Assembly: GCF_018607995.1 (NCBI RefSeq)
Contig: NZ_JABBAL010000006.1
Coordinates: 90,366-154,365 of the forward strand
Reading direction: 5' to 3'
DNA from: Planktotalea sp.
Lineage (GTDB): Bacteria; Pseudomonadota; Alphaproteobacteria; Rhodobacterales; Rhodobacteraceae
DNA: 64,000 nt
Below are positions 1 to 64,000 of the stretch, piece by piece. A program made the translations under genes and the position numbers. The stretch's first letter is position 1, and each line of letters begins with the position of its first letter. The notes under the pieces are model-generated. The model ran no database searches. It had not been told where the DNA came from and worked only from the letters and a program-made list of their open reading frames with translations.

Positions 1-181
1 GCAAATCTTCGTTTCCGAGCTTGGTAAACGCATTGCGCACGGGCTGGCGCGACACGCCAAAACGGCGCGCGACTTCTGTTTCCGAGAGCTTCGTTCCCGG
101 CAATATGTCGAGAGAAACGATCTGATTGTGAAGCGTTTCATAGACCACGTCGGTCGAGGTTCGAGTTCTAATTACGTCCAC
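1..181 (-). CDS. GntR family transcriptional regulator, N-terminal part (runs off the left window edge)
   Basis: Reverse strand from GTG at 181 reads VDVIRTRTSTDVVYETLHNQIVSLDILPGTKLSETEVARRFGVSRQPVRNAFTKLGNEDL, a typical GntR winged-helix N-terminus; divergent from the TRAP operon. Not in the supplied ORF track because it is truncated. Confidence 0.85.
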   Translation of the reverse strand, partial: MDVIRTRTSTDVVYETLHNQIVSLDILPGTKLSETEVARRFGVSRQPVRNAFTKLGNEDL

Positions 182-506
182 GGTTTACTACGTTAGTCCT
201 TTGACGAATGCGCAATCGCGCCTTGGGAATTTTGACTGTAAGGTTATGAATTCAAGCGGTAAAATGGTGAAAACGACAATCTCACAGATCAATATTTGTT
301 GGCACATATCAAAGGCATTGTTAAACACAGAGTCAAGGCAGCAAAACTTTTTAAACTAGTTGTTGACAGAGCTTGGATACTAGTCTCCTTATTGTTCAGC
401 AGCGATTCCAGCTCTGGGGAGGGACTTTGGAATTCTTTTTTTCCGCCCCTTCGCATTTGACCCGCGAGCCTCGGCTTGCTGCACAGAAAAACCGGGAGGA
501 GAACCC

Positions 507-1481
507 ATGACTTTTACGAAAACGCTTTTGGCGACTGCAAGCGCAGTCGCTCTGATTGCAACTTCAGCGGCTGCCGACAACTGGCGCGCTTGGAACATCC
601 ATAACGACGGTCACCCAAACACAGGTGCGATGGACAAATTTGCTGAGCTAGTTGACGCGGCGACTGGTGGCGAGATCACTGTTGACGTCTTCCACGGCGG
701 TGTTCTGGGTTCACAGCCAGACGCGCTTGAGCAGGTTCGCATCGGCGCGATCGAAATCGGCAACTTCAACCTTGGTCCAATCGGCCCAATGGTGAAAGAA
801 GCAAACCTTGTGTCCTTGCCATTCATCTTCAAAAGCGTGCCACACATGTTCCGCGTTCTTGAAGGCGAAGCAGGTCAAACTGTTGCAGCAGCAATGGGCG
901 AAGCCGGCGTTCTGCCGCTCGCATGGTTCGACGCTGGTGCACGTTCATTTTACAGTCAGAAGCCAATCGAAACACCGGCTGACGTTGAAGGTCTGAAGAT
1001 CCGTGTAATGAACAACGATCTCTACACCTCGATGATCTCTGCGATGGGCGGCAACCCGTCCCCGATGGCTTTCGCTGAAGTTCAGCAGGCGCTCAAGACA
1101 GGTGTTGTTGACGGTGCGGAAAACAACTTCCCATCCTTCAAGAACGTTGGCCACTACGAAGTGACAACACACTACTCGTTGTCCGAGCACCTGATCATTC
1201 CTGAGTGCATCTGCGTAAACACAACAAAGTTCAACGCATTGTCAGCGGAGATGCAGGCAGCGGTACGTGGTGCAGCTGAAGAAGCGGCTATGTTCCAGCG
1301 TGAGCTTTGGGCTGTAGACTCCGAGAAGGCGCGTATGGACGTTGAAGCCGCAGGCATCAAAGTCAACGAGATCGCTGACAAAGGTCCTTTCCAGTCAGCA
1401 ATGGACTCTGTTTATGCTGACTATCTGGCTGCGAACCCAGACATGAAAGCCCTCGTTGAGATGGCTCAGGCGACAGAGTAA
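507..1481 (+). CDS. dctP: TRAP transporter substrate-binding protein (DctP family)
   Basis: Signal peptide followed by DctP-like motifs (GAIEIGNFNLGPIGPM, KIRVMNNDLY, EVQQALKTGVVDGAENN). Confidence 0.93.
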   Translation: MTFTKTLLATASAVALIATSAAADNWRAWNIHNDGHPNTGAMDKFAELVDAATGGEITVDVFHGGVLGSQPDALEQVRIGAIEIGNFNLGPIGPMVKEANLVSLPFIFKSVPHMFRVLEGEAGQTVAAAMGEAGVLPLAWFDAGARSFYSQKPIETPADVEGLKIRVMNNDLYTSMISAMGGNPSPMAFAEVQQALKTGVVDGAENNFPSFKNVGHYEVTTHYSLSEHLIIPECICVNTTKFNALSAEMQAAVRGAAEEAAMFQRELWAVDSEKARMDVEAAGIKVNEIADKGPFQSAMDSVYADYLAANPDMKALVEMAQATE

Positions 1482-1502
1482 GCTCTAACGATAAGCAACG
1501 AC

Positions 1503-1536
1503 AAGCGCCCCATTCCTCTTGGAAAATGGGGCGCTT
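1503..1536 (+). terminator. Strong hairpin with T-rich tail between dctP and dctQ (intra-operon terminator/attenuator)
   Basis: AAGCGCCCCATT-cctcttggaa-AATGGGGCGCTT followed by ATTTT; perfect 12-bp arms. Confidence 0.8.
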
Positions 1537-1557
1537 ATTTTAACTGGAGGACCGAGT

Positions 1558-2091
1558 TTGCCCGACACCAAATCCCCGCCCGCATATATCAAGAAGATAG
1601 ACGCTGTTTCTAAAGTCATAGTGCGCATTTGTATTGTTCTGGCGGCGGTGTCTTTGGTTGCTATGACGGTCTTTTATGTTTGGCTCGTTTTTGGGCGGTA
1701 CGTGCTGAACGATACGCCAACATGGGTCGAACAGGTGTCTTTGCTGTTGGTGATGGTAATCACATTTTTTGGCGCAGCAGTTGGTGTACATCAACATTCA
1801 CATTTGTCCGTCGTTGTGTTTCGTAACGCAGTCTCAAGGCCTGTTCGAAACTTTTTTGTTATCATAACCGATCTGCTGATGATTAGCTTTGGCGGCATGA
1901 TGTTCTGGTACGGCGTTGAGCTCACAAAATTCAAATGGAACACACTGATACCTCTCATCCAAGTGTCAGAAGGCTTTAGATCTTTGCCACTGACGATCTG
2001 CGGGGCGCTGTTGTTCCTATTCTCAATCGGTCATTTGATCCGCCTGCTGACAGGCTGGGACGAACGCCAAGATAACATTGACGAAGGCTAA
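1558..2091 (+). CDS. dctQ: TRAP transporter small permease (DctQ family)
   Basis: Four-TM DctQ-like protein directly before dctM; likely TTG start at 1558 behind a CTGGAGG ribosome-binding site rather than the longer ORF start at 1519. Confidence 0.85.
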   Translation: MPDTKSPPAYIKKIDAVSKVIVRICIVLAAVSLVAMTVFYVWLVFGRYVLNDTPTWVEQVSLLLVMVITFFGAAVGVHQHSHLSVVVFRNAVSRPVRNFFVIITDLLMISFGGMMFWYGVELTKFKWNTLIPLIQVSEGFRSLPLTICGALLFLFSIGHLIRLLTGWDERQDNIDEG

Positions 2092-2093
2092 TA

Positions 2094-3380
2094 ATGGGAC
2101 TTTTCATACTTCTGGGCGTATTTGCCCTATGCGTCATGATCGGCGCACCTGTCGCTTTCGCTCTTGGAATTTCTGCGGTCGCTGCCTTTTGGTTCGAAGG
2201 TCTACCAATGATGATTGGCTTCCAGCGGATCGTGGCAGGCATTAGCCTTCAGGCCTACCTTGCCATTCCATTCTTCATCTTTGCGGGTGATTTGATGTTC
2301 CATGGCGGCATCGCCGCAAGGCTGGTGAAATTTGCACAAGCGGCTGTTGGCGCGGTACGTGGTGGCCTTGGCATCGTAAACGTCTTCTCATCTATGTTGT
2401 TTGGCGGCATTTCTGGCTCCGCGATTGCGGATATTTCAGCACTCGGGTCGATCCTAATCCCTGCCATGAAAGAAAAGGGCTATGACGCAGATTACGCTGT
2501 GAACGTCACGGTCACCTCTTCCATTGCGGGTATCATCATCCCACCTAGCCATAACATGATCATCTTCGCACTGGCCGCTGGTGGCGGTGTGTCGATCTCT
2601 AAACTGTTTCTCGCAGGAGTCGTCCCCGGAATTTTGATGTGCGTGTGTTTGGCCCTTGCAGCATATTTGGTTGCTATCAAACGCGGCTACCAAGCCGAGA
2701 AATTCCCGGGATTTGCAGCGTTGGGCTATGCTTTTGCAGGTGCTATTCCGGGTTTGTTTACTGCTGTGATCATCGTTGGTGGTGTTCTCTCTGGTATCTT
2801 CACTGCAACAGAGTCCGGTGCGATTGGCGCGATCTATGCCTTTTTTGTAACCCTCATCGTGTATCGCACGCTGACATGGGACAACTTCAAAACAACCGTC
2901 GTCTCGTCCGTGCGCACGACATCCATGGTGCTCGTCCTCATCGCATGTGCGGGCGCATTTGCATACATGCTGACATTCTACCGCGTGCCATCCAAAACTG
3001 TTGATCTACTGCTTGGGATTTCTGATAATGTGATCCTGATCTTGTTAATGATCAACCTGATGCTTTTGGTACTCGGGATGATTATGGACATGGCAGCTTT
3101 AATCTTGATTTGTACGCCCATCTTCTTGCCGGTAATGAACGCCTTGGGCATCGATCCGGTTCAGTTCGGTATCATCCTGCTCGTGAACCTTGGTTTGGGC
3201 CTGTGTACACCGCCTGTGGGAACCTGTCTCTTTGCAGGGTGCGTCGTTGGTAAGTTACCGATGGAGAAAGCCATCAAAACGATCTGGCCTTTCTATCTTG
3301 CGATCTTAGCTGCGCTGATGCTGATCACCTTCGTTCCGGCGATTTGTCTGACACTGCCAAACCTGCTTATTGGCAACTAA
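2094..3380 (+). CDS. dctM: TRAP transporter large permease (DctM family)
   Basis: 428-aa polytopic protein with DctM motifs (FGGISGSAIADISALGSILIPAM, IIIPPSHNMIIFA, LGLCTPPVGTCLF). Confidence 0.93.
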   Translation: MGLFILLGVFALCVMIGAPVAFALGISAVAAFWFEGLPMMIGFQRIVAGISLQAYLAIPFFIFAGDLMFHGGIAARLVKFAQAAVGAVRGGLGIVNVFSSMLFGGISGSAIADISALGSILIPAMKEKGYDADYAVNVTVTSSIAGIIIPPSHNMIIFALAAGGGVSISKLFLAGVVPGILMCVCLALAAYLVAIKRGYQAEKFPGFAALGYAFAGAIPGLFTAVIIVGGVLSGIFTATESGAIGAIYAFFVTLIVYRTLTWDNFKTTVVSSVRTTSMVLVLIACAGAFAYMLTFYRVPSKTVDLLLGISDNVILILLMINLMLLVLGMIMDMAALILICTPIFLPVMNALGIDPVQFGIILLVNLGLGLCTPPVGTCLFAGCVVGKLPMEKAIKTIWPFYLAILAALMLITFVPAICLTLPNLLIGN

Positions 3381-3398
3381 GACACGAGAGGCCACACA

Positions 3399-3827
3399 AT
3401 GTTGAACATCAAACGCTTGGACATTAACGACGCACATGTGCTGATCGCAGGTGCTCGCGCCAAAGCCAAAGAGATTGGCGTGCAAATGTGTATAGCCGTG
3501 ACCGACGAGAGCGGCAATCTAATTGCCTTCGAGCGCATGGATGATAGCAAAGTTACCTCTGATAAGTTCGCCATCGACAAAAGCTTTACGGCAAGCTGCT
3601 TTAGAAAAAGCACCAAAGATTTAGCCGACGTCAGTCAGCCAGGCATGCCTGTTTTTGGCATCAATTCTACTTTCGGCGGGCGCATTGTGACCTTTGCAGG
3701 CGGCATCCCAGTCTTTTCTGGTAACGATGTCGTGGGTGGCATCGGCGTAAGTGCTGGCTCGCCTTCTCAAGATCACGACGTCGCCCAAGCCGGCGTCGAC
3801 GCTTTTTCCAACATCAACAACACTTAG
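3399..3827 (+). CDS. GlcG/HbpS family heme-binding-like protein
   Basis: 142 aa; CIAVTDESGNLIAFERMDD and GGIPVF...VVGGIGVSAG motifs. Confidence 0.85.
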   Translation: MLNIKRLDINDAHVLIAGARAKAKEIGVQMCIAVTDESGNLIAFERMDDSKVTSDKFAIDKSFTASCFRKSTKDLADVSQPGMPVFGINSTFGGRIVTFAGGIPVFSGNDVVGGIGVSAGSPSQDHDVAQAGVDAFSNINNT

Positions 3828-3836
3828 GAGTTACCC

Positions 3837-4718
3837 ATGACAAACCCCACAATCGGCTTCATCGGGCTTGGCCTCATGGGTGGCAACATGGCGGAGTGTT
3901 TGCAAAGCAACGGCTATGATCTTGTCGTTATGGGCCGCAACAAAGAGGCGATTGCCAAAACAGTCGCGCGCGGAGCCGTTGAAGTCACCACCCCGAAAGC
4001 GCTAGCAGAGGTGAGCGATATTGTCATGCTTTGCGTCACCACGTCTGATGTGGTGGAGAGCCTAATTTACGGGAACGATGGCATTCTGGCAGGCATTAAA
4101 GAGGGTGCAGTCGTAATCGACTATGGCACCTCGATCCCCGCCTCAACACAAAAGATCGGCGCAGATCTGGCGGCCAAAGGCGCAGGTATGCTCGATGCTC
4201 CTCTGGGTCGCACCCCCGCACATGCGAAAGACGGGTTGCTCAACATCATGGTCGCTGGCGAAATGGACACCTTTGAGAAGGTCAAACTAGTCCTCGATGT
4301 GCAAGGTGAAAACGTCTTTCATCTCGGTGCACTTGGTGCTGGGCACACAACCAAATTGATCAACAACTTCATGGGCATGACTACTGTCGTAACGATGAGC
4401 CAAGCTTTCGCCGTTGCCAAACAAGCGGGCATTGATGGGCAACAGCTTTTTGACATCATGTCTGCAGGCCCATCCAATTCGCCTTTCATGCAATTCGCCA
4501 AGAAATATGCGGTTGATGGTGTCAGCGATCTTGGTTTCTCTATCTCCAACGCGAACAAGGACGTGAAATACTTTGTGCAAATGCTTGATGACATGGGTAC
4601 GCACTCGCAAATCGCCGAAGCGACGTCAGCTAATTTGCAAGCTGCCTTAGATGCGGGCCAAGGCGACGGCAATGTCCCTGAAATCTTCGATATGTTTGCA
4701 AAACAAGCAACCAAGTAA
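3837..4718 (+). CDS. NAD(P)-dependent beta-hydroxyacid (3-hydroxyisobutyrate type) dehydrogenase
   Basis: GFIGLGLMGGNMAECL Rossmann motif, DAPLGRTPAHAKDGLLNIMVAG and GAGHTTKLINN catalytic region. Confidence 0.88.
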   Translation: MTNPTIGFIGLGLMGGNMAECLQSNGYDLVVMGRNKEAIAKTVARGAVEVTTPKALAEVSDIVMLCVTTSDVVESLIYGNDGILAGIKEGAVVIDYGTSIPASTQKIGADLAAKGAGMLDAPLGRTPAHAKDGLLNIMVAGEMDTFEKVKLVLDVQGENVFHLGALGAGHTTKLINNFMGMTTVVTMSQAFAVAKQAGIDGQQLFDIMSAGPSNSPFMQFAKKYAVDGVSDLGFSISNANKDVKYFVQMLDDMGTHSQIAEATSANLQAALDAGQGDGNVPEIFDMFAKQATK

Positions 4719-4756
4719 ACTGCTCTTAAACTCACACAATTCACCAAGGACCGCAC

Positions 4757-5500
4757 ATGAAACTCGCAGGGAAATCCGCAATCATTACAGGCGCTGGCCG
4801 CGATATTGGTGCTGCAGCCGCACTTAAGCTCGCATCCGAGGGCGCAAGCGTGGCTGTCAATTACTTCGCCAGCAGCACAGGCGCCGATGAAGTGGTCGCC
4901 AAGGTTACCGCGAATGGCGGCAAGGCTTTCGCCTTACAGGGCGATTTGACACAGCAAGACAGCGTCGATGCGTTGGTGAACAAAACCGTTGAAGAGTTCG
5001 GCGGAATTAATGTCTTGGTGAACAACGCTGGCGGCTTGGTCGCTCGCAAAACCGTCGCGGCCTCCACGCTGGAGCATTGGAAATACGTGATGGATTTGAA
5101 CCTAACCAGCAATTTCATGATGACGAATGCTTGCCTCGCGAATATGAAAAGCGGTGCCATTGTGAACCTTGCCAGCCAAGCCGCGCGTGATGGTGGCGGT
5201 GCCGGTTCTGTGCCCTATGCAACGTCCAAAGGCGCGATAATGACGCTAACGCGCGGCCTAGCAAAAGAGATTGGTCCCGACATCCGAGTGAACGGCCTTT
5301 GCCCGGGTATGATCGACACGGATTTCCATAACATCCATACGCCTGATGCAGGTCGTCGTGGATTTGAAGCCGCTGCCCCGATGAAGCGTCAGGGTACCGT
5401 TGAGGATGTCGCGAACCTCGTGCTGTTCCTCGCATGTGATGACAGTGCGTTCATCACAGGGACGAATATCGACCTTAACGGTGGCATAGTCTTTTCATAA
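4757..5500 (+). CDS. SDR family oxidoreductase
   Basis: Cofactor motif ITGAGRDIGAAAA, NNAGG, YATSK catalytic motif, C-terminal ITGTNIDLNGG. Confidence 0.92.
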   Translation: MKLAGKSAIITGAGRDIGAAAALKLASEGASVAVNYFASSTGADEVVAKVTANGGKAFALQGDLTQQDSVDALVNKTVEEFGGINVLVNNAGGLVARKTVAASTLEHWKYVMDLNLTSNFMMTNACLANMKSGAIVNLASQAARDGGGAGSVPYATSKGAIMTLTRGLAKEIGPDIRVNGLCPGMIDTDFHNIHTPDAGRRGFEAAAPMKRQGTVEDVANLVLFLACDDSAFITGTNIDLNGGIVFS

Positions 5501-5515
5501 AGAAGGAGCGCGATC

Positions 5516-5827
5516 GTGTCTCAATTCCCTATCGTATCCACGGGCGAAAACGTTACTCGGCAAGTGCGGTCGGATCACCCTGACCTAATGGTCGTCGCGT
5601 TCAGCTTTGCAGCCACCGGCGCGGTAGGTGCATTGCACAATCATCCGCATGTGCAATCGACATATGTCGAGAGGGGACGTTTTCGCTTCACGTTGGGCGA
5701 TCAAGAAAAAGAAGTCGGAGCTGGCGATAGTTTTGTTGTCCCTTCTGGCCAAACCCATGGCTGCATCTGCCTTGAGCCAGGCAAGCTGGTGGATTGCTTC
5801 ACACCGCGCCGCGATGATTTTCTTTAA
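5516..5827 (+). CDS. Cupin domain protein
   Basis: GALHNHPHVQSTYVERGRFRFTLGDQEKEVGAGDSFVVPSGQTHG; GTG start behind AAGGAG. Confidence 0.85.
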   Translation: MSQFPIVSTGENVTRQVRSDHPDLMVVAFSFAATGAVGALHNHPHVQSTYVERGRFRFTLGDQEKEVGAGDSFVVPSGQTHGCICLEPGKLVDCFTPRRDDFL

Positions 5828-5843
5828 TGTTAGTCACGTGATA

Positions 5844-6060
5844 CTATTGCAAAAATGATTTGGGCGTGAGGGGCTTAGCGATACGCTTGGCCATGATGGC
5901 ATTCAATTGGATCAACAACAACGCGCCTACGATACGCTGTCGTAGCCGCACACCACCAAGGGTTACTTCACCATCAATTCTAAGCGATCCTGGGCTTGCG
6001 GATGCATAAGCAAAGACTCAGGCTCCGCTTGTCTTTCGAACGCATCAAACTAGGTGATGT
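5844..6060 (-). pseudogene. C-terminal remnant of an unidentified protein, split over two reading frames
   Basis: Reverse strand reads FDAFERQAEPESLLMHPQAQDRLELMVK* in one frame and ...RIDGEVTLGGVRLRQRIVGALLLIQLNAIMAKRIAKPLTPKSFLQ* in another; both look protein-like, no start codon or complete ORF. Confidence 0.35.
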
Positions 6061-6063
6061 GCC

Positions 6064-6279
6064 ATGAAAAAAGCAATAGACCTGCCGTCAGAACAAGTCA
6101 GCGGAATTATTGAGATGGCGTTATCAGATCACATTAGTTTTGCGGATATTAAGACTGAATACGGGATAAGCGACAAACAAGTGAAAACTCTCATGCGCAA
6201 TGAGTTAAAAAGCAGCAGCTACAAAACTTGGCGCAAACGTTTGCGCGATTTTGGAGAACGCAGGGAAATCTATAAATAG
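6064..6279 (+). CDS. TIGR03643/DUF2805-like small protein
   Basis: 71 aa, [50 protein letters not shown]; small helix-turn-helix-like family rich in W and M. Confidence 0.75.
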
Positions 6280-6308
6280 GTCGCTGCACTTTAGAAGGCC
6301 AAACTTCC

Positions 6309-7844
6309 ATGTCACACGCGCCCAGCATTGTTTGGTTCAAACGCGATCTCCGGAACCGTGATCACGCACCTTTGCTGGCGGCTTCGCAGTCGAATTCCAC
6401 GGTCATACCGCTTTATATCGTTGAACCAGAGTATTGGCAGCAGCCTTTTGCATCACGCCGTCATTGGCATTTCGTCCATGATTGTCTCGTTGATCTGAAC
6501 ATTGCTTTAACTGACCTGGGACAGCCTCTTATCGTTAGGGTTGGCGATGTATGTGATGTCATCGCTCAACTTCATGAACAACATGGTGTTGGCGATGTCT
6601 ATATGCATGAAGAAACAGGCAATTCTTGGACATACGAACGAGACCTAAAAGTAGAAAAACTATGTTTGGATCTCAATATTTCCTCTCATGAATTCCCCAC
6701 AAATGGCGTTGTTCGGAGATTGCGCAGTCGTGATGATTGGTCAAAAATCAGAAATGCACGTATGGCTGAAAACATAACGGCGAAGCCGGATAACCTTGTT
6801 CCAACACTGGGCTGTCAATCGGACAGCTTACCAGAAAAAGATGACCCGATGTTTGGAAATACACCAATCGGCAACGTCCAAAAGGGTGGGCGAACACAGG
6901 CAATCGCGGATTTACGAAGCTTTTTGAACCATCGCTGTCAAAAGTATCTTTACCACATCTCTGCGCCCAGTTTGTCCGACGTCCATTGCTCAAGGCTTTC
7001 TACCCATCTCGCGTGGGGGGCGCTCTCGGTTCGTGAGGTTGTGCATTCTGTTGCCAAACGTCATGCCCAACTTTCCCCGTTAGAAAAGAAAAGCTTTGGG
7101 CGCAATCTAAGCGCATTTGGATCGCGACTCGCGTGGCGCTGTCATTTTGTTCAGAAAATTGAGGATCAAGCCGAAATAGAGACACATTGTATGCATCCAG
7201 CCTTCGAAGAGTTGCGTAAGAACGAACACAATGAGGCTCATTATCAAGCCTGGGCTACCGGAAATACGGGTTACCCCTTCATTGATGCGTGCATGCGCAG
7301 CTTGTTAGTAGAAGGCTGGATTACCTTCAGGATGCGAGCCATGCTAGTGAGCTTTGCCAGTTATCATCTGTGGTTGGACTGGCGCGTCACCGGGCATCAC
7401 TTGGCACGTTTATTCACCGACTATGAGCCAGGAATTCATTACAGTCAGCTCCAAATGCAATCGGGTGTGACGGGTATCAATACAATGCGTGTGTATAATC
7501 CCATCAAACAGTCCTTGGAACATGATCCAACAGGCGCGTTCATTAGAAAATGGGTGCCAGAACTGAAGAATGTTCCGGATGAATTTATCCATGAGCCTTG
7601 GACGTGGGAAAAGACCTTGGTTGATCAGCGTTATTTTGAACTTGGGCAAGACTATCCAGCACCAATTGTTGAACATACATTCGCTGCAAGCACAGCCAAA
7701 CAAAAGATCGCCGCTGTTCGCAAGATCCCGAATTTTCAGCAATCAGCTAATACTGTGTTTCAAAAATTGGGAAGCCGGAAGCAACAATCGTATAAGAAGA
7801 AAAAATCCAAACCCAAGGATGCCGGTCAGTTGTCCTTGTTTTAA
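6309..7844 (+). CDS. Cryptochrome/deoxyribodipyrimidine photolyase family protein
   Basis: N-terminal [17 protein letters not shown] photolyase domain, C-terminal FAD-binding region [40 protein letters not shown]. Confidence 0.92.
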
Positions 7845-7977
7845 AATAGCATTGCCAAACTGACGGCTATTAAACCCAAAGCTGCCGTTGCTTCGCTTGA
7901 TGCTGAGGTCTCTTTGTCTCGCGCATCGACAAATATGTTCGTGAAAGACAAAGAAATTGTGAAGTAACGGCCTGTGG

Positions 7978-8001
7978 CCTTACGTACTGCAGCACGTAAG
8001 G
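7978..8001. promoter_or_regulatory. Perfect inverted repeat upstream of the helicase gene
   Basis: CCTTACGT-actgcagc-ACGTAAGG, 8-bp arms; 39 bp upstream of the likely ATG at 8040. Confidence 0.45.
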
Positions 8002-8039
8002 TGACTTGCAACCGGTCCAAAACGCGATATGTGCAAAGG

Positions 8040-10445
8040 ATGGCACTTGTTCACCCTTTGATCGCAAATTGGTTCACCGCACAAGGCTGGTCAATCCATC
8101 CACATCAAAGCGACATGCTGGCGCGCGCGGATGATCCTGCGACTTTGCTCATCGCCCCAACGGGTGGCGGTAAAACCATGGCGGGATTCTTGCCAACGTT
8201 GAACGAATTGGCCGAAGGACCACACGAGGGGTTACACACGCTTTATGTCTCTCCGCTCAAAGCTCTAGCCTCTGACATCAAACGCAATTTGCGCCGCCCT
8301 GTCGAAGACATCAACCTGCCCATTCGCATTGAGGATCGCACAGGCGATACACCCGCAAGCCGCAAAAAACGCCAACGCGCTGATCCTCCTCACTTACTCC
8401 TGACTACCCCTGAAAGCCTCGCGCTGCTCGCCTCCTATGAAGACGCGCCGCGCATGTTCAAAAATCTGAAACGCATTGTAATCGACGAAATCCACGCGCT
8501 TGCAGATAACAAGCGTGGGGATCAACTCATGCTCGCCCTATCCGCGATTCAGAACATGTGTGACGGATTGCGCCGTGTTGGTCTGTCTGCAACCGTGGAA
8601 GATCCCGCCACCATCGCCAAATACCTCGCGCGTCATCCAGACCCTTGCGATATCGTGATGGCAGATCCTGGCCCTGACCCTGATATCTCGATGCTGCAAA
8701 TCGCAGAACCGCCGCCATGGGCTGGCGGCGGTGCCGCCTATGCGATCCCTGCAGTTCTTGAGCAGATCAAGCAACATAAAACCACACTCATTTTCCACAA
8801 CACACGCGCGCAGGCGGAAATTTTCTTTCACAACCTTTGGCTTGCTAATGAGGACAGCTTGCCCATCGGCATTCACCACGGATCGTTAGATCGCGTTCAG
8901 CGAGCGCGGGTCGAAGCGGCAATGGTCCGCGGTGAACTGGCCGCAATTGTCTGCACGGGCTCGCTTGATCTCGGGATTGATTGGGGCGACGTTGATCTCG
9001 TCATACAGATCGGCGCGCCGAAGAACGTCAAACGCCTCGTGCAACGTATTGGTCGCGCAAATCACCGCTACAATGCTCCTTCCAAAGCGCTGCTTGTACC
9101 TGCTAATCGCTTTGAGGTGGTGGAATGCGTCGCCGCTTTACAGGCCGTGAAAGAACACGAGCTCGACGGTGATCCCCGCGGCCCTGGCCCCTTAGATGTT
9201 CTGTGCCAGCACATTTTGATCCGCGCCTGTGCCGGCCCACTCGATCCAAACGCGCTTTACCGCGAAATAAAAAGCGTCGGCGCTTATAGCGAGGTGACCC
9301 GCGCCAGCTTTGATGATTGCTTCGAGTTCTGTGCCACTGGCGGCTATGCGCTGCGCGCCTATGACAAATGGAAACGCTTGCTACAGCGCACTGATGGCAA
9401 ATGGATTTTGCGTGACCAACGCGCCGCGCAGCGCATTCGCATGAACATTGGCACGATCCAAGACACCGACACTCTGAAAGTCCGCCTGAAGAAAAGCCGC
9501 GGCGGCAAGCCCCTTGGTGAGGTTGAGGAGAACTTTGCCGCCTCCTTGACCGAAGGCGACACGTTTCTCATAGGTGGCCAGATTGTGCGCTATGAGGGGT
9601 TGCGCGAGATGACTGTCGAAGTCACTCGCCGCGCTGACAAAAAGCCGAAAATTGCGACGTTCGCGGGCACCAAGTTTGCAACCTCCACCCAGCTCAATCA
9701 GCGTATTTTACGCATGTTTCAACAAGAAGCGTGGCCGGAGCTTCCTGCGCATACAGCCGATTGGCTCACGCTTCAACGCGGGGCCAGTATTCTGCCGCGA
9801 CCCGGTCGATTGCTGATCGAAACTTTCCCCCACGAGGATCGCCATCATACGGTTGTCTACGGGTTTGCGGGTCGCAATGCACAGCAAACGCTTGGGCTGT
9901 TACTCTCCAAACAGATGGAACAGCTTGGTTATGATCCGCTTGGATTTGTCGCCACGGATTATGCGACGCTAATCTGGGGCCTTAACCCAACCACTGATCC
10001 CGAAGCCTTGATGAATCCCAACACTATAGAACATGGTTTGGAGCAATGGCTCGCAGGCAACGCTCTGATAAAGCGGACTTTTCGCGCCTCTGCCACGATA
10101 GCGGGCTTAATTGAACGCAACCTCCCTTCGCAGCGCAAGAGCGGACGACAAGCCACGTTCAGCTCTGACATTCTGTATGACACTTTGAACAAATTTGACC
10201 CCGAACACCTGCTGCTCCGCATCACGCGACAGGAGGCAATGCGCGGTTTGGTCGATTTTGGACGCATCCGCTTAATGTTGGATGACACCCGAGGTCGCAT
10301 TGATTTCATGACCTTGCCACGCGTCACACCTTTGGCGGCTCCAATGTTCTTGGAGATGGGCCGCGTGCCGATCAAGGGCGCGGCTGAGGAACGTTTACTT
10401 GCCGCCGAAACCGCCGCATTGATGGCCACAGCAGGTCTAGGCTAG
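8040..10445 (+). CDS. Ligase-associated DNA damage response DEXH-box helicase (Lhr-like)
   Basis: LLIAPTGGGKTMAGFLPTLNEL Walker A, DEIH box, GSLDLGIDWGDVDLVIQIGAPKNVKRLVQRIGRANH; ATG at 8040 is the likely start. Confidence 0.92.
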   Translation: MALVHPLIANWFTAQGWSIHPHQSDMLARADDPATLLIAPTGGGKTMAGFLPTLNELAEGPHEGLHTLYVSPLKALASDIKRNLRRPVEDINLPIRIEDRTGDTPASRKKRQRADPPHLLLTTPESLALLASYEDAPRMFKNLKRIVIDEIHALADNKRGDQLMLALSAIQNMCDGLRRVGLSATVEDPATIAKYLARHPDPCDIVMADPGPDPDISMLQIAEPPPWAGGGAAYAIPAVLEQIKQHKTTLIFHNTRAQAEIFFHNLWLANEDSLPIGIHHGSLDRVQRARVEAAMVRGELAAIVCTGSLDLGIDWGDVDLVIQIGAPKNVKRLVQRIGRANHRYNAPSKALLVPANRFEVVECVAALQAVKEHELDGDPRGPGPLDVLCQHILIRACAGPLDPNALYREIKSVGAYSEVTRASFDDCFEFCATGGYALRAYDKWKRLLQRTDGKWILRDQRAAQRIRMNIGTIQDTDTLKVRLKKSRGGKPLGEVEENFAASLTEGDTFLIGGQIVRYEGLREMTVEVTRRADKKPKIATFAGTKFATSTQLNQRILRMFQQEAWPELPAHTADWLTLQRGASILPRPGRLLIETFPHEDRHHTVVYGFAGRNAQQTLGLLLSKQMEQLGYDPLGFVATDYATLIWGLNPTTDPEALMNPNTIEHGLEQWLAGNALIKRTFRASATIAGLIERNLPSQRKSGRQATFSSDILYDTLNKFDPEHLLLRITRQEAMRGLVDFGRIRLMLDDTRGRIDFMTLPRVTPLAAPMFLEMGRVPIKGAAEERLLAAETAALMATAGLG

Positions 10446-10453
10446 AGATATTT

Positions 10454-11131
10454 ATGAACAGCCACGCCTTTACGTTCTGCAATGAACATCTTCTCGCCCT
10501 GCCCTCTGGCGCCTTGTTCTGGCCGGCCCAAAGATTACTGTGCGTTTCGGATTTGCACTTTGGAAAGGCTAGTCGATATGCCCTTCATGGTGCCAGCGTA
10601 CTGCCGCCTTACGAAGTACACGACACACTCTTAAGGCTTGATCAAGATATTGTAGAGCAGCGCCCGAAGATTATGATCTGTCTAGGCGACAGCTTTGATC
10701 GCGTCGGAGCCAGCGACGATCTGGACCCACGTTCACGCGAATGGATTATACGCCTTCAGGCAGGGGTGAACTGGATTTGGATTGAAGGAAACCACGATCC
10801 TGGGCCGCTTGATTTGGGTGGCACCCATATGCACGAAGTCACTATTGGACCAATCGCTTTTCGCCACATCGCGCTCGAGGAAACAGCTACGGGCGGCGAA
10901 ATATCAGGTCACTATCATCCTAAAGTAACTGTTCGCGCAGGCAAGCGTACTATCACCCGCCGCTGCTTCACGACTGATACGCAGCGGGTCATTTTACCAG
11001 CCTACGGCACCTACACAGGTGGCTTGAACGTCAATGCGTCGCCTCTGTCCACGCTCTTGGCGACCAATGCGATTTGCATTTTAACTGGCGCGAAAGCTCT
11101 TCCAGTTCCGCGATCGAAAACTAGATCATAA
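10454..11131 (+). CDS. pdeM: Ligase-associated DNA damage response endonuclease PdeM (metallophosphoesterase)
   Basis: SDLHFGKASRYALHG, CLGDSFDR, WIEGNHDPG, ISGHYHPK metallophosphoesterase motifs; immediately follows the Lhr-like helicase. Confidence 0.88.
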   Translation: MNSHAFTFCNEHLLALPSGALFWPAQRLLCVSDLHFGKASRYALHGASVLPPYEVHDTLLRLDQDIVEQRPKIMICLGDSFDRVGASDDLDPRSREWIIRLQAGVNWIWIEGNHDPGPLDLGGTHMHEVTIGPIAFRHIALEETATGGEISGHYHPKVTVRAGKRTITRRCFTTDTQRVILPAYGTYTGGLNVNASPLSTLLATNAICILTGAKALPVPRSKTRS

Positions 11132-11962
11132 CAACTGTTCTAGATCCACGTCTTTTGGATCAAGAACAGTAAGACCTGCGTTTTCCACATTGGGGAGGTA
11201 GGTTTTGCTAATCGGAACACGGCGATCATTTTTGAGCAGGACATAGGTTTTTTTTGCGCGGGGCACCCAGCTAACAATAGAATCTCTATGCACCCAATGT
11301 GAACGGTGGACCGTCAAACCATAAATGCCGTCAAGCTCAGCGACAGCATCAGAAAACCGCATACGCGTCCGATATACATCTTTACAGGTTTCAACACTGA
11401 CGAAATGGCCGTTTGCTGTAATTTGCGAGATGCTCACACCGGCAGGAATATCCAGCTGCTTAGCCAAACGGCTGTGGAGTGGCAGTGAAGCGAGGGAAAG
11501 CTCCCCTTCACTCACGTCTTTGTTGCTGATTTGCTCAATTGCGGAAAAAGGCAAGATCAAGCGCACAATTTGAATAAAGCTGATCACAGCAAGCGAGAAG
11601 ACAGACAACTCACCCCTGGAAGGGATCGCATCTGGCGTATGCGCGAAAACGTAAATCAGCAAAAAATACACAAGTGACCCAGTCGCAATTGCCGACACAC
11701 CTATGAAAACAACCATACGAATGGACGAAGAAAGCTTAGCTAAGAACCATTCGTTGAGCGCACTAAGAACATAAACCATGACGATCGAAGGGCCGATCAA
11801 GACCATCCATATCAAGAGCAAATGCAGAACCGAAGGATCGCCATAAGTCCCAAACGGTCCGCTGTAGGTCGCGAGCAGCGAACACCCGAACCAAATCACA
11901 AGTGTACGCCAATGAAATGCCCGGCTCAGTGCCTCCTGCAAAGCAGAAAACAACTTCCGCAT
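11126..11962 (-). CDS. Membrane-anchored LytTR-domain DNA-binding protein
   Basis: N-terminal TM segments, C-terminal LytTR region (ISQITANGHFVSVETCKDVYRTRMRFSDAVAELDGIYGLTVHRSHWVHRDSIVSW). Confidence 0.85.
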   Translation of the reverse strand: MRKLFSALQEALSRAFHWRTLVIWFGCSLLATYSGPFGTYGDPSVLHLLLIWMVLIGPSIVMVYVLSALNEWFLAKLSSSIRMVVFIGVSAIATGSLVYFLLIYVFAHTPDAIPSRGELSVFSLAVISFIQIVRLILPFSAIEQISNKDVSEGELSLASLPLHSRLAKQLDIPAGVSISQITANGHFVSVETCKDVYRTRMRFSDAVAELDGIYGLTVHRSHWVHRDSIVSWVPRAKKTYVLLKNDRRVPISKTYLPNVENAGLTVLDPKDVDLEQLL

Positions 11963-12235
11963 TGGGCTAGGCTAGGCTTTGCGCGCCGTGTCCAAATCTG
12001 TCGTTCCTTGCGAAGTCCTTTTCATCAGTTTTCCTGCATGCTCTCAGTAAATTGCATGGGAGAAAGCAGCATTTTTTCCCATATCAATCTTTGATATCTA
12101 TGTGACCGCATTCGAAAAAACACTTTTTGTCCACCTTCGGGAAGGGCTTCTTACCTCCTGTGGTTGCGCATCATGGCGCATTTTCAACCCTTTGGGGAAG
12201 GGAAATTTTTCCTGCGCTTTTTGGGACCCTTAAAT

Positions 12236-12262
12236 GAAAAGCCGCACCCAAAGAGCGCGGCT
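12236..12262 (-). terminator. Rho-independent terminator downstream of folD
   Basis: On the minus strand AGCCGC-gctctttgggt-GCGGCTTTTC. Confidence 0.6.
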
Positions 12263-12305
12263 GCAATTCTTGCGAGAATAGGCAAATTGCCCATCAAAGA
12301 GTGAC

Positions 12306-13205
12306 TTACGCAGTAAGCCCTTCAGGCTCTGCCAACCCGTTTGCGCGGCAGCACGCTGTCACAGTATTTGCTAACAAACATGCGATTGTCATAGGTCCGA
12401 CACCACCCGGCACGGGCGTGATCGTACCTGCAACTTTGGAACAGGGTGCGAAATCAACGTCGCCCAAAAGCTTGGACTTACCCGGCTTATCAGGATGCGG
12501 AATGCGTGTGATGCCAACGTCAATGATGGTGGCGCCAGGTTTGACCCAATCGGCTTTGACCATTTCAGCTCGACCAACAGCTGCCACCAAAATATCTGCA
12601 CGTTTACATACAGCAGGCAAATCTGCCGTGCGCGAATGCGCAATAGTTACGGTGCAGTTATCTTGCAGCAACAGTTGGCCCATAGGCTTGCCAAACAGGT
12701 TTGAACGGCCAATGATCACTGCTTCTTTGCCGGTCATATCACCCAATTGATCGCGCAAAAGCATCAGACAGCCAAGTGGGGTGCACGAAACCAAACCTGT
12801 CTCACCACTGGCAAGCAAGCCTGCATTCACAACACTGAGTCCATCGACATCTTTCGCCGGATCGATCCGCGCCACGACCGCGCGTTCATTCAAATGGTCT
12901 GGTACGGGGAATTGGCACAAAATGCCGTGCACATTCTTATCGGCGTTGAGCTGATCGATAAGCGCAAAAAGATCCGCCGCTGAAACATCAGCGGGCAATT
13001 TGTGCTCGAATGAGGCCATCCCGACTTCGACCGTCTGCTTATGCTTGGCCGCAACATAGACTTCGCTTGCAGGATCTTCGCCGACCAGCACAACCGCAAG
13101 ACCCGGAGTAATCCCGTGATCTGCCTTTAAAGCGGTGACGTGTTCAGCCACTTGGCCGCGAACTTTGGCAGCAAATGCTTTACCATCGATAATCTGTGCG
13201 CTCAT
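12306..13205 (-). CDS. folD: Bifunctional methylenetetrahydrofolate dehydrogenase/methenyltetrahydrofolate cyclohydrolase
   Basis: [77 protein letters not shown] at 13205 preferred. Confidence 0.96.
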
Positions 13206-13279
13206 CACATCATCCCTTAGTAATCTGTCTTCATCAGAAGTATATGAGGCCGTGCCTGTTTCCAAGCACCACCTTGTTT

Positions 13280-14956
13280 TTAGAACAAACCTTCAATCTG
13301 GCCATCGTCATTGAGGTGAATATTCTCAGCGGACGGTACGCGAGGCAGACCCGGCATCGTCATGATCTCACCGCATACAACCACAACGAACCCTGCACCA
13401 GCCGACAAGCGCACTTCACGCACAGGCACAGAGTGGCCGGTAGGTGCACCGCGCAAAGACGGATCAGTCGAGAAGCTATACTGCGTTTTCGCCATACAAA
13501 TCGGCAGGTTACCATAGCCCTGCTCTTCCCAAAGCTTCAGCTGATCACGAATTTTCGTATCCGCAATCACATCATCCGCATGGTAGATTTTCTTCGCAAT
13601 CGTCTCAATCTTGGACATCAACGGCATGTCATCTTCATAGATCGGTGCGAACTTGCTCTCTCCGCTTTCAGCAATTTCGGCAACGCGCGTCGCCAAATCA
13701 GCAGAGCCTTCGGAACCCAATTCCCAGTGACGCGACAGGATCGCCTCGGAACCTTGTGTCGCTACATAGTCCTTCACCGCCTGAACTTCTGCGTCCGTGT
13801 CTGTGACAAAGTGGTTGATCGCAACAACGACTGGAACGCCGAAGGATTTAAGGTTGCCAATGTGACGACCAAGGTTTGCACAACCCTCGTTGACCGCGTC
13901 CACGTTCTCAGCGCCAAGGTCCGCTTTCGCAACGCCACCGTTCATTTTCATCGCGCGCACAGTCGCAACCAGCACGACGCAATCAGGGGATAGACCCGCT
14001 TTGCGGCACTTGATGTTCATGAATTTTTCAGCGCCAAGATCCGCGCCGAAGCCTGCTTCGGTCACAACGAAATCAGCAATCTTAAGCGCCGTTGTCGTCG
14101 CAATCACAGAGTTACAACCATGCGCGATGTTCGCGAATGGGCCGCCGTGTACAAAGGCAGGATTGTTTTCCAAAGTCTGCACAAGGTTCGGCTGCATCGC
14201 GTCTTTCAGCAAAACAGTCATCGCGCCCTCCGCCTTAATATCGCGGCAGAAAACAGGGCTGCGATCACGGCGGTACGCCACGATCATGTCACCCAAACGT
14301 TTCTCAAGGTCTTTCAAATCCTTTGCCAAGCAAAGGATCGCCATAACTTCGGATGCAACAGTGATGTCGAAACCCGCTTCACGTGGGAAGCCGTTCGCGA
14401 CGCCGCCAAGGGACGCTGTGATCTGACGCAGCGCACGGTCATTCATGTCCACAACGCGCTTCCACTGGACGCGGCGAATATCGATGTCGCATTCATTGCC
14501 CCAATAAATGTGGTTGTCGAGCATCGCGGAGAGCAACGAATGCGCGGATGTGATCGCATGGAAATCGCCCGTGAAGTGCAGGTTCATGTCTTCCATCGGC
14601 ACAACCTGAGCGTAACCACCGCCCGCAGCGCCACCCTTCATGCCGAAGTTTGGCCCCAAGGACGCTTCACGGATACAAACAGCTGCCTTTTTACCGATGC
14701 GGTTCAGGCCGTCGCCAAGACCAACAGTCGTTGTTGTCTTACCCTCGCCCGCAGGTGTTGGGTTGATCGCGGTCACAAGTACCAGCTTGCCGTTTTTGTT
14801 GCCTTGAACAGAGTTAATAAACTCCTGAGAGACCTTCGCTTTGTCGTGGCCGTAAGGCAGCAGATCTTTGCTCTCGATGCCCAGCTTTATACCAATTTCT
14901 TGGATCTTCTTTTTATCGGCTTCACGCGCGATTTCGATGTCTGATTTATAACCCAT
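13280..14956 (-). CDS. fhs: Formate-tetrahydrofolate ligase
   Basis: 558 aa with [28 protein letters not shown] and [23 protein letters not shown]. Confidence 0.97.
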
Positions 14957-15007
14957 GTGTCTTACTTCCTGTTGAGAAATTGGCGCTGCTTATTCTGCAG
15001 CGATGCT

Positions 15008-17767
15008 TTAAACTGCCTCGACGCGCACCGCCGAGAATTTGAATTCGGGAATTTTCCCGTATGGATCGATGGCCGGATTGGTCAGCACATTCGCCGCCGC
15101 TTCAACATAGGCGAAGGGCACGAACACCATATCCTCTGACACTGCGCGATCTGCGCGGGCCATGATGTCGATGCTGCCTCGACGCGTTGTCAGGCGCACC
15201 ATGCCGCCCGGTTCAACACCAAGCGCACGTAGCGTTTTGGGGTGGAGCGAGCAATTTGCCTCAGGCTCAACCGCGTCCAGAACCAAAGCGCGTCGGGTCA
15301 TCGACCCTGTGTGCCAATGCTCCAGCTGACGACCTGTCGTCATGATCATCGGATATTCTGTATCTGGTGCTTCATCCGGTGCGATCACAGCCGCTGGGGT
15401 AAACTTTGCACGTCCATCTGCACGAGGGAAACCACCCCCAAACACAACCGCTTGGCCCGGATCTGTCGGGCTAAGAGATGGGTAAGTGACCGTTTCCGTC
15501 TTCAGACGTTCCCACGTGATGTTGTCGAGCGATTTCATCACTTGCTTCATCTCCGCGAAAACTTGGCTCGCATCCGTGTAGTCCCAATCGAGACCCAATC
15601 GCTGCGCAAGCTCAACAGTAATCGCCCAGTCCTGACGCGCTTCACCGGGCGGGGTCACCGCAGGGCGCACGCGCTGAACTTGGCGGTTGGTGTTGGAAAC
15701 AGTGCCATTCTTTTCATAAAGCGCAGAGGCTGGCAGAATCACATCCGCAAAACAGGCGGTCTCAGTGAGGAAGATATCCTGCACAACGAGATGCTCTAAT
15801 TTTGCGAATGCATCGCGCGCGTGCTTTACATCAGGGTCAGACATGGCAGGGTTTTCGCCTTGAATATACATGCCCTTGATGTTGCCAGCAAAAGCTTGAT
15901 CGACGATCTCAGTCACGGTCAAACCACGCTTGTTCGACCAATCCTCATCACGGCCCCAGACGCCAAAGATGTCTTCGCGCACCGCGTCATCCTCGACAGA
16001 GCGATAGTCGGGAACGAACATCGGAACAAGACCCGCATCGGAAGCACCTTGTACGTTGTTCTGACCGCGTAGCGGGTGAAGACCAGCGCCTGGACGACCA
16101 ACCTGGCCCGTCATTAAAGCAAGGCTGATCAGGCAGCGCGAATTATCCGTCCCGTGAATGTGCTGAGACACACCCATACCCCAGAAAATCATTCCTGCTT
16201 TGGCACCCGCAAAAGTGCGCGCAACATCGCGGATCACATCAGGTGCAATGCCGCAAATCGGTTCCATCGCTTCGGGAGTGAAGGCCTTAAGGTGTTCTTT
16301 CTCAGCTTCCCAGTTCTCTGTGTAAGCGTCGATATATTCCTGATCGTAGAGGCCTTCTTCAACAATCACATGCATGATCGCGTTAAGCATACTCACATCA
16401 GCGCCAGGGCGGAATTGCAGCATGTGGCTCGCGTGACGCTTTAGGCCCTGCCCACGCGGATCCATGACAATCAACTTGCCGCCGTTCTTGGTGAACTGTT
16501 TGAAATAGGTCGCCGCAACGGGGTGGTTTTCCACAGGGTTAGCACCGATGACAATGGCAACGTCCGAGTTTTCAATCTCGTTAAACGTCGCAGTCACGGC
16601 ACCTGAGCCAACATTTTCAATCAAAGCCGCAACAGAGGACGCGTGGCACAGACGAGTACAGTGATCAACGTTGTTATGCTTGAACCCTTGGCGGATCAAT
16701 TTTTGGAACAGATAGGCTTCTTCATTGGTGCATTTGGCAGAGCCGAAACCAGCCACAGATTGCCCACCATGCGCTTGGCGCAGTTTGGCCAGACCACCAG
16801 CGGCGTGGGCCATCGCCTCTTCCCAGCTTGCTTCGCGGAAATGCGTCAGCACGTCGCCCGGATCAACATTAAGACCCTTCGCAGGCGCGTCATCACGGCG
16901 GATCAGTGGCATAGTCAGGCGGTGTTCATGGTGAATGTAATCAAAGCCAAAGCGCCCTTTAACGCACAAACGACCTTCGTTCGCTGGGCCATTGATGCCC
17001 TCTACATATTTCACTTTGCCGTCTTTGACCTTGAGTGACACCTTGCAGCCGACACCACAGAACGGGCAAACGCTTTCGGTCTCAGAATCGAAGTCCTTAC
17101 TGTCGCCAACCTGCGCGTCGTCAACCACAGTCGATGGCATCAAAGCGCCCGTCGGGCAGGCTTGCACGCATTCACCGCAAGCAACACACGTGCTGTCGCC
17201 CATCGGATCAGCAAGGTCAAACGTCGGGTACGCATCCTGTCCACGACCCGCCATGCCAATCACATCGTTGACCTGCACTTCACGGCACGCGCGCACGCAA
17301 AGACCACACTGGATGCAAGCATCAAGGTTCACAGACATCGCAACGTGGCTGTCATCGAGCAGAGGAATGCGGCCCTCTTCCAGCTTGGGGAAGCGGGTTT
17401 GATCGATACCATTCGCATCAGCCATATCCCACAAATGCGAGGATTTATCATGGGATACATCACGCTCTGGCTGGTCCGCGAGCAGCATTTCAACAACCAT
17501 CTTACGCGCGCTCTGCGCGCGGTTGGAATTGGTTGTGACAACCATCCCCTCCGACGCGTCGCGAATGCAGGAGGCAACCAATGTGCGCTCGCCCGCGACC
17601 TCGACCATGCAGGCGCGGCAGTTGCCATCGGGGCGATACCCAGGCTGTGGTTTGTGGCACAGATGCGGAATAATGAGACCGCGACCGTTGGCAACTTCCC
17701 AAATGGTCATGCCTTTGTCAGCGGTGACTTCTTCGCCGTCGAGCGTGAATGTAATTTGATCGGTCAT
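15008..17767 (-). CDS. fdsA: NAD-dependent formate dehydrogenase, catalytic molybdopterin subunit
   Basis: N-terminal 2Fe-2S domain, two 4Fe-4S clusters, CPFCGVGCKVSLKV motif and molybdopterin oxidoreductase domain. Confidence 0.94.
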   Translation of the reverse strand: MTDQITFTLDGEEVTADKGMTIWEVANGRGLIIPHLCHKPQPGYRPDGNCRACMVEVAGERTLVASCIRDASEGMVVTTNSNRAQSARKMVVEMLLADQPERDVSHDKSSHLWDMADANGIDQTRFPKLEEGRIPLLDDSHVAMSVNLDACIQCGLCVRACREVQVNDVIGMAGRGQDAYPTFDLADPMGDSTCVACGECVQACPTGALMPSTVVDDAQVGDSKDFDSETESVCPFCGVGCKVSLKVKDGKVKYVEGINGPANEGRLCVKGRFGFDYIHHEHRLTMPLIRRDDAPAKGLNVDPGDVLTHFREASWEEAMAHAAGGLAKLRQAHGGQSVAGFGSAKCTNEEAYLFQKLIRQGFKHNNVDHCTRLCHASSVAALIENVGSGAVTATFNEIENSDVAIVIGANPVENHPVAATYFKQFTKNGGKLIVMDPRGQGLKRHASHMLQFRPGADVSMLNAIMHVIVEEGLYDQEYIDAYTENWEAEKEHLKAFTPEAMEPICGIAPDVIRDVARTFAGAKAGMIFWGMGVSQHIHGTDNSRCLISLALMTGQVGRPGAGLHPLRGQNNVQGASDAGLVPMFVPDYRSVEDDAVREDIFGVWGRDEDWSNKRGLTVTEIVDQAFAGNIKGMYIQGENPAMSDPDVKHARDAFAKLEHLVVQDIFLTETACFADVILPASALYEKNGTVSNTNRQVQRVRPAVTPPGEARQDWAITVELAQRLGLDWDYTDASQVFAEMKQVMKSLDNITWERLKTETVTYPSLSPTDPGQAVVFGGGFPRADGRAKFTPAAVIAPDEAPDTEYPMIMTTGRQLEHWHTGSMTRRALVLDAVEPEANCSLHPKTLRALGVEPGGMVRLTTRRGSIDIMARADRAVSEDMVFVPFAYVEAAANVLTNPAIDPYGKIPEFKFSAVRVEAV

Positions 17768-18049
17768 GCTTTATGCTCCACTTCGACGAAAACAATTTTC
17801 TCATTCGTGCGGTTAATAACGTTATGCGCCACACCAGTTGTGCGCGAATAGGACTGGCCTGCGACCAACTCGCTTGTAGTCTCGTTCCCATCAGCGTCCA
17901 CAATGGTGAGTGTGCCAGAGGCCATCAGGATCACGACGTAATCCATGCCGTGTGTATGAAATCCGGTGTCTGTGCCCGGCTCGAATGCCCATTCCGATCA
18001 CGCGCACACGCACATCATCGACTTGGACTGTGGCGATTGCGCTGCCCAT
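17764..18049 (-). pseudogene. Cupin-domain gene within the fds operon, interrupted by a single-nucleotide frameshift
   Basis: Start overlaps the fdsGB stop (TAATG) at 18047-18049 and reads MGSAIATVQVDDVRVRV; a +1 shift at about 17997 then gives TEWAFEPGTDTGFHTHGMDYVVILMASGTLTIVDADGNETTSELVAGQSYSRTTGVAHNVINRTNEKIVFVEVEHKA to the stop overlapping fdsA. Confidence 0.75.
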
Positions 18050-19734
18050 TACACTTCATCCGCGAAGTGTTTCATGGTCATGCGGATCGGGTTCGGAGCT
18101 GCTTGCCCCAGACCACAAATCGACGCATCGCCCATCGCTGTGCACAGCTCTTCAAGCAGCGGTTGATCCCACTTGTCTGCTTGCATCAGCTTGACCGCTT
18201 TCTCGCAACCAACGCGGCATGGCGTGCATTGGCCACAACTTTCATCCTCGAAAAAGCGCAGCATATTAAGCGTGGCGCCTCTTGCGCTGTCTTTGTCAGA
18301 CAGGATAACAACAGCCGCCGATCCAATGAAAGTTCCAAGCGGTTGCAGCGTGTCGAAATCCATCGGCACGTCAGTAATTGAAGCAGGTAAAAGACCCGAA
18401 GATGGCCCACCGGGTTGGTAAGCTTTGAAGATGTGACCGTCCATCATACCACCAGTGGCTTCAATCAAGTCCACGATCGTGGAACCCGCAGGGAGCAGAT
18501 GCACCCCAGGATTATTGACACGACCAGAGATTGAATAGCTGCGCAGACCTTTGCGGCCATTCTTTTCGGTCGCGGACAGCACCTCAGGCCCTTCGCGAAC
18601 GATGCGTGTGACCCAAAGGAGTGTTTCAACGTTATGCACCAAAGTCGGCTTGTTGAAGATACCCACTTGAGCGACGAAAGGTGGCCGGTGACGAGGAAGA
18701 CCACGCTTGCCCTCGATGCTTTCGATCATCGCGCTTTCTTCACCGCAGATATAAGCACCCGCGCCGCGACGAAGATCGATGTAGCCCTTCTCAACGATGC
18801 CAGAATTTTCAAGCTTCGCGATCTCCTCGGCCAAGATGTGCAGAACCGCAGGATATTCATCGCGCATGTAGATAAAGCAGGTTTCCGCCTCGACCGCCCA
18901 AGCAGCAATGAGCATGCCTTCGAGGAAAAGATGCGGCGTGCGTTCCAAATAATAACGGTCTTTGAACGTGCCAGGCTCGCCCTCGTCGCCGTTCACGGCC
19001 AAGTAACACGTGCCCTCATTGGCGCGCACAAAGCCCCATTTTTTACCGGACGGAAAACCCGCACCACCAAGGCCACGAAGACCAGCGTCAAGAACTTTGT
19101 CTTGGACCTGCGCCCAATCGCCATTAGCGCGCAGCTTTTTGAGGGAGGCATACCCGCCCGCCGCCTCATAAGCCGGGAAATCCTCGTACGCTGGAATATC
19201 CGCGTGGGTATGGTTCGCAGCAATCGCCGCTTCGACCTTCTCAGGTGTGGCGTGGCCAATGTGGTGGTGGCCAAGTTCCAAGACAGGTGCCGTATCGCAG
19301 CGGCCCATACACGGTGCGCGCAAGACGCGCACTTCAGAAGCGTCCAAACCACCCTCCAAAGCCGATTTTAGCGCTTGTGCACCCGCCAATTCGCAAGAAA
19401 GTGAATCACACACACGGATCGTCAAAGCAGGCGGAGGTGTCTCGCCCTCTTTCACCACATCGAAGTGCGCGTAGAATGTCGCGACCTCGTAGACTTCCGC
19501 CATCGACAGGCGAAGTTCTTCGGCTAACGCGCGCAAATGAGCCGCGCTCAGATGACCGTATGCGTCTTGGATCAAGTGGAGAAATTCGATCAGTAGGTCT
19601 GAGCGACGCGGGCGATCTGCAAGAAGTGCTCTGACGTCTTCCCAAGCCTGGTCCTCCAATTGGCGACCTTTCGGCGTGTGCCGTCCCTTGCCTTTGCCAG
19701 ATTTCCAAACGCCTTTGCGATCGTCGAGCGCCAT
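18049..19734 (-). CDS. fdsB: Formate dehydrogenase diaphorase subunit: fused NuoE-like (FdsG) and NuoF-like (FdsB)
   Basis: N-terminal NuoE-type 2Fe-2S domain (VCDSLSCELAG...VLRAPCMGRC) followed by NuoF FMN/NADH motifs (GLRGLGGAGFPSGKKW, GAYICGEESAMIESIEGKRG, ESCGQCTPCRVG). Confidence 0.92.
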   Translation of the reverse strand: MALDDRKGVWKSGKGKGRHTPKGRQLEDQAWEDVRALLADRPRRSDLLIEFLHLIQDAYGHLSAAHLRALAEELRLSMAEVYEVATFYAHFDVVKEGETPPPALTIRVCDSLSCELAGAQALKSALEGGLDASEVRVLRAPCMGRCDTAPVLELGHHHIGHATPEKVEAAIAANHTHADIPAYEDFPAYEAAGGYASLKKLRANGDWAQVQDKVLDAGLRGLGGAGFPSGKKWGFVRANEGTCYLAVNGDEGEPGTFKDRYYLERTPHLFLEGMLIAAWAVEAETCFIYMRDEYPAVLHILAEEIAKLENSGIVEKGYIDLRRGAGAYICGEESAMIESIEGKRGLPRHRPPFVAQVGIFNKPTLVHNVETLLWVTRIVREGPEVLSATEKNGRKGLRSYSISGRVNNPGVHLLPAGSTIVDLIEATGGMMDGHIFKAYQPGGPSSGLLPASITDVPMDFDTLQPLGTFIGSAAVVILSDKDSARGATLNMLRFFEDESCGQCTPCRVGCEKAVKLMQADKWDQPLLEELCTAMGDASICGLGQAAPNPIRMTMKHFADEV

Positions 19735-19896
19735 AAGTGATCCCCCTAAGCAGCATTAAACACGCCGGATTCGTTGGATCATTCCTACGCCATACAGTCG
19801 CATACATTCGCTGATTTAAGACAGAAAATGACGAAAAAACGGTGTCTAGCGAGTCGCGTATCGGACTATATGTCTCAATTGCAACTCTGAATGTCG

Positions 19897-20481
19897 CTAA
19901 TCGATCATTGCCCAGTTAGGCTGATCTGGGATGTGCAAACGCAAGCGCATTCCGATCTGCAAAACGCCTTCCTGCTCAACCGAAGCTGTGACACCGCGAC
20001 GCCCTTTCGCAGCGGTTTTGAAGCTTTTGCCAAGGCCAGGATTTTCAACCTCGATAAATGGCGCAGGCAGATGGCAGGGTCTGTTTTCCATGTCGATGAT
20101 TAGACCCGGGCCACCCTCGCTCACGAGGCGGGAGGACGGGGGCACGTGACTCCAATCTTGGATGCCCTCGATCACAACCGAGGCACCTATCAAATGCGGC
20201 GCGAGGGTCTCGAGACCAATATCAGCGGCGATAAAATCCAGCTCTTCTTGGGAGACAATCGAAAGCTGGCGGGTATTTTTGATCTCAGTATATCGCGGAT
20301 ACTGTTGTTTAACACGACTGCATGAGGGTCGCGTCAGCCCTGCGTGAAACTCTGCTGCATAGCCCGCGAAAGTGAGCGGCATGTCGCCGGTTGAATCAGA
20401 GCGTAAATCCGCTTCGCTGTCTTTCACCGACCCGAGCCAGAGCACAGTCGCAAAGTAGTCGGTGGGTTTCAGGGCGGGCAT
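19897..20481 (-). CDS. MOSC domain-containing protein
   Basis: Starts MPALKPTDYFATVLWLGSV behind AAGGAGAGC; contains RHPL-free MOSC-like GLTRPSCSRVKQQYPRYTEIKNTRQLSIVSQEELDFIAADIGLE and LAPHLIGASVVIEGI. Confidence 0.82.
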   Translation of the reverse strand: MPALKPTDYFATVLWLGSVKDSEADLRSDSTGDMPLTFAGYAAEFHAGLTRPSCSRVKQQYPRYTEIKNTRQLSIVSQEELDFIAADIGLETLAPHLIGASVVIEGIQDWSHVPPSSRLVSEGGPGLIIDMENRPCHLPAPFIEVENPGLGKSFKTAAKGRRGVTASVEQEGVLQIGMRLRLHIPDQPNWAMID

Positions 20482-20591
20482 GGCGCTCTCCTTTGTAGGT
20501 CGTGCTCTGTTTTGGCGCAGAGACCGCAAGCAATCAATCCAGAACTTGTGATAGCTGGGATCAAAGACACCAATGCAGGTCACCCCAAAAG

Positions 20592-20620
20592 AAAAACCCC
20601 CACCCTCAGCCGGGGTTTTA
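20592..20620 (-). terminator. Rho-independent terminator downstream of ftsH
   Basis: Minus strand AAAACCCCGGCTGAGGGTGGGGGTTTTTCTTTT. Confidence 0.8.
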
Positions 20621-20624
20621 GCAC

Positions 20625-22544
20625 TTATGCAGAGGGCTCAGGTTCCATCCCGCCCGAGGGCTTGGCCCGCGGTTTGGTCTTCGGGATAGCTGTCACACTA
20701 GGTGCAGACCCTTGATCTGGAGTGTCGTCTTCATCTGGGCCTGATGTTGGCGCATCACCATTCATCACGCGTTTGATTTCATCACCCGTGAGCGTTTCGT
20801 ACTCAAGCAAACCTTGCGCGAGACGTTCGAACTCTGTCTCGTTCTCAGTGATGATTTTCACGGCCCACTCATACCCGTCTTGAATGAACTTCTGGACCTC
20901 TTCCTCGATCATTTCTTTCGTGTTCGCAGAGACCGAGAAACCACCTGTGCTGCCGGAATAACCATCCGCCGCCTCGGAATAGTCGATGTTGCCGACCTTC
21001 TCCGACATACCCCAGCGCAGCACCATGGCGCGCGCCAAAGCAGACGCTTGCATGATGTCACCCGCAGGGCCGTTGGACACGGCTTCAGGACCGTACTTCC
21101 AAATTTCAGCCGCTTTACCCGCCATTGTCATCGCCAAACGCTGGTGGCATTCGTCTTTGAACATGTTGAGGCGATCCATTTCAGGCAAGCTCATCACCAT
21201 GCCCAACGCACCACCGCGTGGAATGATCGTCGCTTTATAAACCGGATCGCATTTCGGCAGCATGATACCGACCAAGGCGTGACCTGCTTCGTGATACGCG
21301 GTCATCTCTTTTTGATCGTCAGTCATGACCATAGAGCGGCGCTCAGCACCCATCATGATCTTGTCTTTCGCGCTCTCGAAATCTTCCATCGCAACGAACC
21401 GACGTCCGACACGTGCAGCTCCAAGGGCAGCTTCATTGACGAGGTTCGCAAGATCTGCACCGGAGAAACCCGGTGTGCCGCGTGCGATGATGCGCAGATC
21501 AACGTCAGGACCAAGCGGTGTTTTGCGCGCGTGGACGTGCAAAATTTTTTCGCGGCCTTTGATGTCTGGATTGCCGACAGTGACCTGACGGTCAAAACGA
21601 CCTGGACGTAGCAAAGCAGGATCAAGCACATCTTTACGGTTCGTCGCCGCAATGATTATCACGCCTTCATTGGCTTCAAAACCGTCCATCTCAACGAGCA
21701 GTTGGTTCAACGTTTGCTCACGCTCATCGTTACCACCGCCATAGCCAGCGCCACGATGGCGACCTACCGCATCGATTTCGTCGATAAACACAATGCAAGG
21801 CGCGTTCTTTTTCGCCTGCTCAAACATATCACGCACACGGGATGCACCCACACCAACGAACATTTCAACGAAGTCGGAACCAGAGATTGTAAAGAACGGT
21901 ACACCCGCTTCACCTGCAATTGCTCGCGCAAGCAGCGTTTTACCTGTACCGGGAGGGCCTTCTAGCAAAGCGCCTTTCGGGATCTTGCCGCCAAGACGCG
22001 AGAACTTTTGGGGATTGCGCAGGAATTCAACGATCTCTTCGAGCTCTTCCTTGGCTTCATCAATGCCCGCCACATCGTCAAAGGTTACGCGACCCTCTTT
22101 CTGTGTAAGCATCTTCGCCTTGGATTTGCCAAAGCCCATCGCGCCACCTTTGCCACCACCCTGCATACGGTTCATGAAAAAGACCCACACGCCAATTAAC
22201 AAAAGGAAAGGCAGAAGCGAGAGAATGAATGTCTGGAGTCCAGACTGTTCTTGTTGCTCTGCGCGGACTGCAACATTTTGCTCAATCAAGAACTCGGAGA
22301 CATTAGCGTCTGCCGGCTTGATCGTTACGTAGTCGGCACCATCAGATCCACGGAACCGAATGCGTTCGCCGTCCAACGTCACATTGGTCACACCGCCTCC
22401 GTTCACGGAAGACACAAACTCAGAATAGCTTAGTTCGCGGCTCTGAAGATTGGCGTTATTACCACTGAACAGATTGAACAGGGCCAAAACCAAAAGGAAC
22501 AGAACAACCCAAAAGGCGATATTGCGTGCGTTACCCAACGACAC
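20625..22544 (-). CDS. ftsH: ATP-dependent zinc metalloprotease FtsH
   Basis: [23 protein letters not shown] Walker A, SRH region, HEAGHALVG zinc motif. Confidence 0.98.
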
Positions 22545-22688
22545 TCTCCTTGATATATCTTTGGTGCGCGACCTAGCACGTCACCGTTTAAACTAAAATA
22601 GACACATCGCGGTGATGTTCAATGAAACACAGGCAGCTAAATTGCTCAATTCACTATTTCAGAGGAGTTTCAGCAAGAAATGGACGGA

Positions 22689-23168
22689 TTATAGCTTGGA
22701 AGAAATGACGCCCGTGGCAAAACCACCCATGCGTAATTCGCCAAAAAGTCGCTGATATTCGATTTTTGGGCAACGATTTTGCACAACATCCAATCCAACC
22801 GCTTCAGCCTTGGCCGTGGCTTCGGCGTGCTCCACACCAATTTGCAACCAGATCGTTTTCAGATTGGGAAGATGCTCCAATGCTTCATCCACAATCGCGG
22901 GCACATGGTCAGAGCGGCGAAAAATATCTACCATATCAACGGGTTGATCTATCTCTCTCAAATTCGCGCGGATCATTTGCCCGAACAATTGGTCCCCAGC
23001 ATAGACCGGATTCACAGGGATAACCGTATATCCTTTGAGGCCAAGATAGCGCGCAACATAGTAGCTGGGGCGCACGGGATTGGTGGACACGCCCACGACG
23101 GCGACCACTTTATTACGGTTCAGAATGTCTTTTAGGAAGGCGTCAGGATAGGTCATGTAGGTATTCAC
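22689..23168 (-). CDS. CoA-binding domain protein
   Basis: VVAVVGVSTNPVRPSYYVARYLGLKGYTVIPVNPVYAGDQ and VVQNRCPKIEYQRL. Confidence 0.85.
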   Translation of the reverse strand: MNTYMTYPDAFLKDILNRNKVVAVVGVSTNPVRPSYYVARYLGLKGYTVIPVNPVYAGDQLFGQMIRANLREIDQPVDMVDIFRRSDHVPAIVDEALEHLPNLKTIWLQIGVEHAEATAKAEAVGLDVVQNRCPKIEYQRLFGELRMGGFATGVISSKL

Positions 23169-23369
23169 GCTAATTCTAAGCAGATTTCAAAAGAAAAATG
23201 CGCCCACGGGAGGGATGCCCGGGACGCAAAGTATGGAACTGGGGACAGTCAAGGGATACCAAAGGTTCCAACTTTGGCGTTTGAGACGAAAGAGATGGGT
23301 GCGAATATTGCCGCTTAAAGAGCCACTCAAAATTTCGTGATCGCTCGGCGAAAAGGCGCTGAAAGTGCT

Positions 23370-24071
23370 TCAAACCGAAAGATAAGTGTCGCGCACCTCT
23401 GGGTGCGCGTTCAGCTCCCCAAGTGTGCCTTTGTATTTTGCGGTACCACTTTCAATGATCACAACACGGTCGGCCACGGCCTGCGCAAAGTGTAAGTTTT
23501 GCTCAGACAAAAGCACCGTCAAACCGTCTTTCTTAAGGCGTAAAATGACTCGCGCCATTTCCTCGACAATCACGGGCGCAATACCCTCGGACGGCTCATC
23601 CAGAAGAATGAGGCTCGGATTGCCCATCAACGTACGCGCAATCGTCAGCATTTGTTGCTCGCCCCCTGATAACTCTTTGCCCCGATTGGTGCGTCGCTCT
23701 GCAAGGTTCGGGAACATATCAAACAGCATATCTTCGGACCATGTCACCGTCTCCTCACGCGCGGGCTGGCGCCCGACTTCAAGGTTCTCCATAACTGTCA
23801 AGTCGGTGAAAATACGCCTCTCTTCGGGCACATAACCAAGGCCCAACTTCGCGACTTTATGCGGTGCCATACGCGTAATGTCAGTGCCTTGGTACGTCAC
23901 CGACCCCGTTTGCGGCACGACAAGCTGCATCACAGATTTCATCGTCGTCGTTTTGCCCGCACCATTGCGTCCCAAGAGAGCAACCACTTGCCCACGTTCG
24001 ACATCAAAGCTCAGGTCATTCAAAACATGCGCCTTGCCGTAAAAACTGTTTACGCCTTTGATCTCAAGCAT
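23370..24071 (-). CDS. livF: Branched-chain amino-acid type ABC transporter ATPase (LivF family)
   Basis: MLEIKGVNSFYGKAHVLNDLSFDV, GRNGAGKTTTMK, LSGGEQQML; ATG at 24071 overlaps the end of livG. Confidence 0.88.
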   Translation of the reverse strand: MLEIKGVNSFYGKAHVLNDLSFDVERGQVVALLGRNGAGKTTTMKSVMQLVVPQTGSVTYQGTDITRMAPHKVAKLGLGYVPEERRIFTDLTVMENLEVGRQPAREETVTWSEDMLFDMFPNLAERRTNRGKELSGGEQQMLTIARTLMGNPSLILLDEPSEGIAPVIVEEMARVILRLKKDGLTVLLSEQNLHFAQAVADRVVIIESGTAKYKGTLGELNAHPEVRDTYLSV

Positions 24072-24843
24072 TGGCGCTCTCCCCGTCGTGCTTAAAGAGC
24101 GTCCCACCACCAAGATAAACCTCTCGCACACGGTCGTCATTGCGGATCTCATTGACCGATCCATTGGCGATCAAAGCACCGCGATTAAGGACCATAACAC
24201 GGTGGGCATGTGCAAAAACGACGTCCATGTCATGCTCTGTGAACAAAACACTCACGCCGCGGCTCTCTACAATGTCAGCAGTCAGCTGCATCAGAGCAAT
24301 GCGTTCTGCCGGAGCCATTCCGGCAGTAGGTTCGTCCATCAGCAAAAGCGTCGGATCGTGGGCCAAAGCGATCGCCAGTTCGAGACGTTTCAGATCCCCA
24401 TAGGCAAGAACAGCGCAGTGACGTTCCGATTGATCCGCCATCGCCACGAGATCGAGTAATCCCATCGCCTCATCGCGGTACATCTGATACGCGCGGGGCA
24501 AAAGTGAATAGATCTTCTTATGATGCGAGATCAGCGCCATCTGCACATTCTCGATCACTGTCATCGACGCATACGTCCCCGTAATCTGAAACGTGCGCCC
24601 AACCCCAAGCCGCCAAATCTGTCGTGGTTTCAATCCCTTAAGGTCTCTGCCATTCAAGGTCACCGTCCCCGCAGACGATTTGAGTTGCCCCATAAGCATG
24701 TTAAAACACGTGCTTTTGCCTGCACCATTCGGCCCGATCAGCGCCAGCAACTCGCCTTTTTGAAGCTCGAACGAAACATCATCCACCGCTTGAATTGCGC
24801 CAAACGCTTTGCTCAATCCTTTGACTTCCAGAACCGCGCTCAT
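24064..24843 (-). CDS. livG: Branched-chain amino-acid type ABC transporter ATPase (LivG family)
   Basis: MSAVLEVKGLSKAFGAIQAVDDVSF, GPNGAGKSTCFN; ATG overlaps the TGA of the permease gene. Confidence 0.88.
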   Translation of the reverse strand: MSAVLEVKGLSKAFGAIQAVDDVSFELQKGELLALIGPNGAGKSTCFNMLMGQLKSSAGTVTLNGRDLKGLKPRQIWRLGVGRTFQITGTYASMTVIENVQMALISHHKKIYSLLPRAYQMYRDEAMGLLDLVAMADQSERHCAVLAYGDLKRLELAIALAHDPTLLLMDEPTAGMAPAERIALMQLTADIVESRGVSVLFTEHDMDVVFAHAHRVMVLNRGALIANGSVNEIRNDDRVREVYLGGGTLFKHDGESANA

Positions 24844-26699
24844 GCCTGATCCTCCCGCTTGATAAAGCCGATCCTTTCGGCCCATTTGCGCAAGGTCCCC
24901 GCAATACCATCAGGCGCGAGAATCACGACGAAGATAATGAGCAAGCCAAGTAACAAGCGCCAATATTCAAAGCGCGTGATGTAGTCTTTTGCACCCTCTA
25001 GTGCTGCCCCACCTACGACGCCCCCTGCGAGGGTTTTGACACCACCAAGGAAGACGACAATCAACGCATCAAAACTGCGCGCGATTTCTAATTCATTTGG
25101 GAAGATTGACCCTTTGGAGAAGACAAACAGCCCTCCCGCGATCCCCGCCATCGCCCCTGCGAAACCGAAAGCAACCCATTGCACATGCTTGGTGTTGATG
25201 CCCGTCGCCTCCGCCTGCCTTGCGGAATCGCGCGCGCCGCGTAGGGCGTAGCCAAAAGGTGAATGCGCAGTGTGGCGGAGAAGGATGATCCCCCCGATGC
25301 ACAGCACCAGCGCAAGGTAGTAAAACGTCGTCGTCCCTGACGCCCACTCGGACGGCCAGATGTCCACCAGACCGTCATCGCCCCCTGTGAAATCGCCCCA
25401 TTGGAAGACCAGCGACCAAAGAAGCTGCGCGAAGGCGAGCGTGAGCATTGCGAAATAAACGCCGGTCAGGCGCAGACAGACCCAGCCGAAAATGATTGCT
25501 GTGAGACCAGCCGCAAGCGGTGCAAGGATCAGCGCCAGCTCCATCGGTGTGCCTGCGTATGTCACCAGAAGTGCCGCCGCATAGGCGCCGCCGCCGAAGT
25601 AGGCCGCATGACCAAAGGAAACGAGACCGCCAAGGCCCAAAAGAAAGTGCAACGACGCCGCGAAAAGACAGAAGATCGCGATGTCCGTGATCAGGACAAG
25701 AATGAAACTATCGCCCACCAGCGGCAAAAGCCCAAGCAGGACCAAGCCCACCACGACAATCATTCGCGCAGTTTGCCCCGCGGGTTTGATCGGGCGTTCT
25801 GGCTCGCCTACTTGGCCATGCTCGCCCGCGACTTCCTCACGACCAAACAGTCCAAAGGGGCGGAAAATCAGCACCACCACCATAACAACGAACATCAAAG
25901 CAAGGGTGGACTGCGGCAGGTAATTTACCCCGAATACGTTGAGCACGGAGATGAGCACAGCCGCCACATAAGCGCCCGGCAAGGACCCCATGCCGCCAAT
26001 CACGACCACCACGAAGATGGCCGAGAGAATGTTGAAATCCATTAACAGGTCCGCGCCACCTTTGGGCAATTGTACAGCACCGCCAAGACCCGCCAAAGCG
26101 CAACCGAGGAAGAAAACACCAGTAAACAGCCACGCCTGATTGACGCCCAATGCTCCAACCATTTCACGGTCTTGCGTCGCTGCGCGCACGAGAATTCCTG
26201 TGCGTGTCTTGGTGATCAACCACCACAAAGCAAAAGCCACGAAAGGGGTTAAGGCGATCAAAGCGAGGTCATATTTCGGCACAGGCTCACCCATGATCCG
26301 GATGATCCCTTTCAACCCTGGCGCGCGCGGTCCCAAGAAATCATCCGCGCCCCATACCAACAGCGTGAGGTCTTGGATAACAAGAATGACACCGAAGGTG
26401 GCGACCAATTGGAACAGCTCAGGCGCTTTATATACAGGGCGCAAGACCAGCATTTCAACGATGATACCAATGATACCGACGACGAGGCCAGCCAACAGGA
26501 TCGACGCCCAAAAGCCGAACCCGCCCGGCAAGACCTGCATGAAGGAATATCCTACATACGCGCCGAGCATGTAGAATGAGCCATGTGCGAAATTGACGAT
26601 GCGCGTGACACCGAAAATCAACGACAGGCCAGAGGCGACCATGAACAGCGCGCTCGCATTGGCGAGCCCTGTGAGAATTTGCGCAATGAAAAGACCCAT
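24840..26699 (-). CDS. Fused LivH-LivM type ABC permease
   Basis: 619 aa: LivH-like half (GLSLIFGVTRIVNFAHGSFYMLGAYVGY) joined to LivM-like half (LGLGGLVSFGHAAYFGGGAYAAALL) by a hydrophilic linker. Confidence 0.9.
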   Translation of the reverse strand: MGLFIAQILTGLANASALFMVASGLSLIFGVTRIVNFAHGSFYMLGAYVGYSFMQVLPGGFGFWASILLAGLVVGIIGIIVEMLVLRPVYKAPELFQLVATFGVILVIQDLTLLVWGADDFLGPRAPGLKGIIRIMGEPVPKYDLALIALTPFVAFALWWLITKTRTGILVRAATQDREMVGALGVNQAWLFTGVFFLGCALAGLGGAVQLPKGGADLLMDFNILSAIFVVVVIGGMGSLPGAYVAAVLISVLNVFGVNYLPQSTLALMFVVMVVVLIFRPFGLFGREEVAGEHGQVGEPERPIKPAGQTARMIVVVGLVLLGLLPLVGDSFILVLITDIAIFCLFAASLHFLLGLGGLVSFGHAAYFGGGAYAAALLVTYAGTPMELALILAPLAAGLTAIIFGWVCLRLTGVYFAMLTLAFAQLLWSLVFQWGDFTGGDDGLVDIWPSEWASGTTTFYYLALVLCIGGIILLRHTAHSPFGYALRGARDSARQAEATGINTKHVQWVAFGFAGAMAGIAGGLFVFSKGSIFPNELEIARSFDALIVVFLGGVKTLAGGVVGGAALEGAKDYITRFEYWRLLLGLLIIFVVILAPDGIAGTLRKWAERIGFIKREDQA

Positions 26700-26727
26700 G
26701 CCCTGACCTTTGGTATTTTAGGGGGAA

Positions 26728-26777
26728 ACGGCCCGCCCTTTCAGGCGGACCGTGTTGTGATTTTTCGACGAAAAATC
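26728..26777 (-). terminator. Two adjacent inverted repeats between the SBP gene and the permease gene
   Basis: ACGGCCCGCC-ctttca-GGCGGACCGT (10-bp arms with one G:U) and GATTTTTCG-A-CGAAAAATC. Confidence 0.6.
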
Positions 26778-26783
26778 GCGCCC

Positions 26784-27992
26784 TTAGTTGCCGGAGCCGC
26801 GCAGCTGCATGACTTCCTCATCTGGCAAGGTGTAATCAGCGCCATCCTTATAGACCCAGTTTTCCAACGTGCCTTTGCCATCTTTCAAAGCGATTGTGCC
26901 AACGTATGCACCCATCGTTGCTTGGTGATCTTGCGAGCGGAACTTAATGTCGCCTACGGGCGTGCTCACTGGCAAATCGGCAAACGCCGCGCGGATCGCT
27001 TCGCTATCCGTGGAGCCTGCCTTTTCCAACACAGCCACGATAGATTGCACCGTCATATAACCCACCAATGAACCAATACGCGGGTGATCGTCGTATTTCG
27101 CCATATACGCATCAACGAAAATTTTGCCCGATCCTTCGGTGATTTCGGACCAAGGATAGCCCGTCACAATCCAGCCCTCAGGTGCTTCATCACCAAGCGG
27201 GTCCATATATTCAGGTTCGCCAGATAAAAGGCCATAGACATTACGCCCTTCAAAGAGCCCACGTGTGCCGCCTTCGCGAACAAACTTCGCAAGATCACCA
27301 CCAAAAGTCACGTTGTAGATTGCATCTGGCTTTGCTCGCTCAATCGCTTGCGCTTCTGCACCTGCGTCGATCTTGAACAACGCGGGCCACTGCTCTGCCA
27401 CGAACTCCACTTCGGGCTTTAGCTTGGTCAAAGCTTTCTTAAACGCAGCGACCGCGTCTTTGCCGTACGCGTAGTTGGGCGCAATGGTTGCATAGCGAGT
27501 CGCATCAGTTTTCGCAGCTTCCTCGGCCAACATCGCTGCTTGCATATATGTGGAAGAGCGCAAACGGAACGTATAGTCATTGCCCTTAGACCAAGTGATT
27601 GCATCTGCAAGCGGCTCGGACGCAAGATAGACGTACTTCTTCTCCGCCGCGAGCGAGCTAATCGCCAAGCCCACGTTGGACAAGATCGTCCCCGTGAGCA
27701 TCACAGCGCCTTCGCGCGTCATCAGCTCTTCGGCGATTTTCACCGCTTCGCCGGGCTTTCCTTGGTCATCGCGAAAGATGAATTCCAGCGGTTTGCCCAT
27801 AACGCCACCAGCCGCGTTGACCTCTTCCAGCGCCATCTCAATGCCAAGTTTATAGGGCCCCGCAAAGGCCGCGAGACGCTTGTAGTGGTTGATCTCACCA
27901 ATCTTGATCGTGTCCTCAGCAAGTGCCGGCAGACCGACGGCCGCAATCGCAGCTGCGCCTACAAGGCTTTTCAAAAATGTCTTTCTTTTCAT
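26784..27992 (-). CDS. ABC transporter substrate-binding protein (LivK/amide-urea type periplasmic protein)
   Basis: Signal peptide, IKIGEINHYKRLAAFAGPYKLGIEMALEEVNAAGGVMGKPLEFIFRDDQGKPGEAVKIAEEL. Confidence 0.9.
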   Translation of the reverse strand: MKRKTFLKSLVGAAAIAAVGLPALAEDTIKIGEINHYKRLAAFAGPYKLGIEMALEEVNAAGGVMGKPLEFIFRDDQGKPGEAVKIAEELMTREGAVMLTGTILSNVGLAISSLAAEKKYVYLASEPLADAITWSKGNDYTFRLRSSTYMQAAMLAEEAAKTDATRYATIAPNYAYGKDAVAAFKKALTKLKPEVEFVAEQWPALFKIDAGAEAQAIERAKPDAIYNVTFGGDLAKFVREGGTRGLFEGRNVYGLLSGEPEYMDPLGDEAPEGWIVTGYPWSEITEGSGKIFVDAYMAKYDDHPRIGSLVGYMTVQSIVAVLEKAGSTDSEAIRAAFADLPVSTPVGDIKFRSQDHQATMGAYVGTIALKDGKGTLENWVYKDGADYTLPDEEVMQLRGSGN

Positions 27993-28028
27993 GTCGTTCC
28001 CTCTCTGTTGGGTCCGACCATGACAGCG

Positions 28029-29096
28029 TTAATCGTGCTGCACAAAGGTCGGATGGATCGGCGCACCAAGATCTTCGGTCGCCTCAGCCTCCACAAGGTC
28101 GCGTATTCTTTTGCGATACACATTAGGTCCCTTGTCGATGGCAATTCTGATGGGTTTGCGCTTTTGCGGGCGCAGTTCTTCGATATGGATGGCCTCTAAC
28201 ACATCTTTGTCCTCGGCAAATGCGATGCGGAACATCTTGTCCATATTCGCAGAGGCGTCTTCGTCACCAACCGCCGTGTTGCGCAGGTGCATCCAGTGAT
28301 CAATCGTGTAGTCCTCAGTCACGGGTGTCACAAAGTGCAGAGCAAAAATGCGCACGCCTTTGTCGCGCTGATCCTCTTCGAGCTGCGCCTCAACCGCGAC
28401 ACTCCCGAAATCAATTACAGCGGTGCTGGGAAGGTGCAAATAGTAGTAGTGCCAGCGATCCACGTTACCCATGAAATTACCGAAGTTCTGGAAAAACCCA
28501 ACCGGTGCAGAATCTTTGATCCAACGCCACGCAACGATCTGATCCCCAGAGGTCGACACATGCACAGGAACGTTCTCAGAAGCCGCACTACCAAGCGTCG
28601 TGGGGTGAACAAAACTTACATGCGCGGGATCAACAAGGTTCTCAGCCACGTTCAGATAATTGGCTTTGAGATGGAGCCCGTCGCCGTGATGCGCGTGCCA
28701 ATTCGGATCCCTGAACTCGGGCATATCAAACACAGGTGTGTCCGCGGCAAGCGCTGCTTCGCCGGGCCAAATCCAGACAATCCCATGCGCCTCATGAACG
28801 GGAAATGTCTCCACATAGGCAGACGCGGGCAAGTTATCTTGCCCCGGAACCCGCACGCATTTGCCGTCCGTTCCGAAAGTCATACCGTGATAGCCGCATT
28901 GCACCGTATCACCAATGCGCTTGCCCTTAGACAGCGGCAACAGACGATGTGGGCAGCGATCCTCCAGCGCAATAATCTGGCCGTCAGAGGAGCGAAACAT
29001 CACCAAGTTTTGCTCTGTGATAGTAATCGCGCGCAAGTCTTCGCCGAAATCCTTGGACCAACCGGCCACGTACCACGCGTTGCGCACAAACGGCAT
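28029..29096 (-). CDS. Rieske 2Fe-2S aromatic ring-hydroxylating oxygenase, VanA-like
   Basis: MPFVRNAWYVAGWSKDF start, Rieske motif CPHRLLPLSKGKRIGDTVQCGYH, mononuclear iron region NLVDPAHVSFVH. Confidence 0.9.
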   Translation of the reverse strand: MPFVRNAWYVAGWSKDFGEDLRAITITEQNLVMFRSSDGQIIALEDRCPHRLLPLSKGKRIGDTVQCGYHGMTFGTDGKCVRVPGQDNLPASAYVETFPVHEAHGIVWIWPGEAALAADTPVFDMPEFRDPNWHAHHGDGLHLKANYLNVAENLVDPAHVSFVHPTTLGSAASENVPVHVSTSGDQIVAWRWIKDSAPVGFFQNFGNFMGNVDRWHYYYLHLPSTAVIDFGSVAVEAQLEEDQRDKGVRIFALHFVTPVTEDYTIDHWMHLRNTAVGDEDASANMDKMFRIAFAEDKDVLEAIHIEELRPQKRKPIRIAIDKGPNVYRKRIRDLVEAEATEDLGAPIHPTFVQHD

Positions 29097-29155
29097 ATCT
29101 AGACTTCCCCTCAGGTCTTGGCAGACATCCCAAGTTGGCACCAAAAACTTGTTCG

Positions 29156-29166
29156 TTGTCAAACAA
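29156..29166. promoter_or_regulatory. Candidate operator in the Rieske/MarR divergent intergenic region
   Basis: TTGT-caa-ACAA inverted repeat about 45 bp upstream of the MarR ATG. Confidence 0.35.
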
Positions 29167-29209
29167 ATTATGCGCGCTTATCGTTGCATTATCAGGATGA
29201 GGAATGTGA

Positions 29210-29635
29210 ATGGCTCAGAACAAGGCGGAAAGTGCGTACAGGCTCGAGGACCAGATCGGCTTTCGACTGCGCTTGGCCAATCAAAAACACTTAGAGCTGT
29301 TTGCAGAACACATGCCCGAGGCGACCCCAACGCAATTCGCTATACTCGCGCGGCTCTATTTTGATGGATCTTTGTCTCAAAATCACCTTGGGCGGCGGGT
29401 TGGGATGGATGCGGCGACAACCAAAGGCGTCGTGGATCGGTTGCGCAGCAAAGGTTTGGTACAAAGCACGCCTTCAAAGACGGATTTGCGGCGGTTAGAG
29501 ATTTCGCTGACAGAGCAAGGGCGCGCCTTTGCGAAAAGTGCCATCGAGCGCGCCCAATTGATTTCGCAGCAAACCACAAAAAACCTAAGTGCGCGCGAGA
29601 CTGAGCGCCTTTTAGCGCTGCTCGACAAACTCTGA
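29210..29635 (+). CDS. MarR family transcriptional regulator
   Basis: LTPTQFAILARLYFDGSLSQNHLGRRVGMDAATTKGVVDRLRSKGLVQSTPSKTDLRRLEISLTEQG-like wHTH region. Confidence 0.92.
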   Translation: MAQNKAESAYRLEDQIGFRLRLANQKHLELFAEHMPEATPTQFAILARLYFDGSLSQNHLGRRVGMDAATTKGVVDRLRSKGLVQSTPSKTDLRRLEISLTEQGRAFAKSAIERAQLISQQTTKNLSARETERLLALLDKL

Positions 29636-29661
29636 GAGAGTGATTTTCTTATAAAAAGGTA

Positions 29662-30246
29662 TCACCGCAGCCCGTCTTTACCAATCGCATCGCTATGCGT
29701 AAGACCGCCAACACGGGGCAGTGGACGTCCACTATCTGTCACCGCAATAGCCACTAAAATCTCATTCGCACGCGGCGCATCATTCAAACGCACTTCGACG
29801 CCATCGAAGTGGGAACGCACATAGGCGGCATCTTTATGGCCCAGCGGCACATCCAAGTCCTGCCCTGGTCCGCCCATTTTCTTTGAAGACGGCACCAAGG
29901 CCGCACCTTTTTCTACTTCATTGCGTAACGGGGCACCCATTTTCGGGTGCAGTAACGCCGCCGCGTGTTCTAACTCGCCGTTATCACCAACCATCGCAGC
30001 TTTGCCGTAGCTTTCCGCTTGATCCGGTGTGATGCCCAGCGCTTTGACACACCGTTTTCCCAACGTTTCACCAAGCTCTGCGCCAATCTCCATCAAAGGC
30101 GAAAGATCCTCAACGTATTCCCCCGCAAACGGGTTCGCGATAACTGCGACAGCTACCGCTTTGCGAGTCGCGGGCGCGACGGCACGCCCTGCTTCTTGGT
30201 GTGTTTCCTCGACCCAAACGGCGATCTTGCGAATATCTGCACTCAT
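29662..30246 (-). CDS. AA_synth family protein (PF06684, former DUF1185), copy 1
   Basis: IRKIAVWVEETHQEAGRAVAPATRKAVAVAVIANPFAGEYVEDLSPLMEIG; tandem paralogue of the next gene. Confidence 0.82.
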   Translation of the reverse strand: MSADIRKIAVWVEETHQEAGRAVAPATRKAVAVAVIANPFAGEYVEDLSPLMEIGAELGETLGKRCVKALGITPDQAESYGKAAMVGDNGELEHAAALLHPKMGAPLRNEVEKGAALVPSSKKMGGPGQDLDVPLGHKDAAYVRSHFDGVEVRLNDAPRANEILVAIAVTDSGRPLPRVGGLTHSDAIGKDGLR

Positions 30247-30827
30247 CGTAGACCATCCTCCCCTTTAATATCTTTAGCAGCGAGACCCCCTGCGCGGTCA
30301 TGTACGCGTGCACCCGTGCTCATCACCAAAACAAAGGCCAATTCATTGGCACGCGGCGCGTCGTTCATTCCAACTTCCATGGCATCGAAATGCCCACGCA
30401 CGTAGGAGGCATTGATATGCGTGATCGGCACATCAAGACGCACGCCCGCAGCACCCACTTTCTTCGTGGAGGGCACAATCGCCTTCGCATCACCCAAAAG
30501 CTCACGCATCGCATAGCCCCCAGGCGCATGCCAAAGCGCACCATGTTCCAACTCGCCCGCGGTGCCGATGATAGAGCCTTTACCATACCCTTCGATCACA
30601 GACGCATCACCACCCAGCGCATCAATCAACTTTTGCGCCATCTCAAGGCCAAGCGGCTTCAGATCCTCCATAAAGGGTTGAATATCTTCGACATATTCTC
30701 CTGCATAGGGATTGGCGATCACCGCAACAACAGCGCCGCGTTTTTGCGGAGTATTGGCGCGCGGACCGCCTTCGTGAAAGACTTCTTCAATGACCGTTGC
30801 GATCTTGCGCACGACGACGTCAGGCAT
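30243..30827 (-). CDS. AA_synth family protein (PF06684, former DUF1185), copy 2
   Basis: VRKIATVIEEVFHEGGPRANTPQKRGAVVAVIANPYAGEYVEDIQPFMEDL; 4-bp overlap with copy 1. Confidence 0.82.
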   Translation of the reverse strand: MPDVVVRKIATVIEEVFHEGGPRANTPQKRGAVVAVIANPYAGEYVEDIQPFMEDLKPLGLEMAQKLIDALGGDASVIEGYGKGSIIGTAGELEHGALWHAPGGYAMRELLGDAKAIVPSTKKVGAAGVRLDVPITHINASYVRGHFDAMEVGMNDAPRANELAFVLVMSTGARVHDRAGGLAAKDIKGEDGLR

Positions 30828-31653
30828 GTTCCAGCACCTTTTCTGAGTTCAACTCTATTTGTCTACTTTGCCCGCGCAAATGCAAGCTTGCCGCTTGGAT
30901 AAGACCTTGGCTTTGCATGTGTCGCGCGCGTTGGACGCCATTTTGCAAAGCCCGATCGATCTCTTGCACATTCAATTCTCCAACGCTCACAACAACTTCG
31001 CGGGATCCAAGATCTGCATCCTCTCGAATATCCTGCGCGGATACGCGACGTATTGACCGATGGTTCGAAAGATCGACAGCGCCAGCGATCAAAGTGGCCG
31101 CCACATCCGCCACGCTTGCGGTTTCAGCCAAAACCGTCACGCTCTCCGCAATCCCAAACGAAAGACTTCGTCCTCCCTGCCCGCTTGTCGCGATGCCGCG
31201 CACTTTGCTTTGCGCATCGAGGGTAATCTTGCCAAGCGCCGCGCCACCAAGGCCTGCCATCGCAACGTTAAACGTAGCATCACCAGACAGATGCAGCGCA
31301 ATGTCGCCACCGTTATTCACATAAGCGCGCTTTACATCGGCAGTATGTAGCATTGCGTCTAAAACCGTCTCCGCGACCGCGCCAGCGACACCTGCCATAG
31401 GCGTCACAAAGCCTTCATGCGCTTGCGCCGCCTCCCACATCTTGCGCGCAACCGCCCCTTTCGGCGCTGGCCCATCGCACAACCGCAAAAGATCAATCTC
31501 GTTCATCAGCTCTGCCAACACAGTGTTCAAACGAGTTTCTGCCCCATCAAAAGCAATATCGCGTGCGCCATCTACACCAATCACCAGATCAATCGGCCCG
31601 TGCTGCAAATGCAGACGACCCCTTGATAGCAAAGCACCTTGCACCTGCATCAT
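30820..31653 (-). CDS. UPF0280 family protein (ApbE-like)
   Basis: GPIDLVIGVDGARD, MAGVAGAVAETVLDAM, AYVNNGGDIALHLSG. Confidence 0.85.
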   Translation of the reverse strand: MMQVQGALLSRGRLHLQHGPIDLVIGVDGARDIAFDGAETRLNTVLAELMNEIDLLRLCDGPAPKGAVARKMWEAAQAHEGFVTPMAGVAGAVAETVLDAMLHTADVKRAYVNNGGDIALHLSGDATFNVAMAGLGGAALGKITLDAQSKVRGIATSGQGGRSLSFGIAESVTVLAETASVADVAATLIAGAVDLSNHRSIRRVSAQDIREDADLGSREVVVSVGELNVQEIDRALQNGVQRARHMQSQGLIQAASLHLRGQSRQIELNSEKVLEHA

Positions 31654-33131
31654 CCGCGCCCTTCGCGCTTGTTGCGTTGCGCTTGATGGGGGTCGGGTTG
31701 CGTTGCGACTGGCTCAACTTTACGCACCTCAGACGTAAGCACTGAGCTTACATCTTTGATGTGCTCCATATGCCCTCCCAACGCGTCGTAATCTTCGCGC
31801 CGCATGGTAAATTCGATTGGAGCGACCAAGGCAGGTGTCGGCACATAACCGAAGGAGTTCGTCGGCATTTCCATGACATCCACCATCACAGTGATCCCGC
31901 CTCCTGGCCAAACATAGGCCTCTGCGCCGCCGCATGACACATAGGTCAACGCATCCTTCACAGATCGCGTCAGACGTACAGGGTTTTCCGTGACCCCCGC
32001 GCGCAAAGACCCCCCTGCACCACCCATAAAGAGCACGGAACACAAGGAAGGCTCACAGTTTTCCGCAATCCGATCCGCGCTGATGCGAAGCGTCTCAGAA
32101 ATTTCGGCAGGCTGGGGCACGAGATCCTCATCCAGCTCGTAATAGGCCCATTGCTCCCCTGTAGTGGAGACCATTAAAAGGCGTAGTCCCGCCCAAGCCT
32201 TTTTTGCATCCGCAGGTTTCAGAATGGTCAGCGGATCTTCCACATCTGTGCCACCCCACCCTGTGCCCGGCTCGGCAACTTGAAAATACCGGCCGGGGGT
32301 AGAGCGACGCCCTTGGATCTTGATGCCGGAGGGACGCATATCAAGTTGCTTGCCTGCTTCATGTTCCGTCAACACGCCAGTGATGTGATCATCGACAACG
32401 ATCACTTCGTCCACATGTGGCTCCCATTGTTTGGCGAACATCCCAATTGCGGCGGATCCACAGCCAACGCGCATCAGTTTTTCACGCACATCGTTGATGA
32501 TCGGCGCGTGGCCCGCCTGCACGACGACCTCCGCGCCGTCATCAACTTGCAGCGTCACCGCTTCGCGATTGCATAGGTTCATCAGCGCATCACAGGTCAC
32601 ACGTCCTTCCGCTTTGGTGCTCCCTGTGAGGTGTTCAACTCCACCAAGCGACAGCATTTTGGAGCCATATTCAGACGTCATCACATGGCCAATCGCCTCG
32701 CCTTTGACCCGAACAACCGCGCGTTCATGGCCGATGAAGCGATCCGTATCGATTTTCACTTTCACGCCGCAGTAGGAATAGATTCCTTCGGTTACAACCG
32801 TCACCATGTCCGCGCCATCGACCTCTTGGCTGACGATAAAGGGCGCAGGTTTATAATCTGGATAGGTTGTGCCCGCGCCGACAGCCGTCACAAACGTGCG
32901 CTTGCCTTGAAGGATGTCACCATCCCAATCCTGCGCGTTCTCCCCTTGATCAAGAAAAGCCACCGCAGGCGCGCCACGCTCGATCACTGTTAAAGGATCG
33001 AGGCGCACCAATTCACCTGCATGATTTGCATAGCGATCACAGGCCCCAGCTTTTCCTTCGGCGATGAAACACATCACGGGGCAAGCATCACAGCGGATTT
33101 TCTCGGGTTTCACGCGTGCCGTTTCAATCAT
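31650..33131 (-). CDS. 6-hydroxynicotinate reductase homologue (iron-sulfur protein)
   Basis: N-terminal CDACPVMCFIAEGKAGACDRY (CX2CX3CX9C), GTTYPDYKPAPFIVSQEVDGADMVTVVTEGIYSYCGVKVKIDTDRFIG; family name recognised from the Eubacterium barkeri Hnr protein. Confidence 0.85.
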   Translation of the reverse strand: MIETARVKPEKIRCDACPVMCFIAEGKAGACDRYANHAGELVRLDPLTVIERGAPAVAFLDQGENAQDWDGDILQGKRTFVTAVGAGTTYPDYKPAPFIVSQEVDGADMVTVVTEGIYSYCGVKVKIDTDRFIGHERAVVRVKGEAIGHVMTSEYGSKMLSLGGVEHLTGSTKAEGRVTCDALMNLCNREAVTLQVDDGAEVVVQAGHAPIINDVREKLMRVGCGSAAIGMFAKQWEPHVDEVIVVDDHITGVLTEHEAGKQLDMRPSGIKIQGRRSTPGRYFQVAEPGTGWGGTDVEDPLTILKPADAKKAWAGLRLLMVSTTGEQWAYYELDEDLVPQPAEISETLRISADRIAENCEPSLCSVLFMGGAGGSLRAGVTENPVRLTRSVKDALTYVSCGGAEAYVWPGGGITVMVDVMEMPTNSFGYVPTPALVAPIEFTMRREDYDALGGHMEHIKDVSSVLTSEVRKVEPVATQPDPHQAQRNKREGRG

Positions 33132-35853
33132 ACCCAGCCTCCTTCAAAGCAGCGCGCACGCGGTGCGGCAATGCGGGAACATGGCGCAAGCGCACCCCTG
33201 TTGCATTGTGCACGGCGTTCAATATGGCCGGTGCTGTCGGAATTAAAGCGTGCTCCCCTAGACCTTTGGCACCGAAGGGGCCATGCGCGTCCGGCTCTTC
33301 GACAATCAACGTCTCAATCGGGGGAACATCGCCAATCGTCGGGATCAGATAGTCATGCAAATTGTCAGTGCGACCCGGGATAAATTCTTCCATCAACGCC
33401 ATGCCAAGCCCTTGCGCAACACCGCCTTGAACCTGTCCTTCAACAAGCAACGGATTGATCGCTTGGCCCACATCATGCGCAGCCACGATTTTGATGGGGT
33501 TGATCGTGCCAAGCTTGGTATTCACTTCGACCACCGCGAGATGCGCGGCATAGCCAAACTGCGCATAAGGCACGCCTTGGCCATTCTCATCGAGCGGTTC
33601 TGTAGGCGGATCATAACTCGCTACTGCGCGCATCACATAACCGTCCTCGCCCACATCCATGCGGGACAGTTCAATCCTGTGCGAACCGCTCATTTCGATG
33701 CTGCCATCCCCCAGCACAATCTGGGCATCCTCAGCTGCGTTCACCAAAGTCAGTACTTGGCGACGCAGACTTTCACCTGACAGTTTCGCTGCATTGCCAG
33801 TGACAAACGTCTGGCGCGAGGCGGATGTTTTGCCAGCATCGGGAGTGATGTCAGTATCTGCCCCGACTAACGCGACTTGATCCACCGCAACGCCAAACGC
33901 TTGCGCAAAGATCTGTGAAATCACTGTATTGGAGCCTTGGCCGATATCAACCGCACCCTGATGCAAGACCAACGTGCCATCTGCGCGTAGTCCGCATTTG
34001 ATCGTCGACGGGTTCGCCATGGAGGTATTCCCGCAGCCATACCAGCCCGCCGCGATCCCCACGCCGCGCTTTAGATAAGTGCTTCTTGCGTTAAACTGAG
34101 CACACGCTGCTTTGCCGCTTTCCCAAGCAGGGCGCAGCGCTTCAAGGCAGGCCTTTACGCCAACCCCTTGTTCGAACACTTGGCCAGACACCGTTGGCAC
34201 ACCGTTATCAAGCGCGTTTAGTATGCGGAACTCTAGCGCATCCATGCCGACGGCTGCGGCAAGTTCCTCGAACAGGCTCTCTTGTGCGATGGCCGATTGG
34301 GGGACCCCAAAACCACGAAATGCGCCTGAGGGCGGGCAATGGGTGTAAATTCCTTTCGACTGGGCGCGATAGTTGGGTATCCTGTAGGGGCCTGAAGCAT
34401 GCAGCGGTACGCGATTGGCAACTGTCGGACCCCAGCTGGCATAAGCACCCGTGTTGAAATCCCCAACAAAACGCAAACCCGTCAGCGTGCCATCATGGCG
34501 CACTCCGCCTTTGATCTCCATCCGCCCGGGATGGCGTTTGGTTGACGTCTCCATGCTCTCCACACGCGAATAACACATCCGCACGGGACGCCCCGTCACC
34601 ATTGCACCAAGGCAAACATAGGGATGTACTGTCAGATCCAGCTTGGAGCCAAAGCCACCGCCAACAGCGGTAGGAACGATGCGGATATCCTCTTCGTCGA
34701 GAGCAAGAATGTTGGCGAGCGCCTCTTGGTTCATCACAGGGCTTTGGGTGCAGATATGTAGGTGCAGACGGCCCTCAACCCTTTCCGCATAACCTGCTTC
34801 GGGTTCGATATAGGCGTGCTCGACAAAGGATGTCTCAAAGCTCCCACTCAAAACGATATCCGCCTCAGCAAGCCCCGCATCCACATCACCATGGGCAACG
34901 AAACCACCGCACATAACGTTGTTCTCATGGCCCGTGTGAAGCTGCGGCGCTTCATTCGCTTGCGCCTCTATGACGTCTTGGACAGCAGATAATTGCGTCC
35001 ATGTCACTGGAAAATCACCGATCCTGTACGCCGCAATCGTATCCGCCTCCCCTATTACCACGGCCACGGCTTCGCCTTCGAAACGCGTCTGGGTTTCGGC
35101 AAAGACAGGTTGGTCAATGAAGCCTGGAATTGTACCGAATAAGTTGTCGCCAGGGATATCTTTTGCGCTTAGGACCGCTTCGATCCCGTCAATCTTGCGC
35201 ACAACTCCGAGATCACCAAACTCAAACGTTGCGTGCGGATAAGGTGAACGGACCACAAGCGCCACCAAAGCCCCTTCTGGCGCAACATCATCGCCAAAAC
35301 GCTCTGATCCATCGACCTTGGTTTGTCCGTCGATACGCGCGATGCTTTCACCGACAGCCCCCCTAACGCCAACCTCAGGAATACCAGCACCAACCGCAAC
35401 AACCGCATCAATAATTTTACGATACCCCGTGCAGCGACACAACACGCCACCCAAAGCATCTTGAACCTGTGCGACGTTGGGGCTGGGCACGTCTCGCAAC
35501 AAGGCCGCAGCGCTGACAATCATACCCGGCGTACAAATCCCGCATTGCGCAGCTTGGTGCGCAGTGAAGCTCTGTTGCAAACGCCCGAGAGTATCCGGTG
35601 CCACGCCGCGCAGTGTTTGGACATCGCGGCCCTTGGCTTGAGCCGTCGACGTCAGGCAGGCACATACAGGCAACCCATCAATCAAAACCGTGCAGGCCCC
35701 ACAATCGCCCGCGTTACAGCCAACTTTGACGTCTTTAGCGTTTAACTCTTCACGCAAAACCGCGCTCAGCCGCGCGCTGCCATGTGCCGCACTTTGAACG
35801 GCCTCACCGTTCAAAGTAAATCCGATCAGCTCACCCTCGCTTCGCTTATCCAT
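33124..35853 (-). CDS. Molybdenum hydroxylase: fused 2Fe-2S small subunit and molybdopterin large subunit (xanthine/nicotinate dehydrogenase family)
   Basis: CNAGDCGACTVLIDG and CGICTPGM...CRCTGY two 2Fe-2S motifs fused to a CoxL-like domain (GGGFGSKLDL, GAFRGFGVPQ, ALGEHALIP-like GLGEHALIPTAPAI). Confidence 0.9.
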   Translation of the reverse strand: MDKRSEGELIGFTLNGEAVQSAAHGSARLSAVLREELNAKDVKVGCNAGDCGACTVLIDGLPVCACLTSTAQAKGRDVQTLRGVAPDTLGRLQQSFTAHQAAQCGICTPGMIVSAAALLRDVPSPNVAQVQDALGGVLCRCTGYRKIIDAVVAVGAGIPEVGVRGAVGESIARIDGQTKVDGSERFGDDVAPEGALVALVVRSPYPHATFEFGDLGVVRKIDGIEAVLSAKDIPGDNLFGTIPGFIDQPVFAETQTRFEGEAVAVVIGEADTIAAYRIGDFPVTWTQLSAVQDVIEAQANEAPQLHTGHENNVMCGGFVAHGDVDAGLAEADIVLSGSFETSFVEHAYIEPEAGYAERVEGRLHLHICTQSPVMNQEALANILALDEEDIRIVPTAVGGGFGSKLDLTVHPYVCLGAMVTGRPVRMCYSRVESMETSTKRHPGRMEIKGGVRHDGTLTGLRFVGDFNTGAYASWGPTVANRVPLHASGPYRIPNYRAQSKGIYTHCPPSGAFRGFGVPQSAIAQESLFEELAAAVGMDALEFRILNALDNGVPTVSGQVFEQGVGVKACLEALRPAWESGKAACAQFNARSTYLKRGVGIAAGWYGCGNTSMANPSTIKCGLRADGTLVLHQGAVDIGQGSNTVISQIFAQAFGVAVDQVALVGADTDITPDAGKTSASRQTFVTGNAAKLSGESLRRQVLTLVNAAEDAQIVLGDGSIEMSGSHRIELSRMDVGEDGYVMRAVASYDPPTEPLDENGQGVPYAQFGYAAHLAVVEVNTKLGTINPIKIVAAHDVGQAINPLLVEGQVQGGVAQGLGMALMEEFIPGRTDNLHDYLIPTIGDVPPIETLIVEEPDAHGPFGAKGLGEHALIPTAPAILNAVHNATGVRLRHVPALPHRVRAALKEAGYD

Positions 35854-36688
35854 GGCTTGCCTCCCGCAGGGCTTGCGCGATTAAAGTGGCAACTACATCG
35901 ACGCGATACTCTTTAGATCCGCGCACGTCATCGATAGGCGCTAAGGCAGAAAGATCCGCCTCCGCAAGTATCGCGTCGGTTTGCGTGAATGTTTGATTTT
36001 CCAAAGCTGCCTCGAGTGCTGAGAGTCTCTTTGCCACAGGCGAGCAAGATCCAACAGCAATCCGTACATCACTCAAGACGCCGTCGCGCAACGCGAATGC
36101 CACCGCAACCATAGCGATGGAAATTACCAAATATTTGCGCGCGCCCAATTTCACGAAAGCACTTTTGAGTGCTGCCGAAGTTTCTGGGACTATCACTGCA
36201 GTCACCATTTCGCCCTGATCCAAAGCCACGTGCCGCACGCCAGTAATGAAGGAGTCCAAAGGCACAACGCGGCACCCTTCCGTGCTGCAAATTTCAACTG
36301 ACGCATTGAGCGCAAGCAAAGGCGGCACTCCATCCGCGGCAGGGGACGCGTTGCAGAGGTTTCCCGCAATCGTTCCTGCATTTTGGATTTGCACTGAGCC
36401 AACGTCCCGCGCAGCAGCTTTCAACCCATCGAAAGCTGTGGGCAAGTTGGTTGCGATCACATCGCTCCATGTGCTGGCCGCGCCGATGCGCCAGCCGTCT
36501 TTGGTTTTCAAAATGCCGCGCAGAGCCGTAATCCGCGTCACGTCCAGAATATCGCACTCGATCGGACGTTCGCCCTGAGCCGGATACCAATCCGTACCGC
36601 CCGCAATAATGCTGAGTTCGCTCGCGTCCAAAGCGGCAAGCGCATCGTCTAGTGACATAGGTGTTAGATATTCCAAAACAGCCCTCAA
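35846..36688 (-). CDS. FAD-binding medium subunit of the molybdenum hydroxylase
   Basis: YLTPMSLDDALAAL, IIAGGTDWYP, QIQNAGTIAGNLCNASPAADGVPPLLAL CoxM-like FAD motifs. Confidence 0.9.
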   Translation of the reverse strand: MRAVLEYLTPMSLDDALAALDASELSIIAGGTDWYPAQGERPIECDILDVTRITALRGILKTKDGWRIGAASTWSDVIATNLPTAFDGLKAAARDVGSVQIQNAGTIAGNLCNASPAADGVPPLLALNASVEICSTEGCRVVPLDSFITGVRHVALDQGEMVTAVIVPETSAALKSAFVKLGARKYLVISIAMVAVAFALRDGVLSDVRIAVGSCSPVAKRLSALEAALENQTFTQTDAILAEADLSALAPIDDVRGSKEYRVDVVATLIAQALREASHG

Positions 36689-36694
36689 AACTTG

Positions 36695-36706
36695 TTTGTA
36701 TACGAA
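36695..36706. promoter_or_regulatory. Candidate operator between the molybdenum hydroxylase operon and enamidase
   Basis: TTTGTATACGAA, near-palindrome centred on GTATAC in the 117-bp divergent intergenic region. Confidence 0.4.
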
Positions 36707-36805
36707 TAGAATATTGCAACGAGGATTCTGTCAAATCCTTTCCTGCCCCCTCTTGATCGAAGCACCGCATCTGTTAGCGTTCAAATGAACTCGAAAGGAA
36801 CAATC

Positions 36806-37978
36806 ATGTCAGATGCCCCACAGAAACTTGTCATTCGCAACATCGGCCTGATGCTATCGGGCAAGATGGAAGCGCCCATCTACGAGGCTGATTGCATCAT
36901 CGCCTACGCTAGCAAAATTGCGGAGTGGGGTCGCGAGGCCGACATGAACCTAGAGGGCGCAAACACGGTGATCGACGCGAATGGCGTCACGCTGGCACCG
37001 GGTTTGATCGATAGCCATATCCACCCTGTGATTGGCGATTACACCCCACGCCAACAGCAGCTCCACTGGATCGACAGCACGCTGCACGGCGGCGTTACGA
37101 CACTAATTTCAGCGGGCGAAGTTCATATGCCTGGGCGTCCCAAGGACGTTGTCGGCCTAAAAGCCATGGCCATCGCAGCGCAGCGTTGGTACGAAAACTT
37201 TCGCCCTTCCGGCATGAAAGTCCACGCAGGCGCGCCGGTGATTGAGCATGGGATGGTCGAGCAAGATTTTAAAGACCTCGCAGATGCGGGCGTAACCTTG
37301 CTGGGCGAAGTCGGCCTTGGTACCGTTAAAGACGGTAAAACCGCGCAACAAATGGTCGGCTGGGCGCGTAAATACGGCATACAAAGTACGATCCACACAG
37401 GCGGGCCGTCGATTCCCGGCTCTGGTTTAATCGATGCGGATATGGTGATGGAAACCGGTACGGATGTTATTGGACATATCAATGGGGGGCATTCTGCCCT
37501 ACCCGACGATCAGATCATTTGCCTCTGCGAAAGCTGCAAAGCGGCGTTTGAGATTGTGCATAACGGAAATGAACGCGCCGCGGTTTTGACTGTGAACACG
37601 GCGCGTGAGTTGGGTAAACTGGATCAAGTGATCCTCGGCACGGACGGTCCCGCAGGCTCCGGTGTGCAACCGCTCGGAATTTTACGGATGATCGCCATGC
37701 TATCGGCCTTTGGCAATGTTCCTGCCGAAATCGCCTTTTGCTTCGGCAATGGCAACACATCACGACAACGCAACCTCGATACCGGCCTTATAGAAAAAGG
37801 AATGTGCGCGGACTTTGTGCTGATGGATCAGGCACAGCACGCACCCGGTAAGAATATTCTGGAAAGCGTTCAACTTGGAAACCTCCCCGGTGTTGGCATG
37901 ACTGTGATCGACGGTGTCGTCTGTTCTGGGCGTAGCAGAAACACGCCTCCCGCTTATCGTTTGCCGCAGGTTGTCTAG
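36806..37978 (+). CDS. Enamidase homologue (amidohydrolase superfamily)
   Basis: Reads closely like E. barkeri enamidase: APGLIDSHIHPVIGDYTPRQQQLHWIDSTLHGGVTTLISAGEVHMPGRPKD, HAGAPVIEHGM, GEVGLGTVKDG, HTGGPSIPGSG, GHINGGHSAL, SRNTPPA. AAGGAAC upstream of ATG 36806 (ORF opens at 36785). Confidence 0.88.
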   Translation: MSDAPQKLVIRNIGLMLSGKMEAPIYEADCIIAYASKIAEWGREADMNLEGANTVIDANGVTLAPGLIDSHIHPVIGDYTPRQQQLHWIDSTLHGGVTTLISAGEVHMPGRPKDVVGLKAMAIAAQRWYENFRPSGMKVHAGAPVIEHGMVEQDFKDLADAGVTLLGEVGLGTVKDGKTAQQMVGWARKYGIQSTIHTGGPSIPGSGLIDADMVMETGTDVIGHINGGHSALPDDQIICLCESCKAAFEIVHNGNERAAVLTVNTARELGKLDQVILGTDGPAGSGVQPLGILRMIAMLSAFGNVPAEIAFCFGNGNTSRQRNLDTGLIEKGMCADFVLMDQAQHAPGKNILESVQLGNLPGVGMTVIDGVVCSGRSRNTPPAYRLPQVV

Positions 37979-38064
37979 CGCTTCTTCGCGTAAAAGTTTT
38001 ACAGAGCACACATTCTTGCATAGTGCGGACTTAGAGGAACACGTAACCTACTAGGACCGGACAC

Positions 38065-39447
38065 ATGGCAGCAGCGCGCGACTACGATCTGACAACCGGC
38101 TCTATCGCGGGGCATTTCCGCAGGCTCGCTATTCCGGCAGCATTGGGCATGTTGTTCACCACGCTCTACAACGTTGTTGACGTCTATTTTGCTGGCCAGA
38201 TCGGCACCGACGCGCAGGCAGGTCTCGCGATCGGCTTCCAAGCATTCTTTGTGCTGGTTGCAGTGGCGTTTGGCCTGTCATCTGCGATGTCTGCTTTGGT
38301 TGGCAACGCGCGCGGCGCGAAAGATGATCGCATGGCGCGCCGTCTCGCTGTGCAAGGCCTAGCGTTCGCAACAATTGCAACGATTGTGCTCATAATCTTC
38401 GCGGTTTGGTTCGGACCCCGCGCGATTGCGCTGATCTCAGAGCCCGGCGCATATCGCGATGCGGCTACGGGATATTTCTACTGGCTGATCGCCGCCCTGC
38501 CCGGTTTCATCCTTGCATTTTCCGCCAATGGTATTTTGCAAGCGCACGGTGATAGCGTGACGCTACAGCGTGGTCAGATGGTCGCCTTTCTCGCCAATAT
38601 TGGGCTTAATCCACTATTTATTTATGGCATTCCAGGGGTGATCGGCGGCCTTGGGTTCAATGGAATCGCGCTGGCTACAATACTAAGTCAAACAGGTGTG
38701 ATGATCTGGATCCTTTGGACCATCTCGCGTTTGCAAATCATGGAAGGCGTCGAGCTGCGCCATGTGCGGTTAGAGCGTTCAATTGTGAAAGATATCCTTG
38801 CGCAGATGCTACCCACGACGACTGCGATGATGGTGATGTTTGTCTCTGGCTTTGTGGTGCAATACGCACTGAAAGGGTTTGGCGAGGAGGTGATTGCTGC
38901 CTATGGTATTGCCTTGAGGATTGAGCAGATTTTACTTTTGCCAGTGCTTGGGATGACGGGTGCTTTACTGCCCATTGCGGCCCAAAACTACGGCGCGCAA
39001 GATTACGCAAGAGTCCGCGAAGCGGTCTGGTTTTGCTGGAAACTTGGATTTCTGATGACCGCCCTCGCGGCCCCTGTTCTTTGGTTTGGCGGTGCATTCG
39101 CGATAGGGTTGTTCACCAACGATGCCCGCGTCATTCCAATTGGCCAAAGTTACCTGCGTGTCGATGGGTTCCTGTTCCCTCTTTACATGATGCTGTTCGC
39201 GATCAATTCAATGCTGCAAGCACTCAAAAAACCCGTCTACACGTTGTGGATCAGCCTATATAGACAAGGCTTTGGCGTGGCGTTCTTTGTCTGGCTTTTG
39301 GTCGGAGTGATTGGCATGGATGTGTGGGGCGTTTGGCTGGGCATTGGCGCGGCCGTGAGTTCAGGTTGGGCGATTGCACTTTGGATTGCCGTACGCATTT
39401 CAAAAGAAAAAATCGGCGGGCTGCGCGTTGCAAGTGTAGTTGATTGA
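38065..39447 (+). CDS. MATE family efflux transporter
   Basis: 460-aa polytopic protein: HFRRLAIPAALGMLFTTLYNVVDVYFAGQIGTDAQAGLAI. Confidence 0.92.
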   Translation: MAAARDYDLTTGSIAGHFRRLAIPAALGMLFTTLYNVVDVYFAGQIGTDAQAGLAIGFQAFFVLVAVAFGLSSAMSALVGNARGAKDDRMARRLAVQGLAFATIATIVLIIFAVWFGPRAIALISEPGAYRDAATGYFYWLIAALPGFILAFSANGILQAHGDSVTLQRGQMVAFLANIGLNPLFIYGIPGVIGGLGFNGIALATILSQTGVMIWILWTISRLQIMEGVELRHVRLERSIVKDILAQMLPTTTAMMVMFVSGFVVQYALKGFGEEVIAAYGIALRIEQILLLPVLGMTGALLPIAAQNYGAQDYARVREAVWFCWKLGFLMTALAAPVLWFGGAFAIGLFTNDARVIPIGQSYLRVDGFLFPLYMMLFAINSMLQALKKPVYTLWISLYRQGFGVAFFVWLLVGVIGMDVWGVWLGIGAAVSSGWAIALWIAVRISKEKIGGLRVASVVD

Positions 39448-39471
39448 GCGAAGTGGCCGAGAGGGTGTTTT

Positions 39472-39999
39472 TTAGTGAAACGTGTTGATGATCGCCTGCA
39501 CGTCCTCCCTGCGCCAAACCACTTGAAGTTGCGGCTTTGCGGCTTGTTTCACGCGCAATAGATGCTCTGTCTTCAGCCCGACCAAACCAGAAAACGCATC
39601 AAAAAGCGCATCTGCGCCTTCCGCGCTGACCGGTATTTGGAGCGTCGATCCTTGATCCGGCACCAGTAACCAATGCGCCGGCTTATGACGCCCATCAAGA
39701 CTAAGAGCGGCGAGTTCCGAAATCGCAACAGCGCCGCCATTCAAAGGCCCGTAATAAGTAACTTGCCCCTCGATTAGTTGCACGACGCCCTGCCCACCAC
39801 CAAGCCCGCGAAAGCGTCCGCGTTGGATACCTGCAAGGATCATGATCACAGCCAAGGCTAGCAGGATGAACGCAAGCGCTTGCATTATTCCAAAGGCGCT
39901 TAGCGCCCAAAAACTAGCCACACTTGAAAACACGACGCCCGCAATCACTTCGCGCCAACGCCACATTACGGCCCGTGCTTCAGGGCGTATGAAACTCAT
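39472..39999 (-). CDS. Conserved hypothetical membrane protein next to rsmE
   Basis: 175 aa, two N-terminal TM segments, then a soluble domain; coding-like composition. Confidence 0.7.
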   Translation of the reverse strand: MSFIRPEARAVMWRWREVIAGVVFSSVASFWALSAFGIMQALAFILLALAVIMILAGIQRGRFRGLGGGQGVVQLIEGQVTYYGPLNGGAVAISELAALSLDGRHKPAHWLLVPDQGSTLQIPVSAEGADALFDAFSGLVGLKTEHLLRVKQAAKPQLQVVWRREDVQAIINTFH

Positions 40000-40021
40000 C
40001 GCAAACCTCTAAAACCAAGTG

Positions 40022-40747
40022 TCATTGTGCCCAGTCTCCCAATGCCGATTGCCACAACGTCAGTGCTGCCACCGCCGCAGTATCCGCGCGCAAAATACGC
40101 GGGCCCAGACTAACAACATGCGCCTGTGGATGCGCATGTAACCGCGCGCGCTCAGTTGGGGAAAAACCGCCTTCTGGGCCAATTAAAATCGCCCATGCCC
40201 CAGCTTTCGCAGCGGCGAGAGAACTCGCGACGCCCAACTCCGTCTCATCGCAGAACATGATTTGGCGGTCTTCTGGCCAATGATCCAAGAGCGCGCTCAG
40301 TTTTTTTAACGCGCAGACCTCAGGCACGAATGTACCGCCGCATTGCTCGCTCGCTTCTACAGCGTGGGCCTGCAAGCGTTCTCGTTTGATGCGCTCGGAA
40401 TTGGTGAAATCAGTTTGCACAGGACAAATTTTTGCAACCCCCATTTCAGCCGCTTTTTCAACAATGAAATCCGTGCGCGTCTTTTTGATGGGCGCAAAGC
40501 AGAGCCATAGATCAGGGGGCATCTGCAGCGGCTTGGTTTGTACCGTGCAGCGCAGCACACCTTTGCGCTTGCCCGCTTGGAGTATCTCGCCGCGCCATTC
40601 ACCGTCTTTTCCATTAAACAGTGACACCGCGCCACCAACGGCAAGGCGCATCACCCCGAAAAGATAATGCGCTTGGGCTTGTGACACCGAAACGCAGTTT
40701 CCCTCAGCTAAGGGCTGGTCTACAAAAAGGCGAGTTTTAGCTGTCAT
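40022..40747 (-). CDS. rsmE: 16S rRNA m3U1498 methyltransferase RsmE
   Basis: RLFVDQPLAEGNCVSVSQAQAHYLFGVMRL, ILIGPEGGFSPTE, VSLGPRILRADTAAVAAL. Confidence 0.94.
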   Translation of the reverse strand: MTAKTRLFVDQPLAEGNCVSVSQAQAHYLFGVMRLAVGGAVSLFNGKDGEWRGEILQAGKRKGVLRCTVQTKPLQMPPDLWLCFAPIKKTRTDFIVEKAAEMGVAKICPVQTDFTNSERIKRERLQAHAVEASEQCGGTFVPEVCALKKLSALLDHWPEDRQIMFCDETELGVASSLAAAKAGAWAILIGPEGGFSPTERARLHAHPQAHVVSLGPRILRADTAAVAALTLWQSALGDWAQ

Positions 40748-40759
40748 GGAACCCTACAT

Positions 40760-41725
40760 ATGCAAGGTGCCTCACAAGAACCAGAGGGTGATGTTACGAT
40801 TGCGGATGCAGTCAAAGACAATTGGGTGGATACTACCGCGCCGAACTGGCTGCGTCCCTACCTGCGCCTCAGCCGTTTTGATCGCTCGATAGGCACTTGG
40901 TTGCTGCTTTTGCCCTGTTGGTGGGCGTTGATGCTGGCAATGCTTTGGTCTGGAAACGCCTGTTGGTTTGACGCGTGGATCTTCATAGGTTGCGCGATTG
41001 GCGCAACCTTGATGCGTGGTGCGGGCTGTACGTGGAATGACATCACAGATCGCAACTATGACGGTGCGGTCGAGCGAACGCGTAATCGTCCCATTCCATC
41101 GGGACAAGTCACAGTGCGCCAAGCGTTGATCTGGATGGCGCTGCAAACCATTATTTCGCTTGGGGTTTTGCTGACCTTCAATTGGGCTGCGATCGGCCTT
41201 GGCGTTTTGTCGCTATTGCCCGTGCTTGTCTATCCCTTCGCCAAACGCTTCACTTGGTGGCCACAAGTCTTCTTGGGCCTCGCGTTCAATTGGGGTGCGT
41301 TGCTCGCGTGGACCGCACATAGCGGATCACTAGGTTGGCCCGCTCTCACTCTATATGCTGCTGGCATCGCCTGGACGCTGTTTTATGACACGATCTATGC
41401 GCATCAGGACACTGAAGATGATGCGCTGATTGGCATCAAAAGCACCGCGCGTTTGTTTGGCGCCGCGACGCCGCAGTGGCTTCTGTACTTCCTTATCGCA
41501 AGCCTTACCCTGTTTTGCTTCGCCGTTGTGCAAAGTGTTGCAGCTCACTCACCCTTTGCGCTGATCTTGACGCTTTGTGGGACCTGGGCCTTTGGATGGC
41601 ATCTGCATTGGCAATTGCGCCATTTCAATCCGACAGATCAAAAAGGATTGATCACACTTTTCCGTTCGAACCGCGACGCAGGGCTTTTACCTGTGCTGTT
41701 TTTCGCCATCGCGTTAATGCTTTGA
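40760..41725 (+). CDS. ubiA: 4-hydroxybenzoate polyprenyltransferase
   Basis: YLRLSRFDRSIGTWLLLLPCWWAL, GCTWNDITDRNYDGAVERTRNRPIPSG, DTIYAHQDTEDDALIGIKST. Confidence 0.94.
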   Translation: MQGASQEPEGDVTIADAVKDNWVDTTAPNWLRPYLRLSRFDRSIGTWLLLLPCWWALMLAMLWSGNACWFDAWIFIGCAIGATLMRGAGCTWNDITDRNYDGAVERTRNRPIPSGQVTVRQALIWMALQTIISLGVLLTFNWAAIGLGVLSLLPVLVYPFAKRFTWWPQVFLGLAFNWGALLAWTAHSGSLGWPALTLYAAGIAWTLFYDTIYAHQDTEDDALIGIKSTARLFGAATPQWLLYFLIASLTLFCFAVVQSVAAHSPFALILTLCGTWAFGWHLHWQLRHFNPTDQKGLITLFRSNRDAGLLPVLFFAIALML

Positions 41726-41782
41726 TTGAAACCTGAAGCCGCAGCGCGTATCACCCAATTGGATTGAATAGTCTGGAAGCCA

Positions 41783-43693
41783 ATGCGTTTGTCCTCATAC
41801 ATCACTGTTGCGGCTACATTTATTGGGGCCGGCGCGATCTGTTTGGTCGCAGCAGGCTTCGCAGTCACAGTCATCGAGGACACTTCAAGAACCGCTGTTT
41901 TGCGCGAATTGGACATCCAAAGCCTGACCTGGGCGGATGCCGACACCAATGGTTTGCAGGTATTCTTGATTGGAACCGCACCCAACGAAGCGGAGCGTTT
42001 CAAAGCTGTCAGCACCGCTGGCAGCATTGTGGACGCAGCACGGGTAATTGATCAGACTGAAGTCGCAGATCGCGAAGCCTTTGCGCCGCCACGTTTCTCA
42101 ATCGAAATCCTGCGCAACGACAGTGGCATTTCTTTGATCGGCCTCATCCCCAAGACTGACTCAAGCGAGACAATGCGCGAAGATGTGGCAAAGCTTGTCC
42201 CGAACGAGCAAGTTAGTGATCTGCTTGAAAGCGCAAAATACCCTACCCCAGAAGGCTGGGCAGCTGCGATGGAATTGGGGATGAAAGCGCTCCGATTGCT
42301 TCCGCGCTCCAAGATTTCTATTGATGCGGGCAACGTGTCTGTCACCGCGATGTCTGACAGCGAAGCGGAAAAACGCAGGTTTGAGCAGGCATTGATCCGC
42401 TCGGCATCATCGCAGGTCAACCTTGCGATCAACATTTTCGCACCGCGCCCGGTGATTAGCCCGTTTACGTTACGCTTTATTATCGCCGCGGATGGTACAC
42501 GTTTTGACGCATGTAGTGCGGATACCAAAGTCGCGCGTGACACCATTCTTGCAGCTGCACGCCGCGCTGGAATGAGCGCTGAACCTGATTGCCGTTTGGG
42601 ACTTGGCGTTCCCTCAAGGCAATGGTCGCGTGCTGCGGCGCTATCGATCGACAAACTCAGCGAACTCGGTGGTGGGACCGTGACATTCGCAGATGCAGAC
42701 ATCACACTTGTCGCAGATGAAGGTACGGATCAGTCACTATTTGATCGTGTTGTGGGCGAATTGGAAACAGGTTTGCCCGAGGTTTTCGCGCTTGAATCTG
42801 TGCTTCCCGTCATACCAGAAGCAAGCCAAGGCCCACCCGAGTTCATCGCAACACTTAGTCCAGAGGGCCAAGTACAATTGCGCGGGCGCGTAAACTCGGA
42901 ACTGGCCCGCGACACAGCAGATAGCTACGCGAAAGCGCGGTTTGGATCTGGCAAAGTGTATACAGCGTCACGCATAGACGATTCCCTGCCACGCGATTGG
43001 TCAGTTCGCGCGCTGACCGCAATTGAAACGCTTTCAATGCTTAAAAATGGGTCTGTCACAGTAACGCCTGAGAAAGTGCGCGTGTTCGGCGATACAGGAG
43101 TCCCCAGCGCAAAGTCGGACATCACGCGGTTGCTTGTGGAGAAGCTTGGCGATTCCAAAGATCTCTCAATCGAGGTGACGTATAAGAAAAAGCTGGATCC
43201 AGTTCTTGGCCTGCCCACGGCGGACGAATGTGAAGTGCAAGTCAGAGAAATCCAATCTGGCCGCAAAATCGCTTTCGAACCCGGCTCCGGCAATCTTGAT
43301 GCCTCTGCTGAAAATATTCTTGATGATATGGCGGAAATCTTGATCAAGTGCCCAGACGATATGCGCATGGAAATCAGCGGATATACGGACAGCCAAGGTC
43401 GCGAAGTGATGAACCAAGAGCTGAGCCAAACACGTGCGCAAGCCATCCTGAATGCGCTACGCAAGCGTCGCATTCTGACGTCGCGTTATGTCGCGAAGGG
43501 CTATGGCGAAGAGAACCCTATTGGCGACAACGGCACAGAAGCTGGACGCGAAGCAAATCGTCGTATTGAATTCAAACTTATTCGACCAGAGCCATCCGAA
43601 GAAGTGATAACAACGCTTGAAGCAGCCGCGGAAACTGCGCAAGACGCTGCAGAGCAGGCAAGCGAAGAAGGGACAACCGATGAGCAGAACTGA
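41783..43693 (+). CDS. OmpA family protein with BON-like repeats
   Basis: C-terminal OmpA peptidoglycan-binding domain (MRMEISGYTDSQGREVMNQELSQTRAQAILNALRKR...GYGEENPIGDN...NRRIEF). Confidence 0.88.
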   Translation: MRLSSYITVAATFIGAGAICLVAAGFAVTVIEDTSRTAVLRELDIQSLTWADADTNGLQVFLIGTAPNEAERFKAVSTAGSIVDAARVIDQTEVADREAFAPPRFSIEILRNDSGISLIGLIPKTDSSETMREDVAKLVPNEQVSDLLESAKYPTPEGWAAAMELGMKALRLLPRSKISIDAGNVSVTAMSDSEAEKRRFEQALIRSASSQVNLAINIFAPRPVISPFTLRFIIAADGTRFDACSADTKVARDTILAAARRAGMSAEPDCRLGLGVPSRQWSRAAALSIDKLSELGGGTVTFADADITLVADEGTDQSLFDRVVGELETGLPEVFALESVLPVIPEASQGPPEFIATLSPEGQVQLRGRVNSELARDTADSYAKARFGSGKVYTASRIDDSLPRDWSVRALTAIETLSMLKNGSVTVTPEKVRVFGDTGVPSAKSDITRLLVEKLGDSKDLSIEVTYKKKLDPVLGLPTADECEVQVREIQSGRKIAFEPGSGNLDASAENILDDMAEILIKCPDDMRMEISGYTDSQGREVMNQELSQTRAQAILNALRKRRILTSRYVAKGYGEENPIGDNGTEAGREANRRIEFKLIRPEPSEEVITTLEAAAETAQDAAEQASEEGTTDEQN

Positions 43694-44009
43694 GTTCATC
43701 TTCGCGACAGCGATAATTTTATTCGTCGCATTTTGTATGGGATGGTTCGCCAACTGGCTCATCCATCGTTTCACGCGCGTGTCCAAATCCGACGTGGGTG
43801 AGTTGGAGCGCATGGCGCAAGAGCTGCATGAGGCCGAAGAGAGCCGCAATCAGGCGATTACCTATCTTCAACAACGCGAAGCAGAATTGACCAGCCAGAT
43901 TTCGCAGACGGAAGCCGAATTGAACGCCGCAATGGAAGGTCTCCGCGATGCGCGCCATGAAGCGGAAGAATTGCGCGCCTATATCGAGCGGGTGCATCCA
44001 ACGCAGTGA
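43680..44009 (+). CDS. Single-TM coiled-coil protein translationally coupled to the OmpA-like gene
   Basis: MSRTEFIFATAIILFVAFCMGWFANWL then Glu-rich coiled coil; ATG overlaps the upstream stop. Confidence 0.75.
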   Translation: MSRTEFIFATAIILFVAFCMGWFANWLIHRFTRVSKSDVGELERMAQELHEAEESRNQAITYLQQREAELTSQISQTEAELNAAMEGLRDARHEAEELRAYIERVHPTQ

Positions 44010-44086
44010 CGGTTGGGCGCTGCCCACGTCTCAGCAAGCTGCGCCTGCCCCGAGGTATTTTACGACCAGAGAAGCGTTAGGTTGAT

Positions 44087-44530
44087 CTATTCCCAACGGG
44101 TGAGCGCGTTTTCATCTTCTTGCTTTGAACTGACCCAATCCTGCGCCGCACCGGTTTGTTCTTTCTTCCAGAAAGGTGCGCGCGATTTGAGGAAATCCAT
44201 CAGAAAATCAGCGGCTTCAAACGCAACTTTTCTATGTTTGGACGCTGTGGCGACCATCATGATGACGTCTTCGGGTTTAAGTGCGCCGAAACGGTGGATC
44301 ACCAGCACATCACCGAGGTTCCAACGTCCCATCGCGTCGCTTGCGATCTTTTCCAAAGCACGTTCGGTCATGCCTGGATAGTGCTCGATATCCATTTGTT
44401 TCAGACCCGCGTCCAGATCGCGCACGATCCCTGTAAAACTAACAACTGCACCCATACTGGATTGCGCTTTTGTGAAGTCGTTTAGCTCAGCACCCGCATC
44501 AAACGCAGCTTCTTGGACAAGGATCTTCAC
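44087..44530 (-). CDS. moaE: Molybdopterin synthase catalytic subunit MoaE
   Basis: GAVVSFTGIVRDLD, LEHYPGMTE-like IEHYPGMTERALEKI, HRFGALKPEDVIMMVATAS. Confidence 0.94.
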   Translation of the reverse strand: MKILVQEAAFDAGAELNDFTKAQSSMGAVVSFTGIVRDLDAGLKQMDIEHYPGMTERALEKIASDAMGRWNLGDVLVIHRFGALKPEDVIMMVATASKHRKVAFEAADFLMDFLKSRAPFWKKEQTGAAQDWVSSKQEDENALTRWE

Positions 44531-44534
44531 GTGT

Positions 44535-44780
44535 TCAACCGCCTGTCATCGGAGGGAAAAATGCGATCTCGCGCACGCCCTCAAGAGAAGCATCGAAATC
44601 GCTCAGATCTTGATCAACAGCGACACGAAGGGCCGAAAGATCCGAGAACGCCAACGCGTAGCGTTCTTCGCGCGCGCGCAATTCTTCCACCAAGTCCATT
44701 ACAGTTGCCGCCGAGGTCTCAATCTGTTCCTTCGGCAAACCAATCCGTTCGCGCACCCATGCGAAATAAAGGACATTCAT
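44535..44780 (-). CDS. moaD: Molybdopterin synthase sulfur carrier subunit MoaD
   Basis: 81 aa ending IAFFPPMTGG (ubiquitin-like GG tail). Confidence 0.93.
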   Translation of the reverse strand: MNVLYFAWVRERIGLPKEQIETSAATVMDLVEELRAREERYALAFSDLSALRVAVDQDLSDFDASLEGVREIAFFPPMTGG

Positions 44781-45451
44781 TACCCATCATCCTTCAAATG
44801 AGGCAGCGATTTGCAGAAATAATCCCAACCTGTGATCAAGGTTAAGAACGCAGCAAGCCACAAAAGCCACAAGCCCACACGGCCAGACCAAATCATCCCT
44901 TGGTATTTCCAACCAAGGCCGAGTACATCTTCTTCTTCGCCACTTAGGATTGCTTCGAACATCGCTTGATCTATCCCCCACGCGGACATGCCGAGGTAAT
45001 GTTCAAACACGCCCTGACTAAAGAGAACTGAGATCGCAATCATCTGCGCAGTGGTTTTCCATTTTGCCAGTTTGGTGACTTTCAGGGTTCCCGCAGTGTC
45101 CCCTAAGAATTCACGTAAGCCGGACACAAAAACCTCGCGAAACAAGATCATTGTCGCAGGCAGCACCAACCAAGCCGACCATGATGAAAACCCGATGATC
45201 ACCATAAGCGCGATCACCACCATCGCTTTATCAGCAATCGGATCCAGCATCGCGCCAAGTTTGCTTTCCTGTTTCCACGTCCGCGCGAGATAGCCGTCTA
45301 GCCAATCGGTTAGCGCCGCCAACACGAACAAACACAACGCAAACCAATCCGCGTAGGGGCGTGTGAAATAAAGAAACATCACGGCCACACCGGGTGCCGC
45401 AAGCAGACGCAGGATCGTCAGTAAGTTTGGGATATTCAGTGTCATCCCCAA
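44780..45451 (-). CDS. pgsA: CDP-diacylglycerol-glycerol-3-phosphate 3-phosphatidyltransferase
   Basis: NIPNLLTILRLLAAPGVAV, DWLDGYLARTWKQESKLGAMLDPIADK CDP-alcohol phosphatidyltransferase motif. Confidence 0.95.
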   Translation of the reverse strand: MGMTLNIPNLLTILRLLAAPGVAVMFLYFTRPYADWFALCLFVLAALTDWLDGYLARTWKQESKLGAMLDPIADKAMVVIALMVIIGFSSWSAWLVLPATMILFREVFVSGLREFLGDTAGTLKVTKLAKWKTTAQMIAISVLFSQGVFEHYLGMSAWGIDQAMFEAILSGEEEDVLGLGWKYQGMIWSGRVGLWLLWLAAFLTLITGWDYFCKSLPHLKDDG

Positions 45452-45500
45452 TACCTAAGCCTGCGGAGAAGCCCCCGCAAGCCCACTTTGCCACAATAGT

Positions 45501-47633
45501 CTACCGCGTACGAGGGGCTTTACGCATTGGTCGCGCCTCAGGCCCTTTGCCGGCACGCGTTTTCACCTTGTAGGGCTTGCTCTCGCCGCTTTTAGGCTTG
45601 CCTGCCGCTGCTTTGGCCCGCGCTTTGCGATCGCCCATAGGCTTGGATGGATCCATCGCACCTTTGCGTGATTTGGGCTTAGGCACCGCCGCTTTATGCG
45701 CAACAGCGCCCGTATCTACAGCGCTAGGCGCGCGCACAGGCTTGGATTTGTTCGGCGTGCCAGATTTCGCAGCGTGCTTAGGCGGACGCGGATCGTTTTT
45801 ACCAGGCTTGTCAGCTTTATAAGGCGCTTTGCCCTTGGGCTTGTCGAACTTTGGCTTGGCGCTGCGGGGTTTATCATACCTTGGTTTGTCGCCGCGAGGA
45901 CCATCATGATGTGGCTTATCATAACGAGGCGTGTCTCCCCGTGGGCGATCCTCACGCGGACCTTTACGGTGTGGACGCGCAGGCCCGTCCGCAGGCGGAC
46001 CATTTGGCGAAGCATCAAAATCGGGCTTGCCCGGTAATTCGGTCAGCTTTGCGCCCTGCTCAAGGTCCAAGTCGTCGCCCAGCTCTTTCTTCATGCGCTC
46101 AACGGCGGAGGTCTGAACTTCGACGAATGTCTCTTGATACTGCACGCGGATCGCACCGATATCATCCTTAGAGATATTTCCATTACGACAGAGCATCGGT
46201 AACAACCAACGCGGCTCCGCCTTGTGCTTGCGACCCAAGGACAGTGAGAACCAAGAGCTCGGCCCAAAATCACGCGGCGCGCGTTGCCCTCGCGGTTCGC
46301 GCTTGCCGCGTGTGTCGGTCACTTCGCCCAATTGTTCAGGCGCTGAATGCTTGGAGCGGTGCAGGCGCAAGAATGCCGCTGCGATCTGCTCTGGCTTATA
46401 CTGCGAAAGCAACTTGCCCGCGAAGCTTTGTTCATCTTCGCTCAAAGCCTCTGACCAAGACGGATCATTGAGCATGCGCTCTTCATCGCGCGCATTAACG
46501 TCATCGGCGGAGGGTGCATTTGACCACTCGGCTGTGAGTTTTGCAAAACGCAACAAACGCTCCGCTTTGGATTTCTGCCGGCCTGGTACGATTAGCGCAG
46601 AAATACCTTTGCGACCCGCACGCCCCGTCCGGCCAGAGCGGTGCAGCAGCGTTTCACCATTAGATGGCAAGTCTGCGTGAATCACCAATTCAAGGTTGGG
46701 CAAGTCAATTCCGCGCGCAGCCACATCCGTCGCTACACAAACACGCGCGCGCCCGTCGCGCATCGCTTGGAGTGCATGGGTACGCTCGTTCTGGGACAAC
46801 TCACCCGAGAGCGAGACAACCGAAAACCCTCGGTTCGAAAAACGCGCAGTCAAACGTGCAACCATTGCACGGGTGTTGGCGAAAACAATTGCGTTCTGCG
46901 CTTCATAGTAACGCAACGTGTTGATAATCGCGTTTTCCGTATCGGAGGGCGCGACTGTCATCGCGCGGTAGGTAATATCTGCGTGCTGCGGCCCTTCGCC
47001 GATTGTCTCAACCCGCTTGGTATCTTTGCGTTGATACTTCTGCGCTAGTTTCGCAATACCGCGCGGCACAGTCGCGGAGAACATCAAGGTGCGGCGCTCG
47101 CTTGGTGTTGCGTCCAGAATATATTCCAGATCTTCAGAGAAACCCATATCGAGCATCTCGTCAGCTTCATCCAAAACAACCGCGCGCAAAGCCGATAGAT
47201 CAATCGCCCTGCGCATGATGTGATCGCGTAGACGGCCTGGTGTTGCGACAACAATATGCGCACCACGCTCTAAAGCACGACGTTCTGTACGTGAGTCCAT
47301 GCCGCCGACCGTTGAGGCAACCACAACACCCGCTGGTGAAAATAGCCAATCGAACTCACGCTTCACTTGCAAAGCCAATTCGCGCGTCGGCGCAATGACC
47401 AAAGCCAATGGCGTCGCCGCGCGTTCAAATCGACCGTTCTCTTCCAAAATCGTCGGCGCAATCGCCAGACCGAAGGCAACAGTTTTACCAGACCCTGTTT
47501 GCGCGGAGACAAGCAAGTCTTGATCCAAAAACTCGGGTTGAGACACTTCAACTTGAACCGGTGTTAACGTTTCATAGCCTTTCGCCTTCAAAGCCTCATT
47601 CAAAGTTGGAATTACGTTTTCAAAATCAGTCAT
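45501..47633 (-). CDS. DEAD/DEAH-box RNA helicase with long basic disordered C-terminus
   Basis: SAQTGSGKTVAFGLAIAPTIL, VLDEADEMLDMGF, HRSGRTGRAGRKG; C-terminal K/R/P/D/G repeats; ATG at 47633 preferred. Confidence 0.93.
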   Translation of the reverse strand: MTDFENVIPTLNEALKAKGYETLTPVQVEVSQPEFLDQDLLVSAQTGSGKTVAFGLAIAPTILEENGRFERAATPLALVIAPTRELALQVKREFDWLFSPAGVVVASTVGGMDSRTERRALERGAHIVVATPGRLRDHIMRRAIDLSALRAVVLDEADEMLDMGFSEDLEYILDATPSERRTLMFSATVPRGIAKLAQKYQRKDTKRVETIGEGPQHADITYRAMTVAPSDTENAIINTLRYYEAQNAIVFANTRAMVARLTARFSNRGFSVVSLSGELSQNERTHALQAMRDGRARVCVATDVAARGIDLPNLELVIHADLPSNGETLLHRSGRTGRAGRKGISALIVPGRQKSKAERLLRFAKLTAEWSNAPSADDVNARDEERMLNDPSWSEALSEDEQSFAGKLLSQYKPEQIAAAFLRLHRSKHSAPEQLGEVTDTRGKREPRGQRAPRDFGPSSWFSLSLGRKHKAEPRWLLPMLCRNGNISKDDIGAIRVQYQETFVEVQTSAVERMKKELGDDLDLEQGAKLTELPGKPDFDASPNGPPADGPARPHRKGPREDRPRGDTPRYDKPHHDGPRGDKPRYDKPRSAKPKFDKPKGKAPYKADKPGKNDPRPPKHAAKSGTPNKSKPVRAPSAVDTGAVAHKAAVPKPKSRKGAMDPSKPMGDRKARAKAAAGKPKSGESKPYKVKTRAGKGPEARPMRKAPRTR

Positions 47634-47817
47634 TACATACCTGCCGTTCGAACAAGCCACGCGCATAGGCTCATTCAGACAATAAGTATACCCCCCCAAA
47701 CAAAATGCCGCATCGCAGCAACTTCATCTTTCCAGATAAACTTTGGGGTTTGGGACACAGCCCTATTCCGCCGTTTTAGCGGCTCATCAAGCATGCGCTC
47801 CCGCGCATTCGATTAGA

Positions 47818-49695
47818 TCACCCACGCTCATGGAAATAATCATAGATCACCTGCGCCAGAGCCGCCGAGATCCCATCCACCGCTTTCAAATCGACCAAAT
47901 TGGCTCGACCTACAGCTTTTGCAGATCCGAAGTGCGCCAGTAGCGCCCGCTTTCGCCCTGCCCCGACACCTGGCACATCATCAAGGGGCGTTGCACCAAT
48001 CGCTTTGGAGCGTTTCGCGCGATGCGCGCCTATTGCAAATCGGTGGACCTCATCGCGCATGCGTTGAATGAAATAGAGTACAGGATCATTGTGGCGCAGC
48101 GCAAATGGGCGTTGACACGTACGGTAGAATTCTTCCTTCCCCGCATCGCGATCCACACCCTTGGCAACCCCAACCATCGGGATGTCGCCAACATCATAGA
48201 TTTCCATAATCTCACGCACAGCGCTCACTTGTCCCGCTCCGCCATCGATTAAAAGCAAGTCTGGCCAATCACCTTTTTCACGATCGGGGTCTTCTTTAAT
48301 CAACCGCTTAAAGCGCCGTGTCATGACTTCCTTCATCATGCCAAAATCATCGCCGGGTGTCAGATCATCGCCTTTGATGTTAAATTTACGATAGGCATTC
48401 TTGATGAACCCTTCTGGACCCGCAACAATCATACCCCCAACCGCGTGCGCACCTTGGATGTGGGAGTTATCATACACCTCGATCCGCTGCGGCACTTTCT
48501 CAAGGCTAAATGCCTCTGCCAAGCCCTTCAAAAGCTTACTTTGCGCCTGCGTCTCCGCCATTTTCCGTGCGAGGCTTTCGCGTGCGTTGCGCACTGCACC
48601 GTCCATGATCTCAGCCTTCTCACCCCGTTGCGGCACAATCAGCTCAACTTTTCTGCCAAGCTTTTGCGCCAAAGCGTCCGCCATCAAGTCCTCATTCAAA
48701 AGACCATGACTGAGCAAGATTTGACGTGGCGGATCTTTGGTGTCGTAGAACTGACCCATGAACGCTTCCAAGACTTCGTGCTCGTCGACATCAGCCGCCA
48801 AACGCGGATAATAATCCTTGTTGCCCCAATTCTGATTGGCGCGAATGAAGAAAACTTGCACACAGGCCTGCCCCCCCTCCATGTGCAGCCCGATCACATC
48901 CGCCTCGGACACCCCACGTGGATTGATCCCTTGCGCAGTTTGCACCTGTGTCAGCGCTTTGATGCGATCACGCAACGCAGCTGCGCGCTCAAATTCCATC
49001 TCTTCCGATGCCTGCGCCATTTGGCCCGCTAGCTTATCTTGTAGCTCCGTTGATTTACCCGCCAAAAACCGTTCCGCATCGCGCACGGTTTCTGCGTAAT
49101 CCGCCTCCGATATTTTCCCCACACAGGGTGCAGAACAGCGTTTGATCTGATGCTGCAAGCAGGGCCGCGTGCGCACATCAAAGCTGGAATCACTACAATC
49201 ACGCAACTGAAACGCGCGCTGCAACTGGTTCAACGTCCTGTTCACTGCGCCAGCAGAAGCGAAAGGCCCGTAGTATGCCCCCTTCGCCTTCTTCGCGCCA
49301 CGGTGTTTGGAAATCATTGGATACGCGTGATCTTTACTGACCAGAATGTTCGGGAAACTCTTATCGTCGCGCAACAAGACATTGTACTTGGGCTTAAGCT
49401 GTTTGATCAGGTTTTGCTCAAGCAAAAGCGCTTCTGTTTCAGTCTTTGTCGTCAGAAACATCATGGTTGTAGTTTGCGCAATCATCGTCGCAATACGGCC
49501 CGAATGCCCAGTTCGACGCGCATAATTTGAGACGCGCGCGCGCAAGTTGCGCGCCTTGCCCACGTAAAGAACACGACTCTGCTCATCCAGCATTCGATAC
49601 ACGCCGGGAGAACTATCAAGCGTCTTCAAATAGGCTTGTATAACCTCGGCACCGCGGGGTGCCTGATCACTTTGGGGATTAGGAGTTTCACTCAT
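47818..49695 (-). CDS. uvrC: Excinuclease ABC subunit C
   Basis: SSPGVYRMLDEQSRVLYVGKARNLRARVSNY GIY-YIG domain, DNSHIQGAHAVGGMIVAGPEGF, C-terminal HhH region. Confidence 0.97.
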   Translation of the reverse strand: MSETPNPQSDQAPRGAEVIQAYLKTLDSSPGVYRMLDEQSRVLYVGKARNLRARVSNYARRTGHSGRIATMIAQTTTMMFLTTKTETEALLLEQNLIKQLKPKYNVLLRDDKSFPNILVSKDHAYPMISKHRGAKKAKGAYYGPFASAGAVNRTLNQLQRAFQLRDCSDSSFDVRTRPCLQHQIKRCSAPCVGKISEADYAETVRDAERFLAGKSTELQDKLAGQMAQASEEMEFERAAALRDRIKALTQVQTAQGINPRGVSEADVIGLHMEGGQACVQVFFIRANQNWGNKDYYPRLAADVDEHEVLEAFMGQFYDTKDPPRQILLSHGLLNEDLMADALAQKLGRKVELIVPQRGEKAEIMDGAVRNARESLARKMAETQAQSKLLKGLAEAFSLEKVPQRIEVYDNSHIQGAHAVGGMIVAGPEGFIKNAYRKFNIKGDDLTPGDDFGMMKEVMTRRFKRLIKEDPDREKGDWPDLLLIDGGAGQVSAVREIMEIYDVGDIPMVGVAKGVDRDAGKEEFYRTCQRPFALRHNDPVLYFIQRMRDEVHRFAIGAHRAKRSKAIGATPLDDVPGVGAGRKRALLAHFGSAKAVGRANLVDLKAVDGISAALAQVIYDYFHERG

Positions 49696-50029
49696 GGGTC
49701 AAGAATATGATTCTTCATAGTTAGCTGCAATGATACTCGCGTCAGAGCAAGAGAAAAGACATCCACGATTCCTGTGGATAAGTCTGCGGATAGTTTGGCC
49801 TGACACGAAAATTTCCTTTGTTTTTCGGCCGCTTCTACTATTTGCCTAAAAATCAGGCGTTTACGCAAGGCGCTGATAACATTGCATAAAAATATTAACT
49901 TCGGTTAAATTGTTGAAAACACTCAGTTAATAATATGAAAGTGTTAACTTGCCGGGCTATCCTGCAAAACTTTCAGCAAGTTGACCTTAAAGCAACTCAT
50001 TCGCTTGTGTAATTCAACACGTTCAGGGT

Positions 50030-50986
50030 CTAGAAAATCACAATTCCAACGTAGGCGGCATAGGCAACGAACAGGCCGATGCCCCAAGCGCGCGTGATAT
50101 TCCATCGCCAAAAGACGAAGGGCATAAGCAAGACTGATGCGCCCAGCATCACCCATAAATCGAAACGTAAAAACTCTGGCGCGACGGGGATCGGACCTAT
50201 CAAGGCGGCAACGCCAATGATAGCTAGAAGGTTAAACATGTTGGATCCGATGACATTGCCCAGCGCCACATCTGCCTGGCGCCGCAACGCCGCCATCGTA
50301 GTTGTTGCAAGTTCAGGTAAAGACGTGCCCAGCGCAACAAGCGTGAGCCCAATGACAGTTTCACTAACGCCATATTCGCGCGCTATCAGCGATGCATTAT
50401 CAACCAGCAAATCCGCACCCAGTGGCAAACCAATTAGGCCCAGCAAGAGAAAAGCGATGATCTGCCACCACGGCATATTCGGATCTGCGCCCTCAATTTC
50501 CTCCTCGCCCTCGTTCACCGCCAACGCCGCACCTTTTCTGTACTTATGCGCATCGCGGAAGGCATCGAACAAAACATAACTCAGAGCGGCCAAAAGCACC
50601 AAAGCCTGCCAGGTCCCGAATCTGCCTGTGAAGGCGAGCGCAATGAACAGGACTGTCGCAAGCATCATGAACACATAGGTCTTGCGGGTATTGTATTCGG
50701 ACGTGTGTAAGGTCGCCAAAATTGCGGGAAAGCCGAGAACCAGTAAGATATTTGCGGTATTTGAGCCAACAACATTGCCCATCGCGATGTCCGGCTTGTT
50801 TTCAAGAACCGAATTGATTGCGATCAACAACTCTGGCGCAGAGGTTCCAAACGCTACTATCGTAAGGCTCACAATCAAGGCGGGAATGCCAACGCGCAAA
50901 CTCAGGTTGACCGCACCGTTCACCAAGGCGTCACCTGCCATTAGCAAGATCACCAAAGCCAATGAGCACAAAAGCCATGTTACCAT
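50030..50986 (-). CDS. Calcium/sodium antiporter (CaCA family, YrbG-like)
   Basis: Two GTSAPEL / GTSLPELATT alpha repeats with GNVVGSNTANILLVLG and GNVIGSNMFNLLAIIG. Confidence 0.93.
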   Translation of the reverse strand: MVTWLLCSLALVILLMAGDALVNGAVNLSLRVGIPALIVSLTIVAFGTSAPELLIAINSVLENKPDIAMGNVVGSNTANILLVLGFPAILATLHTSEYNTRKTYVFMMLATVLFIALAFTGRFGTWQALVLLAALSYVLFDAFRDAHKYRKGAALAVNEGEEEIEGADPNMPWWQIIAFLLLGLIGLPLGADLLVDNASLIAREYGVSETVIGLTLVALGTSLPELATTTMAALRRQADVALGNVIGSNMFNLLAIIGVAALIGPIPVAPEFLRFDLWVMLGASVLLMPFVFWRWNITRAWGIGLFVAYAAYVGIVIF

Positions 50987-50989
50987 GTG

Positions 50990-51160
50990 TTAGCCCCTAC
51001 CCTTGCCACACGCACAAGGTCCACGGCCGATTTTGAAACGACCACACTTTCTGCACTTGGCATTCTGCCACTGTTTTTGCCCAGGGAAGGTAAACTTCCC
51101 GAACATGGCCAACACGCCCATGCCCACGAGAAAAAGTGTGACAATCTTGAATATCACGTC
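50990..51160 (-). CDS. Small membrane protein with C-terminal Cys-rich (zinc-ribbon-like) tail
   Basis: IFKIVTLFLVGMGVLAMFGKFTFPGQKQWQNAKCRKCGRFKIGRGPCACGKGRG; start uncertain, overlaps the upstream S49 peptidase stop. Confidence 0.6.
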   Translation of the reverse strand, partial: DVIFKIVTLFLVGMGVLAMFGKFTFPGQKQWQNAKCRKCGRFKIGRGPCACGKGRG

Positions 51161-51956
51161 AAAGACCAAACCGCGCAAATTCGGCGCGCTCTTCGATACC
51201 ACCCAAAGCATCGGTGGCGATTTGCGCGCCTATCCGGCTCATAAACCCGCGTTTCAGCCCGTAGCGCTTGAAGCGCACTTTATCACCAAAACGCGCCTTC
51301 ATCACAGGCACCAAATGAGCGATCCCATCTATCAGGCCCACATCTTTCGCCACCTCGCCAATCCAGATATCGCCGGTGAACAATTCACTGCCCTTGTCGA
51401 GCTTTCCTCCACGACGCTTTTGCACGTATCGAATGAAATTGGTGTGAATTTGCTCGAGCATTCCTTTAAGACGCGCCACATCTTCTTCTGTTTCAGGCTT
51501 GAACGGGTCCATCATAGATTTGGATTTGCCCGCGGTGTGAACCCGTCGCTCGATGCCCTGTTTGGCCAGAAAGACATGCGCGCCAAAACCTGCAGAGATC
51601 ACGCCAATGGATCCCAGAACCGAACTTTCGTCCGCATAAATTTCGTCCGCCGCCGCCGCAAGCCAATAACCACCGGAGGCCGCAACGTCCTCGACAAAGG
51701 CGATAACGGGAATTTCGTTTTCATCCGCTAAACGTCGGATCCTCGCCCCAATCAGCGAACTTTGAACAGGACTGCCACCGGGTGAGTTGATCTGTAAAGC
51801 AACCGCATCGGGTTTGCCGCGCGTGAACGCTTTCTCGAGCACGGGCGCGAGAGATTGATCATTGAGCGCGCCGCGCCCGCTCATACCGATGGCGCCAGAC
51901 AGGCGCACAACGGCGACCACAGGCTCGGACTTTATGAAGGGAACAAAACGTTTCAT
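51159..51956 (-). CDS. S49 family signal-peptide-peptidase-like serine protease
   Basis: VAVVRLSGAIG, ALQINSPGGSPVQSSLI, VEDVAASGGYWLAAAADEIYADESSVLGSIGVI. Confidence 0.92.
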   Translation of the reverse strand: MKRFVPFIKSEPVVAVVRLSGAIGMSGRGALNDQSLAPVLEKAFTRGKPDAVALQINSPGGSPVQSSLIGARIRRLADENEIPVIAFVEDVAASGGYWLAAAADEIYADESSVLGSIGVISAGFGAHVFLAKQGIERRVHTAGKSKSMMDPFKPETEEDVARLKGMLEQIHTNFIRYVQKRRGGKLDKGSELFTGDIWIGEVAKDVGLIDGIAHLVPVMKARFGDKVRFKRYGLKRGFMSRIGAQIATDALGGIEERAEFARFGL

Positions 51957-52020
51957 CCGTCCGATGTAGATTGCCCATTGGCGCGAAACAAGACGCGCAT
52001 TCGATATATTGTGAACTGTC

Positions 52021-52782
52021 TCACTTACGGATCCGCCAACCAGTCTTGAATATCCACCAAACCACGATCAGGCAGAGCGCCGTAAAGCTCGCGATTGCCA
52101 GCAAACTTAGGCCGATTGGCACATCCGTCATGCCGAAAAACGCCCAGCGGAAACCCGAGATCAAATAGACGACAGGATTGAACAAAGTGATCGTTTGCCA
52201 GATGGGCGGCAACATGGAAATCGAGTAAAATGATCCGCCAAGGAAGACCAAAGGCGTGACAATCAGCAATGGAATAAGCTGTAATTGCTCAAAATTCTGC
52301 GCCCAAATGCCGATGATAAAGCCGAACAGCGCAAAACTCACACAGGTCAGCAACATGAAGGCAATCATCGCGAACGGGTGCTGGATTTGCAGATCCACGA
52401 ACAGGGCGGAGGTTGCAAGAATCACCACCCCAATGAACAGCGCTTTCGTTGCTGCCGCACCTACATAGCCAATCACAATCTCCAAAAAATTCACAGGGGC
52501 GGACAGTAATTCGTAGATCGCGCCGATGAATTTCGGAAAATAGATACCAAAAGAGGCGTTGGAAATCGCTTGGGTCATCACGCTTAACATGATGAGTCCC
52601 GGCACGATGAACGCGCCATAGCTGACGCCGTCGACTTGATCGATGCGACTGCCAATCGCAGCACCAAAGACCACAAAGTAGAGCGAAGTGGAGATCACCG
52701 GCGAAATGAAGCTTTGCATCAAAGTGCGAAAGAAACGCGCCATTTCAGAGACATAAATGGATCGAACAGCTTGCCAATTCAT
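52021..52782 (-). CDS. ABC-2 type transporter permease
   Basis: [21 protein letters not shown]...[14 protein letters not shown], six TM segments. Confidence 0.9.
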
Positions 52783-53708
52783 GCTGCATCTTCCGCAACC
52801 AGTCCGACAAAAATATCTTCGAGGCTGGATTGTTTGGTTTGCAAATCACGCATGGTGAGGCCAGCACTTGCAAGATCGGCCAGAAGGCTTGTGATGCCGG
52901 TACGTTCACCTCGCCTGTCATAAGAATACAAAAGCGCTCGTCCTGCATCCACCAGCTCCAGATTATAAACGGCCAGTGCGTCGGGAACTGTTTCAATCGC
53001 TGTCGTCAAATCAATCTGCAATTGCTTTTGCCCCATCCGTGTCAGCAAGGCCTGTTTTTCTTCAACTAACAGCAGCTTGCCCTTGGCAATCACACCTATG
53101 CGATCCGCGATGGCTTCGGCTTCCTCAATGTAGTGGGTGGTCAGAATAATCGTTGTGCCGCTCGCCTTTAGACCCGCCACAATCTTCCACATATCCTTGC
53201 GCAATTCAACGTCCACGCCAGCGGTCGGTTCGTCCAAAAAGAGCACCTCCGGCTCGTGACTCAGCGCTTTTGCAATCAACACACGGCGTTTCATACCACC
53301 TGACAATTCCATGATGCGGCTGTCTTTTTTGTCCCACAAGGAGAGTTCACGCAGAACTTTTTCCAGATACGCCTCGTTTTTTGGCTTTCCAAACAGCCCG
53401 CGTGAGAAACGAACTGTGTTAATCACACGCTCAAAGGGCTCAAGATTGATTTCTTGTGGCACCAAACCGATCATACGGCGCGCATCACGATAGCCATTCA
53501 CGATGTCATGGCCGCCGACCGTAACGGACCCGCTGGTGCCTTCGGTGATGCCACAAATCGTTGAGATCAGGGTGGTTTTACCTGCACCATTGGGGCCAAG
53601 CAACGCTAGGATTTCACCTTTTTCAATGTCCAAGGTCACACCACTAAGGGCTTCAAAACCGCCGTCGTATCGTTTGACCAAATCGCGCACACTTAAAATT
53701 GCTGCCAT
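52779..53708 (-). CDS. ABC-2 type exporter ATPase
   Basis: [49 protein letters not shown]; 4-bp overlap with the permease. Confidence 0.92.
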
Positions 53709-53800
53709 TGCCGTCCTCTTCATTAAGCACTGCCTATATGCTTCGTGCAGCAGTCGCAAACAGGCTGGCATTGGTGCCGCGATGCCTATACCGCTCAAGG

Positions 53801-54772
53801 ATGGAAACACGCGACACCTCTACACTCGGCATCCTTTTCATTCTGATTGGGATGGGCGCAATCTCCATCAATGATGTGCTGATCAAGCAGCTATCAGGCG
53901 GATATCCATTGCATCAACTGGTGTTTACGCGTTCCTCCATCGGTTTGATATTCTCGATCTTCTTGCTGCAACTGGAAGGCGGCTGGGGACTTTTGAAAAC
54001 CTCGTCACCGGGATTGCATCTGTTGCGCGCACTTATGGTCGTGATATCGAACATGTCGTTTTTCGCTGCGATTGCGGTGCTGCCTTTAGCTGAAACCACC
54101 GCACTCTTCTTCGCAGCCCCCTTAATGATAACGCTCTTGTCCATCCCGATCTTGGGCGAAAAAGTTGGCCCCATGCGATTGTCAGCCGTCTTAGTCGGCT
54201 TTATCGGAGTTTTAATCATGCAAAGACCGTGGCAAAGCGTGGCAGATACGGATGTAAACCGTATCGTTCTGTTATTGCCGATCGTTGCCGCGCTGACCTA
54301 CGCAATCAACCAAGTCATGACGCGTAAGTTGGGGGTCAGCAGTAAAGCGTCCGCTCTTGCGATTTACATCCAAGTGACGTTCATCTTCGTGTCCCTCGGG
54401 TTTTATATGGTCGCCGGTGACGGACGATATGCAGTGGATGCAGAAAATGGCGCAGTGGTTTTTTTGTTGCGCGCCTGGCAATGGCCTCTGCCGGGGGATT
54501 GGCCCTACATGCTGGGCCTTGGTTTTCTGTCGGCTATCGTTGGTTACTGCTTGGGTCAAGCTTATCGCGTCAGTAGCGCGGCGACGGTTGCGCCTTTTGA
54601 ATACATCGGCCTTCCCCTTGCAGTGCTTTGGGGTTTTGCCATCTTCAGCGAATTGCCAGATTTGGCTGTCACCCTTGGAATTGTGTTGATCATGGGCGCA
54701 GGCCTGTTCGTATTTTTGCGCGAACGTATGCTGGCCAAACGCATCACGCGCCCAACCAACATGCGCCGTTAG
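53801..54772 (+). CDS. DMT (EamA) family transporter
   Basis: Ten-TM duplicated EamA-like protein; [45 protein letters not shown]. Confidence 0.88.
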
Positions 54773-56319
54773 CTGCGCATAAAGCTATCGATCTTCGCTA
54801 TTTGATCGTCACACAAACGCAGGCCGAGCTTGCTGCGACGCCAGATCACATCCTCTGCGCTGCGTGCAAATTCATGGGTTTTTAGCCATGTGAGTTCCGC
54901 AGCGGTCAGTGTCGCACCAAAGTCTTCGCCCAGATCGCTAGCAGCCTTTGCCTCGCCCAGAATGATCTGCGCGTCGGTGCCGTAAGCCCGCACCAAACGC
55001 TGCGCCCAGCGCGCGGTAAGAAACGTATATTCACGTTGTAAATTTGCAATCAGCGGCGCGACGTCATCCACCTGAAAGTCACCGCCAGGCATCGCAACAC
55101 CTGCAGTCCAATCAACACTCAGCCCTTCAAACTGCGTGCCTATCTTCGCCAAGGCACTTTCTGCCAAACGGCGATATGTCGTAATTTTACCACCAAAAAT
55201 ATTGAGTAAAGGGGCCGCATTGGTATCAAGTTTCAACGTATAATCACGTGTCAAAGCAGAAGCGTTTTCAGCACCATCATCATAAAGCGGACGCACCCCA
55301 GAGTAAGTCCACACGATTTGATCGCGCGTCACAGGCGTTTCAAAGTATTTCGATACAAACGCGCACAGGTAATCCTGCTCTTCAGGGGTGCAGGTCGGCA
55401 CCTCTGATAGGTCGTTATGATCCGCGTCTGTTGTGCCAATCAGGGTAAAATCACCCTCGTAAGGAATCGCGAAAATAATGCGACCATCCTCGCCTTGGAA
55501 AAGGTAGCACTTGTCATGATCATAGAGCTTGGGCACCACGATGTGCGAACCTCGCACCAACCGCACACCTTCGCGGCTGTTCGAGCCAAGAGTGCCGTTC
55601 AATACATCGCCAACCCAAGGCCCAGCGGCGTTCACGATCATCTTCGCGCTCACATCGCGCAGGCCGTCGTTGTCTTCTAGCGTTACCGTCCAATGGTCAT
55701 CCCTGCGCACCGTGTCGATCACTTTCGTGCGCACCATTATCTTAGCGCCGCGCACCTCTGCATCGCGGGCGTTCAAAACCACAAGGCGGGAATCCTCAAC
55801 CCAGCAATCCGAATATTCATAGGCTTTCGCAAAGCGATCCTGAAGCGGTGCGCCTTCGACACCGGTGCGCAAATCAACGGTCGAGGTCGCAGGCAGGATC
55901 TTTCGCCCACCCAACGTGTCATAAAGGAACAGGCCAAAGCGGATCAGCCATGCAGGGCGGCGTCCTTTCATCCAAGGCATAAAAAAACTGAGAAGTTTGG
56001 AGGTTGGCGTCGCACTCTCAAAACGCATGTCTTTGTAACAAGGCAGTACAAATCGCATGGGCCAAGAAATATGCGGCATCGCGCGCAAGAGTGTTTCGCG
56101 CTCGATCAAGGCTTCCCGCACCAAACGGATCTCGAAATACTCCAAATAGCGCAAACCACCATGAAAGAGCTTGGTCGACGCACTGGAAGTGGCAGACGCA
56201 AGATCATTCATTTCCGCCAATCCGACACGCAATCCCCGACCCGCCGCATCACGCGCAATACCACAACCATTGATACCACCACCAATAATGAGCAGGTCAA
56301 AATCTGTTTCCACGGTCAT
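54769..56319 (-). CDS. glpD: Aerobic glycerol-3-phosphate dehydrogenase
   Basis: DLLIIGGGINGCGIARDAAGRGL, SSASTKLFHGGLRYLEYFE, NIFGGKITTYRRLAESAL. Confidence 0.95.
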   Translation of the reverse strand: MTVETDFDLLIIGGGINGCGIARDAAGRGLRVGLAEMNDLASATSSASTKLFHGGLRYLEYFEIRLVREALIERETLLRAMPHISWPMRFVLPCYKDMRFESATPTSKLLSFFMPWMKGRRPAWLIRFGLFLYDTLGGRKILPATSTVDLRTGVEGAPLQDRFAKAYEYSDCWVEDSRLVVLNARDAEVRGAKIMVRTKVIDTVRRDDHWTVTLEDNDGLRDVSAKMIVNAAGPWVGDVLNGTLGSNSREGVRLVRGSHIVVPKLYDHDKCYLFQGEDGRIIFAIPYEGDFTLIGTTDADHNDLSEVPTCTPEEQDYLCAFVSKYFETPVTRDQIVWTYSGVRPLYDDGAENASALTRDYTLKLDTNAAPLLNIFGGKITTYRRLAESALAKIGTQFEGLSVDWTAGVAMPGGDFQVDDVAPLIANLQREYTFLTARWAQRLVRAYGTDAQIILGEAKAASDLGEDFGATLTAAELTWLKTHEFARSAEDVIWRRSKLGLRLCDDQIAKIDSFMRS

Positions 56320-56416
56320 GGGAGTACCTCAATAGGCGAGTCGGGGACTTGGGATGGTTTAGCGCAATCAGTTCGTCATCACCACCACACAGGTTTCGCA
56401 AACCCAAAGCGTTACA

Positions 56417-56716
56417 AGATGCATCTTCGAAAGCAGGTCGATACTTTTGCTCACCGTGCCAATTTTCTTTCCCTTGGTAACAAGCATCGGATTTGATACC
56501 GTCTGGTTCAGTATCGTTGTCGTTGTTGTCATTGAAATCAGTCTGATCACGCCCCCTGTCGGGTTGACCTTCTTCGTACTCAAGGGCGTCGTGGGCGATG
56601 TGTCAACAGCTACGATCTTCAAAGGGGTCACGCCGTTCTGGATGATGGATATTCTCCGGCTCATCCTACTTTTGGCCTTTCCTGCTTTGGTTCTTGATTT
56701 GCCCTCACAGATGTAG
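56417..56716 (+). pseudogene. C-terminal remnant of a TRAP large permease (dctM)
   Basis: RCIFESRSILLLTVPIFFPLVTSIGFDTVWFSIVVVVVIEISLITPPVGLTFFVLKGVVGDVSTATIFKGVTPFWMMDILRLILLLAFPALVLDLP; only the last ~100 residues remain, no partner dctP/dctQ. Confidence 0.88.
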
Positions 56717-56789
56717 CACACGCTCTCTTGACGCTTTCGCGATTTAGCTCCATGAAAGTTAAGCTTCCAGAGGCCTGGGTGGAACCATC

Positions 56790-57788
56790 GTGTCGCGTAT
56801 TGAAATGAAATCCAAACACGCCCGTGACACACCTCACAGCGACCCCGTCAGAGGCGCGCTTTTCACTTTTGAAATATACGTTGGACGTGGGTTTGCCGAA
56901 TACGAAGCCGCCGCGATTGTAAACACTCTTAGAATGGGCAACGAAGTGCTGGGCGGTCCGGTTTTTCATTGGCGTTATGTGTCCGAGACCCCCGGCCTTT
57001 TGACAGGACTATGTGGCATGATTATTCGCGCCGAACCTGTGGTAAAGGACCACGAAATGGCGGATGCGCTGATCGTCGTCGGCGGTCGTAGTGGTGTAGA
57101 CGCAGACTGGTTGCCCCGCTTGCGCCAAATGACCCGCGTCGCGCACACCTGCGTTTTGCTCTCAGATGCAGCGACCACATATATCAAACGCACGAAGTCC
57201 CCAATAGGCAAGGTCACGACCCACTGGCGCGATGTGCTGTCCTTGATGGAAGCGGGCGATCATCCTAACCTTACCACCAATCTGTCGGAAAAATCTGGCG
57301 GCGTGATCACCGCCGCAGGCACTGGTGCGACTGAAGAACTGATCCTGTCACTGATCGGATCGCAATTCAGAATCGCTGATCTTGCTGAACTGAGTAATCG
57401 CTTGCTCTTGCCATTGGTGCGCACCCCGCATGCAGATCAACCGCGCGATATTACAGCACTTCCTGCGCTATCGGACGCTCGTGTCAAATCTGCGGTGAAA
57501 GCGATGGAAGACTCGCTCGAATTACCTTTGAATATTTATGAACTGGCCAAAACCATTGGCGTCTCTACCCGCCATCTTGAGCGCATGTTTAAAGAGGTCT
57601 TCAACCAGACCCCAGCCCGTTTCTACAAACAGCTACGCACCAAACGCGCGCGCGCTTTGGTGGAAGACACACAAATGCCGATGATGGAAATCGCCCTCGC
57701 CACGGGCTTTGGATCAAGCAGTTCGATGAACGAGGCGATCAAAAAAGAATACGGGCTGACGGCCTCTAAAATGCGGCTTCGTCGGTAG
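56790..57788 (+). CDS. GlxA family (DJ-1/PfpI + AraC) transcriptional regulator
   Basis: N-terminal amidotransferase-like domain, C-terminal LAKTIGVSTRHLERMFKEVFNQTPARFYKQLR...IALATGFGSSSSMNEAIKKEYG; GTG start. Confidence 0.9.
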   Translation: MSRIEMKSKHARDTPHSDPVRGALFTFEIYVGRGFAEYEAAAIVNTLRMGNEVLGGPVFHWRYVSETPGLLTGLCGMIIRAEPVVKDHEMADALIVVGGRSGVDADWLPRLRQMTRVAHTCVLLSDAATTYIKRTKSPIGKVTTHWRDVLSLMEAGDHPNLTTNLSEKSGGVITAAGTGATEELILSLIGSQFRIADLAELSNRLLLPLVRTPHADQPRDITALPALSDARVKSAVKAMEDSLELPLNIYELAKTIGVSTRHLERMFKEVFNQTPARFYKQLRTKRARALVEDTQMPMMEIALATGFGSSSSMNEAIKKEYGLTASKMRLRR

Positions 57789-57897
57789 GTTGGGCCGCGC
57801 TCGCAAAAAATAATAGAAATGCTGGATGCGGAATGCTATCCGCTGCCACAGCAGCTATGTGAGCGCTAACAATACGTCTTAAAACGAAGGAAACCCT

Positions 57898-58827
57898 ATG
57901 ATCTTGAATTGCGGCGAAGCGCTAATCGACATGGTTGCGGGCGCAACCAATGATGGACAAATGGCCTTCGTGCCTCATTCAGGCGGCGCGGTGATGAACA
58001 CTGCAATCGCACTTGGTCGACTAGGCGTGCCATCGGGGTTCTTTGCGGGTCTGTCGAACGATCTGTTTGCCGCGCAACTCAAAGCACATCTAAGCGCGAG
58101 CCATGTGTCCTATGATCTGTGCCCAATCAGTGATGCGCCAACCACGATTGCCTTTGTGCAGCTGGAAAATGGCCAGGCCAAATACGCGTTCTTTGACGAA
58201 AATACCGCCCTTCGCAACCTGCAACCCAGCGAAATTCCCGCCCTGCCGGACGCCATTGACGCGATGTTCTTTGGTGGCATTTCCTTGGCCTATGGCGCAT
58301 GCGCAGACACCTATGAAACGATGCTCATCGCTGGGGCAGCCAATCATGTCACGATGATGGACCCTAACATTCGCCCCAGCTTCATCCGCGACGAAGCTGC
58401 TTTTCGCGCGCGCCTGCAGCGGATGATTGCAGCAACTGACATTTTGAAGCTCAGCGATGAAGATCTTGAATGGCTAGAAGGCACAGGCGAGATCGCGGAT
58501 CTGGCAAATGAGTTACTGTCGAAAGGCCCAAAGCTTATCTTGATCACCCAAGGCAGCCAAGGTGCCACAGCCTTTCACAAAGACTATCAAGTGAATGTGC
58601 CAACGGTTCCGGTGGACCTTAGCAATTCGGACACAATCGGTGCAGGCGATACGTTTAACGCAGGCGTTTTGGCGTCGCTACATGACGCAAGTTTGCTCAG
58701 TAAATCGTCAATCGCAGATCTTAGCCAGCAAGACGCAGAAAGCGCAGTTGCTTATGGCATGAAAACCGCCAGCATCACAGTGTCGCGCAAAGGTGCGAAC
58801 CCGCCATGGAAACATGAGCTAGCCTAA
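57898..58827 (+). CDS. PfkB family carbohydrate kinase (fructokinase-like)
   Basis: GEALIDMV, GGAVMNTAIALGRLGVPSGFFAGLSND, DTIGAGDTFNAGVLA. Confidence 0.92.
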   Translation: MILNCGEALIDMVAGATNDGQMAFVPHSGGAVMNTAIALGRLGVPSGFFAGLSNDLFAAQLKAHLSASHVSYDLCPISDAPTTIAFVQLENGQAKYAFFDENTALRNLQPSEIPALPDAIDAMFFGGISLAYGACADTYETMLIAGAANHVTMMDPNIRPSFIRDEAAFRARLQRMIAATDILKLSDEDLEWLEGTGEIADLANELLSKGPKLILITQGSQGATAFHKDYQVNVPTVPVDLSNSDTIGAGDTFNAGVLASLHDASLLSKSSIADLSQQDAESAVAYGMKTASITVSRKGANPPWKHELA

Positions 58828-58891
58828 TCGAAAAAAGTTGCCTTAGCGCGCGGTGTGTTGTCCCCTTCGACTAAGTCCTTAGCGAAAGTAA

Positions 58892-60393
58892 TACACGTCT
58901 GCCGCTCCTCGCCGATCCGGTAGCAAAGTGCGCCATGTTCAGCGCGGCGCGCCGCCCTGTTTGAACCCTGCACCGCCAGGTCCAAGTGGCAGGCTGTATC
59001 GCCCTTTAAACGAGGCTGATCTCAACAACATCTAACATACTGCCCTGCGCTTGCTCAGCGATCTGGGCATGGGCGAAGTGCCCAAGCGGCTTTGGCACGA
59101 TCTGATCGCGGCGGGTGCGCATGATCTCGGCAACGACCGTAGTAGCCTTCCGAATGCACTGGTTGAAGACACGATTGCGAAAGCCAAGAAGCGCTTCACA
59201 TTGCATGGGCGTGATCCCAACCGCTCAATCGAGGTCGGTGGTGACAAGGTCTACTTCGAAACAGGCGGGGCAACGGTTAACACGCTTGATCTGGGGAGCG
59301 GGCTGTATCGCTCCTCCACCTTGGTTGATCTGCATGATTTCACATGCTTGCAAGATACGCTTGATAATGTCGCGTGGTTTACGCGCTGTTGCATCACCAC
59401 GGATGTCCCCGACCCTTTCAATCTAGATGTGGCGACCGCCTATGCCTTGCTGAAGAACACTACGAAGACTGTGGCAACAGCCTTCACATTGGCGGAAAAC
59501 GTCGACCCTATTGTACAAATGTTCGATATCGCGGCTGGGGGCGTCGGTCAATTTTCCAAACGGCCTTTTGTGAAGACCCACATCAACCTCGTGATTTCAC
59601 CAAAGCGCTTTGGCGAAGGCGCAGTCAGTGTTGTGTATAAATGCATCGAACATAATATCCCAATCTCATGCATCACGGCCGCACAGGTGGGCGCGACGGC
59701 CCCGGCCACATTGGCGGGTTTTTTGGCGCAATCACTAGCCGAAACATTGGCGAGCTTGGTGATGGTCAACATTATTTCTCCAGGCTATCCGATGATTTTT
59801 TCCAATTGGCCCTTAGTGATCGATCTACGCAGTGGCGCATTTGCGGTAGGTGGTGGTCAAACGACGCTTTTGAAAGCGGCATCAGCGCAATTGTCCAATT
59901 GGCTTGGCCTGCCCTCAGGTATCGCGGCCTCAACGACTGACACCAAAGCGATTGACGCCCAATATGGGGTCGAAAAGGGTATGAACTCACTCGCGGCGGC
60001 GCTTGCAGGGGGCAATTTAATCTATGAAAGCTCCGGAATGACAGCTGCCCTTTTGGGTGCGAGTTTTGAAGCCTTCATTTTGGGCGATGACATGCACGCG
60101 ATGACCTATCGCGCGCTGCGTGGCATTGAGGTGAGCGAAGAGAACCTCGGCTATGATACTATTTGCAACGCGATCTTTGGGGGCGGGTATTTTCTAGGTT
60201 CAGGCCAGACACATGCCGCGATGGAGCGCGATTATCACTACCCCAAGCTCGCACATGGGAATAAGCCGGTGCGGAAGATGCTTGGAGCCGTGCAAACACC
60301 CGCGCCCGCGCGATCTTGGCAGGGCAAAAGCCGAACCACCTAAGCACCGAGCAGGACGCGCGGATCGAGTCAATATTCAACGTCTTAGGTTAG
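58892..60393 (+). pseudogene. Trimethylamine methyltransferase (MttB) family gene, degraded
   Basis: One frame reads ...APPCLNPAPPGPSGRLYRPLNEADLNNI*HTALRLLSDLGMGEVPKRLWHDL... with in-frame TAA at 59033-59035 and no ATG upstream; a frameshift near 60268 is needed to reach GAEDAWSRANTRARAILAGQKPNHLSTEQDARIESIFNVLG*. Confidence 0.85.
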
Positions 60394-62037
60394 CCATTTA
60401 CCGGGTGCGATAAGCAGCGGATCTTGTGTCACTTCAATCAAGCTGATGCCACCGCGCGCTCGTGCGGCGCTCAACGCCGCCTTGAATCCTTCCAAAGTCT
60501 CGACCCGTTCTGCATGCGCCCCAAAAGAGCGCGCGAAGTTGCAGAAATCCGGGTTGATCATATCGGTCCCAGAGACACGCCCCGGAAATTCGCGTTCTTG
60601 ATGCGCCCGAATTGTGCCGTAGCGCGCATTGTTTACGACAATCACCGTCAGGCGCAGATTGTGATGCGCCGCCGTCGCGAGCTCTTGGCAGGACATCATA
60701 AAACAGCCATCCCCTGCGATGGCATAAACTTCGCGCTCGGGTTCAGTGGCAGCCGCCGCGACCGCTGCGGGCAGACCATAACCCATCGAGCCAGAGGTTG
60801 GTGCAAGTTGCGAACCTGCGCTGCGATATTTGTAAAAACGATGCAACCACGCCGCATAATTACCCGCCCCGTTACACAAAATCGCATCTGCTGGCAGCGT
60901 ATTTGCGAGATGCGCAAACATAGGGGCAAGCGGATCATCAGGGATTGCAGCGGGAGAAATGTAATTTTCAAATGCAGCGCGTAAGGTCTTCGTTCGCGTA
61001 CTAAAGCGATCATTCGCAATCGGTTCCCAATTGGCGACAGCGCAGCAAAAGCTCTCTAGATCAGAGACCAGCGCAAGCGTGGGTTCATACACGCGGCCCA
61101 ACTCTTCAGCTTGCGGGAAAACATGAATCAAACCTTGCGCGGGAACAGGTGGGGTCAACCATGAATAGCCCTGTGTTGTCATTTCCCCCAAGCGCGGACC
61201 GAATGCTAACAGCAGGTCGGTTTCGGCCAATGCCTCTTTCAAGTAAGGTGTCGGGCCCACACTAAAATGCCCAACGTAATTGGGATGATCATTGTCAATC
61301 ACATCTTGTGCTCGCAGCGAAACGGTGACAGGAAGATCCTGACGCTCCGCGAAGGTTTGAAGGGCAGCAATGCCCGTCGCGCTCCACCCGCCACCACCTG
61401 CCATAATCATCGGTTTCTTCGCAGCGGCCAAACGTGTGCGCAAGTCTTCCATAGCATCAGGGCTGGGTTGAAAGCGCGGTGTCGTGACACGACGTGGCGG
61501 GTTTGGCACGACAACGTCATCGTAAAGCATGTCTTCTGGCAGCGTCAAAACCACTGGTCCAGGGCGACCCGACAGCGCCGTGCGATACGCACGTGAGACG
61601 AATTCCTGAATGCGCGTCGGATCATCAATCTCTGCCACCCACTTTGCGACCTGACCAAACATACGCCGATAATCCAGCTCTTGAAACGCTTCACGCTCTG
61701 TCATGTCGCGCGCAACTTGACCGATGAAAAGGATCATCGGCGTGCTGTCCTGAAACGCTACATGCAAACCAGCACTAGCGTTGGTCGCACCGGGTCCGCG
61801 TGTCACCATGCAAATGCCCGGACGTCCCGTGAGTTTACCATGCGCATCCGCTGCCATCGCGGCGCCTCCCTCTTGACGGCAAGTGATAAATTCAATGTCG
61901 TCTAGGCGGTCGTGCAACGCATCAAGAACTGGCAAATAGCTTTCTCCGGGAACACCAAACACATGCGTGCTGCCCTGTGCTATCAATAGATCAACAAGAT
62001 GATCCGCTGCACGACGCTTCGCTGAGGTCTGTGTCAT
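60385..62037 (-). CDS. Thiamine-pyrophosphate-dependent enzyme (acetolactate synthase-like)
   Basis: GVPGESYLPVLDALHD, CRQEGGAAMAADAHGKLTGRPGICMVTRGPGATNA, GDGCFMMSCQELATAAHHNLRLTVIVVNN. Confidence 0.9.
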   Translation of the reverse strand: MTQTSAKRRAADHLVDLLIAQGSTHVFGVPGESYLPVLDALHDRLDDIEFITCRQEGGAAMAADAHGKLTGRPGICMVTRGPGATNASAGLHVAFQDSTPMILFIGQVARDMTEREAFQELDYRRMFGQVAKWVAEIDDPTRIQEFVSRAYRTALSGRPGPVVLTLPEDMLYDDVVVPNPPRRVTTPRFQPSPDAMEDLRTRLAAAKKPMIMAGGGGWSATGIAALQTFAERQDLPVTVSLRAQDVIDNDHPNYVGHFSVGPTPYLKEALAETDLLLAFGPRLGEMTTQGYSWLTPPVPAQGLIHVFPQAEELGRVYEPTLALVSDLESFCCAVANWEPIANDRFSTRTKTLRAAFENYISPAAIPDDPLAPMFAHLANTLPADAILCNGAGNYAAWLHRFYKYRSAGSQLAPTSGSMGYGLPAAVAAAATEPEREVYAIAGDGCFMMSCQELATAAHHNLRLTVIVVNNARYGTIRAHQEREFPGRVSGTDMINPDFCNFARSFGAHAERVETLEGFKAALSAARARGGISLIEVTQDPLLIAPGKWLT

Positions 62038-62207
62038 GTCGGGTCCAGTCTGCTGTTTATTTCGCGTATCTATGAGCCGGATCATAACGAGCCACGCTGG
62101 CAATTGAAAAGTCGTTTCTTCGCGCTTGCATACGAACGCAATAGTGATGGACATTGCCAAAGCGATACTTCAGAAAATCAAGGAAGAGACAGTCCAAAAG
62201 ATAGCCC

Positions 62208-63199
62208 GTGACCGATTTTTAAGCAGAGAAACGCCTTGTTCTTGAATACTACGACGCCTTCGGTCGAGCGGACGGCGCAGAGCTTGCGAACGTGCTCTAA
62301 CGCTACACATCCGAAAGCTACACTTGGCGAGCGTTTCATCCGTTTCACATGGAAACTGACGCAACGGAAGTCGCGCGTCTGTTCTGGCGACCATTTCGTC
62401 GATCCGTGACTAGCCTTCAACGGCGCATGGATGTTTTCATCGCGGGCAGCAATCATGTGGATGGCGACAATTTTGTCTGGGTTAGTTCGATGGGCCACCT
62501 AATGGGTCTGTTTGATATCGAATGGTTGGGCATTCAACCGACGGACAAAATGGTGATGCTGCGCTATGCAGAGTTTCACAAAGTAGAAGATGGCAAGCTC
62601 GGCGACACAGCATTTTATTATGATATCCCGCATCTGATGATCCAGGCGGGCTATGATCCGTTCGGTTCGCAAACAGCGGCACATATGGTGCAACCGGGTC
62701 CTGCCCCACACGATGCATTGCTCATTCAAGATGCAGATCAGAGCGAAGGCCAACGCACAATGGATGCGATGATCGGTGATCTTGGAACTTGGCAAAGCGG
62801 TTCGCCCATCGAAGAAGAGCTCGCGCGCACTTGGCATGACGATATGATCTGGTGGGGACCCGCTGGCATCGGTGCCACCTACACGATTGAGCGTTATGCC
62901 AAACAGCACGCAATCCCCTTTCGCGCGGCGTTTAGTGAACGATCCGGCACAGGCCACATCGCGCGCATCGCGGAAAGTAACTACAGTGGTTTCTTTGGGT
63001 GGCCGAACTTCACCGCCAAGCCGACGGGAGGCTGCATGGCTCTCCCCCCAGCGATACAAAATGTGAATTTCGCGTGATCGATATGTATCGCCGTAAAGTG
63101 GACAAGTTGAAAGAGAACTGGATTTTCATTGATCTGCTGCATATCTCTAATCAGTTGGGCATCAACATTCTCGCTAACCTTAAACGGACAAGCACATGA
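62208..63199 (+). pseudogene. NTF2/SnoaL-like protein gene, degraded
   Basis: GTG ACC GAT TTT TAA GCA GAG AAA CGC CTT... gives MTDF*AEKRLVLEYYDAFGRADGAELANVL*RYTSESYTWRAFHPFHMETDATEVARLFW...; TAA at 62220-62222 and 62298-62300, plus a frameshift at the C6 run 63044-63049 joining ...GGCMALPP to SDTKCEFRVIDMYRRKVDKLKENWIFIDLLHISNQLGINILANLKRTST*. Confidence 0.88.
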
Positions 63200-64000
63200 T
63201 ACGCGTTGATGCACACCATCACCTTTGGGACTTAAGTGCGATTAAATACCCATGGCTCAACGCACAAGGGGTTGAGCGGTTTTTTGGCAATCCAACCCCG
63301 ATCCATCGCAATTATCTTTTGGATGAATTCAGCACGGTTGCGGCGGCACATGGGGTTGGTAAATCTGTGCATATTCAAGTTGGTGCAGCCGACGCGTGGG
63401 ACGCAGCCCAATGGGTGCAGAGCGTGGCGGATGTGGACCCGCAGTGGCCCATGGTGCAGGTGGTTTTTTGCGATCTAACAGCGCCTATTCTGGCCGCACA
63501 ATTGGATCAGTTCCAAACACTGTCTATTGTGCGCTGCGTGCGTCAGATCGTTGGTCGTGCCCCCGGCGAGGACGCGCAAACTGGAACAAACGAGTTGTTG
63601 CACTCATAGGCGTTTTTGAATGGTTTAAAGCTTGCGGGTGCGCGTGGCTTATCCTTTGATTTACAGATCATTCCCGAAATTATGCCGCAGATGGGAAAGA
63701 TCGCAGCGCAAGCAAGCGACACGAAAATCGCTCTTTGTCATGCAGGATCGCCGCATTATCGCAGTCGCGCAGGGCTTCGCGCGTATGCGCGTGCTCTAAA
63801 ACATCTGTCAGAGCTTGAAAATGTAACCTGCAAGCTCTCCAGTCTTGGGATGTTCGATCATGAATCGCGTGTGGACGCGATCAGACCCGTCATCGAGATC
63901 TGCTTGAATCAATTAGGAGCGGATCGTTGCATGTCCGGCTCTAATTTTCCTGTGGATATGCTTTATTCCGATTACACGAAACTTGCGCAAAGCTATTTCG
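63196..64000 (+). pseudogene. Amidohydrolase (TIM-barrel, 'amidohydrolase 2' type), interrupted by in-frame TAG; runs off the right edge
   Basis: VDAHHHLWDLSAIKYPWLNAQG... GRAPGEDAQTGTNELLHS*AFLNGLKLAGARGLSFDLQIIPEIMPQMGKIAAQASDTKIALCHAGSPH...; TAG at 63607-63609, same frame open on both sides. Confidence 0.85.

Follow-up and report, generated by a model that had tools for sequence, protein, structure and literature searches.

In the NicAB/NicR pathway of P. putida KT2440, which has a MarR-type regulator, nicotinate is hydroxylated at position 6 and the 6-hydroxynicotinate is then oxidised to 2,5-dihydroxypyridine. The first three genes of the E. barkeri nicotinate fermentation cluster were reportedly recognised in nine Proteobacteria in the 2006 paper on that organism. 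Clusters that include an ABC transporter as well as two conserved proteins of unknown function have been described in Azorhizobium, Bradyrhizobium, Rhodopseudomonas and strain SG-6C, and both SG-6C and A. caulinodans, which carry such a cluster, degrade nicotinate through 6-oxo-1,4,5,6-tetrahydronicotinate (THON) (PMC3511419). As the aerobic reductive route has thus already been published for Azorhizobium and the Bradyrhizobiaceae (PMC3511419), its occurrence in an aerobic host, presented as a surprise in an earlier note on the DNA studied here, is not new.

We analysed a 64,000-nucleotide stretch of Planktotalea sp. DNA (the window) and read the gene cluster within it as an aerobic, reductive nicotinate-catabolism cluster, a reading to which we give a probability of roughly 0.8. 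All ORFs named in the earlier note were found in the ORF list with the same coordinates and strands, and the coordinates bear out the single leftward operon that it had described. From 36688 down to 29662, each of the six genes shares 4 or 8 bp with its neighbour: 8 bp between the FAD subunit and the fused subunit of the hydroxylase, 8 bp between the latter and 6-hydroxynicotinate reductase (Hnr), 4 bp between Hnr and UPF0280, 8 bp between UPF0280 and the first AA_synth paralogue, and 4 bp between the two paralogues (Table 1). The conserved neighbourhood is wider than this unit, taking in the MarR regulator, the Rieske oxygenase and a Liv-type ABC transporter (23370-27992), and because the gene order is kept in dozens of other genomes, the cluster is not a product of chance. 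A short element, AAAACTTGTT, is common to the window's two divergent promoter regions, with close versions kept in four relatives; its presence in both promoters is consistent with joint control by the MarR protein, which we propose as the regulator of the cluster. As to the earlier interpretation overall, the reductive nicotinate route stands, while the surprise at the aerobic host and the novelty suggested for substrate and lower pathway find no support.

Table 1. Features of the cluster, with coordinates in the window, strand and supporting evidence.
Feature	Coordinates	Strand	Evidence
Enamidase (ring opening of 6-oxo-1,4,5,6-tetrahydronicotinate)	36785..37978, alternative start 36806	+	2vun match
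FAD subunit, molybdenum hydroxylase, TTG start at 36688	35846..36688	-	PF00941, PF03450 (FAD_binding_5 + CO_deh_flav_C)
Fused [2Fe-2S] + molybdopterin subunit, probable nicotinate 6-hydroxylase	33124..35853	-	PF00111/PF01799/PF01315/PF02738/PF20256 (Fer2/Fer2_2/MoCoBD)
6-Hydroxynicotinate reductase (Hnr), N-terminal C14/C17/C21/C31 Fe-S motif	31650..33131	-	Annotated orthologues, conserved Cys
UPF0280 (COG2122), ApbE superfamily, proposed Hnr maturation factor	30820..31653	-	NF003322, 1.7e-96
AA_synth (DUF1185) paralogue 1	30243..30827	-	PF06684; 3byq, E 1.7e-59
AA_synth (DUF1185) paralogue 2	29662..30246	-	PF06684; 82% identity to SPO0826 (2qtp), blastp
MarR-family regulator, divergent from Rieske gene	29210..29635	+	PF01047; neighbourhood conservation
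Rieske monooxygenase, dicamba O-demethylase/VanA type, TTG start, proposed upstream demethylase or hydroxylase	28029..29162	-	PF19112, PF00355; 3gb4 DdmC
ABC transporter substrate-binding protein, LivK type	26784..27992	-	PF13458
ABC transporter fused permease, LivHM type	24840..26699	-	ORF; neighbourhood conservation; orthologue annotated ABC transporter permease
ABC transporter ATPase, LivG type	24064..24885	-	ORF; neighbourhood conservation
ABC transporter ATPase, LivF type	23370..24164	-	ORF; neighbourhood conservation

Family and structure matches agree with the enzyme identities proposed earlier for the molybdenum hydroxylase, Hnr and enamidase. The best solved relative of the enamidase is 2vun, ENAMIDASE (E = 6.7e-103), the E. 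barkeri enzyme, to which it is 43% identical over 383 aa in a full-length alignment. Positions H67, H69, E164, H193, H220 and D276 of 2vun, which we take to be the metal ligands, are invariant across 32 enamidases; the comparison with the E. barkeri enamidase called for in the earlier note found the metal-site positions kept. The fused hydroxylase subunit matches chains A, B and D of the E. barkeri nicotinate dehydrogenase 3hrd with 276, 216 and 112 bits (604 summed), its best single chain is the aldehyde oxidoreductase 1dgj (386 bits), and the 3hrd match is on its own unspecific. Hnr fell into no Pfam or NCBIfam family in the search of the window's ORFs. Its orthologues carry the annotation ‘6-hydroxynicotinate reductase’ in RefSeq plasmid records, and it is 60-97% identical to its relatives, these annotated reductases included; the nearest are from Rhodobacteraceae HTCC2083 and Planktotalea (88-97%). 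Nine cysteines are conserved at 97% or more among 30 aligned Hnr sequences, namely C14, C17, C21, C31 and five others. For SG-6C, the published identity to E. barkeri Hnr is 42% (PMC3511419). A structure-sequence search found no solved relative of Hnr, and its AlphaFold model (mean pLDDT 66) had no PDB match at E <= 0.001. A weak signal of a GcvT C-terminal barrel was seen over Hnr residues ~121-157 (best E 5.8e-4; E was under 1 for 25 of the 30 members). The idea that Hnr is itself an ApbE relative was rejected, as it showed no relation to the ApbE profile.

In the route that we propose, the Liv-type transporter would import the substrate, the FAD and fused FeS/Mo hydroxylase would convert nicotinate to 6-hydroxynicotinate, Hnr, a predicted Fe-S flavoprotein, would reduce this to THON, and the enamidase would open the THON ring to yield 2-formylglutarate and ammonia. 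The choice of substrate draws on variation at the entry step. In 14 other loci, the fused hydroxylase is swapped for NicAB-type proteins that are 51-100% identical to NicA and NicB of locus L080, whose name as nicotinate dehydrogenase is the depositors' annotation and gained no confirmation from a search with curated models. These loci keep Hnr, UPF0280 and, where the flanks extend far enough, AA_synth. Two different entry enzymes thus feed one Hnr, which favours nicotinate as the common substrate and speaks against a new substrate, which the earlier note had considered possible. The Bradyrhizobium-like clusters read here have NicAB and not the fused hydroxylase, an observation that counts against the nicotinate assignment for the window. 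It also counts against that assignment that molybdenum hydroxylases and amidohydrolases shift substrate easily. The three enzymes might have been repurposed for another N-heterocycle, such as picolinate, a hydroxypyridine or homarine, with a new lower pathway. In favour of this are the promiscuity of molybdenum hydroxylases, the lack of any known catabolic role for UPF0280 and AA_synth, and the presence of AA_synth in a separate flavin-monooxygenase cluster as well. We consider such repurposing improbable, given the substitution of NicAB for the hydroxylase, the high conservation of Hnr and the intact metal site of the enamidase. For homarine in particular, a catabolic role of Mgd has been reported (PMC13390433), and the nicotinate route does not need Mgd.

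A variant closer to the nicotinate route is suggested by the Rieske protein, which matches DdmC (3gb4) at 1.1e-39 and has the N-demethylases NdmA and NdmB among its other solved relatives. Of 58 loci, 20 carry its gene, where it mostly separates the core operon from the ABC transporter, and it occurs with one transporter type only (19/27 vs 0/11 among loci with a recognisable transporter, counts that are uncorrected for kinship). Planktotalea frisia is one carrier of the Rieske gene. The entry substrate could then be a pyridine carboxylate bearing an N-methyl group (trigonelline, N-methylnicotinate, being one example) or some other decoration, and the Rieske enzyme would demethylate it ahead of the nicotinate route. 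However, most clusters, that of R. pomeroyi included, have no Rieske gene, and no dedicated reductase adjoins it in the window; we therefore see such a substrate as a tentative and rather unlikely option, and keep nicotinate itself as the preferred one.

The cluster is present in many marine Rhodobacteraceae, and the same core was also found in Hyphomicrobiales, Granulosicoccaceae, Comamonadaceae and one Acidobacteriaceae MAG. A complete copy lies in the Ruegeria genome G751, on contig C1 at ~851.4-866.0 kb. The AA_synth encoded there matches the structurally solved part of SPO0826 without a difference, and this genome is most likely that of R. pomeroyi DSS-3. Across the loci, ring opening also appears to vary: of 58 loci, 30 have the enamidase and 11 have HyuAB, with no locus carrying the two together (Fisher p = 9e-5, without correction for kinship), and a further 12 loci, seven with enamidase and three with HyuAB, again had no case of both. 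The best families for HyuA and HyuB are the caprolactamase alpha and beta subunits (480 and 299 bits, below the cut-offs of 1000). Since caprolactamase is an ATP-dependent lactam hydrolase and THON is a lactam, HyuAB plausibly replaces the enamidase.

Downstream of ring opening, the absence of E. barkeri-type genes from the cluster, as stated in the earlier note, was confirmed by the gene list: neither 2-hydroxymethylglutarate dehydrogenase or dehydratase nor the B12 methyleneglutarate mutase is present in the cluster or among the ORFs of 22-46 kb. The window's genome does encode a glutaryl-CoA dehydrogenase (L124, 633 bits to 3gnc) and a CoA-transferase (L119) that scores best against the model for succinate-glutarate CoA-transferase (563 bits, short of the cut-off of 750), both unlinked to the cluster. 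Such enzymes can also serve lysine breakdown and other pathways. In Ruegeria, a CoA-transferase 64% identical to that of the window's genome lies ~50 bp behind the enamidase, and likewise in a second Ruegeria genome. The pair L120/L129, an acyl-CoA dehydrogenase beside a CoA-transferase, was considered for the glutarate step but set aside: the glutarate model is matched far better by L119, and L124 clearly is a glutaryl-CoA dehydrogenase. In Azorhizobium, THON is taken to TCA intermediates via glutarate (PMC3511419), a route that requires no B12 mutase. The glutarate genes and the placement of the Ruegeria transferase support a similar route here, in which 2-formylglutarate carbon would pass by decarboxylation and oxidation to glutarate and on to glutaryl-CoA through enzymes encoded outside the cluster. 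The lower pathway thus need not be new, candidates for its CoA-transferase and dehydrogenase being at hand in the window's genome.

The earlier note had UPF0280 and AA_synth standing in for the missing lower pathway. In one draw of 399 Pseudomonadota genomes, however, Hnr and UPF0280 (above cut-off) occupied an identical set of 33 genomes and were always adjacent, and because UPF0280 follows Hnr exactly, 33 out of 33, it belongs with the reductase step. By hhalign, UPF0280 is a remote relative of ApbE (E 1e-8, probability 95.7, 97 columns), which leads us to propose that it is tied to Hnr most likely as a maturation factor. E. barkeri Hnr reportedly carries a covalently bound flavin (Alhapel, 2006), and a search of the window's genome (3.13 Mb, 94% complete) turned up no ApbE. 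The ApbE catalytic triad in Vc comprises Ser241, His257 and Asp285 (PMC12052999); Ser157 and Asp183 of UPF0280, which match its Ser and Asp, are invariant, but at the position of the His the family alignment shows no conserved counterpart. With this catalytic His missing, we go no further than to hypothesize a role for UPF0280 in maturing or supporting Hnr, perhaps by acting on its flavin.

The odds are about even that UPF0280 partners Hnr in a structural or a persulfide/Fe-S-related role instead of being a flavin transferase. In D. vulgaris, homocysteine synthesis depends on COG2122 as well as on DUF39 and NIL/ferredoxin; COG2122 has been suggested to play a persulfide role, and its homology is said to stop short of the flavin-binding region of ApbE (PMC5764234). 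The unconserved His points the same way, as does the lack of a conserved ApbE target in Hnr, where the flavinylation motif [ST]GA[ST] was found in 1 of 30 sequences and the looser D..[ST]GA in 10 of 30. Against such a partner role stand the invariant Ser and Asp, the failure to find ApbE in the genome and the reported covalent flavin.

AA_synth is distributed more loosely: it was found in 60 of the 399 genomes, in 32 of the 33 with Hnr and in 28 without it, and these 28 argue against its replacing the lower pathway. Both paralogues match DUF1185 structures (3byq, 2qtp), which have a chorismate-mutase-like fold (PMC2954203). A fold search returned only this family as significant, and a Rid-family match at E 0.12 amounts to no more than a lead. 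The probable substrate of AA_synth, in our proposal, is an enamine or aldehyde intermediate. SPO0826 has been linked to amino-acid metabolism on account of its neighbouring branched-chain transporter genes (PMC2954203), but in our map of the locus (L159) that transporter is part of the nicotinate cluster, and the amino-acid reading is therefore probably misplaced.

What is new, then, is the strict co-occurrence of UPF0280 with Hnr and the free swapping of the other steps. The former offers a concrete, testable job for a family known mainly from the genetics of homocysteine synthesis. The reductive nicotinate route is placed in marine Rhodobacteraceae, apparently R. pomeroyi DSS-3 among them, which makes the pathway testable in a tractable model organism. 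A more speculative picture, doubtful as a whole, would combine UPF0280 as a dedicated cofactor-attachment or maturation enzyme of Hnr (an ApbE-like fold without the His base, acting on a non-ApbE target motif), modular ring opening by enamidase or, at the cost of ATP, by a caprolactamase-like HyuAB, and entry of N-methylnicotinate in marine bacteria by way of a Rieske demethylase.

Among described systems, the clusters of A. caulinodans ORS571, B. japonicum USDA110, R. palustris HaA2 and SG-6C (PMC3511419) share with the window the enzymes of the first three steps, an ABC transporter, two conserved unknown proteins and an aerobic host. The Bradyrhizobium-like loci L137 and L138 have NicAB and one AA_synth, whereas the window has the fused FeS/Mo plus FAD hydroxylase, two AA_synth genes and the Rieske gene. 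With the E. barkeri fermentation cluster it has the hydroxylase, Hnr and enamidase types in common (homologues of 2vun and 3hrd), but the Mo subunit that is split in E. barkeri (3hrd A/B) is fused in the window, and the mutase and dehydratase genes are missing from the cluster, which does carry UPF0280 and AA_synth. Nicotinate 6-hydroxylation and a MarR-type regulator recall NicAB/NicR of P. putida KT2440, in which 6-hydroxynicotinate is oxidised, in contrast to its reduction in the route proposed here. Finally, as with COG2122/UPF0280 of Desulfovibrio and methanogens (PMC5764234), a member of the same family stands alongside an iron-sulfur redox system, but there its partner is the DUF39 and NIL/ferredoxin system of homocysteine synthesis, and in the window it is Hnr.

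Near Hnr, the 6-hydroxynicotinate reductase, caprolactamase-like HyuAB proteins take the place of the ring-opening enamidase in loci L038, L039, L040, L049, L051, L052, L078, L079, L080, L083 and L084 from other genomes, and no single locus carries HyuAB and enamidase together. AA_synth is absent altogether from only one of the 33 genomes encoding both Hnr and UPF0280 (G139; loci L118 and L145). Within Hnr itself, a protein that matches no known fold, a weak, recurrent signal for the GcvT C-terminal barrel was found in 25 of 30 proteins (best E 5.8e-4).

Both divergent promoter regions of the window share the element AAAACTTGTT, close versions of which occur in L007-L010; it is a candidate operator for MarR. 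The Rieske monooxygenase ORF appears truncated or frameshifted in two loci, L012 and L015 (Seohaeicola, Lutimaribacter).

Coordinates of features discussed
Feature	Position
AAAACTTGTT-bearing promoter regions	window 36641-36800; 29131-29230
GcvT-like signal	Hnr residues 121-157 (window 31650-33131)
Hnr-less AA_synth neighbourhood (example)	L113:5989-10788

In several marine strains the Hnr cluster is plasmid-borne (L077, L082, L084; Sulfitobacter, Pseudosulfitobacter), with a ferredoxin-NADP reductase gene close by whose product is a likely source of electrons for Hnr.

Other Rhodobacteraceae carry AA_synth without Hnr (L110-L114), near genes for an alpha/beta hydrolase, flavin reductase, luciferase-like monooxygenase and aldehyde dehydrogenase; L113 and L114 also contain a LysR-like gene. 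These neighbourhoods possibly encode another N-heterocycle pathway, for which homarine would be our guess at the substrate.
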